Shown here in pieces: positions 1 through 64,000 of a stretch of DNA of 64,000 nt. The position numbers were made by a program, and so were the translations under genes. The stretch spans positions 1 to 64,000 of the forward strand of contig JABUFB010000004.1 in NCBI GenBank assembly GCA_013314775.1, given 5' to 3'. Positions within the stretch are counted from its first letter, which is position 1, and every line of letters begins with the position of its first letter. This DNA is from Armatimonadota bacterium (GTDB lineage: Bacteria > Armatimonadota > Zipacnadia > Zipacnadales > JABUFB01). Under the pieces are notes generated by a model that was not told the origin of the DNA, made no database searches, and saw nothing but the letters and a program-made list of their open reading frames with translations.

Positions 1-1
1 A

Positions 2-79
2 GGCACAGCCGTCACCCCGAAGGCAGACCACCCGTGGAAGAAACCCTACAAAGGAGACTCCCGACCCCAACGGCAGTAG
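2..79 (+). CDS. C-terminal tail of a probable transposase (partial, runs off left edge)
   Basis: An open frame enters from the left edge and stops at TAG 77-79. The visible 25 residues include ADHPWKKPYKG. From memory this resembles the HPW(R/K)-rich tails of integrase-catalytic-core transposases, but the match is only to a short basic tail. The stop codon runs straight into two copies of a 17-bp direct repeat, which is how the 3' end of an insertion sequence often looks. No catalytic residues are in view, so the assignment rests on this arrangement. It could also be an unrelated protein end. Confidence 0.35.
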   Translation, partial: GTAVTPKADHPWKKPYKGDSRPQRQ

Positions 80-122
80 GACATTTCTACTTTGCACAAA
101 ACCGGACATTTCTACTTTGCGT
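79..122 (+). mobile_element. Direct terminal repeats of a probable insertion sequence
   Basis: GGACATTTCTACTTTGC occurs at 79-95 and again, identically, at 104-120 (25-bp period), followed by GTTGACAG. Tandem short repeats directly after a transposase stop codon are typical of the ends of several IS families that carry multiple transposase-binding repeats. Only this end is inside the window, so the family, length and target duplication cannot be read. Confidence 0.45.
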
Positions 123-134
123 TGACAGGTGGAA

Positions 135-169
135 GCTCGGGGCTCTGATAGATGACGCGCAGATGCCTC
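135..169 (+). repeat. Dispersed repeat B, copy 1 (truncated)
   Basis: GATAGATGACGCG followed by AGATGCC, preceded by GCTCGGGGC, matches copies at 29753-29840 (opposite strand) and 44700-44790. The homology ends on the left about 10 bp after the insertion-sequence-like end, suggesting the element landed in or beside this repeat. The remaining stretch to the next gene (170-338) shows no convincing gene. Confidence 0.6.
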
Positions 170-338
170 CAGACGGCCCATATTGTCTTGTGGTCTTTGG
201 GTGTCCGGGTTCGCATGCGTGGGCCCCGACGACATGCGCGACTCATGCGCTGGGGCCCGCCCGAAGCCGACGGCGTTTCGGGTCACCCATCGCCCCGGGT
301 GTGAGTGGACTGCGGGGAGACTTTGCAGGCCTGCACCC

Positions 339-2498
339 TCACATCGTCTCGAACTTTTCCCGCGCGATGATATATGCCTGTCGCTCCGGGTCCTGGCGTG
401 TGAAATAGTCGCAGTATCCGGCCACCCTCACCACGAGATGCCGGAAACGATCGGGGTCTTCCACGGCCGCCTCCAGCGTTGCGGCGTCCACTGCCGACAA
501 TTGCAGCTGGATACCGCCCATGCGGAAGTACGTGCGCACCAGGGACTTCAGGGCGGCCATGCCCTCGGGCGACTTGAGCAGCTGCGGCTGGAACTCCAGC
601 AGCAGGGACCCGCCATTGGCCAGCCGAGAAGTGTCGATCTTGGCGGCGGAACGGATGGCAGCGGTTGGCCCAGCAAGGCCCTGCCCCATCATGGGGTCCA
701 TGGAGTGGGACATCATGTCACCGTGATGACGTCCATCTGCCGACGCGGCCACATGCCGGGCATGTCCCACGTGGTTCCAGAAGCTCCACAGGCCAAGGAT
801 GAAGGGCCCGCCGCGGATGTTGCGGTACTGCTCGATCTCCGCCTCAAGTTCCCGCACCATGCGCACCGCCAGGGCATCCACGGCGTCGATGTCGTTGCCA
901 TAGTGGGGCGTCTCGCGCACAATCTCGGCCCGCAGGTCTTCGTGGCCCGCCCAGTTGGCCCGCAGGATTTCCACCAGTTCGGGCAGTGTGAGACGCTGTT
1001 CTTCGTAGACAAACTTCCGGATAGCGGCCAGCGAGTCCGCGCACGTGCCGAGGCCGAATGCCTGAAACCCGCTCATATTGTACAACGCGCCGCCTTCGGT
1101 GAAGTCCATGCCCTTCTCGACGCAGCCCTGAATCAACGCGGACAGGAACGGGCGTGGGGTAAGCTCGCGCTTCACGATCTCCCCTCGGTTCGCGGTGATC
1201 ACTGCCTGCCGCACACCCTCGCGCATCTGGGCCGAGAATGCGTCCCACAGGTCCTCGAAGGATGCGAAGGTGGCAGGGTCGCCGGTCTCGATTCCCGCCT
1301 GGGCGCCGCTGTCCAGCTTCCGGCCATTGCCAAGGGCGCGTTCCAGCCAGTCCTGGAAGCACACGTATCCCGGCCACGAGGCCGAGCGGAAGTATCCCAT
1401 GCCGCAGATGGTGGGCTCGTGGCAGCCGATGAGCCCGTATTGCCGGGCGTGCTCCACGGGAATGCCTTTGCTCACGATGGCTGGCACCATCATCTCATCA
1501 TTGTAGATCTGGGGCATGTACCGGCCATCCCGCATGAGCGCCAGGACGGACTCCAGGAACTCGTCGGACATCTGCGCCGAGTACCTGAATGCCACCGAGG
1601 GCCCGACGTTCATCAGCTCCCGCGTGGCATCGCGGATCAATTCGGTCACTGCATTGACGCCATCTCTGCCGTCCGGTGTCTGCCCGGCGCAGGTGACGGT
1701 CTGGACATGCCCCAGTCCCCCGCGCACGTTTTCATAGATCTTGATCCACAGGCACTGCATGGTCTCCAGCGCCTGTTCGCGGGTGAGCCGCCCGGTCTCA
1801 ATGTCCGCCTGATAGAACGGCAGGAGGTACTGGTCCATCTGGCCGAAACTGAAGGCTACGTTCTCACATTCCAGGTAGACGCCAAGGTGAGTGAGCCAGA
1901 GGGACTGCACGGCTTCGTGGAAAGTCTCGGCGGGGAGCGCGGGGACCTTGTGGCAGATGCGGGCCAGTTCGGCGCACTCAGAGCAGCTTGCTTCTGCTGC
2001 CATGGTTTCGAGTTGCTCGGCATAGCGCTCCGCAAGGCGCATGACAGCCCTGCAAGACACCACCATGGCCCGAAGCGTGTCAATGCGCGGCAGGTGCTCG
2101 GGGATGGCCTCGTCCAGCTCGCTCAGTGCGCGCCGGCAATCGTCGACGATCGCCAGCAGCCCGCGACTGAGTACCGCCCCGTAGTCGGCGATCATGTACC
2201 CGGGTTCCGCTGATCCGCGCGCAATCGCCTCTTCATGCTCGGGGTATCCGGAGACCGTCCGGCAGCCCACGATCAGTTCGCCCGGTGCGATATGAACCGG
2301 TGCCTGCTCGCAGACCGCCGCCAGCGCGTGGGCGATCTGGAGCTTGCGAGGCATTGCGCGGTGCTGCTCGAAAACCGCGCGCACCGTGGCTCCGCGGTCC
2401 TCGCAAGGCCCGAACTCCCCCGCCCAGGCACGGTCGCGCAGGGCCGCTACGCGCGCTGTGACGGCACTGGACGGCACGGCGGTGTCAGCGGTCAGCAT
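339..2498 (-). CDS. Glycyl radical enzyme (pyruvate formate-lyase family, substrate unknown)
   Basis: Predicted 719-residue glycyl radical enzyme. The active-site cysteine is Cys359 in YGLIGCHEP. The C-terminal motif VRVAGYCDYF carries the glycine that would hold the radical (Gly694, 26 residues from the end), as in pyruvate formate-lyase, diol dehydratases and related C-C, C-O or C-N lyases. The GCHEP sequence differs from the GCVEP common in diol dehydratases, so I do not name a substrate. Start chosen at ATG 2498 because AGAGGA lies just upstream; the open frame extends further but without a ribosome site. It follows the larA-like gene by 58 bp on the same strand. The SAM-radical activating enzyme these proteins need is not in the visible part; it could lie left of the window or elsewhere. 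The enzyme is oxygen-sensitive in all known relatives, implying anaerobic metabolism. Confidence 0.85.
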   Translation of the reverse strand: MLTADTAVPSSAVTARVAALRDRAWAGEFGPCEDRGATVRAVFEQHRAMPRKLQIAHALAAVCEQAPVHIAPGELIVGCRTVSGYPEHEEAIARGSAEPGYMIADYGAVLSRGLLAIVDDCRRALSELDEAIPEHLPRIDTLRAMVVSCRAVMRLAERYAEQLETMAAEASCSECAELARICHKVPALPAETFHEAVQSLWLTHLGVYLECENVAFSFGQMDQYLLPFYQADIETGRLTREQALETMQCLWIKIYENVRGGLGHVQTVTCAGQTPDGRDGVNAVTELIRDATRELMNVGPSVAFRYSAQMSDEFLESVLALMRDGRYMPQIYNDEMMVPAIVSKGIPVEHARQYGLIGCHEPTICGMGYFRSASWPGYVCFQDWLERALGNGRKLDSGAQAGIETGDPATFASFEDLWDAFSAQMREGVRQAVITANRGEIVKRELTPRPFLSALIQGCVEKGMDFTEGGALYNMSGFQAFGLGTCADSLAAIRKFVYEEQRLTLPELVEILRANWAGHEDLRAEIVRETPHYGNDIDAVDALAVRMVRELEAEIEQYRNIRGGPFILGLWSFWNHVGHARHVAASADGRHHGDMMSHSMDPMMGQGLAGPTAAIRSAAKIDTSRLANGGSLLLEFQPQLLKSPEGMAALKSLVRTYFRMGGIQLQLSAVDAATLEAAVEDPDRFRHLVVRVAGYCDYFTRQDPERQAYIIAREKFETM

Positions 2499-2556
2499 GG
2501 CGGCTTTCCTCTCGCGGACGGTGGTTCGGTCAGTCGAGTGCCCTGTGCCCATGCTT

Positions 2557-3783
2557 TCACACCCATCTCGGAAGCTGCAGGGGCGATACCGGCAGCACCG
2601 CCACCTTCGCTTTCGGGAACCGGGGCAACATGGCGTCAATCAGGGTCTCCCAGTCGCTGTGACCGAACCAAGAGCGGTCCTGGGGGATGAAACCGTCGCC
2701 GTATTGCGGGCTGTACATGAACACATCTGCACCGGCCAGCAGTTGAGACGTTAGCGCCGGCGCAGTCTGCGGGGGTCTTCTCCTGTAAGGTCCCGCCGGG
2801 CCGTCGTAGAGGCCGTGGTACGTGCTGGGGTCGGCGAAATCATTGATCAGCAGCACCGGGCAGCCGAAATGCTTCGCGGGCATGAGTCCTTTGGACCACT
2901 GGGTGCCATCGGCATCCAGGGGGTAGGCGTTGGCGATGACCAGATCGTGCGTCACCCGCGGGACCGGAGTGTCGCCCACTTTGCGGGCGATGGCGATGGC
3001 GCGCTGGTGGGACTTCCTGGGGGTGCCCGCACCAAGCCCGCACAGTTCCTTATCCGAGTTCATCACCGCGCAGAGAGAGAAGTCCAGCCCGAAGAGGTCC
3101 GCAGCCTCCTCAATGTCCCGCCGGGCAGGGCAGGCAGTGGGCGAAGTGGCTCTTGGCGTCCCCTTGACCCGCCCGTGGTGATAGTGCAGCGTGGACACGT
3201 GGCAGATTCCCGGCAGGACCATCTTCGCACCGCCGCCCCAGGCTACGAAGGGATGGGGATAGACGCACGAGATGGACACGGAGAAGTCTGCATCCGCGGC
3301 GTCTTGGTTGGCCAGCACCGGTGTGCCCGCCGAGGTCAGCCCGAGATACCTCACCCGCGGACTGTAAGCGTCGTGGGAGATGGCCTGCGCTACACGTTCC
3401 AGAGCCGATCCCAGGCGCTTGCGTACTTCGGCCCGGGTCATCACCCGGTGGGCTCCATTGCCCAGAACGATGGTTATCTGGTCGCGCTTGAGACCCGCAG
3501 ATTCCAGGCGGTCGATCACTGCATTGCACAGGGTCTCGGCGGGAGTGGGCCGCCGAAAGTCGTCTACGAGGAGCACTGCGCTCCGGGCCCCTCGTGCGGC
3601 CTCGGCAATAGGAGGCGATCCGGCGGGGTTGTCCAGAGCTCTGCAGACTTCATCGTCGGTCATCGCCCGGCGGTCTCGGGGCGAGTAGACCGTTGCATCC
3701 CAGCCTGCCGGTAGCGGGAACTCTTCCACGCGGTCCTGGCGCGCGGCGCCCACACGCAAGCGGATGGTCTGTCCGATGGTCAT
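2557..3783 (-). CDS. LarA-family nickel-pincer racemase/epimerase
   Basis: A 408-residue protein close to the usual LarA length. N-terminal DUF2088-type region has VLLVDDFRRPTP and GNGAHR, matching the (D)xxRPTP and GxHR motifs; further on AWGGGAKMVLPGI matches the GGxKxxxPGI motif. Known LarA proteins use a nickel-pincer nucleotide to racemise lactate or other 2-hydroxyacids by hydride transfer; many paralogues act on other substrates, so lactate is not assumed. The cofactor-making genes larB, larC and larE are not in the window. AGGGAG sits 8 bp before the ATG. It lies between the GNAT gene and the glycyl radical enzyme on one strand, probably one transcription unit, hinting at processing of a short hydroxyacid or diol. 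Confidence 0.85.
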   Translation of the reverse strand: MTIGQTIRLRVGAARQDRVEEFPLPAGWDATVYSPRDRRAMTDDEVCRALDNPAGSPPIAEAARGARSAVLLVDDFRRPTPAETLCNAVIDRLESAGLKRDQITIVLGNGAHRVMTRAEVRKRLGSALERVAQAISHDAYSPRVRYLGLTSAGTPVLANQDAADADFSVSISCVYPHPFVAWGGGAKMVLPGICHVSTLHYHHGRVKGTPRATSPTACPARRDIEEAADLFGLDFSLCAVMNSDKELCGLGAGTPRKSHQRAIAIARKVGDTPVPRVTHDLVIANAYPLDADGTQWSKGLMPAKHFGCPVLLINDFADPSTYHGLYDGPAGPYRRRPPQTAPALTSQLLAGADVFMYSPQYGDGFIPQDRSWFGHSDWETLIDAMLPRFPKAKVAVLPVSPLQLPRWV

Positions 3784-3814
3784 CTGTGATCTCCCTGGTG
3801 CTGCGACCTGATCC

Positions 3815-3850
3815 GCTGCCCTATGCCTTGATGCTGCCCTATGCCTTGAT
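3815..3850. repeat. 18-bp perfect tandem duplication at the end of the GNAT gene
   Basis: GCTGCCCTATGCCTTGAT is present twice in tandem (3815-3832 and 3833-3850). The second copy contains the stop codon and last codons (IKA) of the acetyltransferase; the first copy is an untranslated duplicate of that end. Probably a recent slippage event. Confidence 0.9.
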
Positions 3851-4312
3851 GCCGTCCCGGTAGATGCCGGGACTGGATCCTTCGATCACGGTCGCCCCCA
3901 CCGCCTTCGCATAGAAGTCCACCGGTCCTGCGCCGCCGATGATGGCATAACCGTATCCCATGGCGCGGAGCGCATGCAGACACGCCAGCAGGAGCGCCTT
4001 CCCGATGCCTCGCTTCCGGTCGCTCTCCTGCACACCGGTGGGGCCGAAGTAATTCGGCGCGGTGGCCTCGTAGCAGCCGAAACCGCAAAGCCTGCCTCGG
4101 TCCAGGGCGATGAAACACGAAACTGGCTGCCGGGCGAAGCTGCAGGCGCACTCGTCGGCCCACCCCTGCCCGAAGTGCTCACGCACCCAGCTAGTGACCT
4201 GGCTGATTTCGTAGGGCATGGCATGTCGGATCACAACGCCCTGTTCGCGCATGGCAGCCAGACTGGGTTCGAGGTCAGGCAGTTCGTACAGCTTCACCAG
4301 CATGTCGGGCAT
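3839..4312 (-). CDS. GNAT-family N-acetyltransferase
   Basis: A 157-residue protein with a single GNAT fold. The acetyl-CoA pyrophosphate-binding loop is visible as ESDRKRGIGKALL (R-x-x-G-x-G/A), preceded by the beta strands CFIALDRGRLCGFGCYE and followed by an IIGGAGPVDFY segment typical of motif B. Substrate cannot be told. Start placed at ATG 4312 because AAAGGA lies nine bases upstream; a TTG two codons earlier is less likely. It ends 55 bp before the larA-like gene and lies 142 bp from the DUF2961 gene, all on one strand. Confidence 0.8.
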   Translation of the reverse strand: MPDMLVKLYELPDLEPSLAAMREQGVVIRHAMPYEISQVTSWVREHFGQGWADECACSFARQPVSCFIALDRGRLCGFGCYEATAPNYFGPTGVQESDRKRGIGKALLLACLHALRAMGYGYAIIGGAGPVDFYAKAVGATVIEGSSPGIYRDGIKA

Positions 4313-4454
4313 CGGCAATCGTCCTTTCGGATCGGATCGTCAGGGTTTCGCCGGCGAGCTTGTTTTTCCCTGCGGCCGATGGCGCCGGGCAGGCCCGGCC
4401 TGTGCGCGTCCGCTGCAGACACTCGCGCGAGCCGACGTCCCGTTCGAGTAGCGG

Positions 4455-6074
4455 CTACTCCTTGCGACCTTTCAGGATGTACCGAACCAGGGCCAGCACA
4501 AACAGTGCAGCTACGACGGCCAGGATCGCCGGGGTCACCACGTCAAGCGGCGCGCCACTGTCCTCCTCGCCCGCCCCGAGCCCCTCAGGACCGCCCGAAG
4601 GTTCCGCCGCTTCGGTTGGTTCGGCAACCTTGCATGGGCCCGCCTGGTACCAGAACGCGACCGACTTGTAGGTAATTCCCGGCACGGAATTGCGGCTGCC
4701 GTGCTGCATATCCACTCGGATCCCCTTGGTGAATGCGATGCGGTCGGGAATCAGGTACCGGTAAGCGGACATCTGCGGAGGCGGGCCCTCGTCGAGATGG
4801 GTCAGCCCGTGGAAGGGCCGCGACTGCACCCCGGCGCTGAAGTACCACGCGCCATTGAAAAAGTCCTCAGTGCCGGTGCCCTCCCAGGAGGGCTTCTCCT
4901 CGCCGTCCACGTATATCTGTTCATTCCCCTCGAGAAACGCGAACTTTCGATGGTGGGTAGCGCCGCCGGCGAAGGTGCAGCCCACGAAGACGCCCTCGCC
5001 TGACACGTCCGCCAAGGGGATGGGCTTACCCTTCTCGGAAATCACCTCCCGGTACTCAGCGCAGAATGTGTAGGGAACCTCCTTCGTCGCGGTCCCTCGC
5101 ACAAGGGTGATCGGCAGGCTGTCAGCGCCATCGCCCCCGAAGCTATCCAGTTGGAGGTCAAGACCCGTGCCGATGGGGATCGGCAGGCGGAACACCAGCT
5201 TGTTCCTGGCGATCGCGGTGATGGGCCCGGCATATTCGTCCATGCCCCAGAAAGAACAGAAAAGCGCGGGCACCGGTACGTCCACGCAGGCGTCCTTCGA
5301 GCCCGCAGGACGGATGACGAGCCGGGTGTGATACAGCTTCTCGAAGTCGAGTTCGCCCGCATCGATGATCATCGCTTGCACGAAGGCCTTGCTGTCTCCG
5401 GACAGGCTCACGGGGGCCTTGCGGGTCACGGTGATGGTCTCGCTCTTGGCCGCCCGTGCCGATCCTTCGACCACTACGTCGGGCGATCCTGCGAAGGGGT
5501 TCGAGGTGTACAGGCGCAGGCGCTGACGAACCTGTTCCAGCTCCGCATCGGTGAGCGCGCCTTCGTGCCCCGCGGAATAAGCCACCTGCAAGTAGAACTT
5601 GTTGGGCTCGGTGGCCTCGGGGGTGCCGCCGCCGGGTTTGCGCAGGTCGGTGGCGATGAACTCGGCGCTCACGCTCACTTTCACCGGAATGTACGACCAG
5701 TACGCCTGCCCGTCCATGGCGCGCAGCGGATCATTCGCGGCCTGTCCCGCAGGCAGGGCTGCCTTGACCCAGACGGGCTGCTCCTTGCCGTCCAGCTTGA
5801 CCACCAGTTTCGTCTGGTCGGTGAACTGCGAGGTGGACCAGATGCGGTGGATCAGGCACGGGCCTTTCACGGTGAGGATCGACACGCTCTCGCCGGGCTT
5901 CAGAGGCTTGTAGTCCTGGCCTTCGCCGTCGCCCGCGGTGGTCCCCACCATTTTCACAGGGGAAGTGGGGAAGAGCAGGTCTTCGGGCTGCAGGATCGCA
6001 TGCAGTCCCGGCGGAGCGGCGAATGAGAGTGAGACGGTTGCGAGTGCGACGAGGATCAGGGCTTGCCGGAACAC
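4455..6074 (-). CDS. Secreted, membrane-anchored GH172 (DUF2961) protein
   Basis: A 539-residue exported protein starting at GTG with GGGAGG upstream. Signal peptide MFRQALILVALATVSLSFA; C-terminal membrane anchor VTPAILAVVAALFVLALV followed by KGRKE. The body carries DUF2961 signatures: GPCLIHRIWSTS near the N-terminus, GTGTEDFFNGAWYF, and the HGSRNSVPGITYKSVAFWY end. DUF2961 is now GH172, whose studied members cleave fructofuranosidic or arabinofuranosidic linkages with a jelly-roll trimer; specificity here is not predictable. Divergently placed from the GH4 gene (144 bp between starts), so the two may share a regulatory region. A C-terminal anchor suggests it is displayed on the membrane rather than released. 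Confidence 0.85.
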   Translation of the reverse strand: MFRQALILVALATVSLSFAAPPGLHAILQPEDLLFPTSPVKMVGTTAGDGEGQDYKPLKPGESVSILTVKGPCLIHRIWSTSQFTDQTKLVVKLDGKEQPVWVKAALPAGQAANDPLRAMDGQAYWSYIPVKVSVSAEFIATDLRKPGGGTPEATEPNKFYLQVAYSAGHEGALTDAELEQVRQRLRLYTSNPFAGSPDVVVEGSARAAKSETITVTRKAPVSLSGDSKAFVQAMIIDAGELDFEKLYHTRLVIRPAGSKDACVDVPVPALFCSFWGMDEYAGPITAIARNKLVFRLPIPIGTGLDLQLDSFGGDGADSLPITLVRGTATKEVPYTFCAEYREVISEKGKPIPLADVSGEGVFVGCTFAGGATHHRKFAFLEGNEQIYVDGEEKPSWEGTGTEDFFNGAWYFSAGVQSRPFHGLTHLDEGPPPQMSAYRYLIPDRIAFTKGIRVDMQHGSRNSVPGITYKSVAFWYQAGPCKVAEPTEAAEPSGGPEGLGAGEEDSGAPLDVVTPAILAVVAALFVLALVRYILKGRKE

Positions 6075-6218
6075 TGGCGAAGACCTCCCGTGGTATGTGT
6101 GAGAGGGGGATCACATGATGTTTCCCGGGAAGGAGGGGGGCGCATCGGAGGCGAACCCCGGCTCCGAGTGCAGCTGGGCGAGCGGACTCCCGCCGCACAT
6201 TCTTCCCGGAGGATCCCG

Positions 6219-7517
6219 ATGACTCAACGCAAGATCGTCCTCATTGGTGCCGGCAGCGCCTCCTTCACGGTGGGCCTCGTAGCCGACCTGCTCGCATCGC
6301 AGATCGAAGCCGAGTGGACCGTGGGCCTGGTCGACATCAACGAAGAAGCCCTCGCGGTGGCGGAGGGCCTCGTTCGCAGGATGGTACAGAAGACCGGGCG
6401 CGCGGTCAAGGTCGAGGCCTCCACGGACCGCTGCGACGTGCTCCCGGGCGCAGACACTATCGTCAGCACAATCGCCGTGGGCGGAAGGGAGGGCTGGGAA
6501 GCGGACGTGGTGGTGCCGCAGAAGCACGGGATCTTCCAGCCCGTGGGAGATACGGTGGGGGCAGGTGGCATCTCCCGCGCTCTGCGCCAGATCCCGGCCA
6601 TGCTGGACATTGCCCGGGACGTGTACCGGCTTTGCCCGGATGCCGTGTTTTTCAACTACGCCAACCCTATGGCCGCGATCTGCCGGGCCATCAACAAGCA
6701 CACGGATGCCGGCGTCATCGGCTTGTGCCACGGCGTGCAAGGCACACTGCGCTACTTGTGCGGGCTGATCGATGTGCCGTACCCGGAAGTGCGATCGCTG
6801 TACGTCGGCATGAACCACCTGACTTGGATAACCCACTTCACCCGCGATGGGGAGGACCTCTGGCCGCTGGTCCGCGAGAAAAGGGCTTCCGTCTCACCCG
6901 ACGACAATCCCTTCTCGTGGGAGCTGTTCGACTCCTACGGCGCCTTCCCGGCGGTTCTCGATAGGCATGTCACCGAGTTCTTCTCGGAGCGGTTCGCCGG
7001 CGGCGAGTATTACGGCAAGAGGCTGGGCGTGGATGTCATGGACATCCTGGGCGTAATCCGCGGTGGCCACGAGCGCTGGCAGAAGATGATCCGGCAGTCA
7101 AAGGGGGAGGAGGAGCTCGATCCGGGGTTGTTCAACCGCACCGCCGGAGAACACGAGGCGCTGATCCCGATCCTGGAGTCGATGCACTTCGACCGGCAGG
7201 AGATCTTCCCGATGAACGTGCCCAACCGCACCGAGGCCGGCATTCCCTGGGGATTCGTGCTGGAGATGCCGGTGGTCGCAGCAAAGGCCGGCTGCCTGCC
7301 CGTGGGGATGCCGCTGCTTGAGCCGGGGATTCTCGCCTGGGTGACGGAAGCGCTCTACGGGGTGGAGATCACCGTGGAGGCGGCTGTGCGCGGGGACAGG
7401 GGCTTGCTGGTGCAGGCGCTCTTGTATGACCGCTGCGTGTCCGATCTCGCGGCCGCGAATGCCCTGGCGGATGATCTGCTGGCCGCTCACCGGGCGAACC
7501 TGCCGCAGTTTGAGTGA
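6219..7517 (+). CDS. GH4-family NAD-dependent glycosidase (alpha-galactosidase/galacturonidase type)
   Basis: A 432-residue cytoplasmic glycosidase. N-terminal Rossmann motif IVLIGAGSASFT binds NAD; GLCHGVQGT has the cysteine and histidine used with GMNHLTW to hold the catalytic Mn2+ in GH4. GH4 enzymes oxidise C3 of the sugar, eliminate and re-hydrate, and accept alpha or beta linkages. The CHG form is seen in AglA-like alpha-glucosidases and galacturonidases; no phospho-sugar specificity can be inferred. GGAGGA precedes ATG 6219; a longer frame from 6063 lacks a ribosome site. The following PL22-like gene suggests action on uronic-acid oligosaccharides. Confidence 0.85.
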   Translation: MTQRKIVLIGAGSASFTVGLVADLLASQIEAEWTVGLVDINEEALAVAEGLVRRMVQKTGRAVKVEASTDRCDVLPGADTIVSTIAVGGREGWEADVVVPQKHGIFQPVGDTVGAGGISRALRQIPAMLDIARDVYRLCPDAVFFNYANPMAAICRAINKHTDAGVIGLCHGVQGTLRYLCGLIDVPYPEVRSLYVGMNHLTWITHFTRDGEDLWPLVREKRASVSPDDNPFSWELFDSYGAFPAVLDRHVTEFFSERFAGGEYYGKRLGVDVMDILGVIRGGHERWQKMIRQSKGEEELDPGLFNRTAGEHEALIPILESMHFDRQEIFPMNVPNRTEAGIPWGFVLEMPVVAAKAGCLPVGMPLLEPGILAWVTEALYGVEITVEAAVRGDRGLLVQALLYDRCVSDLAAANALADDLLAAHRANLPQFE

Positions 7518-7591
7518 TCCCATGTGCCGACCGAGACGGTCGGCCTATGCAAAATGGGATTTCAGCCGCGCAGGTCGAGCGTCCCGCTCGA
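7517..7591. repeat. Intergenic palindromes (REP-like)
   Basis: Two nested inverted repeats between the GH4 and PL22-like genes: ATCCCAT (7517-7523) with ATGGGAT (7554-7560) enclosing the perfect hairpin GCCGACC/GGTCGGC (7526-7544), then TCGAGC/GCTCGA (7575-7591). They lack a U-run, so a terminator is less likely than a REP-like element or RNA-stability hairpin. Confidence 0.5.
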
Positions 7592-7635
7592 TAAGGTTCC
7601 TCTCTCGACACGACTGCACACAGGAGATGGCCAAC

Positions 7636-8865
7636 ATGATCCCGCGTCCTGACCTGATTGACCCGCGATCCGCCGAAGGCATCGAGGTTTTCCAGATTAC
7701 CACTGAACCCGACGTGCCTTCTTCCCACATCTATATGGAGGCCCAGATATTCACGCCGGACTCCCGGCGGTTCGTCGTACACCGCTCTGCCCATGCTCAC
7801 GGCAGCGACCAGCATGATCCACAGCACCGCTATCTGCTGTGTGATCTGGACAATGGCGGCGAACTAAGCCCGCTGACGGAAGAGACCGGGGCCACCGGGC
7901 CGTCGGTCTCGCCGGATGGCAGGTACCTGTACTACTTCGTGAACGAGACGGAAGTCGGCGGTGGCACGCTAACCCTCAAGCGCGTTCAACTGGACGGATC
8001 CGGGCGAGACACTCTCTTCGTGCTGGACACCCCGCTGCCGGACACAGACTACCGACCAAGCCGCATCTACCCGCTGTCCACGATCTCTTCGGACGGCAAG
8101 CGCGTGGCGATCTCCGGCTACCTCGGCGACGGCAATACGAAAGGCGCCCCCTACGGCTTGATGGTCTTCGACGTCGAGGACCCCAGTGTTCGCCTGGTGC
8201 TGCAGGGACCCTCGTGGTGCAACCTGCACCCGCAGTATAGCCGGTCGCTGGATGCCGAAGCGTCCCACGACATTCTCGTGCAGGAAAACCACGATAATGA
8301 AGCCGACGAGAAAGGGGCAATCACGCAGCTCGTGGGCGGTCTCGGAGCGGACATCCATGTGATCCGCGATGACGGCACCCACTTCCGCAACATGCCCTGG
8401 GGGCGAGACGGCAACGAGTTCTGCCAGGGCCACCAGTGCTGGCGCGGACGGACCCGCTGGGGCATCACCAGCACCGGCACGAAACAGCCGCCTGAAGCCC
8501 AGCTCATCGAGGGCTTCGAGGCCGACTACGCCGGGCACGTGGGCCTGAACACTCCCGGCGGCCTGCGCAACGACCTCAGCCGTGACTTCGACAACCCGCA
8601 GTTCTACCATTTCGCCACCGATATCCACGGGAGACGTCTCATCACCGACTGCGGTCCGCTGAACGAGAACGCCTCTGTCTGGTGCGCGGAGTTGGGCGAG
8701 CCCGGTCAGGACGCCCTGCGCAACTGGCGCTATCTCGTGACCGCTCGCTGCACCTGCCAAAAGAGTACGCACCTGCACCCGTTCCTGTCACCAGACGGCA
8801 GGCTGGGGTTCTTCAACTCTGACGAGACCGGGATTCTGCAGGCGTATATGATCCGGGGCCTTTGA
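7636..8865 (+). CDS. PL22-like beta-propeller protein (oligogalacturonate lyase family)
   Basis: A 409-residue protein without a signal peptide. It shows WD40-like/TolB-like propeller blades (SVSPDGRYLYYF, PFLSPDGRLGFF) and the conserved histidines of family PL22: NLHPQYS, VQENH, CQGHQCW, THLHPF. In characterised oligogalacturonate lyases three histidines and a glutamine hold Mn2+ and the enzyme cleaves unsaturated digalacturonate in the cytoplasm. Start: CAGGAG gives good spacing to ATG 7636 rather than to the ATG three codons earlier. It sits 118 bp after the GH4 gene on the same strand. A non-lyase propeller is the alternative. Confidence 0.65.
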   Translation: MIPRPDLIDPRSAEGIEVFQITTEPDVPSSHIYMEAQIFTPDSRRFVVHRSAHAHGSDQHDPQHRYLLCDLDNGGELSPLTEETGATGPSVSPDGRYLYYFVNETEVGGGTLTLKRVQLDGSGRDTLFVLDTPLPDTDYRPSRIYPLSTISSDGKRVAISGYLGDGNTKGAPYGLMVFDVEDPSVRLVLQGPSWCNLHPQYSRSLDAEASHDILVQENHDNEADEKGAITQLVGGLGADIHVIRDDGTHFRNMPWGRDGNEFCQGHQCWRGRTRWGITSTGTKQPPEAQLIEGFEADYAGHVGLNTPGGLRNDLSRDFDNPQFYHFATDIHGRRLITDCGPLNENASVWCAELGEPGQDALRNWRYLVTARCTCQKSTHLHPFLSPDGRLGFFNSDETGILQAYMIRGL

Positions 8866-8959
8866 GCCGGGCACAGGCGTCGTCGGCTAGAAGGGTTTCC
8901 TGCGGGGCGATAGAAGCTATCTGCGGCATTACCGCCCGCCACGATTGGAGGTACCTGTC

Positions 8960-10039
8960 ATGTCCGCCGTAACCATCATCAGCCCCCGTGACGGCGACGT
9001 GCTCAACCGACACGACGGGACTGAGACCGCCGAGAGCATAATCATCCCCGTTCGCGGCACATGCCCGCCCGGCGCGCAGGTGACCGTGAACGGTCTGCCC
9101 GCCACCGTCTCCGGCGGCGAGTTCGCCTGCGATGTGCCCCTCAGTCGCAAGCGCAACTTCATCACCGCCTGCGCCGGAGACTCCCGCCACGAGATTCTGG
9201 TGCTTTGGAACAAGGGCAGCTTCAAACGCTACCGGTTCAGCATCGACGACAATATCCTGTGGCTGCGGGACCTGGGGCTGCATCCGGAGGATTACGCCTC
9301 GATCTTCGACCACTGGTTCCTGAGCTTCTGGCGTGACATCCACCGGGAGTACGGGACGAAGGTCCACATCAATATCTACTACCAGACCGAACTGTTCGAC
9401 CTCACCCAGATGCCGGATAAGTGGAAGGACGAGTGGATCGAGAATTCGCCGTGGCTGCACCTGAGCTTCCACGCCCTGCAGAACAACCCGAACCGCATCT
9501 ACCGCAACGCCACCTACACGCAGATCGCCCATGACTATGACCTGGTGTGCGGGCACATCCGGCGCTTCGCGGGAAATGAAGTGATCAGCAACACCACCAC
9601 GGTGCACTGGGCAGAATGCCCGAAGCCGGCGGCATTGGCTCTGCGCGACCGAGGCATCGAGAATCTGATCGGCTTGTTCTGGGTGAAGAACGGCGTCTGC
9701 ACGACGGGTTATTACCATTCGCCCGAACAGTGCGAGTACTGCCACTCCCGAGACGCTTGGCACGACCGGGATACGGGCCTGACCTTCATCTCCTGCGATC
9801 AGGTGGTGAACTCCTGGTCTGTGGAGGAGATCGGCCCGATGCTGGACGAGCGCGAGGCGTCCGCGCACACGTGCGAGATGATCGAGCTGCTCATTCACGA
9901 GCAGTATTTCTGGCACGAATCGGGGATCTACCAACCGACCATCAAGGACAAGGTGCGCACCGCGGTGGAGTGGGTGTCGCAAAGAGGGTACGAACCTGTC
10001 TTCTGGGGAGACGGATTCCTGGGAGTGCCCGAGGCCTGA
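8960..10039 (+). CDS. Polysaccharide-deacetylase-like (NodB-fold) protein with N-terminal Ig-like segment
   Basis: A 359-residue protein with no signal peptide. Residues 1-75 look like a small beta-sandwich (VTIISPRDGDVLNRHDG; VTVNGLPATVSGGEF). The remainder begins YRFSIDDNILWLRDLG and contains KVHINIYYQT, LSFHALQN and TTTVHWAECPKPAALALR. The SIDD start, later His residues and strand/helix pattern resemble the divergent NodB/polysaccharide deacetylase barrels, where Asp and two His bind a metal. I do not recognise a characterised relative, so function is tentative. GGAGG lies 8 bp before ATG 8960. It follows the PL22-like gene by 94 bp and is convergent with the GHMP kinase gene. Confidence 0.5.
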   Translation: MSAVTIISPRDGDVLNRHDGTETAESIIIPVRGTCPPGAQVTVNGLPATVSGGEFACDVPLSRKRNFITACAGDSRHEILVLWNKGSFKRYRFSIDDNILWLRDLGLHPEDYASIFDHWFLSFWRDIHREYGTKVHINIYYQTELFDLTQMPDKWKDEWIENSPWLHLSFHALQNNPNRIYRNATYTQIAHDYDLVCGHIRRFAGNEVISNTTTVHWAECPKPAALALRDRGIENLIGLFWVKNGVCTTGYYHSPEQCEYCHSRDAWHDRDTGLTFISCDQVVNSWSVEEIGPMLDEREASAHTCEMIELLIHEQYFWHESGIYQPTIKDKVRTAVEWVSQRGYEPVFWGDGFLGVPEA

Positions 10040-10051
10040 ATTTGCTCCGCC

Positions 10052-11140
10052 TCAGTCCATGGTTACCGATACGCCGCCGCGCTGGTGGACGATGTAGGCC
10101 TTCCCGCCGGCGCGGTTGATGGCCTCGGCGACTTGCTCCTGCTTACCCGGCGCGTAGGCGAACATAGCGCCGCCGCAGCCTGAACCATTGAGCTTCCCGC
10201 CCAGCGCGCCGGCCTCCATGGCGGCGTCAATGAGTTCGTCCAGCTTCGGGTGGCTGACGCCGATGCCGTCGCGCAATTGCACCTGGTGCTCGTAGAGCAT
10301 CTGCCCCAGGCGCGCCTCATCCACCTGTCCCGAGCCCAGCATCGCCCGGGCCTCCTGGCAAAGATCCCGGTTGATGAAATGAGACTGCACCAGATGCCGC
10401 GTGCCTTCGGGCAGTTCGGGGAAGTACTCGGCGGCCTGATCCATCGGCGTGGTCTTCAGGTCGAACCCGGGGATCTTCTGCGTGAGGAACGCCACGCCCG
10501 CCTCGGTTGCCTGCCGCGACTCGCGAAGGGTGCAGACGGTGTTCTTCGGGATGCCCGTATCGCCCAGCACAAATCCGTCCAGCTTTGCGGGCAGCGGAAA
10601 GACATTGATGGGCTTCCTGCAGTCGATGTACAGCAGATTTCCCACCGCGGACGTGTAGTGGTCCATCATTCCGCCGGCTTCGCCGTGTTCCTCAACTTCG
10701 GCGATATACCCCAGCCACGCGATGTGCTCGGGCGAACGGTCCACCTCCCCCTCCTGGGTGGCCAGGAGAAAGGTGGTCCACGCGATGGTCAGCGCCGACG
10801 AACTGGAAGTGCCGGCGTTCATAGGAATGCGACCACGGATCTCACAGTCGTAACCGCGAGAGATGGTCAACCCGGCCTCGCGGACGACATTGGTTGCCGA
10901 GCGCAGGTAGTCGCGCTTGTGCCGGTATGGGAGCTTCCTGGAGCCATCGAACTCGTCGTAGTCGTCCTCGTCCCGGTCTGTGAGGTCAGGCTTGCGGATC
11001 GCGAAGATGCTATCCGCGCGCGGGGTAGCGGTGATCCTGACATCCAGGTCGATGGCCGTGGCGATCACCGACAGCCCAAGGAAATCCTGATGCTCGCCGA
11101 ACAGACACAAACGTCCCGGAGCCGACACTTCAACAGGCAT
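10052..11140 (-). CDS. GHMP-family sugar kinase (galactokinase-like)
   Basis: A 362-residue GHMP kinase. Motif 1 APGRLCLFGEHQDFLG matches the galactokinase GEHxDY region; motif 2 GRIPMNAGTSSSSAL is the P-loop-like ATP site; motif 3 LNGSGCGGAMFA closes the site. Galactokinase, glucuronokinase and mevalonate-type kinases share these; the GEH motif argues for a sugar. A sugar-acid kinase would suit the uronate-type enzymes next door, but that is inference. Start set at ATG 11140: AGGAGG is 12 bp upstream and a predicted promoter places the transcript start downstream of the earlier in-frame Met at 11230. Confidence 0.8.
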   Translation of the reverse strand: MPVEVSAPGRLCLFGEHQDFLGLSVIATAIDLDVRITATPRADSIFAIRKPDLTDRDEDDYDEFDGSRKLPYRHKRDYLRSATNVVREAGLTISRGYDCEIRGRIPMNAGTSSSSALTIAWTTFLLATQEGEVDRSPEHIAWLGYIAEVEEHGEAGGMMDHYTSAVGNLLYIDCRKPINVFPLPAKLDGFVLGDTGIPKNTVCTLRESRQATEAGVAFLTQKIPGFDLKTTPMDQAAEYFPELPEGTRHLVQSHFINRDLCQEARAMLGSGQVDEARLGQMLYEHQVQLRDGIGVSHPKLDELIDAAMEAGALGGKLNGSGCGGAMFAYAPGKQEQVAEAINRAGGKAYIVHQRGGVSVTMD

Positions 11141-11163
11141 GGGCGCCGCGCAGCCTCCTGGTG

Positions 11164-11200
11164 GAAAAACAAGAGGGCCCGGAGATGATCCCCGGCCCTC
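11164..11200 (-). promoter_or_regulatory. Terminator-like hairpin in the GHMP kinase leader (possible attenuator)
   Basis: On the minus strand GAGGGCC (11200-11194) pairs with GGCCCTC (11179-11173) and is followed at once by TTGTTTTT, the form of an intrinsic terminator. It lies between the predicted promoter (11212-11240) and the ribosome site of the kinase, so it would be in the first 45 nt of the mRNA. Confidence 0.55.
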
Positions 11201-11211
11201 GTGATGTTGGG

Positions 11212-11240
11212 AGTGTAACCATGCGAACATCCTTCGTCAA
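11212..11240 (-). promoter_or_regulatory. Sigma-70-type promoter for the GHMP kinase gene
   Basis: Minus strand TTGACG (11240-11235), 17-bp spacer, TACACT (11217-11212). The expected start near 11205 gives a leader of about 65 nt that contains the terminator-like hairpin. Confidence 0.55.
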
Positions 11241-11258
11241 GTCAGGATGGCTATCTCC

Positions 11259-11287
11259 TTGAGCTTTTCTTGAGCATGTGTTAGCAT
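11259..11287 (+). promoter_or_regulatory. Possible promoter for the Roadblock gene
   Basis: TTGAGC (11259-11264), 17-bp spacer, TAGCAT (11282-11287). Divergent from the GHMP kinase promoter with the -35 boxes about 20 bp apart. Confidence 0.35.
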
Positions 11288-11295
11288 GAATGTCA

Positions 11296-11340
11296 CCGGT
11301 TGTGGGCACAAACCGGGAACACGGGCGGCTCAGGCCGCCC
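11296..11340 (+). promoter_or_regulatory. Two hairpins in the Roadblock gene leader
   Basis: CCGGT...ACCGG (11296-11316, with GTG/CAC extension) and GGGCGG/CCGCCC (11323-11340) lie between the predicted promoter and ATG 11354. The second stem ends only 13 bp before the start codon and could hide the weak ribosome site. Confidence 0.4.
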
Positions 11341-11353
11341 AACCACGGACAGG

Positions 11354-11710
11354 ATGGTGGAGGCAGTGAAGGCGATACTCGAGGAACTGCTGAATGTGCC
11401 GGGCGTTCAGACAGCCGTGGTAATCGGCTGGGATGGTTTCACAATCGACTCGGTCTCAGCGGATGAGGTGGACGTGGAGGCCGTAGGGGCGGTCATCTCC
11501 AGCGGGATCGGCTCTGGGCAGATCATGGGGAGCGAACTCGGGTTGGGCGAACTGGCCCAGGCGATGTTCGAATACGACAAGGGCCTCATCATCTTCAGCG
11601 GCATTGGTGACCGGGCAATCTTGGCGGTTGTCGCCGAGCCCGAGGGCAATCTGGGCTTCATCCGCTACCAGGTGCGAAAGCAGGTTCCGCGGCTGCTGGA
11701 GACCTTGTAG
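11354..11710 (+). CDS. Roadblock/LC7-domain protein
   Basis: A 118-residue single-domain protein. The whole length fits Roadblock/LC7: helix LEELLNVPGVQTAVVIGWDGFTID, central AVISSGIGSGQIMGSELG, then MFEYDKGLIIFSGIGDRAILAVVAE. Bacterial Roadblock proteins such as MglB act on small Ras-like GTPases in polarity and motility, or have unknown partners. No MglA-like GTPase gene is adjacent, so this is an orphan. Ribosome site before ATG 11354 is weak (GGACAGG directly abutting); GTG 11366 is an alternative. Flanked by minus-strand genes on both sides. Confidence 0.8.
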   Translation: MVEAVKAILEELLNVPGVQTAVVIGWDGFTIDSVSADEVDVEAVGAVISSGIGSGQIMGSELGLGELAQAMFEYDKGLIIFSGIGDRAILAVVAEPEGNLGFIRYQVRKQVPRLLETL

Positions 11711-11804
11711 GCCGGCACGCGCCCCTTCAGATGAGAGCGCGCTTCGGAGTGCTGCACGTTCCGATGGCACGGGCAGCACTCCGTGTCTGCTTGCTCGCCC
11801 GCGG

Positions 11805-13289
11805 TCAGTAGACGTCCTCGACTTCGGCCCCTGTGTTTCGCGTGACCTTCCCGATCCAGGTCCCATATCCCCGCGCAATGGCCTGCGGGTATTCCTTCGG
11901 AGGCATATCGCGCTTGCCGAAGACGACGTACATCGTGTCTCCGATCGCCGCGATGTCAGGGCTGAGGTTGTGCTTCATGTCGGCCATGTACGGTAATGCC
12001 GCAACCGTCGCCTCCTGCCCCCTGCCCAAGCGCGTTCCAGGCTTGAGCCGGCCGAGATCGATGTCGAAATAGACCCCACCAGCGGCCGGGTAGTCGGCGT
12101 CGGACTGGAACACGAAGTAGAAGCGGTCATATAACTGCACGCCACGGCCGCGGATATTGGTTCCGAGCTTGCGGACCATGCGTACGTCGAAAAAGCGCCG
12201 GCCATCGAACTGTGCGAACCACAAGGCCTCGCCGGCGTACTCAGGCTCCCCCTCCACCAGCCCCGAGAAGAGCAGAACAAGGCTGCCTCCATACGTCCCG
12301 ATACTGACACTACGCGGGTTGCGCACCGGACAGTTCGTCCATGCCACGGGATCGGAAAAGGCACCGCGCCAGGGCTCATAGGCGGCTAGCATGATCATCC
12401 CCTCCGGCTCCCCGTCCGGGCTGGTCCAGGTCTCCAGCCAGGCTGCCCAGAGCTTATCCAGGTAGGGCGCGAGAGAACCGTGGCTTGTGCTCGCACCTGG
12501 GTGTTCCGGGACGATCTCCATGAGGGGGCTGACGAGCTCCGCGGCTTGGTCTGCGGCGGAGGTGCCGGGTTCAGCTGCGAGGTCGTAGTAAACCATTCTC
12601 TGGCGCGCAGACGACGGGCCTGGGCCGGTTACGTTAGGCTTCAGCACATGCCATGTCACCCAGAGCCGGTCCTGGAACACGCACATGTCGGGAGCCTGTG
12701 GACACAGGGGCTCCTCATCCACCGCCGGGGTGACCTCCTGGGTCCAGTCCACGGTCAGGCTCTCCGGGTCTACCCGCGACAGGTGAAGCGCACACTCCTG
12801 GGCCTCCATCACATAGAGTTTGCCTCGATAGGCCTCAAGGCACGGCTCTGTAATGGCGCGGCGGAATGTGCCAAGCGGTTTCGGTGTCAAGAATTGCAGG
12901 CCTGCGAAGCTGCGCGGCGCGGTGGATGAAGTCGTCACCGTGATCGAGGGGGACTCGAAAGCCGGGCCCTTGCCCCTGGGCCACGCGCGCACCTTGATCT
13001 CATAACGCTTCTCCGGTTTCAGCCCGTGGATGCTGTAGCCGAGAGTGTACACATTCTGAATGGTCTGGAGCTTCCGGGCCCGCCGCCAGAGTCGGGGGAT
13101 CTCGCCAAACAGCACGTCATGGCGCACCGAGGTCGAATCCCATTCCAGCGCGATCCACGTGGGCCCCTGACGCGGGGAGCGCAGATCAAAGACCTGGGCG
13201 GGGATATCTAGAGGCGCTTCCTGAGCCAAAGCGAAGGGCCCGAAAGAGATCACCAGCAGAATCAGGCAAGAGACAAGACGCACGCGCAT
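11805..13289 (-). CDS. Secreted fibronectin type III protein with propeller-like region
   Basis: A 494-residue exported protein with signal peptide MRVRLVSCLILLVISFGPFALA. Residues about 30-125 form one FnIII domain (GPTWIALEWDSTSVRHDVLFG ... GLKPEKRYEIKVRAW). The rest has repeated aromatic/Asp strands (CVFQDRLWVTWHV, DRFYFVFQSDADYP, GDTMYVVFGKRDMP), as in sialidase-like or other propellers, but no catalytic motif I recognise. ATG 13289 has GGAGG one base away, so GTG 13283, seven bases from it, may be the true start. Likely binds or scans an extracellular polymer; function unknown. Confidence 0.65.
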   Translation of the reverse strand: MRVRLVSCLILLVISFGPFALAQEAPLDIPAQVFDLRSPRQGPTWIALEWDSTSVRHDVLFGEIPRLWRRARKLQTIQNVYTLGYSIHGLKPEKRYEIKVRAWPRGKGPAFESPSITVTTSSTAPRSFAGLQFLTPKPLGTFRRAITEPCLEAYRGKLYVMEAQECALHLSRVDPESLTVDWTQEVTPAVDEEPLCPQAPDMCVFQDRLWVTWHVLKPNVTGPGPSSARQRMVYYDLAAEPGTSAADQAAELVSPLMEIVPEHPGASTSHGSLAPYLDKLWAAWLETWTSPDGEPEGMIMLAAYEPWRGAFSDPVAWTNCPVRNPRSVSIGTYGGSLVLLFSGLVEGEPEYAGEALWFAQFDGRRFFDVRMVRKLGTNIRGRGVQLYDRFYFVFQSDADYPAAGGVYFDIDLGRLKPGTRLGRGQEATVAALPYMADMKHNLSPDIAAIGDTMYVVFGKRDMPPKEYPQAIARGYGTWIGKVTRNTGAEVEDVY

Positions 13290-13450
13290 GCCTCCAGCGA
13301 AGGTAGGCGAGTCGAAGACGACAACTGAACCCTTCGCCGCCTCCGGGCGACGTTCCTCCGCGCACAGATGCCCCGTCCAGCGGTGCGGTGTATCAGGCTC
13401 CTTGACGCTCAGCGCGCAATCCTGTACCGTTCCCGTCCGGTGATGACCTC

Positions 13451-15421
13451 TTGTCCGCAGCGGAGACGCAGGCCCTGACTACAGCCCCGCAGATGCGCAG
13501 CGCTCCGGCAATCACAGGCCGCGCGATTGCCGCCGGTCTCGCCTCCATCACCGGCGTCATCTTCCTGATCCACTGGGCCGAACTGGTCCTCGGCGGCGCC
13601 CGGGGTCACACGGCAATGGCCAATACCAGCATCCCGGTCGGGGCCTTCACCGCGCTCATCGTCATTCTTGTTTTCAATGGCGCTCTTGGGCGCATTCGCA
13701 GGCGCTGGCAACTGAACGAGTCCGAACTCATCGTCATTTACACCATGACGGCGGTCGCCACGGGCCTGGCTTCTTCGGGCGCGATCCACTTCATGGTTCC
13801 CGCTCTCGCCGCCCCGTATTATTTCGCCTCAGATGAGAACAAGTGGGAGAGCCTGTTCCACCAGTACATCCCCGAGTGGATCGGCCCCACCAATCTGCGC
13901 CTTCTGGAGCGCTTCTTCGAGGGAGGCGACACGGTTCCGGTGGGCATCTGGCTGGGCCCCTCGGTGGTCTGGTGCTTGTTCATTTTCCTGTATGCCCTGT
14001 GCAGCCTGTCTATCGCGGCCCTCGTGCGCCGGCAGTGGGTGGAGAGCGAGCGCCTCACTTTCCCGACCGTCTACGTTCCGCTGAATATCACCGCCGCCGA
14101 CGGCTCTTTCTGGCGCAACCGTCTGGCGTGGATCGGCATCGCTATCCCTTTCCTCATCGGCACGCTGAACACCCTGAATCTCAATTTTCCCACCATCCCC
14201 AAACTGGAAGTGCGCAACATCGACGTCTCCAGCACCTTCAAGGACCCGCCGTGGAACGCCATGGGCGGGCTGCAGTTGTCCCTTTATCCTTTCGTGATCG
14301 GCATCGCCTTCCTTCTTTCCAGCGAAGTGACGTTCTCATCCTGGTTCTTCTTCCTGGCCACGAAAGCCGAGCGAGTTATGGGTGCGATCTTCGGCCTTTC
14401 TGACTGGGGCACAGGCGCGCTCACCAAGTTCCCCTTCGAAGAGCACCAGGGCGCCGGGGCTTTCATTGCCATCAGCGCCCTCGCCCTGTGGATTGGCCGC
14501 AAGCAACTGACCCAGACTTTCGCTGCGGCTCTCGGACTCACGGAAGCAAAGCCGGAATGGCATATCGGCCCGCGCTGGGCTGTCTGGTGCCTGATGGCCA
14601 GTTTTGCGGGGATGATCGCCTTCTGCCGCGCCGCCGGGATGAGCTTCATCATGCCCGCCCTGCTTCTGGTACTGTCCCTCGTCTACCTCGTGGCTGCCAC
14701 CCGGATCCGCGCCGAGACCGGCAATGCCTGGCTCTTCGGCCCGCGCATCGACCCGCAGACAATCCTGGTCACTTCGCTGGGGTCGCGGAATATTGCCCCG
14801 AGTGATCTGACCATCATGGCGTATCTGTCCAACTTCGCCAGCTTCGATATGCGCTGCGTGTCCATGCCCCACCAGCTTGACGCCTACAAGATGGCCGAAG
14901 TGCGGGAGATTCCCCGAGGTGGACTGACCGGGGCGCTTGCCGCGGGGCTGGCGTTCGGAATCCCCGTGGCTTTCTGGGGAGCGCTGGCCGTCTGGCACAA
15001 CGTGGGGGCTCTTGCAAAGGGGAACACGTGGCGAACGCTCATGGGCAAGTCAGTCTTTGATCGCCTTCAGGGATACCTGCAGGCCCCGCAGCCGCCCGAC
15101 TTGCTTGGCCTCGTTTTCGTGGGCGTGGGCGCGCTCATCACCGTGGCCCTCTTCGTCCTGCGCACCCAGTTCGTCGCATGGCCCTTGCATCCCGTGGGTT
15201 ACGCCATCGCCGGCACTCAGAGCATGCGCAGCCAGTGGTTCCCGTTCCTCATCGCCTGGTCAGTGAAAACGGTGATCCTGCGTTACGGCGGCCCGCGCAT
15301 GTACCGGCAAGCATTGCCCTTCTTCTTTGGCCTTGTGGTCGGCGACTTCCTCAATGGCGGCTTCTACACACTTATCGCCTGCTTCATCAGCAAGATGAAC
15401 GTCTACCCGGTGAACTGGTAG
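13451..15421 (+). CDS. DUF6785-type polytopic membrane protein (OPT-like)
   Basis: A 656-residue protein with about 14 hydrophobic segments (for example AAGLASITGVIFLIHWAELV, LIVIYTMTAVATGLAS, MPALLLVLSLVYLVAATRI, ALPFFFGLVVGDFLNG). From memory this is the DUF6785/DUF6784 family, which resembles oligopeptide-transporter (OPT) proteins; the transported compound is unknown. Start: a TTG at 13451 is used here; ATG 13493 is an alternative and neither has a strong ribosome site. The stop is 21 bp from the ATG of a URO-D-family methyltransferase, suggesting one operon and import of a methylated substrate. Confidence 0.65.
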   Translation: MSAAETQALTTAPQMRSAPAITGRAIAAGLASITGVIFLIHWAELVLGGARGHTAMANTSIPVGAFTALIVILVFNGALGRIRRRWQLNESELIVIYTMTAVATGLASSGAIHFMVPALAAPYYFASDENKWESLFHQYIPEWIGPTNLRLLERFFEGGDTVPVGIWLGPSVVWCLFIFLYALCSLSIAALVRRQWVESERLTFPTVYVPLNITAADGSFWRNRLAWIGIAIPFLIGTLNTLNLNFPTIPKLEVRNIDVSSTFKDPPWNAMGGLQLSLYPFVIGIAFLLSSEVTFSSWFFFLATKAERVMGAIFGLSDWGTGALTKFPFEEHQGAGAFIAISALALWIGRKQLTQTFAAALGLTEAKPEWHIGPRWAVWCLMASFAGMIAFCRAAGMSFIMPALLLVLSLVYLVAATRIRAETGNAWLFGPRIDPQTILVTSLGSRNIAPSDLTIMAYLSNFASFDMRCVSMPHQLDAYKMAEVREIPRGGLTGALAAGLAFGIPVAFWGALAVWHNVGALAKGNTWRTLMGKSVFDRLQGYLQAPQPPDLLGLVFVGVGALITVALFVLRTQFVAWPLHPVGYAIAGTQSMRSQWFPFLIAWSVKTVILRYGGPRMYRQALPFFFGLVVGDFLNGGFYTLIACFISKMNVYPVNW

Positions 15422-15442
15422 GCACAATCCCGGAGGCTTCCC

Positions 15443-16528
15443 ATGACCGAACGCGAGCGCTATCTCGCCACTTTCAGTTTCCAGCCCGTGGACAAGCCCT
15501 TCGTTCGAGCCGTCGGCGGCTGGCTGGAGACCGGCCAGCGCTGGCAGGCCGAAGGCTGGGACGGTACCGCACTCCACGAGATCTTCGGCACCGATATCGT
15601 TCTGGGCACCGGCGTCTACTACGGCCCCGTGCCGCGGTTCGAGAACGAGGTTCTGGAGGAGACCGAGACCACCCGGGTCTACATCAACCACGAAGGCATC
15701 ATCATGCGGGAGTTCAAAGACTTCCACGGCAACTCCTCGATGCCCCAGTTCGTTCGCTTCCCTGTGGAGTCCGAAGAGGATTTCGAGAAGATCTGCGCCG
15801 AACGCCTCCAACTGGTTTTCGACCAGCGCGCGCCCGGCAACTGGCCGGAGCTGGTCGCTTCTTTCCGCGACCGAGACAAGCCCCTGATGAACTTCGCTGA
15901 TCGCTGGGGCGGGTTTTTCGGCCCCTTGCGCAATCTCATGGGTGTGGAGAACCTGTGCATCGCCTTCTACGACAATCCAAAGCTCATCGAGCGCATGATG
16001 GATCAGCGGGTGGAGGCGATCATCGAGATCACCGGCAGGGTGCTGGACGAGGTGGAGATTGACACCTTCGGCTTCTGGGAAGACATGGGCTTCAAGACTG
16101 CGTCGCTCCTGAGCCCCGCTATGGTCCGCAAATACATGGTGCCCCGGTATGCCCGGGTCACCGAATGGCTGCGCTCCCGGGGGGTCAAACACGTTGGCGT
16201 GGACAGCGACGGGGACGTGAGCGAATTGATTCCTCTGTGGCTGGAAGCAGGGCTGGATCTGGTCTGGCCCATGGAAGTGGCGGCGGGCATGGATGTGGTG
16301 GCCCTGCGCCGCGAGTACGGCCGGGACCTGAACATGATCGGCGGCATCGACAAGCGCGTGCTGGCTGTCGGCGGCCAGACCATGCGTGATGAGGTCGACC
16401 GAATCATGCCGGTGGTCGAGAGCGGCGGCTACATCCCCGAGATCGACCACTCCGCCCCGCCGGACATCTCCTGGCCGAACATGTGCGAGTACATGGAATA
16501 CCTGATGATGAGACTGGGGAGAGGGTAG
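15443..16528 (+). CDS. URO-D-family protein (corrinoid methyltransferase type, MtaA/CmuA-like)
   Basis: A 361-residue TIM-barrel protein of the uroporphyrinogen decarboxylase superfamily. Features: N-terminal MTERERYLATFSFQPVDKPFVRAVGG, GGFFGPLRNLMGVENLC, FGFWEDMGFKTASLLSP and the end MIGGIDKRVLAVG. True HemE has a conserved N-terminal RQAGR motif that is missing, so a porphyrin role is unlikely; MtaA/CmuA-like methyltransferases are the closer comparison. The usual zinc-site HxCG region reads VDSDGD here, so metal ligation would differ. GGAGG precedes ATG 15443. It follows the DUF6785 gene by 21 bp. Confidence 0.75.
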   Translation: MTERERYLATFSFQPVDKPFVRAVGGWLETGQRWQAEGWDGTALHEIFGTDIVLGTGVYYGPVPRFENEVLEETETTRVYINHEGIIMREFKDFHGNSSMPQFVRFPVESEEDFEKICAERLQLVFDQRAPGNWPELVASFRDRDKPLMNFADRWGGFFGPLRNLMGVENLCIAFYDNPKLIERMMDQRVEAIIEITGRVLDEVEIDTFGFWEDMGFKTASLLSPAMVRKYMVPRYARVTEWLRSRGVKHVGVDSDGDVSELIPLWLEAGLDLVWPMEVAAGMDVVALRREYGRDLNMIGGIDKRVLAVGGQTMRDEVDRIMPVVESGGYIPEIDHSAPPDISWPNMCEYMEYLMMRLGRG

Positions 16529-16644
16529 AAGTGGGGCGACGTCCTCGCCCCACCACCTGATGTCGCTGCGCCCGAATGGGGCGGCGCAGACCAAGCGCCA
16601 CAAAGCGGAAGACGGTTCTCTTGCTTTGGCCGCCGTGGAACCAC

Positions 16645-19413
16645 CTATTCCGGGGGGAAACGCCCCTCGACGAACTCTTGGTTTTTTTCGGCCTGCCACT
16701 CGGCCGCTCCGATGCGCAACAGGCTTCCTTTGCACAGAGCGACGTGCAGCACCTGTCCCGACGCGTCCAGCCGCACAAGGGCCAGCTCGGCATCCGTAGC
16801 GATGTCCAGGTCCGGAATCAGGACCTGCTCGCCGGGCTTCCATGCCGGCGTGGGTCCAAGCGGATCCTCCACATCCAGCGCGATCACCACGTCGCGCACA
16901 CCCGTCACGCTCACCAGTTCAAGCGCCAGGTGGTTCTCACCCAGAACCTGCCCACCGGCATCGGTCAACCTGAGCCTCCGGATCGATTCCAGTTGCGGTC
17001 GTCCCCCGTGGGGTTCGATGACCGAAATGAAAGTCGACGCAAGCGGCCCGTTACCCTTGTCAGTGCGACGGATCATCACCCGCGGAACCCACGTCTGGTC
17101 ATTCGTATCATATCCGCCAACAGTCACCCACGCCTCTCCCACCGCCGCCAGCGCGCCGGGGGTCAGGTCCGTGTACCGCAACCCCACCTGCTGCCCGTCC
17201 GGCAGCAGGCCGTAGCGATCCTCGACCTGCCAGTCTACATGCCAGCCTGGTTGCGGCGACGGGTCAGCCACCATCTTGCGCACCTGCGCTCCTCCGCCGT
17301 ACTCCACCGGATCGCGCAAGTCAAGCCCGGTAGAACTCACTGTGCCAAAATGGCTGCCCATGAACTTCGCATGGTCCTTCCCGCCCACCACGCGGAACAC
17401 ATCGAGCACGTAGAAACTCTCGGGAGAGATGTCGATGCTGGCCACCGTGCGCTCATACTGCTGTCCACCGATCATCTCCGGGCAACTCGCGCGGATCGCG
17501 CCCAGGACTTCACCGTCCGCCCAGAGAGTAGTGCGGCCACCGGCCTCCGCCTGGTTGGCTCCATCGACGACAACCGTGTTGTGGGCTGCAGTCAACCTGT
17601 ACCAGGTGGCGCGCGGTGAACCCCACCCGCCGAATTGCACGGGCGGGTACCCGAAATCGGGCATGAGATCCAGCCCGCGCGCGAACAGCCCCAGGTTCAT
17701 GCCGTCCAGATGCCCGTGCCCGCCGCCCGAGTCGTAGTCCAGCCAGACCGCGCGGGAATCCGGCCCGCTCCCCGACTTGAGCAATGCAATGCGCCACTGC
17801 TGCTTGTTCACGCTCTCCTGCCGCGGGATGCCGCCCTCGCGGGCGATCACCTCGCGCACCTGCTCCTGGATCCGGTCCGGGTTCTCCGCGAACAGGTCGT
17901 GGGGCAGGCCCTCCACCGTGTTGTCATTGGCGATGTGCAAGGCCTGCACGAAGGCTGTGTCTCCGGTCATCTCATACAGCCGCCACATGAAGGTAAACAT
18001 GGAAGGGGCCAGTGGCGGCGGCTTGTGGCTGTAGCCAATTTCATGCCCCGGGCGCTGGAAGACGACACCTTGGTACTGATCGATGCGCCGGGCGAACCAG
18101 CCGCTGTCACCCGAAAGCGGGTAGTAGTCCGCGAAGCACCACGTGTCGATGTGGAAACGATACAAGTCGTGCAGACGGGGCTGCCTCTGGAGAATGTCGG
18201 CCAGGAACCCGGGCGAAGCCTGCTCCCAGCCTGCCAGGAACAGGGCTATGCTTTGCGGCCCGAAGGCCGAGTAGTTCGCAAGGCCTTTCTCTCCCGTCAC
18301 TCCGTCCACCGCAGTCGCGTTCTGCAAGAATCCGGCGATGATCCCCATTACCTGCTCGCGATTCTCCGGCCACCCCAGGACCGCGTGGATCGTCGCCAGT
18401 GCGATGGGCGTCCTCGGGTAGTTTGACGCGATCTTATGCGCGTTCTTGACGGTGTCGTTGAGAATGCGCTCTTCGATGTTCCGCCGGATCTCGGCGCAGG
18501 ACGCCTTCGGGTTCTCCAGCCCGTACTGCTTCGCCTTGCCCGAGAGAAACTCAACCAGCCCCGGGTCATCCGCGATGCCTTCCACCACCTGGTCATACCC
18601 AAGCGCCAGTTCCCGGGCCTCCTCGCAGGCATCGTGCCAGACCGACACATACCCGTTGCTCCCCAGTGCGCGCTCGTAGACCAGCGCCTGGGTCTTGAAG
18701 TCAAAGGTCGGATACAGGTCCGCCACGCGATCCAGGAGTACCGCGGCCTTGTGGGCGTAGCGCTGGTCTCCCGTGACCGTGTACGCGTCCGCGAGAGCTC
18801 GGATACCCCCCAGGATGCCCTGCTTCCACTGGCCGTAGATCAGGTATGCTCCGATGAACCGCCAGCGCTTGTCGCCTTCTACATACCCTTCGCCATCATC
18901 GACGCCGAACCGGTGCAGGGGGTCGTTGGGGTCCGGGTGCTCCTGGTTGAACAACAGTGATCGGTCGGCACGTTTCGGGTCGAAGACACCCTTCTCGTCG
19001 AGCCCCGACCGATAGAATGCACTAAAGTCGTTTGTTGGAAACAGCATCTTGCAGTGGGGGCAGCGCACCTTCCACGGGCGCTCCAGCGGGTCCATCTCCC
19101 AGTTGTACATGGGTACGCCCTCTTTGCAGGCGGGGCAGTAACCATCGGACCAGACCATCCATGACCGTGTGATGGTGCTGCCGAACATGAGGTCCCACAG
19201 GTCTTCGTCGCTCATCTCAACCCACGGACGGGCGCGCTCGACAAGTCCATCACGAATCTCCGCCGCCCACGGGAACCGCGCCACATTGGCTCGCGCGCGG
19301 TTGGCCAGCCACGAGGGCATGAAGACGCTGGCCTTGCGGTCGGCCAGACCGGGTGCGGTGGAGACAAGCATCACCAGGGTGACCAGTATGAGTACGGCGC
19401 GGGCTGTGTCCAT
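16645..19413 (-). CDS. Secreted heparinase II/III-type polysaccharide lyase with zinc ribbon
   Basis: A 922-residue exported protein, signal peptide MDTARAVLILVTLVMLVSTAPGLA. Near residues 91-121 there is a zinc-ribbon-like set CPAC...CPHC followed by FPTNDF. An alpha/alpha toroid spans roughly 170-550 (YAHKAAVLLDRVADLYP; LLKSGSGPDSRAVWLDYD), then the heparinase II/III-type beta-sandwich begins with GGGHGHLDGMNLGLFARG and YRLTAAHNTVVVDG. Such lyases cleave uronic-acid-containing glycans by beta-elimination; the exact glycan is unknown. GGAGG is 9 bp upstream of the ATG. Convergent with the URO-D gene. Confidence 0.75.
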   Translation of the reverse strand: MDTARAVLILVTLVMLVSTAPGLADRKASVFMPSWLANRARANVARFPWAAEIRDGLVERARPWVEMSDEDLWDLMFGSTITRSWMVWSDGYCPACKEGVPMYNWEMDPLERPWKVRCPHCKMLFPTNDFSAFYRSGLDEKGVFDPKRADRSLLFNQEHPDPNDPLHRFGVDDGEGYVEGDKRWRFIGAYLIYGQWKQGILGGIRALADAYTVTGDQRYAHKAAVLLDRVADLYPTFDFKTQALVYERALGSNGYVSVWHDACEEARELALGYDQVVEGIADDPGLVEFLSGKAKQYGLENPKASCAEIRRNIEERILNDTVKNAHKIASNYPRTPIALATIHAVLGWPENREQVMGIIAGFLQNATAVDGVTGEKGLANYSAFGPQSIALFLAGWEQASPGFLADILQRQPRLHDLYRFHIDTWCFADYYPLSGDSGWFARRIDQYQGVVFQRPGHEIGYSHKPPPLAPSMFTFMWRLYEMTGDTAFVQALHIANDNTVEGLPHDLFAENPDRIQEQVREVIAREGGIPRQESVNKQQWRIALLKSGSGPDSRAVWLDYDSGGGHGHLDGMNLGLFARGLDLMPDFGYPPVQFGGWGSPRATWYRLTAAHNTVVVDGANQAEAGGRTTLWADGEVLGAIRASCPEMIGGQQYERTVASIDISPESFYVLDVFRVVGGKDHAKFMGSHFGTVSSTGLDLRDPVEYGGGAQVRKMVADPSPQPGWHVDWQVEDRYGLLPDGQQVGLRYTDLTPGALAAVGEAWVTVGGYDTNDQTWVPRVMIRRTDKGNGPLASTFISVIEPHGGRPQLESIRRLRLTDAGGQVLGENHLALELVSVTGVRDVVIALDVEDPLGPTPAWKPGEQVLIPDLDIATDAELALVRLDASGQVLHVALCKGSLLRIGAAEWQAEKNQEFVEGRFPPE

Positions 19414-19794
19414 GCGAAAGTGCCTCCAGTCAGACAGGGGGTGTCGCTTGCGAGTTTGCTTTAGGAACTCGCCCCTCAGGCGAGTCCGGCCGATGCGCAG
19501 CCCTATTGCCTGCGGCCATAGATGGCATCATTTCGTGGGCTATCCTCACGCCCTTTGCGGCCTGGGGCGCTATTATTCGCTGTCTTTGGCAGACTTCCTG
19601 CTGTTGCTTGGAGAAAAGCGTGTTCTGGAAGTGCCGCGTGAAGTCCGGAATGGAAAAGAACACAAGTCGGACCGAGGCGATGCTGTTGGCACTCGGGGCG
19701 ACCGAGGACGGTACGCCCGGCAGACACTATCGGGGGTGCTGCATCGTAGGGACCTGAGGCGAAGGACGCGGCAATCAGGGACGGCGCACGCAAA
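19414..19794. other. Intergenic region, no supported gene
   Basis: Between the heparinase start and the PEP-CTERM terminator. Short frames exist on both strands but have no good ribosome site, domain or coding bias. GGAACTCGCCCCTCAGGCGAGTCC near 19466-19489 is a small hairpin. I see nothing else. Confidence 0.5.
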
Positions 19795-19819
19795 ACGGCC
19801 CCGCTTCGCGCGGGGCCGT
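19795..19819 (-). terminator. Terminator of the PEP-CTERM gene
   Basis: ACGGCCCCGC pairs with GCGGGGCCGT around a TTCG-type loop; on the minus strand it is followed by TTTTGCG. It lies 33 bp after the PEP-CTERM stop codon. Confidence 0.8.
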
Positions 19820-19851
19820 CTGGTGTCGGATGAAAGGAGACGGCTGGTATT

Positions 19852-20943
19852 CTACTGGCTCATCTCGGTGTTCCGGCGGCGTTTCCACCATGCGATCCCC
19901 GCGAGGCCGAGCCCCATCAGCACAAAGGTACCAGGCTCCGGCACGTCGTGGTACTCGTAGTCCAGCCGGATATTCGCGGTGGCCTCGTTGCCGTCATTGC
20001 GGCACCCGGGGATGAATGAGACGCCGATCATGCGGCTCTCGCCGTACTCCAGGTTCTGGTACTCCGGCAGCAGCGCCAGCGGGATAATGACGTTGACTTC
20101 CCACGTGGAAGCGTACGGATCAGTAGTGCCCGTCTCGTAGCCCTCAAGCAGCCCCGTGTTCAGGTACTTCACCACGATGCCGTCGCTACTGTTACCCACG
20201 AACTTCCCGCTGTCCAGCCCCTGGCCGTAGAAGTTGGTCTCTTCGTTTCCGGCCACCTCACTCAGGCTCAGGTTGCCCACGTACCAGTCGTCGTCAAGGT
20301 CGCCTGGGCCATTGTAGTCCGTCTTGTACAGGCCGGTCCCGATGGTATCTTCCTGGTCGTCGTAGAAATCTTCGTCAATATCGGCCATGTTCAGGTTCAG
20401 ACCGTATGCGTACTCGCCACTGTGAACCAGCGGGTCTGCCTGGGTATGGATTGCGAGGTCTCCGGTCATGACCGTGCCGAATGGTGTGGGCACACCGGGC
20501 GGCGGCGGCGTGGATGTGATGATCGCGATGTAAAGCGCGCGCTCATCGTTGGTCATGTAGATGGCCTCAGTGTCGAACACCTCGCCGCCCGCGGGCTTTG
20601 TGTAGCTCGCCGGCTCATTCGGAGTGTTCCCGTCAGTCTGGCCCTCTTCGTAGGTGTATAAGTCGTCGAGGTTCAGGGCGGTGGAGCTGGGGTAGCCGTA
20701 GAAATCGTCCACCACGAAGGCGCGTTCCACACCAGCGGCTGCGTTGGGGTCGGGAGATGGGGTCCAGGAGTTGACGAAGCGATTGATCAGGGCCGTGCCG
20801 GGTCCCGGATCCATGTCATACTCTTCGGTCTCGAGTGTGACGCCGAAGCGGGAGTAGAGCATGCCGCCCGTCCACGTGGCTGCCCACGTGACCGTCGATG
20901 CAACCATGATCAGAGTCAGTATCAGGACCGCTCTCATGCACAT
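19852..20943 (-). CDS. PEP-CTERM sorting-domain exported protein
   Basis: A 363-residue protein with signal peptide MRAVLILTLIMVASTVTWA and the C-terminal sorting signal VPEPGTFVLMGLGLAGIAWW followed by KRRRN. PEP-CTERM proteins are processed by an exosortase and found mainly in bacteria that make an extracellular polymer; no exosortase is in the window. The middle is acidic and Asp/Asn/Tyr-rich (DLDDDWYVGNLSLSEVAG, DFYDDQEDTIG) with no recognised domain. The first ATG is nine bases from a predicted -10 box, so the mRNA may be nearly leaderless; an ATG two codons later (20937) is an equal choice. Confidence 0.75.
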   Translation of the reverse strand: MCMRAVLILTLIMVASTVTWAATWTGGMLYSRFGVTLETEEYDMDPGPGTALINRFVNSWTPSPDPNAAAGVERAFVVDDFYGYPSSTALNLDDLYTYEEGQTDGNTPNEPASYTKPAGGEVFDTEAIYMTNDERALYIAIITSTPPPPGVPTPFGTVMTGDLAIHTQADPLVHSGEYAYGLNLNMADIDEDFYDDQEDTIGTGLYKTDYNGPGDLDDDWYVGNLSLSEVAGNEETNFYGQGLDSGKFVGNSSDGIVVKYLNTGLLEGYETGTTDPYASTWEVNVIIPLALLPEYQNLEYGESRMIGVSFIPGCRNDGNEATANIRLDYEYHDVPEPGTFVLMGLGLAGIAWWKRRRNTEMSQ

Positions 20944-20952
20944 AGTGGTTGC

Positions 20953-20981
20953 AGTTTAGGCATGTGGCTTGAGCGAGTCAA
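20953..20981 (-). promoter_or_regulatory. Promoter of the PEP-CTERM gene
   Basis: Minus strand TTGACT (20981-20976), 17-bp spacer, TAAACT (20958-20953). The start point would be 3-4 nt before ATG 20943. Confidence 0.5.
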
Positions 20982-21032
20982 CAGACAATCAAACTGGTTA
21001 CAGATAGTTCCATATAACTCCCTTGAAAAGCC

Positions 21033-21046
21033 ATGAAAGGTTTCAT
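21033..21046. promoter_or_regulatory. LacI-type operator-like palindrome
   Basis: ATGAAAGGTTTCAT is an inverted repeat (ATGAAA/TTTCAT around GG) in the divergent region between the PEP-CTERM gene and the ABC importer. LacI-family operators commonly have a TGAAA...TTTCA form with a CG centre. No LacI-type gene is present in the window. Confidence 0.35.
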
Positions 21047-21153
21047 AAAGACAAACGGCAGACCTGTACCATTGGCGGCCCAACTCTGCCTCCCCTCCGT
21101 CGGTTGGCGTCTGGGTTGCGGTCGGCGGACGGTCTCGGCGCTTCCATGCACGC

Positions 21154-21182
21154 TTGCCCGACACGTCGCTGGTGTGTATACT
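21154..21182 (+). promoter_or_regulatory. Promoter of the ABC importer operon
   Basis: TTGCCC (21154-21159), 17-bp spacer, TATACT (21177-21182), giving a leader of about 55 nt before the TTG start of the fusion gene. This also excludes the longer reading frame starting at 21023. Confidence 0.5.
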
Positions 21183-21244
21183 TCAGATCCGCCCTGATCA
21201 TTGAGCTCCAGGCTCACTTCCCACCACGGCAGGAGGCGTTCAAA

Positions 21245-24200
21245 TTGCGCCGCGTCAAGCTGGCAGCGGCGCTTGCTGTGTGCGGGGCCTTTCTCTTCGC
21301 CCCCACCCAGCCGGCGTTCGCGAAGAAGATCACCCTCAAGGTTCAGTTTCTCCCAACCCGCGACATGGCGGTCACTCCGGACCAGAAGGCAATTCTCGCC
21401 ATCGCCGACGCGTACCGCGATGCCCATCCCAACGTGGAACTCCTGCCTTTCGAGGGGCTGGTGGTCGAGGGGGTGGGCGCCATGGACTCCGGCCCGCTCA
21501 TGGCCATGGCGGGCGGCGTTGCCCCGGAGGTTCTCTACGTCAATTTCAGGCAGTCCGAGACCTACATTTCGCAGGGATTCCTGCACCCCCTGGATGAGTA
21601 CGTGGAAGAGTGGCAGAAGGAAGAGGACCTCGACAAGTTGATCCCGCCTCAGGTCTGGGAGGTCATCCGGCGGGAGGGCCCGGACGGCAAGGAGCACGTG
21701 TGGTCGATTCCCTACGGCGTCGTGGTCATGTCCCTGCAGTATCGCAAGGACCTCTTCAAGCGCGCTGGTCTGGACCCCAATAAGCCTCCACAGACCTGGG
21801 ATGAGATGTACGACTACGCTCTGCGCATCACCCGGCCCGAAGACGGCATCTATGGGCTGGGCATGTACACCAAAGGCAGCGCGGCGTGGAACTTCATGAG
21901 CTTCCTGTGGTCAGCGGGCAGCGACGCCGTCGTGCAGGACGAGAACGGCGAGTGGCGCGCGGCATACGATGACGAGGGCGCCGTTACAGCGGTGGATTAC
22001 TACTGGCAGCTTCGGCGCGGGCGATGGACGCGCTGTGAGGATGATGATGAACCGTGCGTGTTCGAGCGCGGTGCCAGTGAAGTCCGTTGCCCCAAGTGCG
22101 GCCGCACCTACACAGTGGACGAGTTGAAGAAGAAACAGCGTCTGTACGAGGGCGTTGTTGACGGCGACCCGGCGGGGAGCCTGGGCTGGCAGAGGGGTAA
22201 GATCGGCATGATGTTTCAGTACCTGCGCGACGAGTACATCGCGCAGGTGAACCCCAACCAGGTCGGCATTTGTCCTGTCCCAAAAGGCCCAACGGGGAAG
22301 CGGCACTCCGAGATAAACGCCACGATGTACGGCATCAACTCCACAATCACCGACCCGGAGGTGCGCAAGGCCGCCTGGGACTACATCCGTTTCTACGCCT
22401 CCACCGAGGCGAAACGCATCAAGACCAAGGCCTTCATCGACGCGGGGTTCGCGAAGTTCGTGAATCCCGACTGGCTCAGAGAGTTCGGCTACGAGGAGTA
22501 CCTGCGCGAGGTGCCCAAGGGGTGGGCCGAGGTGCTCAAGGAGACGATTGCGAACTCGAAACCGGAGCCGTATGGGAAGAACTGCCAGCTCATCTATGTC
22601 GAGATGACAGTGCCGCTTGAGCGCTCGCTGCAACTGGACGCACCGACCCGCGACGACATCCGCGCGATCCTCAAGAAGGAGGTCGCGGCCACCAACGCCA
22701 AGCTCCTGGGCCGCGTCCCGCCCGAGGTGCAGCGTATCCGCACCATCGTCACCGGGCTCGCGGTCCTGTTCATGGGCATCGCCTTCGTGCTCCTTATGCG
22801 CACCAGCCTTTCGCACTACACCACGCAGATCAAATCCCAGGAATCCGGCGCGAAAACCGAGACCGTAGGCTACAAGCAGAAGCGCTACATGTACGCATGG
22901 CTCATCCTGCTCCCGGCCATCTGTCTCGTGGGCCTGTGGCAGTACTATCCCTTGGCGCGCGGCACGCTCATGGCATTCCAGGACTATCGCATCATCCTGG
23001 GTGCCAGGTGGATCTTCCTGCAGAACTTTACCGAGGCCTTCTTCTCGAAGGACTTTTGGCTCACCATGTATCGCACGCTCTGGTACGCTGCAATGATGAT
23101 CGGGTTCGGCTTCGCAGCGCCCATCGGCCTAGCGCTGCTGCTGCACGAAGTGCCCCGGGCGAAGGTCTTCTACCGCACCATGTATTACCTGCCCGCGGTC
23201 ACTACCGGTGTCGTTATCTTCATGCTGTGGAAGCAGTTCTACGATCCAAGCCAGGCAGGGTTCCTGAATAAGGTATATGGCCCGGCTTCCGAGATCGTGC
23301 AAGAACTCATGGTTCTGCTCATCGCGGGCATCGCACTGGGCATGGCGACTAGCTTCCACCACGGCAGGGAGCGCGAGCCCGAACGGGTCTCCTGGTGGAT
23401 GTGGCTCGCATACGGGATCATTCCGCCGATGCTCTACGTTCGCTCCTCCGGCGCCCGCGCGACCCGCATCTGGTATGTGATGAACGCCATCGCCTCGGTG
23501 GTCTGGATGATCATCGGCGTAATCGTGCTTGTGCAAGGCATCCGGTACACCGGGGTGTGGGTGCTCATACTCGCCGGGCTCGCGGCCTCGCTCGGTTTTC
23601 TGTTGTTGAGCACGAACCCGAAGCAGTCTGAGAGGCCGCCATGGTGGGCGCAGCTCGGAAGCCTGGGTCTTGGCGGCATTCCGGGGAACCCTCGGTACGT
23701 CGTCTGGAAGATTGCCGGCTTAGTCTGGTCGGTGGTCGCGATCGGGATCATTGGCTACGGCGTCAAGGCGGTCTGGCCCGAGTTCTTCAGGGCCGACGTG
23801 CAGGACTTCCTCAACGATGCCTCCCCGGTCTTCGGCGTGCCCATGTTCCCCGCGGTGGCTATGGTCTGCGTGATCCTGCCCCAGATCTGGGCGGGGATGG
23901 GGCCTGGCTGCATCATCTACCTGGCCGCGCTGCGCTCGATCCCCGAGGAGATGTATGAGGCCGCGGACCTGGATGGTGGCGGCTTCTGGACGAAGTTCTG
24001 GACCATCACCATCCCCTTCCTGCGGGCGTTGATCATCATCAACTTCGTAGGCGCTTTCATCGCGGCGTTCCGGGCCTTCGAAGCGATCTTCATCATGACC
24101 GGTGGCGGGCCTGCGAACGCCACTCTGGTTCTCGGTCTGGAGATCTGGCGCAACGCATACATGTACCTGAAATACGGTTTCGCGGTCTCGATGGCGTGGG

Positions 24201-24289
24201 TACTCGGGTCGCTGCTCATCGGATTCACGGTCATGCAGCTGCGCATCCTGAGCCGCCTGCAGTTCCGCACGGCCAGCGCCAAGGACTAG
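21245..24289 (+). CDS. Fused solute-binding protein and MalF-type ABC permease
   Basis: A 1014-residue fusion. Start is TTG 21245 with AGGAGG eight bases upstream. Residues 1-26 are a signal peptide (LAAALAVCGAFLFAPTQPAFA). About 27-490 is a family-1 extracellular solute-binding protein (WSIPYGVVVMSLQYRKDLF, PQTWDEMYDYA). It contains an inserted four-cysteine element near 263-288 ending CPKCGRTY, like a rubredoxin/zinc ribbon. A single membrane helix (about 499-520) and a cytoplasmic linker lead to a MalF-type permease starting near 548. About 165 residues with roughly five extra membrane helices (about 680-850) are inserted before the coupling EAA loop EEMYEAADLDGG near 900. Binding proteins are normally separate. 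The MalG-type partner follows by 75 bp; no ATPase gene is nearby, so a shared MsmK/MalK-type ATPase is presumed. Confidence 0.85.
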   Translation: MRRVKLAAALAVCGAFLFAPTQPAFAKKITLKVQFLPTRDMAVTPDQKAILAIADAYRDAHPNVELLPFEGLVVEGVGAMDSGPLMAMAGGVAPEVLYVNFRQSETYISQGFLHPLDEYVEEWQKEEDLDKLIPPQVWEVIRREGPDGKEHVWSIPYGVVVMSLQYRKDLFKRAGLDPNKPPQTWDEMYDYALRITRPEDGIYGLGMYTKGSAAWNFMSFLWSAGSDAVVQDENGEWRAAYDDEGAVTAVDYYWQLRRGRWTRCEDDDEPCVFERGASEVRCPKCGRTYTVDELKKKQRLYEGVVDGDPAGSLGWQRGKIGMMFQYLRDEYIAQVNPNQVGICPVPKGPTGKRHSEINATMYGINSTITDPEVRKAAWDYIRFYASTEAKRIKTKAFIDAGFAKFVNPDWLREFGYEEYLREVPKGWAEVLKETIANSKPEPYGKNCQLIYVEMTVPLERSLQLDAPTRDDIRAILKKEVAATNAKLLGRVPPEVQRIRTIVTGLAVLFMGIAFVLLMRTSLSHYTTQIKSQESGAKTETVGYKQKRYMYAWLILLPAICLVGLWQYYPLARGTLMAFQDYRIILGARWIFLQNFTEAFFSKDFWLTMYRTLWYAAMMIGFGFAAPIGLALLLHEVPRAKVFYRTMYYLPAVTTGVVIFMLWKQFYDPSQAGFLNKVYGPASEIVQELMVLLIAGIALGMATSFHHGREREPERVSWWMWLAYGIIPPMLYVRSSGARATRIWYVMNAIASVVWMIIGVIVLVQGIRYTGVWVLILAGLAASLGFLLLSTNPKQSERPPWWAQLGSLGLGGIPGNPRYVVWKIAGLVWSVVAIGIIGYGVKAVWPEFFRADVQDFLNDASPVFGVPMFPAVAMVCVILPQIWAGMGPGCIIYLAALRSIPEEMYEAADLDGGGFWTKFWTITIPFLRALIIINFVGAFIAAFRAFEAIFIMTGGGPANATLVLGLEIWRNAYMYLKYGFAVSMAWVLGSLLIGFTVMQLRILSRLQFRTASAKD

Positions 24290-24364
24290 CCCGCCGACGC
24301 ATTCACTCGAACAGAAGGAGCCTCGGCTCTATACACGTTGACGTGCCGTTCCGGAGGTCCCCAG

Positions 24365-26275
24365 ATGCCACACATCGCCGTCGTCGGACGCCAGGCGCCC
24401 AAGCAGCGGCTGCTCATCGCAGCCATCTATCTGGTCCTGTCACTGGGGGCGATCACCATGGTCGTCCCCTTCTGGCTCATGGTGAGCAGCTCGTTCACCA
24501 GCAACGTGGACTCCCACGATTTCCGGCTCGTCCCTGCCTACTTCTACAGCGACGCCGCGCTGTTTCAGAAGTACATGGAGAGCGCCTTCAATGAGGATCC
24601 GGTGCTGTACAACTACAGCACAGGCGAGGATATCGGGGACTTCCTGGATGTGACCCCGCCGGAGCAGGTCAGTGATAAGCGATTCGAGGACTACGACGCA
24701 TGGATCAAGCAACTCCCGCTTACCTACACTTTCACCGCTCACGCTTACTCGGTGTCGAAGCCCAAGATCAGCCTTGAAGGCGCCCACCGCTATGCCGCCT
24801 TTCTGCGCAGCCGCTACAAGAACGATATCAACTTGATGAACAAGGCGTACAGAGAGGACCGCGAGTACTTTGACCTGCAATTGCGCCGCGAGGAATGGCA
24901 CAAGAGGGTATTTCACCCGCTCAAGGACCTGCGCCACAAGGAGATGATGGAGTTCAAGCAGGGCCTGCCCAACCGTTTCTACCTCCCGGCCCCCGTCGAG
25001 GGCATGTTCGCGGAGTTTCTGCTCAACCAGGAGCTTGAGGACGGCAGCGACCCCGGAAAGCCCGAGACTTACGCCAAGCGCTACGGCAGGCCGATCACTC
25101 GGCTGTCTGAAATCCACTTACCCGAACGCTATCCCACAGGCAACGCCAACTTCGCCAAGGACTGGCTGGCTTATGTCCGCAAGGAAATCCCCTACCAGTT
25201 TGTGGTATTCGAACCCGGGGCACAGGCGGAGTTCACCCGCTGGCTGCAGAAACGCTATCAGAATGACCTGAGCTTCCTGCGCGCAGCTTACAAGAATGTT
25301 CTCGGACTGGGTTCGGATGTGAACTGGCAGGATGTCAAACTCTCCGCGCGCTACCCCTGGGACGGCATTCTTGCCGCGGATTGGGGCATGTTCCTGGAAG
25401 ATGACGCGGGCGTATCGCCCCAGTTTATCCGCCTCGACACCCCGCAGGTCCGCTACCGCAACTATCTGCGCGGCAAGTACGGCGATGATATCGCCGCCGT
25501 AAACGCGGCCTATGGGACCCGATACTCGAGCTATGATGACGTGGAAATCCCCGTGCGCGAGGCCCAATGGAAGTACATGCTCGCGGACAAGAGGGCCATC
25601 AAGAAGGACTTCATCTCGCGCAACTACCGCGACGTGATCGCCTACATCTCAGTGCACGGGCGAGCCATGCGCAACACCCTGATTCTGGTGGTCTGCACGG
25701 TCCTGCTCACGCTGACCATCAACCCGCTCGCCGCCTACGCGCTGAGTCGTTATGACCTTCCCGCGACGTACAAGATCCTGCTCTTTTTCCTGGCCACCAT
25801 GGCCTTCCCCCCGGAAGTCACGGCGATCCCCAACTTCCTGCTCATGAAACAGTTGCACATGCTCAATACCTTCTTCGCACTGATTCTGCCCGGCGCGGCC
25901 AACGGTTTCTCGATCTTCCTTCTGAAGGGGTTCTTCGACAGCCTCCCGCGCGACCTTTACGAGGCGGGGGAACTGGACGGGGCATCCGAGACCCAGATGT
26001 TCTGGCGTATCTGCCTGCCCATGTCCAAACCGGTTCTCGCAGTCATCGGACTGCATGCCTTTACCCTTGCGTACGGCTCCTTTCTGTGGGCTTTCGTCGT
26101 CTGCCAGGACAAGAACATGTGGACGCTCATGGTCTGGCTCCAGCAGATGCAGTCTTGGGCGCCCCAGTCCATGGTGTACGCAGCACTGGTTCTGGCAGCG
26201 ATACCAACGCTCATCGTGTTCATCTTCGCCCAGGACGTGATCATGCGGGGGGTTATTATCCCCATGGAGAAGTAG
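24365..26275 (+). CDS. MalG-type ABC permease with a large extracytoplasmic insertion
   Basis: A 636-residue permease, roughly twice the usual 280. ATG 24365 has GGAGG nine bases upstream. Helix 1 is AAIYLVLSLGAITMVVPFWL. About 390 hydrophilic residues follow before helix 2 (TLILVVCTVLLTLTINPLAA). The C-terminal half is a normal MalG-type domain with coupling loop LYEAGELDGASETQMFW. The insertion has three copies of a motif, near 144-165, 292-313 and 366-388: FLRSRYKNDINLMNKAY, WLQKRYQNDLSFLRAAY, YLRGKYGDDIAAVNAAY. The motif resembles the WL..KY..i..LN.aWgt segment of GH42-type beta-galactosidases, so a glycan-contacting role is possible. Partner of the fused binding protein/permease upstream. 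Confidence 0.85.
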   Translation: MPHIAVVGRQAPKQRLLIAAIYLVLSLGAITMVVPFWLMVSSSFTSNVDSHDFRLVPAYFYSDAALFQKYMESAFNEDPVLYNYSTGEDIGDFLDVTPPEQVSDKRFEDYDAWIKQLPLTYTFTAHAYSVSKPKISLEGAHRYAAFLRSRYKNDINLMNKAYREDREYFDLQLRREEWHKRVFHPLKDLRHKEMMEFKQGLPNRFYLPAPVEGMFAEFLLNQELEDGSDPGKPETYAKRYGRPITRLSEIHLPERYPTGNANFAKDWLAYVRKEIPYQFVVFEPGAQAEFTRWLQKRYQNDLSFLRAAYKNVLGLGSDVNWQDVKLSARYPWDGILAADWGMFLEDDAGVSPQFIRLDTPQVRYRNYLRGKYGDDIAAVNAAYGTRYSSYDDVEIPVREAQWKYMLADKRAIKKDFISRNYRDVIAYISVHGRAMRNTLILVVCTVLLTLTINPLAAYALSRYDLPATYKILLFFLATMAFPPEVTAIPNFLLMKQLHMLNTFFALILPGAANGFSIFLLKGFFDSLPRDLYEAGELDGASETQMFWRICLPMSKPVLAVIGLHAFTLAYGSFLWAFVVCQDKNMWTLMVWLQQMQSWAPQSMVYAALVLAAIPTLIVFIFAQDVIMRGVIIPMEK

Positions 26276-26304
26276 CACGGGCACGGGGGGCGACCGACAA
26301 GTGC

Positions 26305-26339
26305 GAAAACGCTGCGGTTGCAGGGACCGCGGCGTTTTC
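26305..26339 (+). terminator. Terminator of the ABC importer operon
   Basis: GAAAACGC (26305-26312) pairs with GCGTTTTC (26332-26339), extended inside by GCGGT/ACCGC; it lies 30 bp after the permease stop codon. The built-in TTTT serves the plus strand. Confidence 0.65.
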
Positions 26340-26499
26340 ATTGCCCGAGACGGCTTGGAAGCTGGGGTCCGAGGGAGTTGTCCCGTCCGTCCGGCTTCTG
26401 GGCGGGAGCGCCGTCACGTGATGCCTCTGCCCCCGGGTTAGCGACGGCGCCCCCTGTTGTCTGGTGGGGGAGGGAGTCCCGGGGAAACCGGTTACGCGC

Positions 26500-26619
26500 C
26501 TACCAGGTCATCCAGGGAACATGCCAGCAGATCATGGCATACACCCACGACGCGGCAAGCACGAAAAAGATGAACAGAAAGGCCCTTACTTCGAGTGCTG
26601 CACCTGGCCGATTGTGCAT
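26500..26619 (-). CDS. Possible 39-residue membrane protein
   Basis: A short frame from ATG 26619 to TAG 26500. After a polar start (MHNRPGAALEV) it has one clear membrane helix, FLFIFFVLAASWVYAMICW, and ends HVPWMTW. Support comes from a near-consensus minus-strand promoter 60 bp upstream (26680-26707). The ribosome site is weak (GGGTGG). It lies alone between the ABC operon and glmS. I recognise no family; single-helix small proteins often modulate larger membrane complexes, but nothing here says which. It could instead be the edge of a non-coding RNA. Confidence 0.4.
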   Translation of the reverse strand: MHNRPGAALEVRAFLFIFFVLAASWVYAMICWHVPWMTW

Positions 26620-26679
26620 GGCAACCACCCGAACGCAGATCAGACATCATCGTCTACTTTCCGATATGTTGTGGCCGCT

Positions 26680-26707
26680 ATTGTAGATAAAAAGAAAGAA
26701 ATGTCAA
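26680..26707 (-). promoter_or_regulatory. Strong minus-strand promoter upstream of the small membrane protein
   Basis: TTGACA (26707-26702), 16-bp spacer rich in T, TACAAT (26685-26680). It sits in an AT-rich pocket unlike the rest of the window and points toward the small frame at 26619. Confidence 0.6.
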
Positions 26708-26847
26708 TAAATCTATGTAAGTTGTTACGTCGATGTGGTCTTTCCCCTGATTCCGATAATCAATAGCGGAAATACCCTAAGCCGGCGGGGCAGCCGCTTT
26801 GGCCAGATTCCCGCGTCGGGCGGGGGCTCTCTTTGCTCGAGTGACGC

Positions 26848-26876
26848 TTGTGTTCAGTGTCGCCTGTGAGTATAAT
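26848..26876 (+). promoter_or_regulatory. Promoter of glmS
   Basis: TTGTGT (26848-26853), 17-bp spacer, perfect TATAAT (26871-26876). The transcript would carry a leader of about 150 nt. Confidence 0.65.
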
Positions 26877-26927
26877 TGCACGGTTTTCGCCTCAGGCTGC
26901 CGTTCGGGGCGCATGCGGAGAATCAAC

Positions 26928-26974
26928 GGCGCGACACGGGCGCGACACGAGCGTGTCAATAAGCGCGTCGCGCC
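26928..26974 (+). promoter_or_regulatory. Structured region in the glmS leader
   Basis: GGCGCGAC (26928-26935) pairs with GTCGCGCC (26967-26974), enclosing a second stem GACACG/CGTGTC (26944-26957). Energetically a strong fold. I do not find the conserved core of the glmS ribozyme, so the role is open. Confidence 0.45.
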
Positions 26975-27035
26975 AGGGCCGATGCCTACCGAATCTGCAT
27001 GAGAGCAATTGTGAAATCGAAAGAAGGGACGCAGG

Positions 27036-28910
<1,875 letters not shown>

Positions 28911-28932
28911 CCCATTCGTGTCGCGGTGCGCG

Positions 28933-28972
28933 AAAAAAAGCAGCCCGCCTCCGACAACAGGAGGTGGGCTGC
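28933..28972 (-). terminator. Terminator of the PEBP gene (possibly shared with glmS)
   Basis: GCAGCCCGCCTCC (28940-28952) pairs with GGAGGTGGGCTGC (28960-28972); on the minus strand it is followed by seven Ts. It separates the convergent glmS and PEBP genes. Confidence 0.85.
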
Positions 28973-28995
28973 TGCGTTCCGCTCACCACGTTCCT

Positions 28996-29610
28996 TCAAC
29001 GCGAGTACGTGCCTTCGAGCATCGCCATCGCGAGTATGGAACCTTCCATGGCCGCGAGCAACTCATCACGCGTGGCCCCCGGGTCCAGCTCCAGCTCAGT
29101 GCTGAGCGCATAGAGCTTGAACTGGTAGCGGTGGGTCTGTCCCTTGGGAGGCGCGGGGCCCCAATAGCCCGTCTTGGGCCACGTATTGCTTCCTTGAGTC
29201 GCGCGAGGATGGGACAGCTTCTCCGTCTTCGCGATCCCCTCCGGCAGCTTGCGCAATTCCGGCGACAATCCGTAGATCACCCAGTGATTCCAGATGCCTA
29301 CCGGCGCGTCGGGGTCGTCGCACAGGAGTGCGAACTGCTTCGTTCCCTCGGGGGGATCAGTCCACTCTAGAGGCGGCGAAACGTCGGCCCCGTCCGCAGT
29401 GTACTTGGTGGGAATCCGATCGCCGTTCTTGAAGGCTGGGCTGGTTAGTGAGAACGCCACTACAGATCCCTCCTGCCCGGCGCCTGGGATGCCCATCGTC
29501 CCGCCCGGCGCCACTGACTGGTCGGTCTGTTGTTTTCCGCATCCCCCCGAACAAGCCAGCGCAAGACACAATACTTCAAGGATCGCAGCGACGAACCATC
29601 GCCACGGCAT
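28996..29610 (-). CDS. PEBP-family (YbhB/YbcL-like) lipoprotein
   Basis: A 204-residue protein. The signal peptide ends in a lipobox (LALAC), predicting a lipid-anchored protein. The mature part is a phosphatidylethanolamine-binding-protein fold: FKNGDRIPTKYTADGADVSPPLEW, the DPDAP motif in LLCDDPDAPVGIWNHWVIY, and GYWGPAPPKG...HRYQFKLYAL. PEBP homologues in bacteria have no settled function; some affect protease or kinase activity. ATG 29610 has GAGGAGG eight bases upstream. A 23-codon frame with its own good ribosome site lies just before it. Confidence 0.85.
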   Translation of the reverse strand: MPWRWFVAAILEVLCLALACSGGCGKQQTDQSVAPGGTMGIPGAGQEGSVVAFSLTSPAFKNGDRIPTKYTADGADVSPPLEWTDPPEGTKQFALLCDDPDAPVGIWNHWVIYGLSPELRKLPEGIAKTEKLSHPRATQGSNTWPKTGYWGPAPPKGQTHRYQFKLYALSTELELDPGATRDELLAAMEGSILAMAMLEGTYSR

Positions 29611-29624
29611 CGACGAGCCTCCTC

Positions 29625-29696
29625 TCATGAATGCCCGACAATACCCGCAGATCCGCGCCAAATCCCAAGACCTGTCCTAACTAGTTCGACACCCAT
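29625..29696 (-). CDS. Possible 23-residue leader peptide upstream of the PEBP gene
   Basis: ATG 29696 is preceded by GAGGAGG at ideal spacing (6 bases), and the frame reads MGVELVRTGLGIWRGSAGIV plus GHS to TGA 29625-29627, 14 bp before the PEBP start codon. Codons are GC-ending as in local genes. It may be a translated upstream frame that couples to the lipoprotein gene, or chance. Confidence 0.35.
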   Translation of the reverse strand: MGVELVRTGLGIWRGSAGIVGHS

Positions 29697-29752
29697 CGTG
29701 CACCTCCTCGTGAAACCTGAAATAGTTTGCGGATTGCCTTTCTTTTTCCCGG

Positions 29753-29840
29753 GGCATCTACGCGTCATCTATCGGTGCCCCGAGCGTGTCTGGCCTGACG
29801 AAATCATCCGCTCTCTGGGTGGCTTTGGAGCGCCGGTGTC
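29753..29840 (-). repeat. Dispersed repeat B, copy 2
   Basis: On the minus strand this matches 44700-44790 over about 85 bp, including CCAGACAC, CTCGGG and GATAGATGACGCG. The centre is also shared with 135-169. Lies in the 740-bp region before trpD that holds no supported gene. Confidence 0.65.
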
Positions 29841-30159
29841 CGGAGGCTGCTTCCCGCTGCGCGAACTTTGAGGGAACGGCGGCGTCTATGTTAGTTGCCG
29901 GGTACACCCGAAGAATGAGACGAGTCTGCGGATCGACCGAACTAGCCTACTCTCGAGGGACGCACCCCGTGCACGCAGAACCATCGATCCACGGGATGCG
30001 TGCCTGATTCTATTGCAGGTAGCGTCTGGTACCCGCGGTGTTGGAGCCGCGGCCTGCAGCCCTCGGCGGAAACCGAGGATTCCGGCCTCATTAGCGGGCC
30101 ACATGTCTCGAATGGGCGGCGCGCTCCGGGGAGGGGGAAAGGGTCTGTCGCCTTCGTCA

Positions 30160-30320
30160 GGGGCTCAAGGCGGAACGTTGGGCGGCAATCTGGGGGATTC
30201 CGCACCCAGCTACAAGCTGGCGCCCGCTCCGGGGCTGTGAGACAACGGCTCCGGGCGGAGCGTACGCTGCACGGGAATTCGGCTTCAGCCAATCCCGCAA
30301 GACGGTTGCTCCTGGCCAGT
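30160..30320 (+). repeat. Dispersed repeat A, copy 1
   Basis: GGGGGATTCCGC, then AGCTACAAGC, GCGCCCGCTCC and GGGCTGTGAG align with 44540-44612 and 46312-46460. Downstream the match to the 46 kb copy continues (TCGGCTTCAGCC, ATCCCGCAA, TTGCTCCTG). The core contains two palindromes, giving a REP-like pair of hairpins. Just left of it, GGCTCAAGGCGGAACGTTGGGC matches 44262-44291. Confidence 0.7.
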
Positions 30321-30437
30321 CTGCGAACCAAGTTGACCGTCTCACCTGTGGTATGCAACAATTGCCTGGCTGCGTTACATGAGTGCGGTGATAACCATAT
30401 CGGTCACTGCTGCTTCGGGCGGGCGGAGGTCTTCGCG

Positions 30438-31457
30438 ATGTCTGTATTGCAGGACTGCATCCGGCACGTTGTCAGCCACCAGCACCTGAGTCTGTCGCAG
30501 GCCCGAGATGCTCTGGGCGCCATCCTGGACGGCCGGGCGACCGGCGCTCAGGTTGGGGCCCTGTTGACGGCACTGCGGATGAAAGGCGAGACTGCTGAGG
30601 AAATCGCCGGTCTGGCGCTGGCGGTGCGTGACAGAGCTGTGGGCGTTCCCTGCGATACCCGTGGGATAGTCGAGATCTGCGGCACCGGGGGCGGATCAGT
30701 GCGCACATTCAGCATATCCACCGGCGCGGCCATTGTCGCCGCCGCGTGTGGCGTCCCCGTCGCCAAGCAGGTCAGCGGACCAGTCGCCGGACACTGCGGC
30801 AGCGCCGACGTGCTGCGGGAGCTTGGCGTTGACCTGTCCGGTGCGACACGCGACGCCGCGCGGTGCCTTGATGAAGCCGGTCTGGCTTTTCTCTATGGAC
30901 CGTCATCTCATCCCGCGATGCGGCACGTGGTCCATGCGCGCGCGGAAATCGGCCTGCGCACCGTCTTCAACCTGATTGGCCCCCTCACAAACCCCGCCGG
31001 CGCAAGCCGGTTCGTTGTGGGAGTGGCAGGGGCGCAGTACACCGAGTTGATCGCCACGGCGCTGCATCTCATGGGGTCCGAGCACGCCCTGGTCGTCCAC
31101 GGTATGGTGGGGATGGACGAGATATCCACCTACGGCGATACCCAGGTCACTGAAGTTCGCAATGGAGACATCCACAGCGCCCTGTACTCCCCGGAGCAGT
31201 ACGGCATCGCGCCTGCAAGTGCCGAAGCGCTCGCAGGTGACACCCCGGAGCGTTCGGCCGCGATACTCGCATCTGTCCTGGAAGGTCAGGAGGGACCCGC
31301 CGCGGACATCGTGATCTTCAACGCGGCGGCTGCGATCTACGTGGGGGGCAAGGCGGCGGACATTCAAGACGGCATTCTGATGGCGCGCGAGGCGGTTCAA
31401 TCCGGGGCAGCGCTGGCAAGTCTTGCAGCCGTGCGAGAGACTTGCCGGGGTCAGTAG
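30438..31457 (+). CDS. trpD: Anthranilate phosphoribosyltransferase with altered substrate motif
   Basis: A 339-residue TrpD-like enzyme, normal length, with GGAGG eight bases before ATG 30438. It would transfer the phosphoribosyl group of PRPP to anthranilate in tryptophan synthesis. The PRPP-binding loop CGTGGGSVRTFSISTGAA is intact and HARAEIGLRTVFNLIGPLTN is typical. The next motif is not: the usual KHGNRxxSSxxGSAD reads K110-QVSGPVAGHC-GSAD, losing the His-Gly-Asn-Arg set that lines the anthranilate site in known enzymes. The neighbour trpC supports a tryptophan role, but activity on another aromatic is possible. Confidence 0.8.
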   Translation: MSVLQDCIRHVVSHQHLSLSQARDALGAILDGRATGAQVGALLTALRMKGETAEEIAGLALAVRDRAVGVPCDTRGIVEICGTGGGSVRTFSISTGAAIVAAACGVPVAKQVSGPVAGHCGSADVLRELGVDLSGATRDAARCLDEAGLAFLYGPSSHPAMRHVVHARAEIGLRTVFNLIGPLTNPAGASRFVVGVAGAQYTELIATALHLMGSEHALVVHGMVGMDEISTYGDTQVTEVRNGDIHSALYSPEQYGIAPASAEALAGDTPERSAAILASVLEGQEGPAADIVIFNAAAAIYVGGKAADIQDGILMAREAVQSGAALASLAAVRETCRGQ

Positions 31458-31546
31458 TGGGTGCGGGAACGGGCACCTTCCACCGGAGCGCTCAAGAAAA
31501 GTGAGGACGAACGTTGGGACCAGACAGGCATCATGCGGATAACCCG

Positions 31547-32368
31547 ATGACCGGCACAGTGCTGGATGACATCGTCGCCAACCGACGCAGGGAAATCGCC
31601 GAACTGAAGCAACGCGTTCCCTTGGCGGCTCTCCAGGAGCGTATCGCGCGGAACGACCCACCCCGAAACTTCGAGGCCATGCTGCGCGGTCCGAAGGTCA
31701 AGGTGATCGCGGAAGTCAAGCATGCCAGCCCCAGCCACGGGCCCTTCGAACAGGTTCTTGATACACGGGTCCTGGCCCAGGAGTATTCGGGCAACGGCGC
31801 CTCTGCCATTAGCTGCGTGACGGAGGGGAAGTACTTCGGCGGCGAGGGCTTCATGATTCATCGCGCGCGCAGCTACATGCCGCTTCCCGTGCTGCGGAAG
31901 GACTTCATCTTCGACGACTACCAGGTATACGAATCCCGGGCGCTTGAGGCCGACGCCATCCTGCTCATCGTCGCAATGCTTACTGACCTGGAGTTGCGCC
32001 TTCTAATGACCCTCGCCCAAGACTTGGGCATGGGAGTGCTTGTGGAGACCCACGGAGCGCAGGAGATCGACCGTGCTCTGCGCGCCGGGGCACGGGTGAT
32101 CGGAATCAACAACCGCGACCTGAAGACCATGAAGGTGGACCTGGCGCATACGATCTCGCTCGCGGACCTTGTGCCCGAGGACCGTGTGCTGGTGAGTGAA
32201 AGTGGTATCAATGGGGTCGAAGATGTGCAGAGACTGGCAGATGCGGGTGTGGATGCCGTACTGGTGGGCTCGATCCTGATGGAGAGTGACGACCCGGGCT
32301 GGCGTCTGCGGCCGCTGACATCAGTGGACGCCCGGCCGGGAAGGAGACCCATGAGACGAGACGTCTAG
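31547..32368 (+). CDS. trpC: Indole-3-glycerol phosphate synthase
   Basis: A 273-residue TIM barrel that converts CdRP to indole-3-glycerol phosphate. Signature motifs: [13 protein letters not shown] (usual IAEIKxxSPSKG; the Lys before Gly is His here), [45 protein letters not shown], and VSESGI. Start at ATG 31547 fits the usual beginning ([10 protein letters not shown]), although an in-frame TTG at 31514 has a better ribosome site (GTGAGGA). It follows trpD by 89 bp. A 20-residue Arg-rich tail ([11 protein letters not shown]) extends beyond the barrel. Confidence 0.92.
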
Positions 32369-32475
32369 TTGTGCGGTGTTGTCGCGAAGTAAGTCGGAAA
32401 CACGGCTGCGTCACCATAGCGTTGTCGAGGCCCGAGAAACCCCAGATGGGGGCAACCGAAAAGGAGACTGATGCC

Positions 32476-33135
32476 ATGCGCCGCGGTTTCACACTCATCG
32501 AGCTGTTGGTCGTGATTGCGATTATCGCGATCCTCGCTGCTATTCTCTTCCCCGTATTCGCCCGGGCAAGGGAGAAAGCGCGCCAGTCCAGTTGTCTGTC
32601 CAATGTGAAACAACTTGCCCTCGGTGTTCTGATGTATGCAGGGGACTACGACGACATTTTCCCGATGAACTACTACAACATTGCCGGAACCCGCACCTTC
32701 CCGGACGGCACCACCGCCGGCGCTGGCGCCTGGCTGTGGATCCACATGATTTACCCGTATACGAAGAATGCCGGCATTTACAACTGCCCCAGCGAGATGG
32801 GTCGTTACACCGGAGGCTACTTCTGGGCAAATGGCGCTTCCTACGGGTACAACCGCTGGCTGGGTCGGTACTACAACGAACCGCCGATGAACGCCCTCGC
32901 GAAGGTTAAGGCGCCCGCGGAGATGCCGATGATCGCGGACTGCGACTACTACCTGATGGCCCCGGACCCGAGCACAACGGACAACGACTACCGGCCGGAC
33001 CCGCGCCACAATGATATGCTCAACATGGGCTTCGTAGATGGCCATGCGAAGGCCGAGAAGCTTGACAGCTGGGTCACCCCCAACCCGCGCTCGAGCGCCG
33101 ACCCGATCTGGGTTAAGTGGGACCCCACACTATAG
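32476..33135 (+). CDS. Type II secretion/type IV pilin-like pseudopilin (H-X9-DG type)
   Basis: A 219-residue protein. The N-terminal prepilin signal [20 protein letters not shown] is cleaved after Gly by a prepilin peptidase in known relatives, leaving a methylated Phe. [19 protein letters not shown] follows, then a globular part with paired Cys and the C-terminal H-X9-DG motif ([16 protein letters not shown]). Such proteins are highly multiplied in Armatimonadota and Planctomycetota and are presumed surface pseudopilins. AAGGAG precedes ATG 32476. A strong terminator follows. Confidence 0.9.
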
Positions 33136-33179
33136 CGGTCGCGCACCGGTATGAACTGGTCGGCAAACCGCCGGCAGAA

Positions 33180-33213
33180 GCAAACGCCGCCCCCTCGCAG
33201 GGGCGGCGTTTGC
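33180..33213 (+). terminator. Terminator of the pseudopilin gene
   Basis: GCAAACGCCGCCCC pairs perfectly with GGGGCGGCGTTTGC around a short loop, 44 bp past the stop codon. The rest of the gap to 33556 has only a second palindrome. Confidence 0.85.
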
Positions 33214-33395
33214 GCTGGTACCATCTCGAGACGTGTCCCCCCGTCTCGTCGCGCTAAGGGCCGGATCGTGCGCGGTCTTCATCTCGCCCGCGCCTGGACC
33301 TTGCCCCGGTTGGTCGTATTTTCACCCGCCCCCCGGAGTGACGTGGACGAAGGAGCACATCATCCACTGACTTGAGTCGCGGGTCTGCCCCCCCC

Positions 33396-33428
33396 GGCCG
33401 GTGAGCACCCCCCGATCGCTCACCGGCC
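33396..33428. repeat. Inverted repeat in the pseudopilin/sulfatase gap
   Basis: GGCCGGTGAGC (33396-33406) and GCTCACCGGCC (33418-33428) form a perfect 11-bp stem. It could end transcription from the sulfatase-like gene, but no T-run follows on that strand. 33429-33556 is AT-richer and shows nothing else. Confidence 0.5.
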
Positions 33429-33556
33429 CGAGACCTGCTTCCCCCCGACCCCGGGCAATGGTATGCCCGAGTTATGGTCTATAGAATAACCGTGGTACAT
33501 CAGATGATTCTCAAATCCCATTCAATCTAAATTCAATTTTACCCGCTGTGCCCTCG

Positions 33557-34906
33557 CTATGCGGATCCTGTCAGCCATTTGACTCGCTCCTCTAGACGGT
33601 GGCGGTCCGCCGGATATCTTTCGGATAGGTCCGTCTGCCGGAAGGGATCCTCTCCGAGATGATACAGGGCGTCTTCGCCGCGCTGGGTATCCAGCAGGTA
33701 CAGCCAGTCTTGCTCCCACACCGACACGAACTCGCCGTGCCCCACGACTGCGTGATCCCTGAACTCAAGACCCGCCCCGACCGCCGGCCAGAAGTCCTTG
33801 CCGTCCGTCTCAGGCTTGTCAGGAAGGCCCAGCAGAGACAGCATGGTGGCCGTCACGTCCGTGTTGTAGAGCCAGCTCGCGAACCGTGTGCCGGCGTTCT
33901 CACCAGCAGGATGTCTCAGGATGCACGGCACCGCATTGAGTTCCAGGCCAGTACACGACTGGGGCATCCCGTAGCAGCCCCATTCGCCGATGATCTTGCC
34001 ATGGTCGGACAACAGGATGATCAGAGTGTCATCGGCCAGTCCGAGGGACTCCACTGTGTCCAGCAACCGACCAATCCAGTAGTCCACCATAGTGCATTCC
34101 GCGGCATATCTTGCGCGAACATGGTGGTGTTCTTCATCGGTGAGCATTTCTCTTCGGTACAGATTGGCGTAGATCAACTCCGGGCCGTCCCAGCGGGGGT
34201 CATACATGTCGATGAACCGGCGTGGCGCTTCCCACGGTTCGTGGGGGTCGAAGCTTTCAATGTGCAGGTAGAAAGGGCACGATCCACTGTTGCGCTCCAG
34301 CCATCGGATGGCTGAACGAAAAGTCTTCGCCGCCTGGTAGTCCTCATCACCCTCGCGGTACATCTGGTTGCGCAGGTACTGGGTGAGCACACGCGCCCTT
34401 GCCTCCGTCAGCTCTGTCCCTGGTTTGAGAAACCGCGCAAGATAGCCTTCCGGCAAGGGCTGACTCTGGTACATGTCATATTCCTGGCCGCGCTCCCACT
34501 GGAAACACTGGAAACCGCGGTGGAAGTTCTGCGAGGGTTTCATGAGATGGTAGCAGTCGCAGATGAGAGCGCAGGTATAGCCGTTGGCCGACAGGTGCTC
34601 GGCGACGGTCACATCGTTCTGGGGAATTGGTCGCCAGCCCGGGAGCGTGATGTACATGCCCTTGTGGGTCGGCTCTTCAGCGAACGGGAACACGCGGCGC
34701 CCGGTGAACATCCCCCTGCGGGCGGGTACAGTTGGCAAAGCCTCATTGCGCAGTCGCTCGCACATCACCCCCTGAGCGGCCAGGCGATCGATGTTCGGCG
34801 TGTGGACCTTGAACCCGGGCGCGGTAGGATCGGTTGTGCCTTGCGGCCTGTAGCAGCCGACGTGGTCCTGCCGGAAGCTGTCCACGGTGATCCAGATGCA
34901 GTTCAT
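33557..34906 (-). CDS. Sulfatase-like hydrolase lacking the formylglycine residue
   Basis: A 449-residue protein of the sulfatase/alkaline-phosphatase superfamily. CIWITVDSFRQDHVGCY gives the first metal aspartates, TPNIDRLAAQGV follows, and LLSDHGKIIGEWG gives the second metal site. The activation motif C/S-x-P-x-R reads T59-V-P-A-R. Without Cys or Ser, formylglycine cannot form, so classical sulfate-ester hydrolysis is doubtful; Thr is the nucleophile in several phosphatase and phosphonate-hydrolase relatives. Start ATG 34906 has GAGGAGG at good spacing. No signal peptide. It is downstream of the thioredoxin gene but separated by a terminator. Confidence 0.8.
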   Translation of the reverse strand: MNCIWITVDSFRQDHVGCYRPQGTTDPTAPGFKVHTPNIDRLAAQGVMCERLRNEALPTVPARRGMFTGRRVFPFAEEPTHKGMYITLPGWRPIPQNDVTVAEHLSANGYTCALICDCYHLMKPSQNFHRGFQCFQWERGQEYDMYQSQPLPEGYLARFLKPGTELTEARARVLTQYLRNQMYREGDEDYQAAKTFRSAIRWLERNSGSCPFYLHIESFDPHEPWEAPRRFIDMYDPRWDGPELIYANLYRREMLTDEEHHHVRARYAAECTMVDYWIGRLLDTVESLGLADDTLIILLSDHGKIIGEWGCYGMPQSCTGLELNAVPCILRHPAGENAGTRFASWLYNTDVTATMLSLLGLPDKPETDGKDFWPAVGAGLEFRDHAVVGHGEFVSVWEQDWLYLLDTQRGEDALYHLGEDPFRQTDLSERYPADRHRLEERVKWLTGSA

Positions 34907-34935
34907 GGTGGCCTCCTCAACGGTCCCCCCAAGTG

Positions 34936-34968
34936 AACGGACCCGCGGCAGTTCACCGCGGGTCCGTT
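34936..34968 (-). terminator. Terminator between the thioredoxin and sulfatase-like genes
   Basis: AACGGACCCGCGG (34936-34948) pairs perfectly with CCGCGGGTCCGTT (34956-34968). It lies 45 bp after the thioredoxin stop and 30 bp before the sulfatase-like start, both on the minus strand. Confidence 0.75.
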
Positions 34969-35013
34969 CTTGACCTTCGCTTCCGGACCGACCGGCCCGG
35001 TCTGGGGCTAACC

Positions 35014-35898
35014 TCACCCTCCGCCGGTGGGGCAGGCGAGGATGTCATCGATAATCTTCGAGTAGTGCGCCGCCATGATGCCGAACTCGCTGTCCCGGCT
35101 GCCGCGGATGACCTCGTTGAACAGCTTCGCGGCGGCTGCCAGACGGTTCGCGTGCGCCTCGGCCATGCCGAGCTCGTACTTGGCCTCCCAGCGTCGCGCG
35201 CTGTCAGGATTGACCGCAATCCACTCCTCGATGGCGGCTGATGCGCCGCGTTCCTCATCTGCGAGGCGCGCCAGAGCAAGCTCAAGCTTGGCGTCTGAAA
35301 GCGCCGCATGAGCCTCGGGAAGGGCCGCGATGGCCTCAGTCGCCACTGCCCGGGCTTCACCGATCTTCTCAGAGCGCCGGAGAAGATATGCGAGGCGGAC
35401 CAGCTCCGCACCCGTTGCGGTGCCGTCCTCGCGCTTCACTTTGAGCTCCGCGAGCTCTGCCTGTGCCGCGAACAGCTCAAGCGCCCGCTGCATCTTCACG
35501 CTGAACGGGTCTACGGGCAGATATCCCACGGACTGGCTGACAAGGTCACCCTTGGCTGTCAAGAACAGGTAAGTGGGCAGCGGGCCCACGTTGTACTTGC
35601 GGGGCACATCCTTGCGCTTATCCGCATTGACCTTGACGCAGACGAATTTGGTGCTCAGATCGATAATCTTGCGGTTTGGAAAGACTTCGCGGTGCATCTT
35701 GCTGCAGTAGTAGCACAGGTCGGAGTAGACATCCACGAAAACAGGCTTCGCGGCCTTTTCCGCCTGCTCGAGCGCCTCCTCGAGGCTCGCCGCCCACTTG
35801 ATCGACGCCTGCGGCTTCGTGTCTGCGATTGGTTCGGCCCAGCCGGCAGAGACCAGGCACATCATCAGCAGAGCAACGGGGATCGCCACTGTCCGCAT
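35014..35898 (-). CDS. Exported thioredoxin-fold protein with TPR-like C-terminus
   Basis: A 294-residue protein. Signal peptide MRTVAIPVALLMMCLVSAGWA; a thioredoxin-like domain follows with redox pair CYYC in VFVDVYSDLCYYCSKM and the cis-proline segment GPLPTYLFL. Residues from about 150 form helical repeats (LVRLAYLLRRSEKIGEARAV, WEAKYELGMAEAHANRLAAA) like TPR. Periplasmic thioredoxins reduce or form disulfides or assist cytochrome maturation; the partner is unknown. ATG 35898 has AAGGAG six bases away; an ATG two codons earlier overlaps that site. Confidence 0.85.
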   Translation of the reverse strand: MRTVAIPVALLMMCLVSAGWAEPIADTKPQASIKWAASLEEALEQAEKAAKPVFVDVYSDLCYYCSKMHREVFPNRKIIDLSTKFVCVKVNADKRKDVPRKYNVGPLPTYLFLTAKGDLVSQSVGYLPVDPFSVKMQRALELFAAQAELAELKVKREDGTATGAELVRLAYLLRRSEKIGEARAVATEAIAALPEAHAALSDAKLELALARLADEERGASAAIEEWIAVNPDSARRWEAKYELGMAEAHANRLAAAAKLFNEVIRGSRDSEFGIMAAHYSKIIDDILACPTGGG

Positions 35899-35983
35899 AA
35901 CCATCTCCTTAGATGTTACGGCATGCCCATTAAGAACACCATCTGGCCAGGTAGACGTTCCATCTGGTTGAAAATATCACCCA

Positions 35984-36012
35984 ATTATATAAATGAATGC
36001 AGCCGAAATCAA
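35984..36012 (-). promoter_or_regulatory. Promoter of the exported thioredoxin gene
   Basis: Minus strand TTGATT (36012-36007), 17-bp spacer, perfect TATAAT (35989-35984); leader about 80 nt. Confidence 0.65.
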
Positions 36013-36124
36013 GGGCCGGAAGCGCGCGGACCGTCACATTTCCTCGAAGACTCGTATGTCGCGCGAAACGTTCGCGAAACAATCCGGGAATAGTATCCAA
36101 GCGTCCGAGCAAACATGCGGGGTG

Positions 36125-36550
36125 ATGAACATGGTGGACCAGAGAATGGCTCGACGGCAGTACACGGGCGAGATACCCGCGCTCACCACCCGTTTGGGCC
36201 GGATTTTAGGCCCGGTACTCGATCCCGAACTACGTGCGCTGCTGGCCTGCGCGTGGAACCGGGCAGGGCTATGCGTGCTCATGCTGCTCAAGCGTGACCC
36301 CACTGCCTGCGAGACGTTGGAGGGTTTCCATCTGCGGCTGCGGTATCCCCTGGACGAACTGGCCCAGGGGCTCGAATCACTGGTCTCGGGCGGTGTGTTG
36401 CAGGTGTCCCAGGGTAACGGCGACCCCACGTACTGGCTTCCCGTTGACAGCCCCTACCTGCCGGCCCTGCAGCGACTTGCCAATGTGTATCACTCGGGCG
36501 TCGCGGGGCGCAACTGTCTGGTCGCCAATCTGCCCGGAACGACGGCATGA
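36125..36550 (+). CDS. Small winged-helix-like protein
   Basis: A 141-residue protein. The central part (LLACAWNRAGLCVLMLLKRD, LRLRYPLDELAQGLESLVSG, GVLQV) has the helix-turn-helix plus wing layout of small transcriptional regulators that sense or bind DNA. I do not recognise a named family. GGGGTG lies just before ATG 36125; longer frames to 35993 lack support and cross the divergent promoter. It is divergent from the thioredoxin gene. Confidence 0.5.
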   Translation: MNMVDQRMARRQYTGEIPALTTRLGRILGPVLDPELRALLACAWNRAGLCVLMLLKRDPTACETLEGFHLRLRYPLDELAQGLESLVSGGVLQVSQGNGDPTYWLPVDSPYLPALQRLANVYHSGVAGRNCLVANLPGTTA

Positions 36551-36660
36551 CTGCGTGCCGCGTCATCGGCGCCCAAGGGAGACGGTATGCATCCACCCTG
36601 GCCTCGTGTCCCCGGGCGATGAGCGTCCGGGTGTCAGCTTCCCAGTGCAGGTCCACGTAG

Positions 36661-36753
36661 TCACCCGGCGCGAAGTCTCGCATCGCGCCGCACTGCCATG
36701 CGGAGCTTGATGGCAAGCTGCGCGTGGGATTGCGTGATGGACTCGCGGGCCAT
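36661..36753 (-). pseudogene. Short frame with strong ribosome site, possibly frameshifted
   Basis: ATG 36753 is preceded by AGGAGGA at seven bases, the best ribosome site in the area. It gives 30 residues (MARESITQSHAQLAIKLRMA...) and ends at 36661. A different minus-strand frame overlaps its end, beginning MRDFAPGDYVDLHWEADTRT at 36683, and shows good GC-ending codons down to about 36550 before running antisense to the winged-helix gene. The pair looks like one small gene broken by a frameshift, or two coupled tiny genes. No family recognised. The remaining 36754-36883 shows nothing. Confidence 0.3.
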
Positions 36754-36883
36754 ACTGCATTCCTCCTGGAAGCGAACGGGTCTTTGTTCCCCTCGGTCCG
36801 GCGCCGACCCTTCCGGGAGGCCTTCCGACCCGAACGGGGAACTCTCTCTTGCGAGCGACATCCCGAGACCAGGGTGACCACTC

Positions 36884-38062
36884 ATGACCGGCAACATCTC
36901 CGCATTCACCCCAAAGCAGCGGATGCTCAATGCCTATCGCGGTGAATACAGCGACCGCGCACCCGTTGCACCCGAGTTCTGGTACTACTACCCTGCGAAG
37001 CTCCTCGGGGTGGACATGATCCAGTTTCAGCGCGAAGTGCCCTTCCATCAGGCCCTCCAGCGCACATTCGAGGCCTTCGACTGCGAGGGCTGGGGCATCG
37101 GCCTGGCACCCATTGGCAATGATCAGGTGACAGGCGACGCGCAAGAGCGTTGGATCAGCGACACCCGCCTGGAGATCCGCAGCACTATTCACACTCCCCG
37201 CGGCGACCTGACTTGTGCGTCGCTCCTGGACCGCGAGGAGCCGGGTTGGGTCACAGAGCGGCTGATCAAGGAGCCCGAGCGGGATTTGCCGGCCTTCGAG
37301 ATACACGCCCTGCCCGACCCGGAGAACACCGATGTCGCGCCACTCGTCAGGGCCTGGGAGGAAGTGGGCGAGTCGTATCTGCTGGAAGCCATGGTCGGCG
37401 TGCCCTTTGTGGACTTCTATGGCGGCAACCGCGAGGGTGCGCTGGAGACCACCATCTTCGACCTGTGGGACCATCGCGACTTGCTCAAGGGCCTGCAGGA
37501 GCGTTTCATCGACCACATGGTGTCCAAGACCCGGGTGATCTGCGAGCGTACTCCGGTAGAGAGCTTCTTTATCGGCTGCTCGTGGAGCTGCAATTCCTTG
37601 ATCAGTCCGGCAATCTGGCGGGAGTGGGACAAGCCGGTGATTGAGGCCGTCGCGAAGGAAGCCCATGCCCACGGCCGACTGCTGCATATCCACTTCCACG
37701 GACGCTGCATGGACACTTTGGCGGACTTCGCCGAACTGGAACTGGACTGTGTCTGCCCCTTCGAACGCCCGCCGGGGGGCGATGTCCAGGGTCTCGAGGG
37801 CCTGCGCGAAGTGGCCCGGCTACTTGCGGACAAGGTGACCATGAACGGGAACATCCACACAGTGGAGACCCTCATCCGGGGTACCGAAGACGACGTGCGG
37901 CGAGAAGTGGGCGAAGTCTGGGAAGCCTTCAAACATACTCCGCGGGTGATCTTCGGCACGGGCGATCAAGTGGGCCGCGAGACGCCCGAAGAGAACCTGC
38001 ACGCGATGATTGACGAGGCCAAGCGGCTGTCCGCGCGGCCGCAAGGAACCGGGGTGACCTGA
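36884..38062 (+). CDS. URO-D-family protein (corrinoid methyltransferase type), second copy
   Basis: A 392-residue URO-D-superfamily barrel. It starts MTGNISAFTPKQRMLNAYRG, has PVAPEFWYYYPAKLLGVD, and ends with NGNIHTVETLIRGT and FGTGDQVGRETPEENL, typical of MtaA-like proteins that present the substrate at the C-terminal barrel edge. The metal-site region reads HIHFHGRC, which keeps His and Cys, unlike the other two paralogues. It is two bases upstream of the start of the GH13-like gene, so the two are translationally coupled. Confidence 0.75.
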   Translation: MTGNISAFTPKQRMLNAYRGEYSDRAPVAPEFWYYYPAKLLGVDMIQFQREVPFHQALQRTFEAFDCEGWGIGLAPIGNDQVTGDAQERWISDTRLEIRSTIHTPRGDLTCASLLDREEPGWVTERLIKEPERDLPAFEIHALPDPENTDVAPLVRAWEEVGESYLLEAMVGVPFVDFYGGNREGALETTIFDLWDHRDLLKGLQERFIDHMVSKTRVICERTPVESFFIGCSWSCNSLISPAIWREWDKPVIEAVAKEAHAHGRLLHIHFHGRCMDTLADFAELELDCVCPFERPPGGDVQGLEGLREVARLLADKVTMNGNIHTVETLIRGTEDDVRREVGEVWEAFKHTPRVIFGTGDQVGRETPEENLHAMIDEAKRLSARPQGTGVT

Positions 38063-38064
38063 AG

Positions 38065-41000
38065 GTGACATGGCTACTCGCGGGGGTTCTCATCGCCGCC
38101 ACGGCGGGCACTGAGGCCGCAAGTCTGGAAATGGGCCGCCTGCGCCTTGACTTCGACGCAGCGGGGAGATGGACCGGGCTCGCCCTGGACGGCGCCAATC
38201 TCATCGACGCGGGTTCTGCCCGGGATTTCGAGGCGTCCATCGAGGGCGCCCAGTGGCCCGATGCGTCCCAGTGGACGGGCAGCGCTCCCGTCATCGACCA
38301 AGCTGCAGGAACCGTGACGGCGACTTCCGAGGCCCCCGGCTGGCGCGTGGCGCAGACCTGGACGCTGGAGCCGGATGCGCTGATCATCCGGCGCACCGCG
38401 ACCATCACTCGCCTGGATGATACTCCGGCGCTCATCAACGGCACCACGTTCCGCGTGCCTGGTGTGCGTTTCGAAGGCAGCGGAGACGCTTTGTGGTGCG
38501 TGCCGGGCGAGTTCCCGGTGCGCGAAAGAGCATTTGCCGACAACCAGCCAGGCGTCGCGCTGCATGAGCGTGGGTGGACGTGGTCGGAGACGGGCCTCGC
38601 CTGGGCGCGCTCTGAATCGGCGAAGGCCGGAGTGCTGGTGAACTGGCGACTCCACGTGGATTCCGCGCTGGTGTCCGTGGAGCAGCTTGCGGGCGCGGTC
38701 AATCTGATGCACCGCTTCCACACCCTCGCCCGGCTGGGGAAGGACCAGAGCATCATCGCAGGGGAGCAAGTGATCGCGCTGTCGGAAGGAAGTGAGGAGG
38801 CGGTTCGCGCTGCCGGTGCCAAGCTGGCCGAGTTCGCGCACCCCGGCCCGCCGGAGGACCGCCCGTCATGGCTCGAAGGCGCGGTGATCCAGGAACTCCA
38901 CCCGTGGGGCAGGCTGGAGACCTGGGGAGCGGGTGACCGTGGCTCGCGTATGCCCGACCTACAGGCCCAACTCCCCTTCCTGCGGGACCTGGGCGTCGAT
39001 GGCATCTGGATCCTGCCGGTTTCCGAAAAGCCGCCGTGGGTCTACCACCTGCCGGGATTCCGCCACATGGACCCGCAGGTGACCACTCCCGAACAGCTGC
39101 GCGATTTCATATCAGCAGCGCATGCAAGAGACATTCGCGTACTCATGGACCTCGTCACTTACGGCGTCGCGCCGGACAGCCCGGATGTGGCGAATCTGCC
39201 GGACAGTGTCTGGAACCGGGATCGCGAAGGCAACCGGATGAAGGCCTGGAGCGACTCGGTTCTCGCGGCGGACTGCTCCGACCCCGACTGGCGTGCGCAC
39301 ATCGTGGACCTGACCTCGTGGTGGGTGCGCGAGTTCGGCGCGGATGGTTTCCGGCTGGACTGCGGCGGGGCCGGACAGACACCCAATTGGCAGCCCCGCA
39401 CGAGCCTGCACATGAACGCCGGGATGCTGGCCGGAGGAGTGGGCCAAAACGGGCTCATCCGGGACGCGATCCGGGCGATCAACCCGGATGCGGTGATGCT
39501 CCCTGAAGCCGGGTCGCCCGCGCATTTCAGCACTGCTGACTTGATCTTCGACTATCCGCTGTACATGGTCTGTCGCGAGGCCACACGTATCCCGGACCGG
39601 GCGACGTGGGTACAGGAACTGCGGCGGTTCTTGTCGGCCCAGCAGACCACACATTCACCGAGGGCGCTGAACGCGCTGGTGCGGTTCACCGAAAACCACG
39701 ACTGCGTGGCTGCGCAGGCTTACTTCGGCGTGGGGCTCTCACAGGCCATCACTGCGGTGCAGGCATTCATCCCCGGGGTGCTGCTCCTTTACCAGGAGCA
39801 AGAAATCGGGTACTCAGAGGAGCTCCGACAGTGGCTCAGAGCCCGACGAGAGTTGCCCGAAGTGCGCTCGGGAAGCGTGGACTATGACCGCGTGTCCGTG
39901 GATGACCGGGCGGTGCTGCCGATCCTCCGGGCCATGGGCGACCTCAAGACGTTGGTGCTGGTGAACATGGGCGACGCCGACGTCTCCTGCAGCGTGACGT
40001 TGCCCCAGGATGTGGCGAATCAGGTTGGCAGAGCCACTGATGCGCTCTCCGGCGAGTCTGTGGACCTGTCTCAGCCGGTTGCAGTCCCCGCGTACCGGCC
40101 GCGGATCATTGCCCTGCGTGAGCTTCCGGCACAGGTGAATCCAGCCCCATCTGCTCCGGCTAAGGATGGGAACCTGGCAGAGCCTGTGGATATATCCCAA
40201 ATCGATGCCCAGACCACCCGCGCTACGGTTCGGCTCGCGCCTGTGCAGAAGTGGTTCGTGCAGACCGCCGAAGGCCTGCTGGCGGACCCCTTCATCGACC
40301 GCCACCGTAAGCCGAAAGAAAACGAGACTTTGGCCTCCACTATGCCGCCATTGTGGCGCTGCTGGAGGCCCTTCGAGAACGGCCTGTGGGACAACTGCGC
40401 CGAGCCGTCGCTCGGGGCAATCGCGGCGGATGGCCGGGCGGTGCGGGTTGTGATGACCGACATGCCCAGGGTGCTGAACGCGCGCATCGACGATCCGTCT
40501 TCCGTGGGCGAGAAAGCCACCATCACTGTGGACTATCGCCCGGGCGAAACGCCTTTCCGCATTGAGGAGCAAACCGACGGACAGGCGTTGCTCGCTGACT
40601 TGCGCCGACGATCGGCTGAGCCCGCGTCGCTCGTGGATGTCGATCCCCTGTGGGTGAAGGTGCACAATGACCACTACCGGATGGCTCTAGCAAGGCGTCA
40701 CGGCGGAACGATCGGACACCTCTCGGCGGCCGGCGATGAGCAATCCTGGCTGCAGGGACCTTCCGAGGTGTACTCCGATTGGGGGCTGTTCAAGGAGCGC
40801 TACCACGTTTCCAGCGACGGTGACACCAGCCCGCGCATGAGCGTTCGCGACACAGACACGGGCAAGCAGATCACCTTCTGGGGCCACTTGCACGGGCCGT
40901 CGTGGAACGGTGTGCAGACCGCGCCGATCCCGGGACCGCATGTAGCCTATCGCATCCGTTACGATGTGGACCAGTCGCCCAGGATCCGGGTCACGCTGAG

Positions 41001-41379
41001 CGTTACGGCGCTCACAGACCGCCCGGACACCAGGGCATTCTTCGCTTACCGCATCCCATTCACGGGCTTCGAGCAGTGGAGTGTGACCGGCGGCGAAGGC
41101 AACCCGTCCGGGAGACTGGGAGACCAACGGGGGAAGCGCGTGTATGAGGCGAGCCGGGAGGAAGAGCTGGGATCGGTGGAGTTCCGTCTGTCTGGTCCGG
41201 GGAAGAGCCTGACGGTCGGGGGCTTCACGGGAGATCCGGGCTTGCCGCAAAACCCGTTCCTGCTGGATGGCGGCCCGGAAACGATGCATCTCTTCTATGC
41301 GCTGCTCAACGGTGAGCCAGTGCACCTCAAAGCGCATGAGCCAATGACAGCGCAGTTCGAGCTGACCGTCGGCAGATAG
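38065..41379 (+). CDS. Large secreted GH13-like (alpha-amylase superfamily) protein
   Basis: A 1104-residue exported protein from GTG 38065, signal peptide MTWLLAGVLIAATAGTEA. An N-terminal beta-sandwich of about 250 residues is followed by a GH13-type barrel: DGIWILPVSEKPPWVYHLPG, VLMDLVTYGV, then the three catalytic positions D432 (GFRLDCGG), E481 (MLPEAGSP) and D546 (FTENHDC). About 470 residues C-terminal to the barrel have beta-rich segments of unknown type. All three acids are kept, so it is probably active on alpha-glucans or related sugars. Coupling to a URO-D gene is odd and may mean joint regulation. Confidence 0.75.
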   Translation: MTWLLAGVLIAATAGTEAASLEMGRLRLDFDAAGRWTGLALDGANLIDAGSARDFEASIEGAQWPDASQWTGSAPVIDQAAGTVTATSEAPGWRVAQTWTLEPDALIIRRTATITRLDDTPALINGTTFRVPGVRFEGSGDALWCVPGEFPVRERAFADNQPGVALHERGWTWSETGLAWARSESAKAGVLVNWRLHVDSALVSVEQLAGAVNLMHRFHTLARLGKDQSIIAGEQVIALSEGSEEAVRAAGAKLAEFAHPGPPEDRPSWLEGAVIQELHPWGRLETWGAGDRGSRMPDLQAQLPFLRDLGVDGIWILPVSEKPPWVYHLPGFRHMDPQVTTPEQLRDFISAAHARDIRVLMDLVTYGVAPDSPDVANLPDSVWNRDREGNRMKAWSDSVLAADCSDPDWRAHIVDLTSWWVREFGADGFRLDCGGAGQTPNWQPRTSLHMNAGMLAGGVGQNGLIRDAIRAINPDAVMLPEAGSPAHFSTADLIFDYPLYMVCREATRIPDRATWVQELRRFLSAQQTTHSPRALNALVRFTENHDCVAAQAYFGVGLSQAITAVQAFIPGVLLLYQEQEIGYSEELRQWLRARRELPEVRSGSVDYDRVSVDDRAVLPILRAMGDLKTLVLVNMGDADVSCSVTLPQDVANQVGRATDALSGESVDLSQPVAVPAYRPRIIALRELPAQVNPAPSAPAKDGNLAEPVDISQIDAQTTRATVRLAPVQKWFVQTAEGLLADPFIDRHRKPKENETLASTMPPLWRCWRPFENGLWDNCAEPSLGAIAADGRAVRVVMTDMPRVLNARIDDPSSVGEKATITVDYRPGETPFRIEEQTDGQALLADLRRRSAEPASLVDVDPLWVKVHNDHYRMALARRHGGTIGHLSAAGDEQSWLQGPSEVYSDWGLFKERYHVSSDGDTSPRMSVRDTDTGKQITFWGHLHGPSWNGVQTAPIPGPHVAYRIRYDVDQSPRIRVTLSVTALTDRPDTRAFFAYRIPFTGFEQWSVTGGEGNPSGRLGDQRGKRVYEASREEELGSVEFRLSGPGKSLTVGGFTGDPGLPQNPFLLDGGPETMHLFYALLNGEPVHLKAHEPMTAQFELTVGR

Positions 41380-41388
41380 CCAGAACGC

Positions 41389-41433
41389 GGACCGGGGACG
41401 AACATCGGGCAACTGATGCGCGTCCCCGGTTCC
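41389..41433. terminator. Bidirectional terminator-like hairpin between convergent genes
   Basis: GGACCGGGGACG (41389-41400) pairs with CGTCCCCGGTTCC (41421-41433) with a 20-bp loop, between the GH13-like and M42 genes. Confidence 0.6.
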
Positions 41434-41454
41434 ATTCCTGCCCCGAAAAAGAGG

Positions 41455-42528
41455 CTACAGATCGGTCAGGCTCGCCACCGTGTCAGCATCCAGCCGCTCC
41501 AGCAGTTTGCAGATCAGGTCGAGTGTCACCGCGTAGTCGTTGAGGTCGATGATGCCGAAGTGGCTGTGAATATGACGGGCGGCGACACCGAGGACGATGC
41601 TGGGCACGCCTTCGGCAGTCAGGTGATACCTGCCACCGTCGGTCCCGCCGCGTGACAGCATGGCGAATTGATGCTTGATCTCGTTCTGCTCACAGACGTC
41701 GATGACCAGGTCTCGCAGGCGAGGATTAGCGATCATGCTGCCGTCCATCAGGTAGATGGTGGCTCCCTCGCCCAGCTTCACCGATGAGTCTTCCTCCTTG
41801 ATGCCCGGCACGTCGCCCGGGATGGCGCTTTCCAGGATGATGGCCACGTCGGGGTTGATGGCGAAGGCTGAGGTGGTCGCTCCGCGCAGCCCGACCTCTT
41901 CCTGTACCGTCCCCACACCGTAGACTTCGCAGGGCAGGCTCTGGCCGTTCAACCGCTTCAGTGCATGCACGAAGAGGGCTACGCCGACCCTGTCATCCCA
42001 GGCCTTGCCCAACATGCGGTTCTCCACCGCCAGGTTGATGCAGGTGGCGCTGGGAACGATGGGGTCGCCGGGGCGTACACCCAGCTTCTCCACGGTCTCC
42101 TTATCAGACGCGCCCACATCGATGAACATGTCGGCGGCCTTCACCACGGTATTCGCCTTGTCCGGGTCCACGAGATGCGGCGGAATTGCGCCGATAACGC
42201 CGGGGACCTGCCCATTGCGGGTCTCGATAATCACGGGCTGTCCAAGCAGAACCTGATCCCACCAGCCGCCGAGATTCTGAAACTTGATCGTGCCTTCCTT
42301 GGCAATGTGCTTCACCAGGAAGCCGATTTCATCCATATGCCCGGCGAGGGCCACCTTTGGCCCGGGACCTGACGTCTTCAGCCGGCAGATGATGCTCCCC
42401 AGGCGGTCGTTGCGAATCTCGCAGATGTCCTGCAGTTCGTCTTTCACGATGGCAGCGACCCGGCGCTCGAAACCGGGGATGCCGTTCACGTCGGACAGGC
42501 GTGTGAGAAGCTCACGGTACTCGCTCAT
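41455..42528 (-). CDS. M42-family dizinc aminopeptidase
   Basis: A 357-residue cytoplasmic enzyme with all M42 landmarks: AGHMDEIGF, GKAWDDRVG (bridging Asp), VQEEVGLRGA (catalytic Glu pair), LESAIPGD, SRGGTDGG and ARHIHSHFG. M42 enzymes form large dodecameric cages (TET) and trim peptides; older annotations called them endoglucanase M, which is not supported. AAGGAGA precedes the ATG. It lies 35 bp downstream of the flippase gene on the same strand. Confidence 0.93.
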   Translation of the reverse strand: MSEYRELLTRLSDVNGIPGFERRVAAIVKDELQDICEIRNDRLGSIICRLKTSGPGPKVALAGHMDEIGFLVKHIAKEGTIKFQNLGGWWDQVLLGQPVIIETRNGQVPGVIGAIPPHLVDPDKANTVVKAADMFIDVGASDKETVEKLGVRPGDPIVPSATCINLAVENRMLGKAWDDRVGVALFVHALKRLNGQSLPCEVYGVGTVQEEVGLRGATTSAFAINPDVAIILESAIPGDVPGIKEEDSSVKLGEGATIYLMDGSMIANPRLRDLVIDVCEQNEIKHQFAMLSRGGTDGGRYHLTAEGVPSIVLGVAARHIHSHFGIIDLNDYAVTLDLICKLLERLDADTVASLTDL

Positions 42529-42562
42529 GGCAGTCTCCTTGGTCTTCCACGTTCAAGACGGG

Positions 42563-44113
42563 CTATTTGTCGTTCCTGTTTCCGTTGCGCTGGTCCAGAG
42601 TCTTGCGTGCGAGCCGGAGAACCTCGTGCAGCAGGCGCGTCTGCGCGTTCCCATAAAGGATGACAGGCAGGGCTGCGATGAGGAACATGCAGAGCCGGAT
42701 GCCCGCTGACAGCCACTCATGTTCCACGTGGGGCACAAGAGCATCCGCCGCGATGCCCGAGCCCTTCAAGGCGACAACGCACCATGCCAGGGGCAGGTAG
42801 CACATGGCAAGCTGGGCGAGCATCTTGCTGCGAGGCCTGTAGTACCTTGACAGCACTTCGTAAAGCGACATGAAACTCGCGACGAAGTAGCCCAGCCCGG
42901 CGCCCATGGCAATCGTGCTCAAATGCCCGCCCCGGCTTGCGTACCAGGTGCCGAAGCCCCAGATGACCGCGGCGCCAATACACTTGTTCATCACCACAAA
43001 CCAGTCTTTGTTCAGGGCGATGAGCAGCGTATTACTGGCAACGGGCAGGGCCAGCAGAACGCTGGCCAGCGACAGAATCTGGGCAGCGTAGATGGCGCTC
43101 TCGAACTTGGGCACAACCGTGCGCACCATGGGCGGCAGCAAGACGAAGGCGCATCCGGCCGCCACCGGCAGGATCGTCGCCGAAGCGATGGTGGGAAGCA
43201 TGACGTGACGCCGTACGCCCTCCACGTCATCCTTCGCGGCGTAGCTCTGCAGGATCCGCGGCATGATCACAAAGCCGCCGGCTTCTGGGATCCGGTAGAG
43301 ATATGTCGCCACCTGTACGGCCACGGAATAGAGTCCGAACTTGTAGACCTTGTCAGGATAGGATGTGACGATCACCAGGCCGTCGACGGTTCGCAGGAGT
43401 GTGTCCGAGAGAATGATGAAGGCGATGAACAATCCCGAGCTCACCAGTCGGGCGACCACTGTCCAGTCGATGTGCCAGGGGATGACGAACCGGCTGCCGT
43501 AGGCAAAGTAGGCCACGCTGATGATGAGGGCCAATAGCCAGCCCAGCATAGCGCCGCTCACATGATAGAGCGCAGCGCCGAGCAGGATGAAGGCGAACTG
43601 ACTGAGCGTGCTGATTACGCTGGCGACGGCGAGTGTGCCGAAACGATCCCAGGCTCGAAGCACCACCCGGTAGAGTGCGTACACCTGCTGGGCAGCGAGG
43701 ATTCCGCCACCTGCGATCAGCGAGACCTTCGTCTCCACCCCATAGTCCATCAGGAGGCCGAACACGGCCATACCGAGGCCCGCGAGAATGCCTGTGAAGG
43801 TCACGAAGGCGGCGCCGACGCCCTCGATTTCATCCACCGCGGCGGTGTCCTTGCGCCCGATTGCGAGCGGGAGGTCCTTGCTGATCCCGTGCAAGACGCC
43901 GAGATGGCTATGGGTGAGGTACTTATGGGCCATACCCACGAGGCCCATGATGCCCCGCCCGGTGGGTCCAAGCAGGTTCATCACGAGAATGCCGCGCACC
44001 AGCCCGCAAGCCATGTCGAAGTAGGAGCTGCCCAGCATCATCACTGCAGCGGCGATCATGCTGGTGCGGCGGCCATGGGTACGGTGGCTGTTCATCGAGG
44101 TGCTTTCGGACAC
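42563..44113 (-). CDS. Oligosaccharide flippase-like membrane protein (MOP superfamily)
   Basis: A 516-residue protein with about 14 membrane helices (IAAAVMMLGSSYFDMACGLV, FVTFTGILAGLGMAVFGLLM, FIAFIILSDTLL, AASFMSLYEVL-like region). The N-terminal GILVMNLLGPTGRGIMGLV pattern matches polysaccharide flippases (Wzx/RfbX). It would move lipid-linked sugars across the membrane. No glycosyltransferase genes are nearby, so the substrate is unknown. GTG start at 44113 with AGGGAT six bases upstream; ATG 44095 is an alternative. Confidence 0.8.
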   Translation of the reverse strand: MSESTSMNSHRTHGRRTSMIAAAVMMLGSSYFDMACGLVRGILVMNLLGPTGRGIMGLVGMAHKYLTHSHLGVLHGISKDLPLAIGRKDTAAVDEIEGVGAAFVTFTGILAGLGMAVFGLLMDYGVETKVSLIAGGGILAAQQVYALYRVVLRAWDRFGTLAVASVISTLSQFAFILLGAALYHVSGAMLGWLLALIISVAYFAYGSRFVIPWHIDWTVVARLVSSGLFIAFIILSDTLLRTVDGLVIVTSYPDKVYKFGLYSVAVQVATYLYRIPEAGGFVIMPRILQSYAAKDDVEGVRRHVMLPTIASATILPVAAGCAFVLLPPMVRTVVPKFESAIYAAQILSLASVLLALPVASNTLLIALNKDWFVVMNKCIGAAVIWGFGTWYASRGGHLSTIAMGAGLGYFVASFMSLYEVLSRYYRPRSKMLAQLAMCYLPLAWCVVALKGSGIAADALVPHVEHEWLSAGIRLCMFLIAALPVILYGNAQTRLLHEVLRLARKTLDQRNGNRNDK

Positions 44114-44261
44114 GCGGGTATCCCTGCCGTTGTGGCCAGGCGGGGCGCGAAGAGGACTGCCCCGGGATGACCGTGCGCACAGGGCCCAACCAGAAGCTCT
44201 CCCATCTTCTGCCCCCCCGGGGTCATCAGTGTCAGACCCCGCCCCTCTACCCGCCCTGCGT

Positions 44262-44291
44262 CCGGTTCAAAGCGAAACGTGGGCCGCCAAT
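44262..44291 (+). repeat. Repeat A associated segment
   Basis: GGTTCAAAGCGAAACGTGGG and CGCCAAT match the sequence just left of repeat A copy 1 (about 30160-30188). The 701-bp gap 44114-44814 holds only such repeats; I find no supported gene in it. Confidence 0.55.
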
Positions 44292-44539
44292 GGCAGTCGC
44301 CCACGATCCACTGCCGATTCTACCTGTATCTGCCGGTATATGCAAGCTTGTTACTATTCAAGCGTTCCCCGAAAACAGGCGAGTTGGGTCGAGTCGGGGC
44401 GTCATCTCTTCCCGGATGCGTAACCGGCAACGAAGGTGCTGCAGGATTACCCAAGAGCCCCCGGAGGAAACGGCACAACCCCGCGGCGCTCTCATCATTC
44501 ATTTCTGTCGCTCGCGTTGGGGGTAAGAGCGCATCGCGG

Positions 44540-44612
44540 AACGGCAATCCGGGAGCTTCTGCCCCCGGCTATAGGCTGCCGCCCGCTTCGCGAGCTGTGA
44601 GGCACGAGGCCC
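44540..44612 (+). repeat. Dispersed repeat A, copy 2
   Basis: CGGCAATCCGGGAGCTTCTG, CCCCCGGCTATAGGCTGCC, GCCCGCTTCGCGAGCTGTGA align with the copies at 30160 and 46312. The arms GCCCGC/GCGAGC and CCGGGAG/CCCCCGG make two hairpins. Confidence 0.7.
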
Positions 44613-44699
44613 ACCCGCAGGGTCCCAACACCTCCCGGGCCAGCGGAACCCGTGCCAAGCGCGGAGACCGGGTGATCTCGGCAGGTCCGGAAGCGCTCG

Positions 44700-44790
44700 T
44701 CCAGCGGAGCCCGTACCCACACAGCGAGAGCGCGTGGCTTCGTTCGGTCCAGACACCCTCGGGACACAGATAGATGACGCGCAGATGCCT
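44700..44790 (+). repeat. Dispersed repeat B, copy 3
   Basis: CCAGACACCCTCGGG, then GATAGATGACGCGCAGATGC, matching copy 2 on the opposite strand over about 85 bp. It ends 25 bp before the stop codon of the pseudopilin gene. Confidence 0.7.
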
Positions 44791-44814
44791 GCAGGACTGA
44801 GACGCACCCACCAT

Positions 44815-45450
44815 TCAACGCACAGCGGTGCTCCATGCTTCTTCGTACGTCTCGCGGCCAACATTCTTGACATGGAAGTCGCCAAAGAGGATGTTCCAAC
44901 GCCGCTCGTTGAAACCGTTGCCCCCGTGCCACTTGCCATGCCCGTCGAAAAGAACGTTTACCCGCGCCGGGTCGGGCAAAGTCTCGGGCATGGCCCCCTG
45001 GAAGGCGATCTCAGTGCGCCACATGTAGCTGGTTCCGAAGGCCTCATACGAACTAGGGTGCGCGATCAAGGGTATCCCGGAGTCTTCAAGGACATCATAT
45101 CCATCATCCGAGGGGCAGGCCCAGATTTGCTTGTTTCTTACGTATGGGTCAATCACTTCGTGAAGGTAGGGCATATAGGGGATCTGCGCCTGCCACTGCG
45201 GATAGCCGTTCCAGATCTGGGGGGTGAGCCGATCGGCGGGGTCAACGCCCCACGGGAAGCGACCATCGTAGTCGGTGCAGTACATGTTCATCGCAAGTCC
45301 CAGTTGCTTCAAATTGCTGGCGCAGGTGGTTGAGCGCGCTTTCTCCCGGGCGCGCGCGAAAACAGGGAAGATGATGGCCGCGAGCACCGCGATGATCGCA
45401 ATGACCACGAGAAGCTCGATCAGAGTGAAAGCCCCGCGTTTTCTCGTCAC
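44815..45450 (-). CDS. Type II secretion/type IV pilin-like pseudopilin
   Basis: A 211-residue pseudopilin. GTG 45450 has GGGAGG eight bases upstream; the frame continues to 45510 without support. Prepilin signal [20 protein letters not shown], then [19 protein letters not shown]. The C-terminal half has [20 protein letters not shown] and [11 protein letters not shown], a variant of the H-X9-DG end. It lies 34 bp downstream of rnhB on the same strand and might be co-transcribed, but pseudopilins elsewhere in the window are single genes. Confidence 0.9.
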
Positions 45451-45484
45451 CGGTGGGCCCTCCCTGGAGATCTGCGCAGTCTCG

Positions 45485-46135
45485 TCATAGGTCGAAAGCA
45501 CGCTGAGCAAGGGATTTTACCGGCTCAAAACTCCGGCGGTGTTCGGGACACGGCCCCCGCATCCGGATTGCTTCGCGATGCTCCGCGCTGGCATAGCCCA
45601 TATTCCGAGCGAAACCGTAGCCGGGATATCGTCCGTCGAGCTCCACCATCAGCGCGTCCCGGTGCACTTTGGCCAGGATCGACGCCGCTGCGACGCTGTA
45701 GCAGAGTCTGTCGCCCTTGACTACAGCTTCCGATGGCACAGGCAGCCCCGGTACCGGAAGCCCGTCGATCACTGCGAAATCCGGGGGGTGGCTGAGCGCC
45801 GCCAGTGCCCGGCGCATCGCCTCATGGGTGGCACGCAGGATGTTGAGTGCATCGATCTCCGCCGCCGACACTACCCCCACCGACCAGCACACCGCAGCGC
45901 TCTGTATCTCCGCCGCCGCAATCTCTCTTTGGCCGCGGGTCAGGGCCTTGGAGTCGACTACCCCGCATAGGGGAAAGTCCTCGGGCATGATCACCGCCGC
46001 GGCCACCACCGGTCCGGCGAGGGGGCCGCGGCCGACCTCGTCCACCCCGGCGATGAGCCGAAACCCCTGCTGCATGAGCCGCAGTTCGATGTCCCGCGGC
46101 GCGCTCGCTGGTCGATGGTTGATCTGGAGCCCCAT
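45485..46135 (-). CDS. rnhB: Ribonuclease HII
   Basis: A 216-residue enzyme that cuts RNA in RNA/DNA hybrids, including single ribonucleotides. Catalytic residues lie in [15 protein letters not shown] (Asp-Glu), [15 protein letters not shown] (Asp) and [14 protein letters not shown] (Asp). The C-terminal [15 protein letters not shown] is also typical. No ribosome site stands out; ATG 46135 gives a usual-length leader and is preferred to TTG 46213 or the Met in between. Confidence 0.94.
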
Positions 46136-46311
46136 GAGGGTGCGTGGTCCTCGGTCTTGTGGTATCCAATCTCGCGCGCGATGGTCGGACATCCATGCAC
46201 TATAACGGCCCAATCATCAGGACAGTTCCGCTCCACGGCAAGGTAACCTGCTGTCATTATAACCAAGTGGGACGAGACCGTTTGCCACCATGCCTGCAGG
46301 CGCATCCCGGG

Positions 46312-46460
46312 TCGGCAGTCCCGGGGGATTCCGCCCCCGGCTACAGTCCGCCGCCCGCTCCGCGGGCTGTGAGGCAACGGCGCAGGGCGAAGGGCACGCT
46401 GAACGCCAAGTCGGCCTCAGCCGGCACGCATCCCGCAAAACCGATGCTCCTGACCCCAGG
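46312..46460 (+). repeat. Dispersed repeat A, copy 3
   Basis: CCCGGGGGATTCCGCCCCCG, then GGCTACAGTCCG and GCCCGCTCCGCGGGC form two near-perfect hairpins. The match to copy 1 extends to about 46460 (AAGTCGGCCTCAGCC, ATCCCGCAAAA, ATGCTCCTG). This 480-bp gap between rnhB and glyQ has no supported gene. Confidence 0.75.
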
Positions 46461-46615
46461 CCACCCGCTCGTTGACGCTGGGGCTTTGGATTGGTAGACT
46501 GGGCACCGTGCGAGGCGGGGGCCCGCCCGCATACCGTCCCGGCGCATGCGTCGGGGCCGTTTGTTATGCCCGGGAGTTGGAGGAACGCTTACCACCCCGG
46601 CGGGAGGCCGCAGAC

Positions 46616-47494
<879 letters not shown>

Positions 47495-47547
47495 ACTGCC
47501 GCAGAACCCGGCGGGTTTTCCGCCTTATGACAGGAAGGTCGTCACAG

Positions 47548-49686
47548 ATGCCCAGAGACCTGCTGTATGAAATCGGCGTTGAAGAGATCCCGGCCGGGTT
47601 CGTGCTCCCGGCCCTGGAGCAGCTTGAGGAAGGCCTGCGGCAGGGCCTTGCCGACCTGCGCCTGAGCCACGGCGATATCTCCACCTTCGGCACTCCCCGG
47701 CGCCTGACAGTTATCGTCAAACAGGTAGCCGACGCCCAGCCCGACATCGAGCAAGAGTACAAAGGTCCGCCTGCGGACCGGGCTTTTGACGAGGCCGGCA
47801 AGCCCACCAAGGCCGCCGAGGGTTTCGCCAATACCCGCGGCGTGAGCGTGGACCAGCTCGAGGTGCGCGAGACCGACAAGGGAAGCTGGGTCTTCGTCAC
47901 GGTCATGGAAGCCGGGCGGCCCGCCGAGGAGTTGCTGCCGGGCCTGCTGGAGCGCGTGACCCTCGGCCTCACTTTCCCGAAGACGATGCGCTGGGCCGAC
48001 CTGGACCTGCGCTTCGCAAGGCCGCTGCGCTGGCTGGTAGCGGTTCTCGGTGACCGTGTGCTGGACCTTTGCATCGCCGGCGTCCAGGCCGGTCGCACCA
48101 GCCGGGGTCATCGCATTCTGCATCCGGGTGACGTGAGCCTGGGCGACGCGGACAGCTATCTGGACGACCTGCGGGCCGCGTACGTCATGGCTGATCACGT
48201 GGAGCGCCGCGAGGCCATCCGCGCCGCCGCGACCCGGACCGCCGAAGAGTTGGGGGGCCGCGTCCGCATCAAGGAAGACCTGCTCACCGAAGTCAGCTTC
48301 CTGGTGGAGTGGCCCACCTGTCTGTACGGGCGCTTCGACCCGCGCTATCTGGAACTGCCCGATCCGGTGATCGTCACCGTCATGCAGGGCCACCAGCGGT
48401 ATTTCCCGGTGGAAGATGCTGACGGAAAGCTCATGCCTTTCTTCATCACCGTGCGCAATGGTGGCACCGAGGGCATGGAGACTGTGCGCAAGGGCAATGA
48501 GAAGGTCATCGAGCCACGCCTTGCGGATGCCGAGTTCTACCTGACTGAGGACCTGAAGCAGAGCCTTGACCAGCGCGTGCAGAGCCTGGAGCGGGTGACC
48601 TTCATGGAAGGCCTGGGCACCCTGCTGGACAAGACCCGGCGGCTGGAGCGTCTCGCTACCCATCTTGCGGTGACGATACCTCTCTATGCCGAAGATGCCG
48701 GCGCCGTTGTTGAGCGTGCCGCGCACCTGAGCAAGGCGGACCTGGTCACGCTGATGGTCGGAGACAGCAAGCTGGGGGAACTGCAGGGGCAGATCGGCGG
48801 CGAGTATGCCCGCAGGATGGGCGAGGACCCCGCTGTTGCCCTTGCGATCGCGGAGCACTATCGTCCCCGCGGCGCGGGGGACGTCATCCCCGAGAGTCCT
48901 GCCGGAACTCTCCTGAGCATCTCGGACAAGGTTGACAATCTCGCTGCCTGCTTCCGCCTGGGCGCGGTTCCGACGGGCTCCAATGACCCCTTCGCCCTGC
49001 GCCGCCAGGCCCAGGGAATTGTGGAGATGCTCACCGCCCGGCAGCTACACCTGGACCTGCGCGAACTCTTGGTCCTGGCGGTGGATCTCCTGCCCGAACC
49101 GGCCCTGGAACGCGAGAAGGATCGGGAGCGCGTGCTCGAACCGGCGCAGGCTGTGGATGCGTTGCTCACTTTCTTCGGCCAGCGCATCGAGTACCTCCTG
49201 ACCCAGGAGGGCGTGACTTACGACGTCATCCGCGCGGTACTTGGGACCGAATGGACTGACGTTCTTGAGGTCTTCCAGCGCGCTCGGTTCCTGCACGACC
49301 TGCGCACTCAGGATCCCGACCGGTTCAACCAGCTGGTCACGGCGGCGGAACGCCCGGCACGCATCACTCGGCCCGAGGAGTTGCCCGCTGATCAGCCTGT
49401 CGATGAGAACCTCTTCGAGCACGACCGCGAGCGCGAACTCTGGTCGCTCTTCTCCGCTGCGGCCGGTGCGGTTCAGTCCGCGCTTGAGAGAGTGCCGGAT
49501 GATTACAATGGGGCCGTCACAGCGCTCACGGCCCTGGCCACACCGATACATCAGTACTTCGAGGACGTCATGGTGATGGTAGACGACCCGGCATTACGGA
49601 CCAACCGCCTGTTGATGCTCCGCGAGATCGACCGGGTGTTCCGACGGGTCGCAGACTTCCTGCACATCGTGCGCGAGGGCGACTGA
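47548..49686 (+). CDS. glyS: Glycyl-tRNA synthetase beta subunit
   Basis: A 712-residue subunit of usual length that binds tRNA-Gly and pairs with GlyQ. N-terminal LLYEIGVEEIPAGFVLPALE, HRILHPGD, the HD-like region VMQGHQRYFPVEDADGKLMP, KVIEPRLADAEFYLTEDL, and the ACFRLGAVPTGSNDPFALRR motif are all present, followed by the DALR-type anticodon domain ending RLLMLREIDRVFRRVADF. Start at ATG 47548 (AGGAAGG upstream) rather than ATG 47527. Confidence 0.97.
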   Translation: MPRDLLYEIGVEEIPAGFVLPALEQLEEGLRQGLADLRLSHGDISTFGTPRRLTVIVKQVADAQPDIEQEYKGPPADRAFDEAGKPTKAAEGFANTRGVSVDQLEVRETDKGSWVFVTVMEAGRPAEELLPGLLERVTLGLTFPKTMRWADLDLRFARPLRWLVAVLGDRVLDLCIAGVQAGRTSRGHRILHPGDVSLGDADSYLDDLRAAYVMADHVERREAIRAAATRTAEELGGRVRIKEDLLTEVSFLVEWPTCLYGRFDPRYLELPDPVIVTVMQGHQRYFPVEDADGKLMPFFITVRNGGTEGMETVRKGNEKVIEPRLADAEFYLTEDLKQSLDQRVQSLERVTFMEGLGTLLDKTRRLERLATHLAVTIPLYAEDAGAVVERAAHLSKADLVTLMVGDSKLGELQGQIGGEYARRMGEDPAVALAIAEHYRPRGAGDVIPESPAGTLLSISDKVDNLAACFRLGAVPTGSNDPFALRRQAQGIVEMLTARQLHLDLRELLVLAVDLLPEPALEREKDRERVLEPAQAVDALLTFFGQRIEYLLTQEGVTYDVIRAVLGTEWTDVLEVFQRARFLHDLRTQDPDRFNQLVTAAERPARITRPEELPADQPVDENLFEHDRERELWSLFSAAAGAVQSALERVPDDYNGAVTALTALATPIHQYFEDVMVMVDDPALRTNRLLMLREIDRVFRRVADFLHIVREGD

Positions 49687-49798
49687 CCGGCAGCGACGGC
49701 TGCGCGAGGAAGCTCTCTGAATGAAATACGCCCCTGACCAGCTTTCAGGGCGCCTGGCGCACTCCGCGTAACCATTTGGTGTCACGAGACGAGTTCTG

Positions 49799-50863
49799 AT
49801 GACCATCCGCGAGCGCATTGAGCAGACCGAGCGCGAGACCCTCAGCCCCTACGCGGCGCTGAGCGCAGATTCGCGCGGGCGGCGGCACCCGCAGGCCCCT
49901 TGCCCCGTGCGCACCGAGTTCCAGCGCGACCGCGACCGCATCATCCACCAGTGCAGCGCCTTCCGCCGGCTTGCTTACAAGACTCAGGTCTTCTTCGCGC
50001 CCACCTCGGACCACCTGCGCACCCGGCTGAGTCATACCCTCGAGGTCGCCCAGATCGCCCGCACTATTGCCAAGGCCTTGCGCCTCAATGAGGACCTCAC
50101 CGAGGCGATCTCACTCGCCCATGACGTTGGCCACACGCCTTTCGGACATGCGGGCGAGCAGGCGCTGGACGAGGCCTGGCGCGAGTACGACCCGGCCGCG
50201 CATTTCAAGCACACCCAGCACAGCCTGCGAGTGGTGGACGAACTGGAGCGCGAGGGTTCGGGGCTGAACCTTACCGAGGAAACGCGGCAGGGGATTGTGC
50301 TGCACTCCAAGGGCCGGGCGGACTTGCGCGGCACATTGCAGGGCCCGCCGGACGCCACCCTGGAAGCTCTGGTGGTGCGCCTGGCGGACCGCATCGCTTA
50401 TGTGAACCACGATATCGACGACTGCCTGCGTTTGGGGATCGTCTCTCTCGAAGACATGCCCGAAGATGTGCTCAACGTCTTCGGACGGCACCACAGCGCG
50501 CGGGTGGGCCGAATGGTGGAAGACGTTATCCAGTCCAGCCTGGACGCACCTGCGTTGTCCATGAGCGAAGAGGTCTGCCAGGCGACAGATGCCCTGAAGG
50601 ACTTCCTGTATGACCAGGTCTACCTGTCCGAAGTGCTGCAGGTGGAGGCGCGCAAGGTCAAAGGCATCGTGCGGAACCTGTTTGAGCTGTACATGGAATC
50701 CGACGACGCACTTCACGAGGGCATCGGGTTCGTGCCCACCGATCTGAAACTCCGGGCGCGCCTTGTCTGTGACTACGTGGCCGGGATGACTGACCGTTTC
50801 GCCGTGCAGCAGTACGCTCGGGCCTTCCTGCCAAGAGGGTTCCCGGCGACGGATGATGTGTAG
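49799..50863 (+). CDS. dGTP triphosphohydrolase-like HD protein
   Basis: A 354-residue HD-domain enzyme of the Dgt family. FRRLAYKTQVF, RLSHTLEVAQIARTIA (His), AHDVGHTPFGHAGE (His-Asp) and LADRIAYVNHDIDD (Asp) give the metal site. Dgt-type proteins release triphosphate from dNTPs and affect replication fidelity or phage defence. This is the shorter type 2 form. It follows glyS by 112 bp on the same strand with a weak ribosome site; in several bacteria this gene precedes dnaG and rpoD, which is not the case here. Confidence 0.9.
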   Translation: MTIRERIEQTERETLSPYAALSADSRGRRHPQAPCPVRTEFQRDRDRIIHQCSAFRRLAYKTQVFFAPTSDHLRTRLSHTLEVAQIARTIAKALRLNEDLTEAISLAHDVGHTPFGHAGEQALDEAWREYDPAAHFKHTQHSLRVVDELEREGSGLNLTEETRQGIVLHSKGRADLRGTLQGPPDATLEALVVRLADRIAYVNHDIDDCLRLGIVSLEDMPEDVLNVFGRHHSARVGRMVEDVIQSSLDAPALSMSEEVCQATDALKDFLYDQVYLSEVLQVEARKVKGIVRNLFELYMESDDALHEGIGFVPTDLKLRARLVCDYVAGMTDRFAVQQYARAFLPRGFPATDDV

Positions 50864-50914
50864 GCCCTTGTCGGCCCCTTCCCCAATGGCTCCGGGGCGG
50901 TGCCCCGTGTGGCC

Positions 50915-53900
50915 CTAATCTTGCGCCGGTTCCCAGGCGAACAGGTCGAGGTTCATGGAGTTCCCCAGCCGCTCAAGGCGGATACGGTGCTTGCCGGGTG
51001 CCAGCCGAATACTCGCGGGCTTGCCGTCGGGGCCATTGACCAGGAAGTAGCGCCAGTCGTCGGTGACCCGGCACCAGCCTCCTGTCGACCTCATCCGGAC
51101 CACACCCCCGTCGGAGACCAGCGGTTTCCCGTCCAGTTCCAGCAGGCGCAGGACACGGTCGTGCTCCCCTGCGCCCCGGATCAGGAGCCGGTACCTGGCC
51201 TCCTGCGGGACCTCAAACTCCCACTCCGCCCACTGGCCGTCGGTATCCCAGACCGCGTGGCTGAGCCCACCCGAGGCCCCGATCTTCTCCATGATCTTGC
51301 CCTTGATCGCGCCCTCGCTGGCAGGCGTCTCAGCCTCGATGATGATGCTGCCCTGCGCAGGGCGGAACTCGGCGGGCAGCATCGTCGCGTCCGTGATTCC
51401 AAGCCCTCTCGGATCCACGGCAAGGCTCTGGACTGGCTGTCGGGCGGAGATGGTGAGGAAATGAGGTCCCGATGACAGCCAAAGTTCCGCCGAGGCGCCG
51501 CCGTTGTGCGGAGTGAGTTCCAGCGGTCGGCCGTCGCAGACCACGGACAGCGCCGCGGCCTCATCGGCCGGGGAGAAGGACAGGGCGTAGCGGTCGTCCC
51601 TCAAGACGGAGAAGGGGCCCCACCAGTAGTATGCGACTCCGTCAGCGCGTCTCTGGGCGTATCCTGCAAGACGGCTCTCACCCACCACCAGCGCACCAAT
51701 CGGCCGGGACATCACACTCTCCGGCGCATCGCCCCAGGTAATTGTGTGGTCGCCGGCGGGGAGGTCTACCTTGAGCACGCCGCCGGCCGCGTTGGTGACA
51801 TTGCCGTCCACGAGTACCCGCCCGGGCTGCCCGGTGTCCAGTTCCAGGCCTGCAGGTTCGCTGAGGGAAACCTCGCACAGGGACCCCTCCGGCGTTTTGA
51901 GCACGGAGATCCCGGCGCATCGCGCGGAAGCCTTCACGAGCCCCCTGTTGTCGTGTCGCAGGACCGTGCAGTCCACCGCGGCTGCCCGGGTGATGGTCCC
52001 GTCCGCCCCGAAGGAGGCACACAGCAGGTTACCGTCGGTGCTCAGGCCGGCTGCGGCCAGTTCGCCGGTCTCCCCTTGACCCCGGAATGCGGCCGCGTGT
52101 GCTACCTCGCCCTCACGCATGAGAACGCCCTGTCCGCCGGTGACTTGCAAAGGCTCGAAAACGGCGTTCACTGCTCCCGGTTCATTGCGGCGCACCTGCA
52201 TGGCCGTCAGGAATGTCTCACTCTTGCGCGGTTCGCCGGGCGTTGCGGTCAGCGTCCACTCATCCACGTAGCGCTCCGGCGGCAGCGGCCGGGTGCTGTA
52301 GCCGTCCACAGGTTCTACCGGGTAGCCCTTCTTCACCTCAAGCTGCAGTCCCGCGGGCTGTATAAACCGGCCCTGCAATGAAGCCCGCCCGGACTCCAGG
52401 CTGAAACTCTGCGCGTCCGCATCTGTTGAAATGTCCGCCACCGAATGCAGGAGCCAGTCAAACTGCGCCGGGCCCTCGGTCGCCTCGATCTGGTCCTGGA
52501 TCACCACGTAGCCGGGTTTGATGAACAGCGCCCTGCGCACCCAGCGCTCAACCTGCCCGGCGTAGACGTCGGGGTCAGCGACTGTGCCTTCGGTGTATCC
52601 GCAGGCGGTGGAGTCGAAGTACCCGGTGATCTTCCCGTCCGCTCCGAGCTTCCGCGAGCCCTGATCTTGCCCGTTCACGAGAATTGCGTTGTGGGCGCGG
52701 GTGAGTGTCGAGAAGCCCTCAAAGTGCGGGCTGCCGTACCAGTCATAATGCCCACCGTCGATTGCCAGCTTCTCGCCGTAGGCATGGAGCACGAATGAGT
52801 TCAGGTCTTCGTGCTGGTGACCCGCGTAGAAAGGGCCGCTGCGCAGTGCGAGTGTGACGCCGTCCCGGCCGTCCACCAGCGTGGTGTTGTGGATGGTCCA
52901 GCCAATAAACCTGTAGTGGATCGACTGCGGGAGATCCACCGGCGGTTTCGGGTCGAGATTATCCACAGGCCCGGGAGCGCCGCTGTACCACAGCGCATAG
53001 GGGTCACGGGTGCGCAGAGCCAGGTTCTTCACGTGGGACTGCTGCGCCGGCCCACGCACGCCATGGTTCGGGATACCGGTATCCGCGAAAGACACTGCCC
53101 ACGCGCCAGGCGGCGCGCAGTACATGGGGAAGCGCGCAGTCCGCGCCAGCCACGGATGTTCGAACAGGTTGATCCCGCAGATCCGTTTCATCATGTCCGA
53201 GTAGTCGATGACGAACCACAGACCGTAGCCCCAGTACGAAATGCCCTCGTTATTGTCGCCCTGGTAGCCGAGAGCGCACAGGAACCGGCCGATGAAAAGC
53301 TGGCGCACATACTCGGCCCACTCTTCCGCCGCCGGGTGCTCCCCCAGCAATGCCAGCCCGGCCTCGCCAAGGCCGAAGGCGTTGAGCCACGCGTGATTGT
53401 TGAACTCTCGCCCGCCACCGGGGAAGGGGTTGAGCCTGGAAGCGAACTGCTCCGACCTGATCACGATGATGTCTCGCAGCCTTTCCCGATCGGCGTCGGA
53501 CAGGCTGTCGTGAAGTGCGTCGTAACACCACACCAGGCCGCGCAGGAGGTGATGGGCGCCAATGTCTCCCCGGCTCATTGCGCTGCCGCCTTCAGGATCC
53601 CACGAGGCCGCTTTCAGTACCATCTCTCGGGCCATCTCGCGGACTTTCGGGTCACCCGTGATAGCGCAGATTTCGGCGATCTGCTGCAGACGCCGTCCCG
53701 TGCCGCTGGTGATGCCCCCGTGCACTTTGCCGTACCAGTCGATCCACGTGGGCCAGTCGGGGTTACCCGGCGCATAGGGTGGCGGGTCGTCCGGCACCCC
53801 TTGGCGGTGCAGGTTCTCGGCCTGCCTTACAAGCTGTGCGCGCTCGGAATCCGTCACTTCACGCACCGGCACGACCCACGGACGCTTGCGGGCCTTGATT

Positions 53901-54748
53901 TCAGCCACCGGCACCGGGGCCGTGGTGAACCGGTGAGCTTCCGGGGTTATCTCAATGCGTGCGGTCTCGGTGTAGCCCGAACTCAGCTCATCTTCGGACC
54001 ACACGCGCCAGTACCAATCGCCTGGTTCCAGCGGGGCATCGGGAGTGTGGAAGTTCAGGGATGTGGTGACCTTCACAGTGGCGTTCTCGGGAAAGTCCGG
54101 GTCCCGCGAGTATTCCAGGCGCGAGGGCCGGGCCGTGCGCGACCAGTTGAACAGGGGCGGGTTCGCGGTGGACACCCGTGATGCCTCGGAGCGCCTGCCG
54201 GCGAACTCTTTGGTCTCGAGACGGATATTATCCAGCCAGACGGTCATCAAGGCTTGTGTATCGCCCTCGGCTCGCCCATACAGGTTGAGATGGCTCAGTT
54301 CCTTCCCCAGCGTGAGCACCCCGCCGTTCGGCGAGTTCAGCCCAGCCACCCGCACTTCCGCGGTTTTCCAATCCGAGTTGAACTTGTCGCTCCCGAACCA
54401 TTGCTTGCCCGTGGGGTCGAAGAACAGCAGGCCCAGATACGCGGCGCGCTTGCCCTCCTCGATCTCCTCCCGGTGGTCGAAACTCAGCACCAGGTTGCGC
54501 AGGAGCTTCATGGGCCGCCGGATGGTCACCGTGCAGTAGCGCGAAGCCCGCTTTGAAGTTATCTTCAGGCAATGCCCTGCGCCATTCGGACCAAAGGGGA
54601 CAATCTCGGCGGTGCAATCCTGGAATTGCAGGCCCTCGTAAGCTGCGAGGTCCGTCCCCTGCTCGAAGTCGTACTGGAAGACTGTTTCGGCGTGGAGCGG
54701 AACCGTGATAATCGTGAGCGCCCAGGCGGCGAGGATCAAGCTGAGCAC
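50915..54748 (-). CDS. Large secreted heparinase II/III-type lyase with C-terminal CBM-like domain
   Basis: A 1277-residue exported protein from GTG 54748, signal peptide MLSLILAAWALTIITVPLHA. Residues about 20-180 look like a carbohydrate-binding beta-sandwich (VFQYDFEQGTDLAAYEGL), then a DUF4962-like FnIII segment (GDWYWRVWSEDELSSGYTE). An alpha/alpha toroid (about 300-560; FNNHAWLNAFGLGEAGLALL) and the heparinase beta-sandwich (PFYAGHQHEDLNSFVLHAYG, TRAHNAILVNG) follow. The last 130 residues (SIIIEAETPASEG, WAEWEFEVPQEARYRLLIRG) resemble CBM35-type modules. Predicted to cleave a uronic-acid glycan outside the cell. It shares a strand with the URO-D gene 137 bp upstream. Confidence 0.75.
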   Translation of the reverse strand: MLSLILAAWALTIITVPLHAETVFQYDFEQGTDLAAYEGLQFQDCTAEIVPFGPNGAGHCLKITSKRASRYCTVTIRRPMKLLRNLVLSFDHREEIEEGKRAAYLGLLFFDPTGKQWFGSDKFNSDWKTAEVRVAGLNSPNGGVLTLGKELSHLNLYGRAEGDTQALMTVWLDNIRLETKEFAGRRSEASRVSTANPPLFNWSRTARPSRLEYSRDPDFPENATVKVTTSLNFHTPDAPLEPGDWYWRVWSEDELSSGYTETARIEITPEAHRFTTAPVPVAEIKARKRPWVVPVREVTDSERAQLVRQAENLHRQGVPDDPPPYAPGNPDWPTWIDWYGKVHGGITSGTGRRLQQIAEICAITGDPKVREMAREMVLKAASWDPEGGSAMSRGDIGAHHLLRGLVWCYDALHDSLSDADRERLRDIIVIRSEQFASRLNPFPGGGREFNNHAWLNAFGLGEAGLALLGEHPAAEEWAEYVRQLFIGRFLCALGYQGDNNEGISYWGYGLWFVIDYSDMMKRICGINLFEHPWLARTARFPMYCAPPGAWAVSFADTGIPNHGVRGPAQQSHVKNLALRTRDPYALWYSGAPGPVDNLDPKPPVDLPQSIHYRFIGWTIHNTTLVDGRDGVTLALRSGPFYAGHQHEDLNSFVLHAYGEKLAIDGGHYDWYGSPHFEGFSTLTRAHNAILVNGQDQGSRKLGADGKITGYFDSTACGYTEGTVADPDVYAGQVERWVRRALFIKPGYVVIQDQIEATEGPAQFDWLLHSVADISTDADAQSFSLESGRASLQGRFIQPAGLQLEVKKGYPVEPVDGYSTRPLPPERYVDEWTLTATPGEPRKSETFLTAMQVRRNEPGAVNAVFEPLQVTGGQGVLMREGEVAHAAAFRGQGETGELAAAGLSTDGNLLCASFGADGTITRAAAVDCTVLRHDNRGLVKASARCAGISVLKTPEGSLCEVSLSEPAGLELDTGQPGRVLVDGNVTNAAGGVLKVDLPAGDHTITWGDAPESVMSRPIGALVVGESRLAGYAQRRADGVAYYWWGPFSVLRDDRYALSFSPADEAAALSVVCDGRPLELTPHNGGASAELWLSSGPHFLTISARQPVQSLAVDPRGLGITDATMLPAEFRPAQGSIIIEAETPASEGAIKGKIMEKIGASGGLSHAVWDTDGQWAEWEFEVPQEARYRLLIRGAGEHDRVLRLLELDGKPLVSDGGVVRMRSTGGWCRVTDDWRYFLVNGPDGKPASIRLAPGKHRIRLERLGNSMNLDLFAWEPAQD

Positions 54749-54885
54749 GGGGCATCAACTCCAACTGAAGCGTTCCATTCCCTTTCGCTGTTCCACCGCC
54801 TGGACCCTGGCGGCCGGCGGAAACGACAGCGCGGCGGATGGCCTTTTCAGGCGCCGCCGCGCGTGGGTCGTCGGTGCTCACATCG

Positions 54886-56043
54886 CTACTCCTCGCCCGT
54901 CCACTTCCCCGGCGCCGGCCGTGCGATTTTCGTCTCGTCGTACTGCGGCTCTTTCATGCCCGCTTTGAATATCTCTCGCTTGCGTTTCAGGTACCACAAA
55001 TAGGCGTCGTAGGGCACATCCGCGGGTACGCGGTGGTCACAGAAGGGGATAAAGCCCCCCTCGTCCACCGTGGGCTTCAGGCGCATGAGTTCAGCATCGA
55101 TGCCATCAGCGCCGGTATAGAAGGCCATCTTGTCGAAGCCGCCGCAGAGCAGCAACTGCTTGCCGAACTGGGCGCGCATAGCCACCGGATCCGAACCGCC
55201 CCGCACTTCGATGGGGAACATGCAGTTGATGCCGCCGGCGAGGAACTGCGGAATGATCGGCACCACATTGCCGTCGCAGTCGGTCCAGTTTACGTCCACG
55301 CCGTGCATGTGGCAGATGTCAGTGATCCGCTTGTACCGGGGCACCACGTGCCTGTCGAAGAACGCCGGCGACAGGATCGGGCCGCTGTTGAAGCAGATGT
55401 CCTCCCAGCCGGCGCCGAAATCGCACTCCACCTCACTCAACACCTTCTCAATCACCGTGCAGCAGACCAAGCACAGCTGCTCGATGATGTCATCCAGCAG
55501 ATCCGGGTCGTCGTAGGACATGAGCCCGATGTTCTCGAATCCGATCCAGTTCCGCGGGACGCCGATCATGCTGCCGATGTTGATAGACACCGGGTGTTCG
55601 GCCTCATTGGCGCGCTTCACCGCGGCGTCCCAGTCGTCGCCCTGGGGCAGGCGGCGCGGGTCATTCGGGTCGAGACGCTCCTTGAAAAGCTCCCAGTCGT
55701 CCCGGTTCTTCAGGCCGAACTCCAGGTAATGCGGAATCGTGTGAATGACGCCCTTGCGCTCCTGCATGAGCGTGCGGTCGCCATTGCGGTAGACGATGTA
55801 GTCGTCAGTCTCCTCAACAATCTCCGTCTCGAAACCGGGGAGCAGGCCCACGTTGCACGGGAATCCGCCCCAGTTCTCGATACCGAAGTACTCATAGGCT
55901 TTCGCTTCATTGTCGATCTCGGGCGGCAGGCCCTGCTTGTGCCAGTTGGGCAGGGTCTCCGCCCAGTAGCCGAACTCGAAGAACGGAATGCGGTCCACTT
56001 TCTGGTAATGCATGACGCGATTGAAGCGCTGCCGGAGGGTCAA
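54886..56043 (-). CDS. URO-D-family protein (corrinoid methyltransferase type), third copy
   Basis: A 385-residue barrel. Start TTG 56043 (AAAGGCGG upstream) gives MTLRQRFNRVMHYQKVDRIP, a usual family start; ATG 56010 would lack it. Landmarks: FFEFGYWAETLPNWHKQGLP, VSINIGSMIGVPRNWIGFEN, GAGWEDICFNSGPILSPAFF and the C-terminal GGFDKMAFYTGADGIDAEL. The metal-site segment is TDCDGN, neither the HxCG of MtaA nor the HFHGRC of the 36.9 kb paralogue. It lies upstream of the large lyase on the same strand, so demethylation of a sugar released by that lyase is conceivable but unproven. Confidence 0.75.
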   Translation of the reverse strand: MTLRQRFNRVMHYQKVDRIPFFEFGYWAETLPNWHKQGLPPEIDNEAKAYEYFGIENWGGFPCNVGLLPGFETEIVEETDDYIVYRNGDRTLMQERKGVIHTIPHYLEFGLKNRDDWELFKERLDPNDPRRLPQGDDWDAAVKRANEAEHPVSINIGSMIGVPRNWIGFENIGLMSYDDPDLLDDIIEQLCLVCCTVIEKVLSEVECDFGAGWEDICFNSGPILSPAFFDRHVVPRYKRITDICHMHGVDVNWTDCDGNVVPIIPQFLAGGINCMFPIEVRGGSDPVAMRAQFGKQLLLCGGFDKMAFYTGADGIDAELMRLKPTVDEGGFIPFCDHRVPADVPYDAYLWYLKRKREIFKAGMKEPQYDETKIARPAPGKWTGEE

Positions 56044-56134
56044 GGTGAGTGCCGCCTTTCGTTGGAGTTTGCAGAGCCGCTGGTTCGACACGCATCGCGG
56101 AATGACCTTCCGGGGTGCGGGCACACACGACAAC

Positions 56135-56160
56135 GGGGAGCCCGGTGGTCCAGGCTCCCC
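56135..56160 (-). terminator. Terminator left over from the truncated pseudopilin gene
   Basis: GGGGAGCC (56135-56142) pairs with GGCTCCCC (56153-56160), 25 bp after the stop of the pseudopilin remnant, the same distance class as terminators behind the intact pseudopilins. Confidence 0.55.
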
Positions 56161-56185
56161 GCGAAGTGCGTGAGGCGCAAAGCGG

Positions 56186-56281
56186 CTAGTTGCAGTCCCA
56201 GTGGCTCGCGACGATGGCCTCGTTGTGCCGCATCCACTTGGCGTGGCCGTCCAGGAACCCCATGTTGCAGGTGACGCGAAT
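56186..56281 (-). pseudogene. C-terminal remnant of a pseudopilin gene
   Basis: On the minus strand the frame reads VTCNMGFLDGHAKWMRHNEA then ends SHWDCN and TAG 56186-56188. This is the H-X9-DG end of the same pseudopilin type found intact at 32476 and 59269. Upstream of VTC the homology stops and the sequence runs into the dual-OB gene (stop at 56303). The prepilin signal and body are missing and are not found on the other side of the 56.3-58.1 kb cassette. Confidence 0.75.
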
Positions 56282-56302
56282 GCAGCGGCGTACACGGGCC
56301 CC

Positions 56303-57037
56303 TCAACGGCGCAGACCCACCGTTCGCTGCATACTGGCTTCTTTGACGACCCAGTCTGGTACCGCGAACGCCGCCGCTACCAGTTTGTACAATGCCCCTT
56401 GGAACGGCTCTCCAAGGCTAACCGTCAGCACCAGAGCCTCATCGTCAGCGCATATCGGTCCGTTGGGGTACAACTGGTGCTCGCCGAACTCGTACTGTTG
56501 CCTCAGGTAGGTGCCTTCGAGACTTGGGTCGGTCACCGCGAAAACGTACACATGGCGCCCCATCTCGAAACGCATCCGCAGACGCGGCCGGTTGCGGAAC
56601 TCATTCCATTCCTTGATGAGAGTTGCCTTGGCTGGAGCGACCAATGCGAGCGACCACCTCAGATGCCGGCGGACCAGTTCGCTCTCGGATATCCGATCCC
56701 TTGAGCACCCGAAGATCGGGGTATTAGGGGCTGCGAGCTCGCGGGCGATGAGGCCAAGGTCATCGTCATCCGCTGGTCGAACCCTTTCCCACCAGTACTC
56801 ATCGTCGATCAGCCAGTTCTCAGGTTGGTGAGCATTCGGGCTCGCTTCCCTCAGGGGCGCCTCAACGACGTCTAGTACCTGAGGCTCACCCCCATCCTCG
56901 TACTTGTAGTCACACGGCATCAACTCACCGTGCTCGCGGGCGGAGACAGGCCTAACCCAACCGTTGCCATCGATCCGCAGTCCGGCGATGCAGCGTCCAT
57001 TGTGCTTCCTAGAATTCGCGAGACAGATCATCCGCAC
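56303..57037 (-). CDS. Dual-OB-fold domain protein
   Basis: A 244-residue protein starting at GTG 57037 (GGGGGG run upstream). It begins MRMICLANSRKHNGRCIAG and continues GNGWVRPVSAREHGELMPC, VLDVVEAPL, HQPENWLID, a pattern I recognise from memory as the dual OB-containing domain seen beside DUF488 genes in proposed nucleic-acid stress or defence loci. The second half (VYVFAVTDPSLEGTYLRQQY, ALVLTVSLGEPFQGALYKLV) would be the second OB fold. Last gene of a three-gene cassette, 13 bp after the second DUF488 gene. No catalytic motif is visible, so it probably binds nucleic acid or nucleotide. Confidence 0.65.
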   Translation of the reverse strand: MRMICLANSRKHNGRCIAGLRIDGNGWVRPVSAREHGELMPCDYKYEDGGEPQVLDVVEAPLREASPNAHQPENWLIDDEYWWERVRPADDDDLGLIARELAAPNTPIFGCSRDRISESELVRRHLRWSLALVAPAKATLIKEWNEFRNRPRLRMRFEMGRHVYVFAVTDPSLEGTYLRQQYEFGEHQLYPNGPICADDEALVLTVSLGEPFQGALYKLVAAAFAVPDWVVKEASMQRTVGLRR

Positions 57038-57050
57038 GCTGTCGCCCCCC

Positions 57051-57494
57051 CTATATGTGCCTGACCTGCAGGTCCCCCCAGCGCTCCGCGAGGTATTCGG
57101 CCACTAGCCTCCTGTGGCACTGTTCCGGTGCAGCCTCACTGCAGAGGAGGACTGATGGCTGGGCGAACTCAGCTCTGTCGATGACGTCCTCAATGTGGCG
57201 GTCTCGCATGAGCGCCACGAACTCCGCCTCGTATCGCGACCAGTCTTCCAGTTCACGGTACTCCCTCAGCATCTCCGCGGTCGGGGCGAACTTGGGTTCG
57301 TGCCGGTAGTCAGCGTCACAGATGGCTTTGAGAAAGTAGGCCAAGTCGTCTCGCTTTGTGAAGCCTGCGAGTTGAGACACATTGTTCAGACGCACATCGA
57401 TTAGCTGCTTTATCCCATGTTCCTTGAGAAGGCCGAAGAAGACAGACGCGCTCTTCTTCGCAAACCCAATCGTATAGAGGATCAATCCGGTCAC
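57051..57494 (-). CDS. DUF488-family protein (second of pair)
   Basis: A 147-residue DUF488 protein. N-terminal YTIGFAKKSASVFFGLL, then LIDVRLNNVSQLAGFTKRDD, and the C-terminal cysteine motif LLCSEAAPEQCHRRLVAEYL. The DVR and LxCxE...CHR motifs are the family signature and could hold a metal or form the active site. The biochemical activity of the family is not established to my knowledge. It begins five bases after the first DUF488 gene ends and is followed 13 bp later by the dual-OB gene. Related to but clearly diverged from its neighbour (GFAKKS versus GHSNHP). Confidence 0.85.
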   Translation of the reverse strand: MTGLILYTIGFAKKSASVFFGLLKEHGIKQLIDVRLNNVSQLAGFTKRDDLAYFLKAICDADYRHEPKFAPTAEMLREYRELEDWSRYEAEFVALMRDRHIEDVIDRAEFAQPSVLLCSEAAPEQCHRRLVAEYLAERWGDLQVRHI

Positions 57495-57499
57495 TCCGT

Positions 57500-58021
57500 T
57501 CAGAACAACGCGGGTTGCAGCCCACGTGCTCGTCGCATCTCAACCTGGGTTTCGGTCTCCACGTCTCCATTGCCCCTGATGTGCAGCACGTCCGCCCCGG
57601 CGTCCGTGAGCACCTTGCCGAGCAGCACGTGTCGATGGCAACGCACGGGGTCCTCTTCGCTGCACATGAGAGCTGTGACGGATCGCGTCGCCCTGGTACC
57701 GACCACCGCGATTGCCTCGCGGAAGAGGTCTGTGTCGGCAATCGTGCCATACTGAACGCGCCCGATCTCGTCGTAGTATTCCGGTCCATCGGGGAGTCCG
57801 CCTAGTGCGTTTCCTAGGTAAAGATAGCCGATGTCCGCAGTCTCCAGAGCGGTGCGCAGGGCAGTCCTATCAAAGTGCCTGCCCTGTTTCGAATAGGGTC
57901 GCGAACGGACGTCGATCACCAGACCGACAGAGTACCTCCGGAGCAGCCCAACGAACTTCTCAATCGGGTGGTTTGAGTGACCGATTGTGTAGACACGCGC
58001 GCGCTCACTAGCCCGCTCCAT
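57500..58021 (-). CDS. DUF488-family protein (first of pair)
   Basis: A 173-residue DUF488 protein. ATG 58021 is preceded by AGGAGAAGG; the frame runs to 58132 but that part contains the promoter. Motifs: VYTIGHSNHPIEKFVGLLRR, IDVRSRPYSKQGRHFD, LYLGNALGGLP, and the cysteine motif LMCSEEDPVRCHRHVLLGKV. First gene of the cassette DUF488-DUF488-dual OB, with its own near-consensus promoter. Base composition of the cassette looks slightly less GC-rich than the flanking genes, in keeping with transfer. Confidence 0.88.
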   Translation of the reverse strand: MERASERARVYTIGHSNHPIEKFVGLLRRYSVGLVIDVRSRPYSKQGRHFDRTALRTALETADIGYLYLGNALGGLPDGPEYYDEIGRVQYGTIADTDLFREAIAVVGTRATRSVTALMCSEEDPVRCHRHVLLGKVLTDAGADVLHIRGNGDVETETQVEMRRARGLQPALF

Positions 58022-58103
58022 CTCGCCTTCTCCTATCACTGTATCGGGGGGGATTCCTGCTACACTTCGGTGGCTCAAACAGTATCCCGTATTCCCACAC
58101 TTG

Positions 58104-58132
58104 ATCGTACCCTTAGCCATGAGGTGTGTCAA
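58104..58132 (-). promoter_or_regulatory. Promoter of the DUF488/dual-OB cassette
   Basis: Minus strand TTGACA (58132-58127), 17-bp spacer, TACGAT (58109-58104); leader about 76 nt. The -35 box starts 16 bp after the stop of the preceding DUF2156 gene, so the cassette is an independent unit. Confidence 0.65.
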
Positions 58133-58148
58133 CCCAACCTGCGGTTCG

Positions 58149-59057
58149 TTACCGCGCCGTCACCACGTACTTCTCCACCATCTTCACCGGGTGGTAGCTT
58201 TCCTTGGCCTTGCGCAGGCCGGGTTCACCCACATCCTGCTCGCGGTTGACGTACTCGAAGTCCTGCCATTCATGCTCCAAGAACTGCTGGTTGATTGCCT
58301 GGAACGCACCGTGCAGGTCAGGGCTGGCTTTCTCAATGTGGATGACCACGGTGGTGTCATTCAGCGGCTCTCCCAGCGCGAAAGCCTGGACTCTCCCTCT
58401 GACCATGAGACACCCGCCGGTGATCCCCAGTGCGTCGAGGTTGGAGAGCGCTTCTTTCACCGCCCGGGCTTCGGCGTGGAGGCTGGAGTAAAGGTCGCAG
58501 TGCTTCTCGTCGCACCACAGGTCCTGCAGGTCCTGACAGGCCTGCACGAGATCGGGGGTGATCCGGTGGTATTCCGGTTTGAACTTGCGGGTGAATTGTG
58601 TGATGTGGCGCACCTTGTCCTGGTAGCGCACTTCGGGCAGGTCCACCAGGTCCCGCACCCGGTACACGTAGTCCCAGTTGTCGCGGTCTGACTCTATGCT
58701 GAACTCATCCGCGGACAGCCCGAGCCGGGCTATCGCCGCCTCACCGATCCGCCAGAGTCGCGGGTTGTGCTCATGGTCGGCCATCCACTCCAGACAGGCG
58801 CGAACCTGGGCGGTTCCCGCGGCTTCGCCCAGCGGCGGCAACAGGAAGGAGTCTTCCGGGTCAGGCCGCAGGGCCAGGAGGCAGACGGCGCCCTCCAGTT
58901 CGGTCACCTGCAGACCGTACGGGTGCCTCCAGATGTACAGGTTGGTGAAGGTCAGTTCGGACGTCTCGGGCTGGAGTTCGTGCAGGAGCGCGTCGATGAT
59001 GGGCTTGTGCTCGATCTCCAGCGCCTCCATGTCTGGGAACGTAGGGAGCTCCTTCAA
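58149..59057 (-). CDS. DUF2156-family protein (LPG synthase C-terminal-like acyltransferase fold)
   Basis: A 302-residue cytoplasmic protein from TTG 59057 (GGGAGGA eight bases upstream). It matches the DUF2156 domain: SELTFTNLYIWRHPYGLQV, RDNWDYVYRVRDLVDLPEVR, YQDKVRHITQFTRKF, LGITGGCLMVRGRVQAFALG, VIHIEKASPDLHGAFQAINQ, ending FEYVNREQDVGEPGLRKAK. The fold is a tandem GNAT shared with phosphatidylglycerol lysyltransferase and FemX-like enzymes, which use aminoacyl-tRNA. The acceptor is unknown. Divergent from the pseudopilin at 59269. Confidence 0.85.
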   Translation of the reverse strand: MKELPTFPDMEALEIEHKPIIDALLHELQPETSELTFTNLYIWRHPYGLQVTELEGAVCLLALRPDPEDSFLLPPLGEAAGTAQVRACLEWMADHEHNPRLWRIGEAAIARLGLSADEFSIESDRDNWDYVYRVRDLVDLPEVRYQDKVRHITQFTRKFKPEYHRITPDLVQACQDLQDLWCDEKHCDLYSSLHAEARAVKEALSNLDALGITGGCLMVRGRVQAFALGEPLNDTTVVIHIEKASPDLHGAFQAINQQFLEHEWQDFEYVNREQDVGEPGLRKAKESYHPVKMVEKYVVTAR

Positions 59058-59177
59058 GGTCGGGTCCTCCCGGTGGAAGGGCTGAGATGGGCTTCAATAA
59101 GGAGCAGTTTCGACGGAGAACCAGCACATCCCTCCGAGAAAATCCATAACCAGGAAACATATTTGCAACTTTAGCGT

Positions 59178-59206
59178 TTGATAATGCGGAGCGTTGCATG
59201 TACAAT
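59178..59206 (+). promoter_or_regulatory. Promoter of the 59.3 kb pseudopilin
   Basis: TTGATA (59178-59183), 17-bp spacer, TACAAT (59201-59206); leader about 56 nt. Confidence 0.65.
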
Positions 59207-59268
59207 CGCGGTTCGCGCCCGGTAACCGGGTACGAGTGCTGCAGAAACCACACCAAGAGGTGGAACCC

Positions 59269-59913
59269 ATGGCGAAAAGGTCGGGCTTCACGCTTATCGA
59301 GTTGTTGGTCGTCATCGCGATCATCGCGATCCTCGCCGCAATCCTATTCCCTGTCTTCGCACGAGCCCGGGAGAAGGCGCGCCAGACCAGTTGTCTCAGC
59401 AATCTCAAGCAGTTGGGCCTTGCCGCGCAAATGTACGCCCAGGACTATGACGAGACCCTGCCGCGCTTGAACATCGGCCCCGGGCCGCTCACCTATACGC
59501 TGCCCAATGGCACCACGTACTCCGGCTACATGCTCTGGCACACCAGCATCTACCCGTACCTGAAGAACTACCAGATGCTTAGCTGCCCCAGTGACTCGGT
59601 GCGCTACGCCGGCAACTATACGGGCGGCGGCTCCTACGGTCTGAACTCGCTGAACAGCGGGCAGGCTCTGGGCTCCATCAACTACCCGGCGGAATCCATG
59701 TTCTTCGCCGAAGCCAATGGCGGCGACTCGTACAATCTCGACGGCGACACGGCGGGCGCGAATGACGAGATGCTGGCCGCGCCCAGGCACAATGACGGGC
59801 TGAACAACGCTTTCGTGGACGGCCACGCCAAGTGGATGAACGTGAAGAATATCCCGCCGTTCGGCACCAGCAGCCGTTACTGGTATGGGCCGTACACCGG
59901 CAATAACCCGTAA
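59269..59913 (+). CDS. Type II secretion/type IV pilin-like pseudopilin (H-X9-DG type)
   Basis: A 214-residue pseudopilin. Prepilin signal [20 protein letters not shown], then [20 protein letters not shown] and [14 protein letters not shown]-terminal [19 protein letters not shown] is the H-X9-DG motif. GAGGTG lies six bases before ATG 59269. A single gene with its own promoter and terminator; the closest relative in the window is the copy at 32476 rather than the one at 44815. Confidence 0.93.
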
Positions 59914-59941
59914 CCAGCCGCTTTTTCTGCATAGCCACAAT

Positions 59942-59975
59942 ACACAGGGACCGCCCCCAAAGGCGGTCCCTGTGT
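59942..59975 (+). terminator. Terminator of the 59.3 kb pseudopilin
   Basis: ACACAGGGACCGCC (59942-59955) pairs perfectly with GGCGGTCCCTGTGT (59962-59975), then CGTTGCTTG. Located 28 bp after the stop codon. Confidence 0.85.
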
Positions 59976-60003
59976 CGTTGCTTGTTTGACTCACCGCGGC
60001 AGG

Positions 60004-62400
60004 TCAGTCCCAGAGCCGCACCAGTTCGAGATTCCGCACTTCCAGCCAGACGTCATCCTTCCGGGTATTGAGGCCCACCATCAGGCCGTGGATGGCGTCG
60101 GTGTCCAGCTTGCCGTTGGCATCGGCCTGGGAGAAGCTGCCCCAGACCAGGTCCGCGAAGGATACGACCACTGTCTTCCACTCACTACTGGCGGGCCACG
60201 GGCCGCCGGTGAGGTAGCTGGTCCCGCCGGGCTCCATTATCTGCAGGCGCACGCCGATCTGGTCATCTCCGCCGGTGCGATACTCCAGGCGGATCCCATC
60301 ATAGTCCGAGAAGTCGCGGGGCTGGTCGAAGACCACCCGAGGATAGCACCAGCGGTCGCCCGCCTGCCGGAAAGCCACTTCGAACCGGGTGCCGCCACCC
60401 TCTGCCGGCTTGATCTCCATGGTCCCATTGCCCGAGACGTTCTTACTCCAGGCCGACGGGTCATTGAGTTCCAGGCTCCGGGCATCTCGGGGCCGAATGC
60501 GGGTAGCGTCGAAGCGGAAATGAGAGACCGACGGAGCGGGATCGCGGCCTTCCACGATTGCCCGCACCGTCACTTTCTGAATCTCCCGGCGCGGCTTGCC
60601 CGGGATGAGCTTCACGGTGAACACCTGCCGCGCCATGGGGCCGAGTTCGAAAGCGGCCCCCCCTGTGGGCTCGGCGGTCCAGCCCTGGGGCAACTCGAAC
60701 CGCGCCTGTCCACGGACGCTATCGGTCTCGCTGAGATTGCACAGTTCCACCTGATACGTGAAAGGCTCGGCGATCAGGTAGGCATTTGCGCCCTTGTCCA
60801 GCGACGCCAGGAGCGCCTGCCCGCGGATCACCAGCGGGTCGGGGTTCGTCTCGGGCATGCTGCCGGGCTCGCGCACGTCCCCGCGCAGACCGGCCAGCAT
60901 CTCATCGCCACCGTCCAGGATGTAGACAGGGGATTGTCCGGCAGTGAGCGCCAGAATCCCGCCGTTGGTCTGCACCTGCTTCCGCCGACCCAGGAGGTCG
61001 GCCACGGTCACGCTCCGTTTCCCCGTGTTGACCTGCACCGGCGTGTCCTTGTCCGCCCAGACCACGAGGACCGGGCCGTCCCCGCGATCGAAGGCCATGC
61101 CCCACAAGTTCTGAGCATTCGGCCCGAAATCATACCGACCCAGGTACCTCGCATCGCCGAGGAGATCCACCGCGGCGGCAATGGCGATGAACCCGGGCCT
61201 CGGCGAGAGGTCCTTCCGCAGGGCCCCGAACTGGACGCCGTTCTCCAGGTAATACGGGTATACGAAGAAGAAATGTTTGTCGGTCCCGGCCGCCAGGGAA
61301 GACGCGAAGGACGGAGCGATGAACCGGGCCTGCCGGGCTTCGGAGTCCGCGTTCAGTTCGCCCCCCGGCTCGTTAGCGTCCAGGCGGATTCCGGCTTCAG
61401 TCAGCCACACCGGACGGTCTTCGCACTGGTAGCGCTCCAGCATCTCCAGGTACCCGCCAAGGGTGGGAGCGTAATGGTCCGGCGGCGCATAGATGTGCCA
61501 GTTGAAGATATCGAAATAGTCTGAAATGCCCGACTCGAACAGGTTCTCGTCGAAAGCGCAGTATCCCCGGCAGAAGGAGCCCAGGAGCACGGGAAGGTGC
61601 GGGTCTCCTGCCTTGAAGCCCAGGTAGGCCGCTTTCTGCAGGCCCGCGAAAGTGTCGCCGAGATCGGGCCAGAAACCGATGTCCGGCTCGTTCCAGACCT
61701 CCCACGCCGCGACCTTGCCTCTATAGTGCTCCGCAGTTCGCTTCGCAAAACGGTACACATCTCGCAGGTCGTGGGGATTGCGGCTATCACCGCTGTGGGG
61801 CCGGGTCCAGCCGGGGCTGTCGTGGAAGATCTGGTAGACGCGCACGCCTTCGGCAGTGAACACGTCGGCCACTCTGTCATAGTCGCGCCCGCCGGGCTGG
61901 TAGTTGACCTCCCCCTCTTCCGGCTCGGTTGCGCCCCAACTGTACCGCTCTCGCACCCAGCCCATGCCAATGATCCGCAGCATCTTCGCAAGCTGGTCAT
62001 GTCGCCCGGCGCCTTCGAGCCAGGCCGTCGCTCCGTCCACATTGAGCCGGGTGTCCGGCGGGTCGTGAGCCGAATGATCGGTAACCACGCCGAAGGCCAG
62101 CATCGCCTGGGCATCACCGGCCTTGCAGGTGATCTCGTAGTACCCACGGTCCAGGTCCGGGATGGTGATGGTCGCGGTGCCATCCACCGGCGCGCAGGTT
62201 CCGGAGGCTGTCTGATTGCCCTCGAAATCCGTGACGCTCCAGGCGACCTCGCCATCCGCGCCCTTCACGGTGATGACCGCGTCGGTTCCATAGGCCATCA
62301 GGTTGCCGGGGCGGTCAGTGGACAGCGCCAGGTCCGCGAATGCGGGCATCATCCGCACCCCCAACAGTGTGACGGTGATGAGAAAGATAACGGTTCTCAT
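60004..62400 (-). CDS. Secreted clan GH-A glycoside hydrolase (GH39/GH5-like) with accessory domains
   Basis: A 798-residue exported protein; AGGGAGA precedes the ATG; signal peptide MRTVIFLITVTLLGVRMMPAFA. A beta-sandwich of about 90 residues leads to a TIM barrel: MGWVRERYSWGATEPEEG, the acid/base Glu238 in WEVWNEPDIGFW, and the nucleophile Glu335 in VWLTEAGIRL. After the barrel come beta-rich domains and a C-terminal binding-type module (GIRLEYRTGGDDQIGVRLQI). Clan GH-A retaining mechanism is expected; the sugar is unknown. It lies 37 bp downstream of the isomerase/epimerase-like gene on the same strand, likely one operon. Confidence 0.75.
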   Translation of the reverse strand: MRTVIFLITVTLLGVRMMPAFADLALSTDRPGNLMAYGTDAVITVKGADGEVAWSVTDFEGNQTASGTCAPVDGTATITIPDLDRGYYEITCKAGDAQAMLAFGVVTDHSAHDPPDTRLNVDGATAWLEGAGRHDQLAKMLRIIGMGWVRERYSWGATEPEEGEVNYQPGGRDYDRVADVFTAEGVRVYQIFHDSPGWTRPHSGDSRNPHDLRDVYRFAKRTAEHYRGKVAAWEVWNEPDIGFWPDLGDTFAGLQKAAYLGFKAGDPHLPVLLGSFCRGYCAFDENLFESGISDYFDIFNWHIYAPPDHYAPTLGGYLEMLERYQCEDRPVWLTEAGIRLDANEPGGELNADSEARQARFIAPSFASSLAAGTDKHFFFVYPYYLENGVQFGALRKDLSPRPGFIAIAAAVDLLGDARYLGRYDFGPNAQNLWGMAFDRGDGPVLVVWADKDTPVQVNTGKRSVTVADLLGRRKQVQTNGGILALTAGQSPVYILDGGDEMLAGLRGDVREPGSMPETNPDPLVIRGQALLASLDKGANAYLIAEPFTYQVELCNLSETDSVRGQARFELPQGWTAEPTGGAAFELGPMARQVFTVKLIPGKPRREIQKVTVRAIVEGRDPAPSVSHFRFDATRIRPRDARSLELNDPSAWSKNVSGNGTMEIKPAEGGGTRFEVAFRQAGDRWCYPRVVFDQPRDFSDYDGIRLEYRTGGDDQIGVRLQIMEPGGTSYLTGGPWPASSEWKTVVVSFADLVWGSFSQADANGKLDTDAIHGLMVGLNTRKDDVWLEVRNLELVRLWD

Positions 62401-62437
62401 GCGCGTCTCCCTCGGTCCGACGTGTCGGTTAGTCCGC

Positions 62438-63253
62438 CTATCCGCGCGCCTGGATATCTTTCAGCAATTCGGCAGTCTGGCGCACTCCCTCGAGCATGAG
62501 CCAGCGGGAACCCCAGTGCTCAACCGTGGCAACGCCCTCGTACCCGTCGGCGATCAGCGTTTCGAATACCGTCCGGTAGCTGACGTCGGAATACCACACC
62601 GTCTCGATGTTCTTGTACGGGTTAGGCTTCACATGCACGTGCCGAACGCGGTCACGGATCAGCGGGTAGCCCTCATTCAGCGGGTGTTCGCCGAGACGCG
62701 TGGCATTGTTGCAGTCCCAGGCGACCATCAGGTTGTCATTGGGCGTGATGGAGTCGATGATCCGGGCGATCTCGGCGCAGGTGCCGGAGTTCGTGCTGCC
62801 CTCGCATTCGAAGCAGAAGAGGACGTCCTCCTCAATAGCTTTCCGGGCGATGGGTGTGAGCTTCTTGGAGATCTCATCGATGATCTCGTCCAGATTCGGG
62901 CGAGGCAGCTCCTTGCGCGAGGGCGTCCAGAAGGCGAACCCGCGGATGATGCGGGTGCCGAATACGTGGGCCAGTTCGCACATCCTGTCGAACCACTTCA
63001 GGTGGATTTGATATTCCTCTTCGTCGCCCAGGCTCAGCTTGCCCACGGGCGAGCCGATGATGGCAACTCGCGAGCCATATTTCGCGAGGATCTCCTGCAC
63101 GCGCGCAACATCCTCGTCGGTACAGGTCTGGACAGCGCGGCCGAAGATATTGCCGCGCAGTTCCACGCAGGAGGCTCCGGCGCGCTTGCACAGGTCGATC
63201 TGCTCCTCGAAATCCGGGGAGACTTCATCACAGAAGACGCTGACTTCAATCAT
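62438..63253 (-). CDS. Sugar phosphate isomerase/epimerase-like TIM barrel
   Basis: A 271-residue protein of the xylose-isomerase-like TIM-barrel (AP-endonuclease 2) superfamily. MIEVSVFCDEVSPDFEEQID, ELRGNIFGRAV, VLFCFECEGSTNSGT and AWDCNNATRLGE carry the Glu, His and Asp residues that bind a divalent metal; RVRHVHVKPNPYK and GVATVEHWG complete the site. Members isomerise or epimerise keto-sugars or act in inositol catabolism. It lies between two glycan-active genes on the same strand. Ribosome site is weak (GAAGA). Confidence 0.85.
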   Translation of the reverse strand: MIEVSVFCDEVSPDFEEQIDLCKRAGASCVELRGNIFGRAVQTCTDEDVARVQEILAKYGSRVAIIGSPVGKLSLGDEEEYQIHLKWFDRMCELAHVFGTRIIRGFAFWTPSRKELPRPNLDEIIDEISKKLTPIARKAIEEDVLFCFECEGSTNSGTCAEIARIIDSITPNDNLMVAWDCNNATRLGEHPLNEGYPLIRDRVRHVHVKPNPYKNIETVWYSDVSYRTVFETLIADGYEGVATVEHWGSRWLMLEGVRQTAELLKDIQARG

Positions 63254-63303
63254 TGTTCTTCAGCCTTTCGTATGTCCCGCACTTCAGGCGGGTTTGCCGG
63301 TCA

Positions 63304-64000
63304 TCACTTTGCCGGCAGGTCAGGCCGCACCGGCTCCGGCGCGTAGGGTGCGAACTGGTATGCGTAGAGGTCGGCGTCCCGCAGTTCGAACCGCAGGCGC
63401 ACCGGCCTGCCCTCCAGCGAGCGCACGTCACCACCGCGACCTGTCCACCGGACCACGTGCCGCAACGTATCGCAGATGATCGCCGGGCAGTCATCCAGGC
63501 GGTAGCCGTCGATGGGGTTACCATCCGCGTCCTGTATCTCCACGCGGACGCTGCCGGCTGCGGATGTGGCGGCGTTGATGGTGAGATTGCCGCCCTCGAA
63601 AGTGATGGGTTTGGTGACCACTTCGCCGCCCGACAGCGGGGCATTGGCTGAGACGAACCCGTCCACCCGCAGGCAGTAGCGCCGGATGCTGGTGGATGTG
63701 CCCTCCCAATAGCCCTCCGTGGCGTAGATCGACAACTCATTGGGTGAGTCCGGGATGTCTGCAGCAGTCTCAACCACACCCCAGAACGGATAATTGTCAC
63801 CGTAGACCCAGGTGTCGCGCTGCCGGGGTCCGGGACGGATGAAGGCCTCGGGCCAGCGCCTGAAGGTCAGCCCGTCGCGGCTGGACATGAAAACCGCATC
63901 GGACAATGCCGTGGCGTAGCGGGTATGGGCGCGCTCCCGGGCCAGACGCTCCTCCAGCCCGGGCAGGTCGAAAAGGGAATCCAGCCAGCCGCGGTCCACA
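63304..64000 (-). CDS. C-terminal part of a glycan-active propeller-type protein (partial, runs off right edge)
   Basis: At least 231 residues; the N-terminus lies beyond the right edge (a GTG at 63999 is unlikely to be the true start). It reads FMSSRDGLTFRRWPEAFIRP, GYWEGTSTSIRRYCLRVDGF, then a beta-sandwich GEVVTKPITFEGGNLTINA and RVEIQDADGNPIDGYRLDDC ending VRLRFELRDADLYAYQF. This end-domain is common on five-bladed-propeller glycosidase-like proteins of soil and sediment bacteria. It precedes the isomerase-like gene by 50 bp on the same strand. Confidence 0.65.
   Translation of the reverse strand, partial: VDRGWLDSLFDLPGLEERLARERAHTRYATALSDAVFMSSRDGLTFRRWPEAFIRPGPRQRDTWVYGDNYPFWGVVETAADIPDSPNELSIYATEGYWEGTSTSIRRYCLRVDGFVSANAPLSGGEVVTKPITFEGGNLTINAATSAAGSVRVEIQDADGNPIDGYRLDDCPAIICDTLRHVVRWTGRGGDVRSLEGRPVRLRFELRDADLYAYQFAPYAPEPVRPDLPAK

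What the first reader, a model, noticed from the sequence alone, without database searches (positions are those of the whole stretch)
56303..58132. Three-gene DUF488-DUF488-dual-OB cassette with its own promoter
Seen: a TTGACA-17-TACGAT promoter, then two diverged DUF488 genes 5 bp apart, then a predicted dual-OB protein 13 bp later, all on one strand. Both DUF488 proteins keep the DVR and CxE...CHR motifs, so neither is decayed. Known, from memory: DUF488 and dual-OB proteins recur together in loci proposed to act in nucleic-acid stress or defence, but no activity is established. Inference: two paralogous small enzymes plus an OB-fold binder form one complex acting on nucleic acid or nucleotides. 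The unit is compact, independent of its neighbours and sits beside a broken gene, which suits a mobile conflict or repair module.
Basis: partly seen in the sequence, partly recalled or inferred. Interest (0 to 1): 0.75.

Follow-up and report, generated by a model that had tools for sequence, protein, structure and literature searches.

The report
Mobile DUF488-DUF488-dual-OB conflict cassette
A compact three-gene cassette, two phosphatase-like enzymes plus a DNA-binding-type protein, was inserted into this bacterium's genome; the same trio travels through many bacterial phyla, often beside anti-virus genes, and is already listed as an untested phage-defence candidate.

Summary
The three genes are real and intact: DUF488 (57500-58021, minus), DUF488 (57051-57494) and DuOB (56303-57037). 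They match all three components of PADLOC's phage-defence candidate PDC-M45 (E 4e-49, 7e-64, 3e-51), so this is a new member of a catalogued but, as far as I could find, untested system. Of 121 DuOB loci, 103 carry two DUF488 genes beside DuOB (74 of 80 in a multi-phylum sample drawn by DuOB alone). The three proteins co-vary (r 0.73-0.81), and both DUF488s keep invariant D..R and C-x-E..C-H-R. In a same-genus genome an intact prepilin gene stands where the window has the cassette: 1,889 bp replaced 638 bp. Relatives sit on plasmids, in E. coli mobile elements (one beside mcrA), between HmaB and HmaC, and in RecQ operons; in some, mSLOG-DUF4326 replaces the first DUF488. Models give DuOB an RPA/HIN-like tandem-OB fold and DUF488 a tyrosine-phosphatase-like fold (moderate scores). 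Best reading: a mobile conflict module in which DuOB binds DNA and two cysteine enzymes process DNA ends or nucleotides. Activity is untested. The first gene starts at ATG 58021, not TTG 58132; the promoter match is no better than chance.

The parts
57500..58021 (-). DUF488 gene, B type (PDC-M45B-like), 173 aa, likely start ATG 58021
   Evidence: Pfam DUF488 70 bits; PDC-M45B 4e-49; start codon and GGAGAAGG
57051..57494 (-). DUF488 gene, C type (PDC-M45C-like), 147 aa; AlphaFold model pLDDT 91
   Evidence: Pfam DUF488 83.1 bits and DUF488-N3a 37.7 bits; PDC-M45C 7e-64; model; fold matches
56303..57037 (-). DuOB gene (dual OB, PDC-M45A-like), 244 aa; AlphaFold model pLDDT 94
   Evidence: Pfam DuOB 179 bits; PDC-M45A 3e-51; model; RPA/HIN-type fold matches
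58104..58132 (-). candidate sigma-70-type promoter TTGACA-17-TACGAT
   Evidence: 10 of 12 matches, but 0.7 sites expected by chance
56271..58159 (.). acquired 1,889-bp segment (cassette plus about 30 bp each side), replacing 638 bp of the same-genus genome; no repeats of 8 bp or more at its ends
   Evidence: blastn and junction alignment against G254 contig L173
56190..56270 (-). 3' remnant of a prepilin-like gene truncated by the replacement
   Evidence: intact 219-aa homologue at this place in L173

Best explanation
The cassette is a mobile conflict (probably anti-phage) module of the PDC-M45 type. Shown: conserved, co-inherited three-gene unit; two DUF488 proteins with invariant motifs; recent arrival in this genome; relatives on mobile elements and beside RM/BREX-related genes. 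Inferred mechanism: DuOB, a tandem OB-fold protein, holds DNA, most likely single-stranded DNA, ends or junctions exposed by phage replication or by a helicase or nuclease; the two DUF488 proteins, which look like tyrosine-phosphatase/rhodanese-type cysteine enzymes, act in sequence or as a heterodimer on a phosphate or sugar at DNA ends or on nucleotides, so that invader DNA can no longer be replicated or repaired, or host ends are protected while invader ends are not. Where Hma, RM or RecQ genes lie alongside, the trio would be their end-processing accessory.
For: Trio conserved in 103 of 121 loci, orders A-B-C (79) or B-C-A (19); distance-matrix correlations 0.81, 0.76, 0.73, 0 of 999 permutations as high; catalytic-type residues 99-100% conserved. 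DuOB model matches RPA-ssDNA (E 3.4e-4) and HIN DNA sensors, with telomere-end-binding protein, RPA and BrxL OB domains in the second look. DUF488 model matches PTP-fold phosphatases (PRL-1, SsoPTP, KAP, DUSP26) and diphthine-synthase/CbiL methylases at Z 7-8.7. DNA-system context: HmaA-HmaB-[trio]-HmaC in L083, HmaB/C-flanked in L075 and L088; RecQ in five loci; DUF488 fused to an Eco57I/DrmMI-like methylase next to a DrmD-like helicase (L062) and DuOB fused to a DEAD helicase (L053); type I, IIG and III RM genes or DrmA near single loci. Mobility: empty site, plasmids, E. coli elements.
Against: No biochemical or phage data. Neighbour enrichment was not measured against a control. Fold matches of DUF488 are middling (best Foldseek E 0.012), and similar Z values can be chance. 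DUF488 versus RapZ-C profile comparison is not significant (1.9%). The window locus itself has no recognised defence gene as direct neighbour (URO-D and LPG synthase). DUF4326 has been linked to ADP-ribose chemistry, which would favour free nucleotides over DNA ends.
Confidence: 0.45

Rival explanations
1. Free-nucleotide or NAD/ADP-ribose system: the DUF488 enzymes process a nucleotide signal or effector product, and DuOB is the sensor or scaffold.
For: In plasmids and E. coli, mSLOG-DUF4326 takes the place of the first DUF488; DUF4326 is proposed to process terminal phosphates on the ribose of ADPr (PMC9503650), and the same paper links SLOG domains to nucleotide sensing.
Against: No NAD-consuming enzyme was recognised among the recurrent neighbour families scanned; contexts with helicases and DNA methylases point to DNA.
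Confidence: 0.25
2. DNA-repair or counter-defence module carried by mobile elements for their own benefit (end healing, anti-restriction), not an anti-phage system.
For: RecQ genes beside the trio in five loci; cargo on plasmids and in prophage-like elements; some copies in contigs called viral.
Against: Also nested inside Hma defence operons between MTase and ATPase; no match in 50,697 sequenced phage records.
Confidence: 0.2
3. Housekeeping or metabolic operon with no conflict role.
For: In some groups the neighbours are metabolic (AMP-binding enzyme, phosphotriesterase, luciferase-like) and in one genus DuOB is fused to DapB.
Against: Patchy: 33 of 291 genomes of the phylum, and none of the genus and family members searched other than the window's own; recent replacement insertion; plasmid and prophage carriage.
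Confidence: 0.07

Closest known systems
PADLOC PDC-M45 (phage-defence candidate, components A, B, C)
   Same: All three components match, one each, with E-values 3e-51, 4e-49, 7e-64.
   Different: Order here is B-C-A rather than the commoner A-B-C. The candidate itself has no experimental test that I could find.
[quoted passage not shown] not held)
   Same: DUF488 with DVR and C..HR motifs; PTP-like and diphthine-synthase-like fold matches; PF20208, whose name refers to this superfamily, lies next to the trio in L035-L037.
   Different: RapZ-C relation not recovered by profile comparison here. The paper could not be read, so whether it describes this exact trio is not checked.
Hma / DUF499-centred BREX-related systems (PMC8565338, PMC12839542)
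   Same: In L083, L075 and L088 the trio lies between HmaB and HmaC.
   Different: The genes directly flanking the window cassette are not Hma genes, and most trio loci have none. The main text of PMC12839542 does not mention rhodanese or RapZ, and it was not among the papers holding the word DUF488.
DuOB-DUF488-[mSLOG-DUF4326] variant of plasmids and E. coli
   Same: Same DuOB and same C-type DUF488.
   Different: mSLOG-DUF4326 replaces the B-type DUF488.

Membership tests
PDC-M45 (PADLOC) | Component A (DuOB), B (DUF488) and C (DUF488) adjacent | tested here: met
   PDC-M45A 3.4e-51, B 4e-49, C 7.4e-64
PDC-M45 (PADLOC) | Protects against phage | not testable with these tools
   Needs an experiment; no report found
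DuOB (PF22557) | Profile score above the curated cut-off over the whole domain | tested here: met
   179 bits versus 27, profile 1-209 of 210
DuOB (PF22557) | Two OB folds | tested here: met
   pLDDT 94 model; best matches are multi-OB proteins, RPA and HIN domains, though second-look Z is at most 6.2
DUF488 (PF04343) | Profile score above cut-off | tested here: met
   83.1 and 70 bits versus 22.2
DUF488-N3a, active subclade (PF22751) | Profile score above cut-off of 27 | tested here: met
   C-type protein 37.7 bits; the B-type protein is below, 17.1 bits
Rhodanese/tyrosine-phosphatase superfamily | Catalytic Cys after a core strand and Arg at the start of the next helix | tested here: met
   C118 at the end of strand 114-118, R128 at the start of helix 127-139 in the model; both invariant. 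Spacing is 10, not the 6 of the classical PTP loop
Rhodanese/tyrosine-phosphatase superfamily | PTP/rhodanese fold | tested here: inconclusive
   PTP-fold phosphatases and diphthine-synthase-like enzymes at Z 7-8.7, Foldseek best E 0.012
RapZ-C-DUF488-DUF4326 clade | Profile relation to RapZ-C and DUF4326 | tested here: inconclusive
   hhalign 1.9% with RapZ-C; 11% with DUF4326 over the C..CH motif only
Hma / BREX-related | Helicase, methylase and DUF499 ATPase in the locus | tested here: not met
   Direct neighbours in the window are URO-D and LPG synthase; wider genome not searched for Hma

The most novel reading that the evidence does not exclude
The trio is a portable DNA-end or nucleotide-processing module that plugs into unrelated systems (Hma/BREX-related, RM, DISARM-like, RecQ) and also works alone. 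Its first enzyme slot can be filled by either DUF488-B or mSLOG-DUF4326, which implies a shared chemistry on nucleotide ribose or phosphate that no known defence system uses.
Probability: 0.3. Interest if true: 0.72.

Novelty: new member of a known kind. Interest (0 to 1): 0.42.

Why it matters
The gene set is catalogued but, as far as I could find, untested. This work adds points that make it testable: both enzymes keep invariant catalytic-type residues, so cysteine mutants are obvious controls; the three proteins are inherited as a unit; the first enzyme slot is exchangeable with mSLOG-DUF4326; the trio is nested inside Hma operons; and natural copies exist in E. coli mobile elements, one of them beside mcrA, so the system can be tested in a standard laboratory host. 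If it does process DNA ends or nucleotides, it would be a new use of phosphatase-like chemistry in bacterial immunity.

Tried and rejected
Promoter as evidence: rejected, one match against 0.7 expected. Transposon-type insertion: no repeats of 8 bp or more at the two junctions. Pseudogene reading: rejected, ORFs and motifs intact. Finding function through solved relatives by sequence: no usable match for any of the three proteins. RapZ-C link by profile comparison: not significant. Phage carriage: no DuOB in 50,697 phage records; eight contigs of the viral collection hold DuOB, not checked for true viral origin. Literature: no paper found on PDC-M45 or on DUF488 in defence; the most relevant paper recalled (Burroughs and Aravind, NAR Genomics and Bioinformatics 2023) is not held. 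Very broad DuOB alignments were too divergent for a collection scan. Not done: a control for defence-gene enrichment, and complex prediction (only single chains are offered).

Full report
What is there. On the minus strand of the window lie three intact genes in the order DUF488 (B type), DUF488 (C type), DuOB, separated by 5 and 13 bp. Pfam scores are 70, 83.1 and 179 bits. The better start is ATG 58021 with GGAGAAGG in front, directly before the conserved YTIGHS segment. The promoter-like site TTGACA-17-TACGAT is present, but 0.7 such sites are expected by chance in the same stretch.

It is a catalogued set. PADLOC-DB assigns the three proteins to the three components of one phage-defence candidate, PDC-M45: A 3.4e-51, B 4e-49, C 7.4e-64. 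PDC stands for 'phage defence candidate' (PMC11514479). I found no paper that tests PDC-M45 or links DUF488 to defence. A 2023 paper by Burroughs and Aravind, which I recall as defining a RapZ-C-DUF488-DUF4326 clade and predicting DNA-end processing, is not held, so it counts only as a lead from memory.

The unit is conserved. I collected 33 loci from the window's own phylum by DuOB profile, the window's included, 8 plasmid-collection loci and 80 loci from a species-level genome collection, selected by DuOB alone. Two DUF488 genes lie beside DuOB in 103 of these 121: A-B-C 79, B-C-A 19, with DuOB doubled or split 4, with a broken B 1. Four more have two DUF488s near a diverged DuOB that this profile missed but Pfam detects. 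In the 80-locus sample it is 74; of the other six, three stop at a contig end (L116, L129, L145), one (L139) has DUF4326 instead of B, one (L102) is a DuOB-DUF488 fusion with a second DUF488 on the other strand, and one (L078) has only one DUF488 beside it. Distances among 95 non-redundant loci correlate between the three proteins at r 0.81, 0.76 and 0.73, and none of 999 permutations came near. The three therefore travel and diverge together; this does not prove that they form a complex.

Both enzymes look active. In alignments of 102 B and 110 C sequences, D, R, the two cysteines, E, H and R are 99-100% conserved. B and C are clearly homologous (hhalign 99.9%) but distinct subfamilies: B has TIGHS and DVRSxPxSR, C has TIGFT and DVRLNNxSQLAGF. 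The C protein also passes the 'active DUF488-N3' Pfam model.

Structure. The C-type DUF488 model (pLDDT 91) has the first cysteine at the end of a core strand and the arginine at the start of the next helix. Its best structural matches are tetrapyrrole/diphthine-synthase-type methylases and PTP-fold phosphatases, Z 7 to 8.7; Foldseek alone gives E 0.012 at best. This fits the rhodanese-phosphatase superfamily, to which DUF4326 is assigned in PMC9503650, but at this level it is suggestive only. A direct profile comparison with RapZ-C was not significant. The DuOB model (pLDDT 94) matches RPA bound to ssDNA (E 3.4e-4) and HIN-domain DNA sensors, and in the second look LEF-3, RPA, telomere-end-binding protein and BrxL OB regions.

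It arrived recently. A genome of the same genus has the same two flanking genes (URO-D 94%, LPG synthase 93%) with an intact 219-aa prepilin-like gene between them. In the window, homology stops at 56270 and resumes at 58160: 1,889 bp replaced 638 bp, leaving only the last ~30 codons of the prepilin gene. The segment holds the cassette and about 30 bp on each side, and its ends share no repeat of 8 bp or more. The same-genus genome and the two same-family genomes searched have no DuOB.

It moves elsewhere too. Relatives lie on plasmids of Rhodovastum, Allochromatium, Agrobacterium, Klebsiella, Citrobacter, Acinetobacter, Moraxella and others. Neighbours there include CBASS genes (L069), Csm6 and Cas1 (L067), viperin (L070) and a NotI-type RM system (L068). 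In 3 of 5,426 E. coli genomes it lies in mobile elements: one at icd with integrase, excisionase and mcrA (L204), and two at ffs with integrase and recombinase (L205, L206). NCBI's annotation there already says 'dual OB domain-containing protein'.

Associations with DNA systems. In L083 the order is HmaA (1,712 bits), a 182-aa protein, HmaB (1,540 bits), DuOB, DUF488, DUF488, HmaC-like; L075 and L088 show the same HmaB-trio-HmaC order by sequence clustering, with the L088 ATPase scoring 1,153 bits as HmaC. The records are titled Nitrospira, Latescibacterota and Acidobacteria. Hma was named in PMC8565338 and is treated as a BREX-related system in PMC12839542, whose main text has no mention of rhodanese or RapZ. 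Five loci of the window's phylum have a RecQ-like helicase gene in the same orientation, four of them directly adjacent. In L062 a DUF488 domain is fused to an Eco57I/DrmMI-like methylase next to a DrmD-like helicase, and in L053 DuOB is fused to a DEAD helicase. A Schlafen-AlbA/HATPase gene lies upstream in eleven loci, mostly 10-41 bp away. Single loci have type I, type IIG and type III RM genes or DrmA nearby. In other groups the neighbours are metabolic. I did not measure enrichment against a control.

An exchangeable slot. In five plasmid-collection loci, L139, the three E. coli loci and three contigs of the viral collection, the gene after DuOB and the C-type DUF488 is DUF4326 (with an mSLOG domain in the two scanned by Pfam) and no B-type DUF488 is present. 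The C type is the constant partner. This suggests that B and DUF4326 do equivalent jobs.

Mechanism. Shown: unit, conservation, mobility, folds at the levels stated. Inferred: DuOB holds DNA; the two cysteine enzymes act on phosphate or sugar at DNA ends or on nucleotides; the outcome harms an invader or protects the host. I put this at 0.45 against free-nucleotide signalling (0.25), repair or counter-defence (0.2) and housekeeping (0.07).

Verdict. A genuine, intact, recently acquired member of a known candidate kind, with several context findings that make a sharp experiment possible; not a new kind of system on present evidence.

Noticed in passing
L038, L039, L040, L042: In four genomes of one genus DuOB lies in one open frame of 524-581 aa; in L038 Pfam shows the rest to be DapB (dihydrodipicolinate reductase).
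   Followed up: partly
L083, L075, L088: The trio lies inside Hma (DUF499, BREX-related) operons, between methylase HmaB and ATPase HmaC, in three different phyla.
   Followed up: yes
L204 9335-11018; L205 9260-10955: E. coli mobile elements at icd (beside mcrA) and at ffs carry DuOB-DUF488-DUF4326; 3 of 5,426 genomes.
   Followed up: partly
L080 6739-7968 and ten other loci: A Schlafen AlbA_2 plus HATPase_c_4 protein of about 410 aa is encoded upstream of the trio in eleven loci of several phyla, usually within 41 bp.
   Followed up: partly
L047 4050-8639: A 1,529-aa protein carries a B-type DUF488 at its C-terminus; the rest has no Pfam match.
   Followed up: no
L114, L115, L143, L144: Chloroflexota loci with the trio near elongation factor G and a VTT-domain gene; in three of them DuOB is doubled.
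   Followed up: no
window genome G000: The genome has 45 matches to the URO-D-family neighbour, a large paralogous expansion.
   Followed up: no
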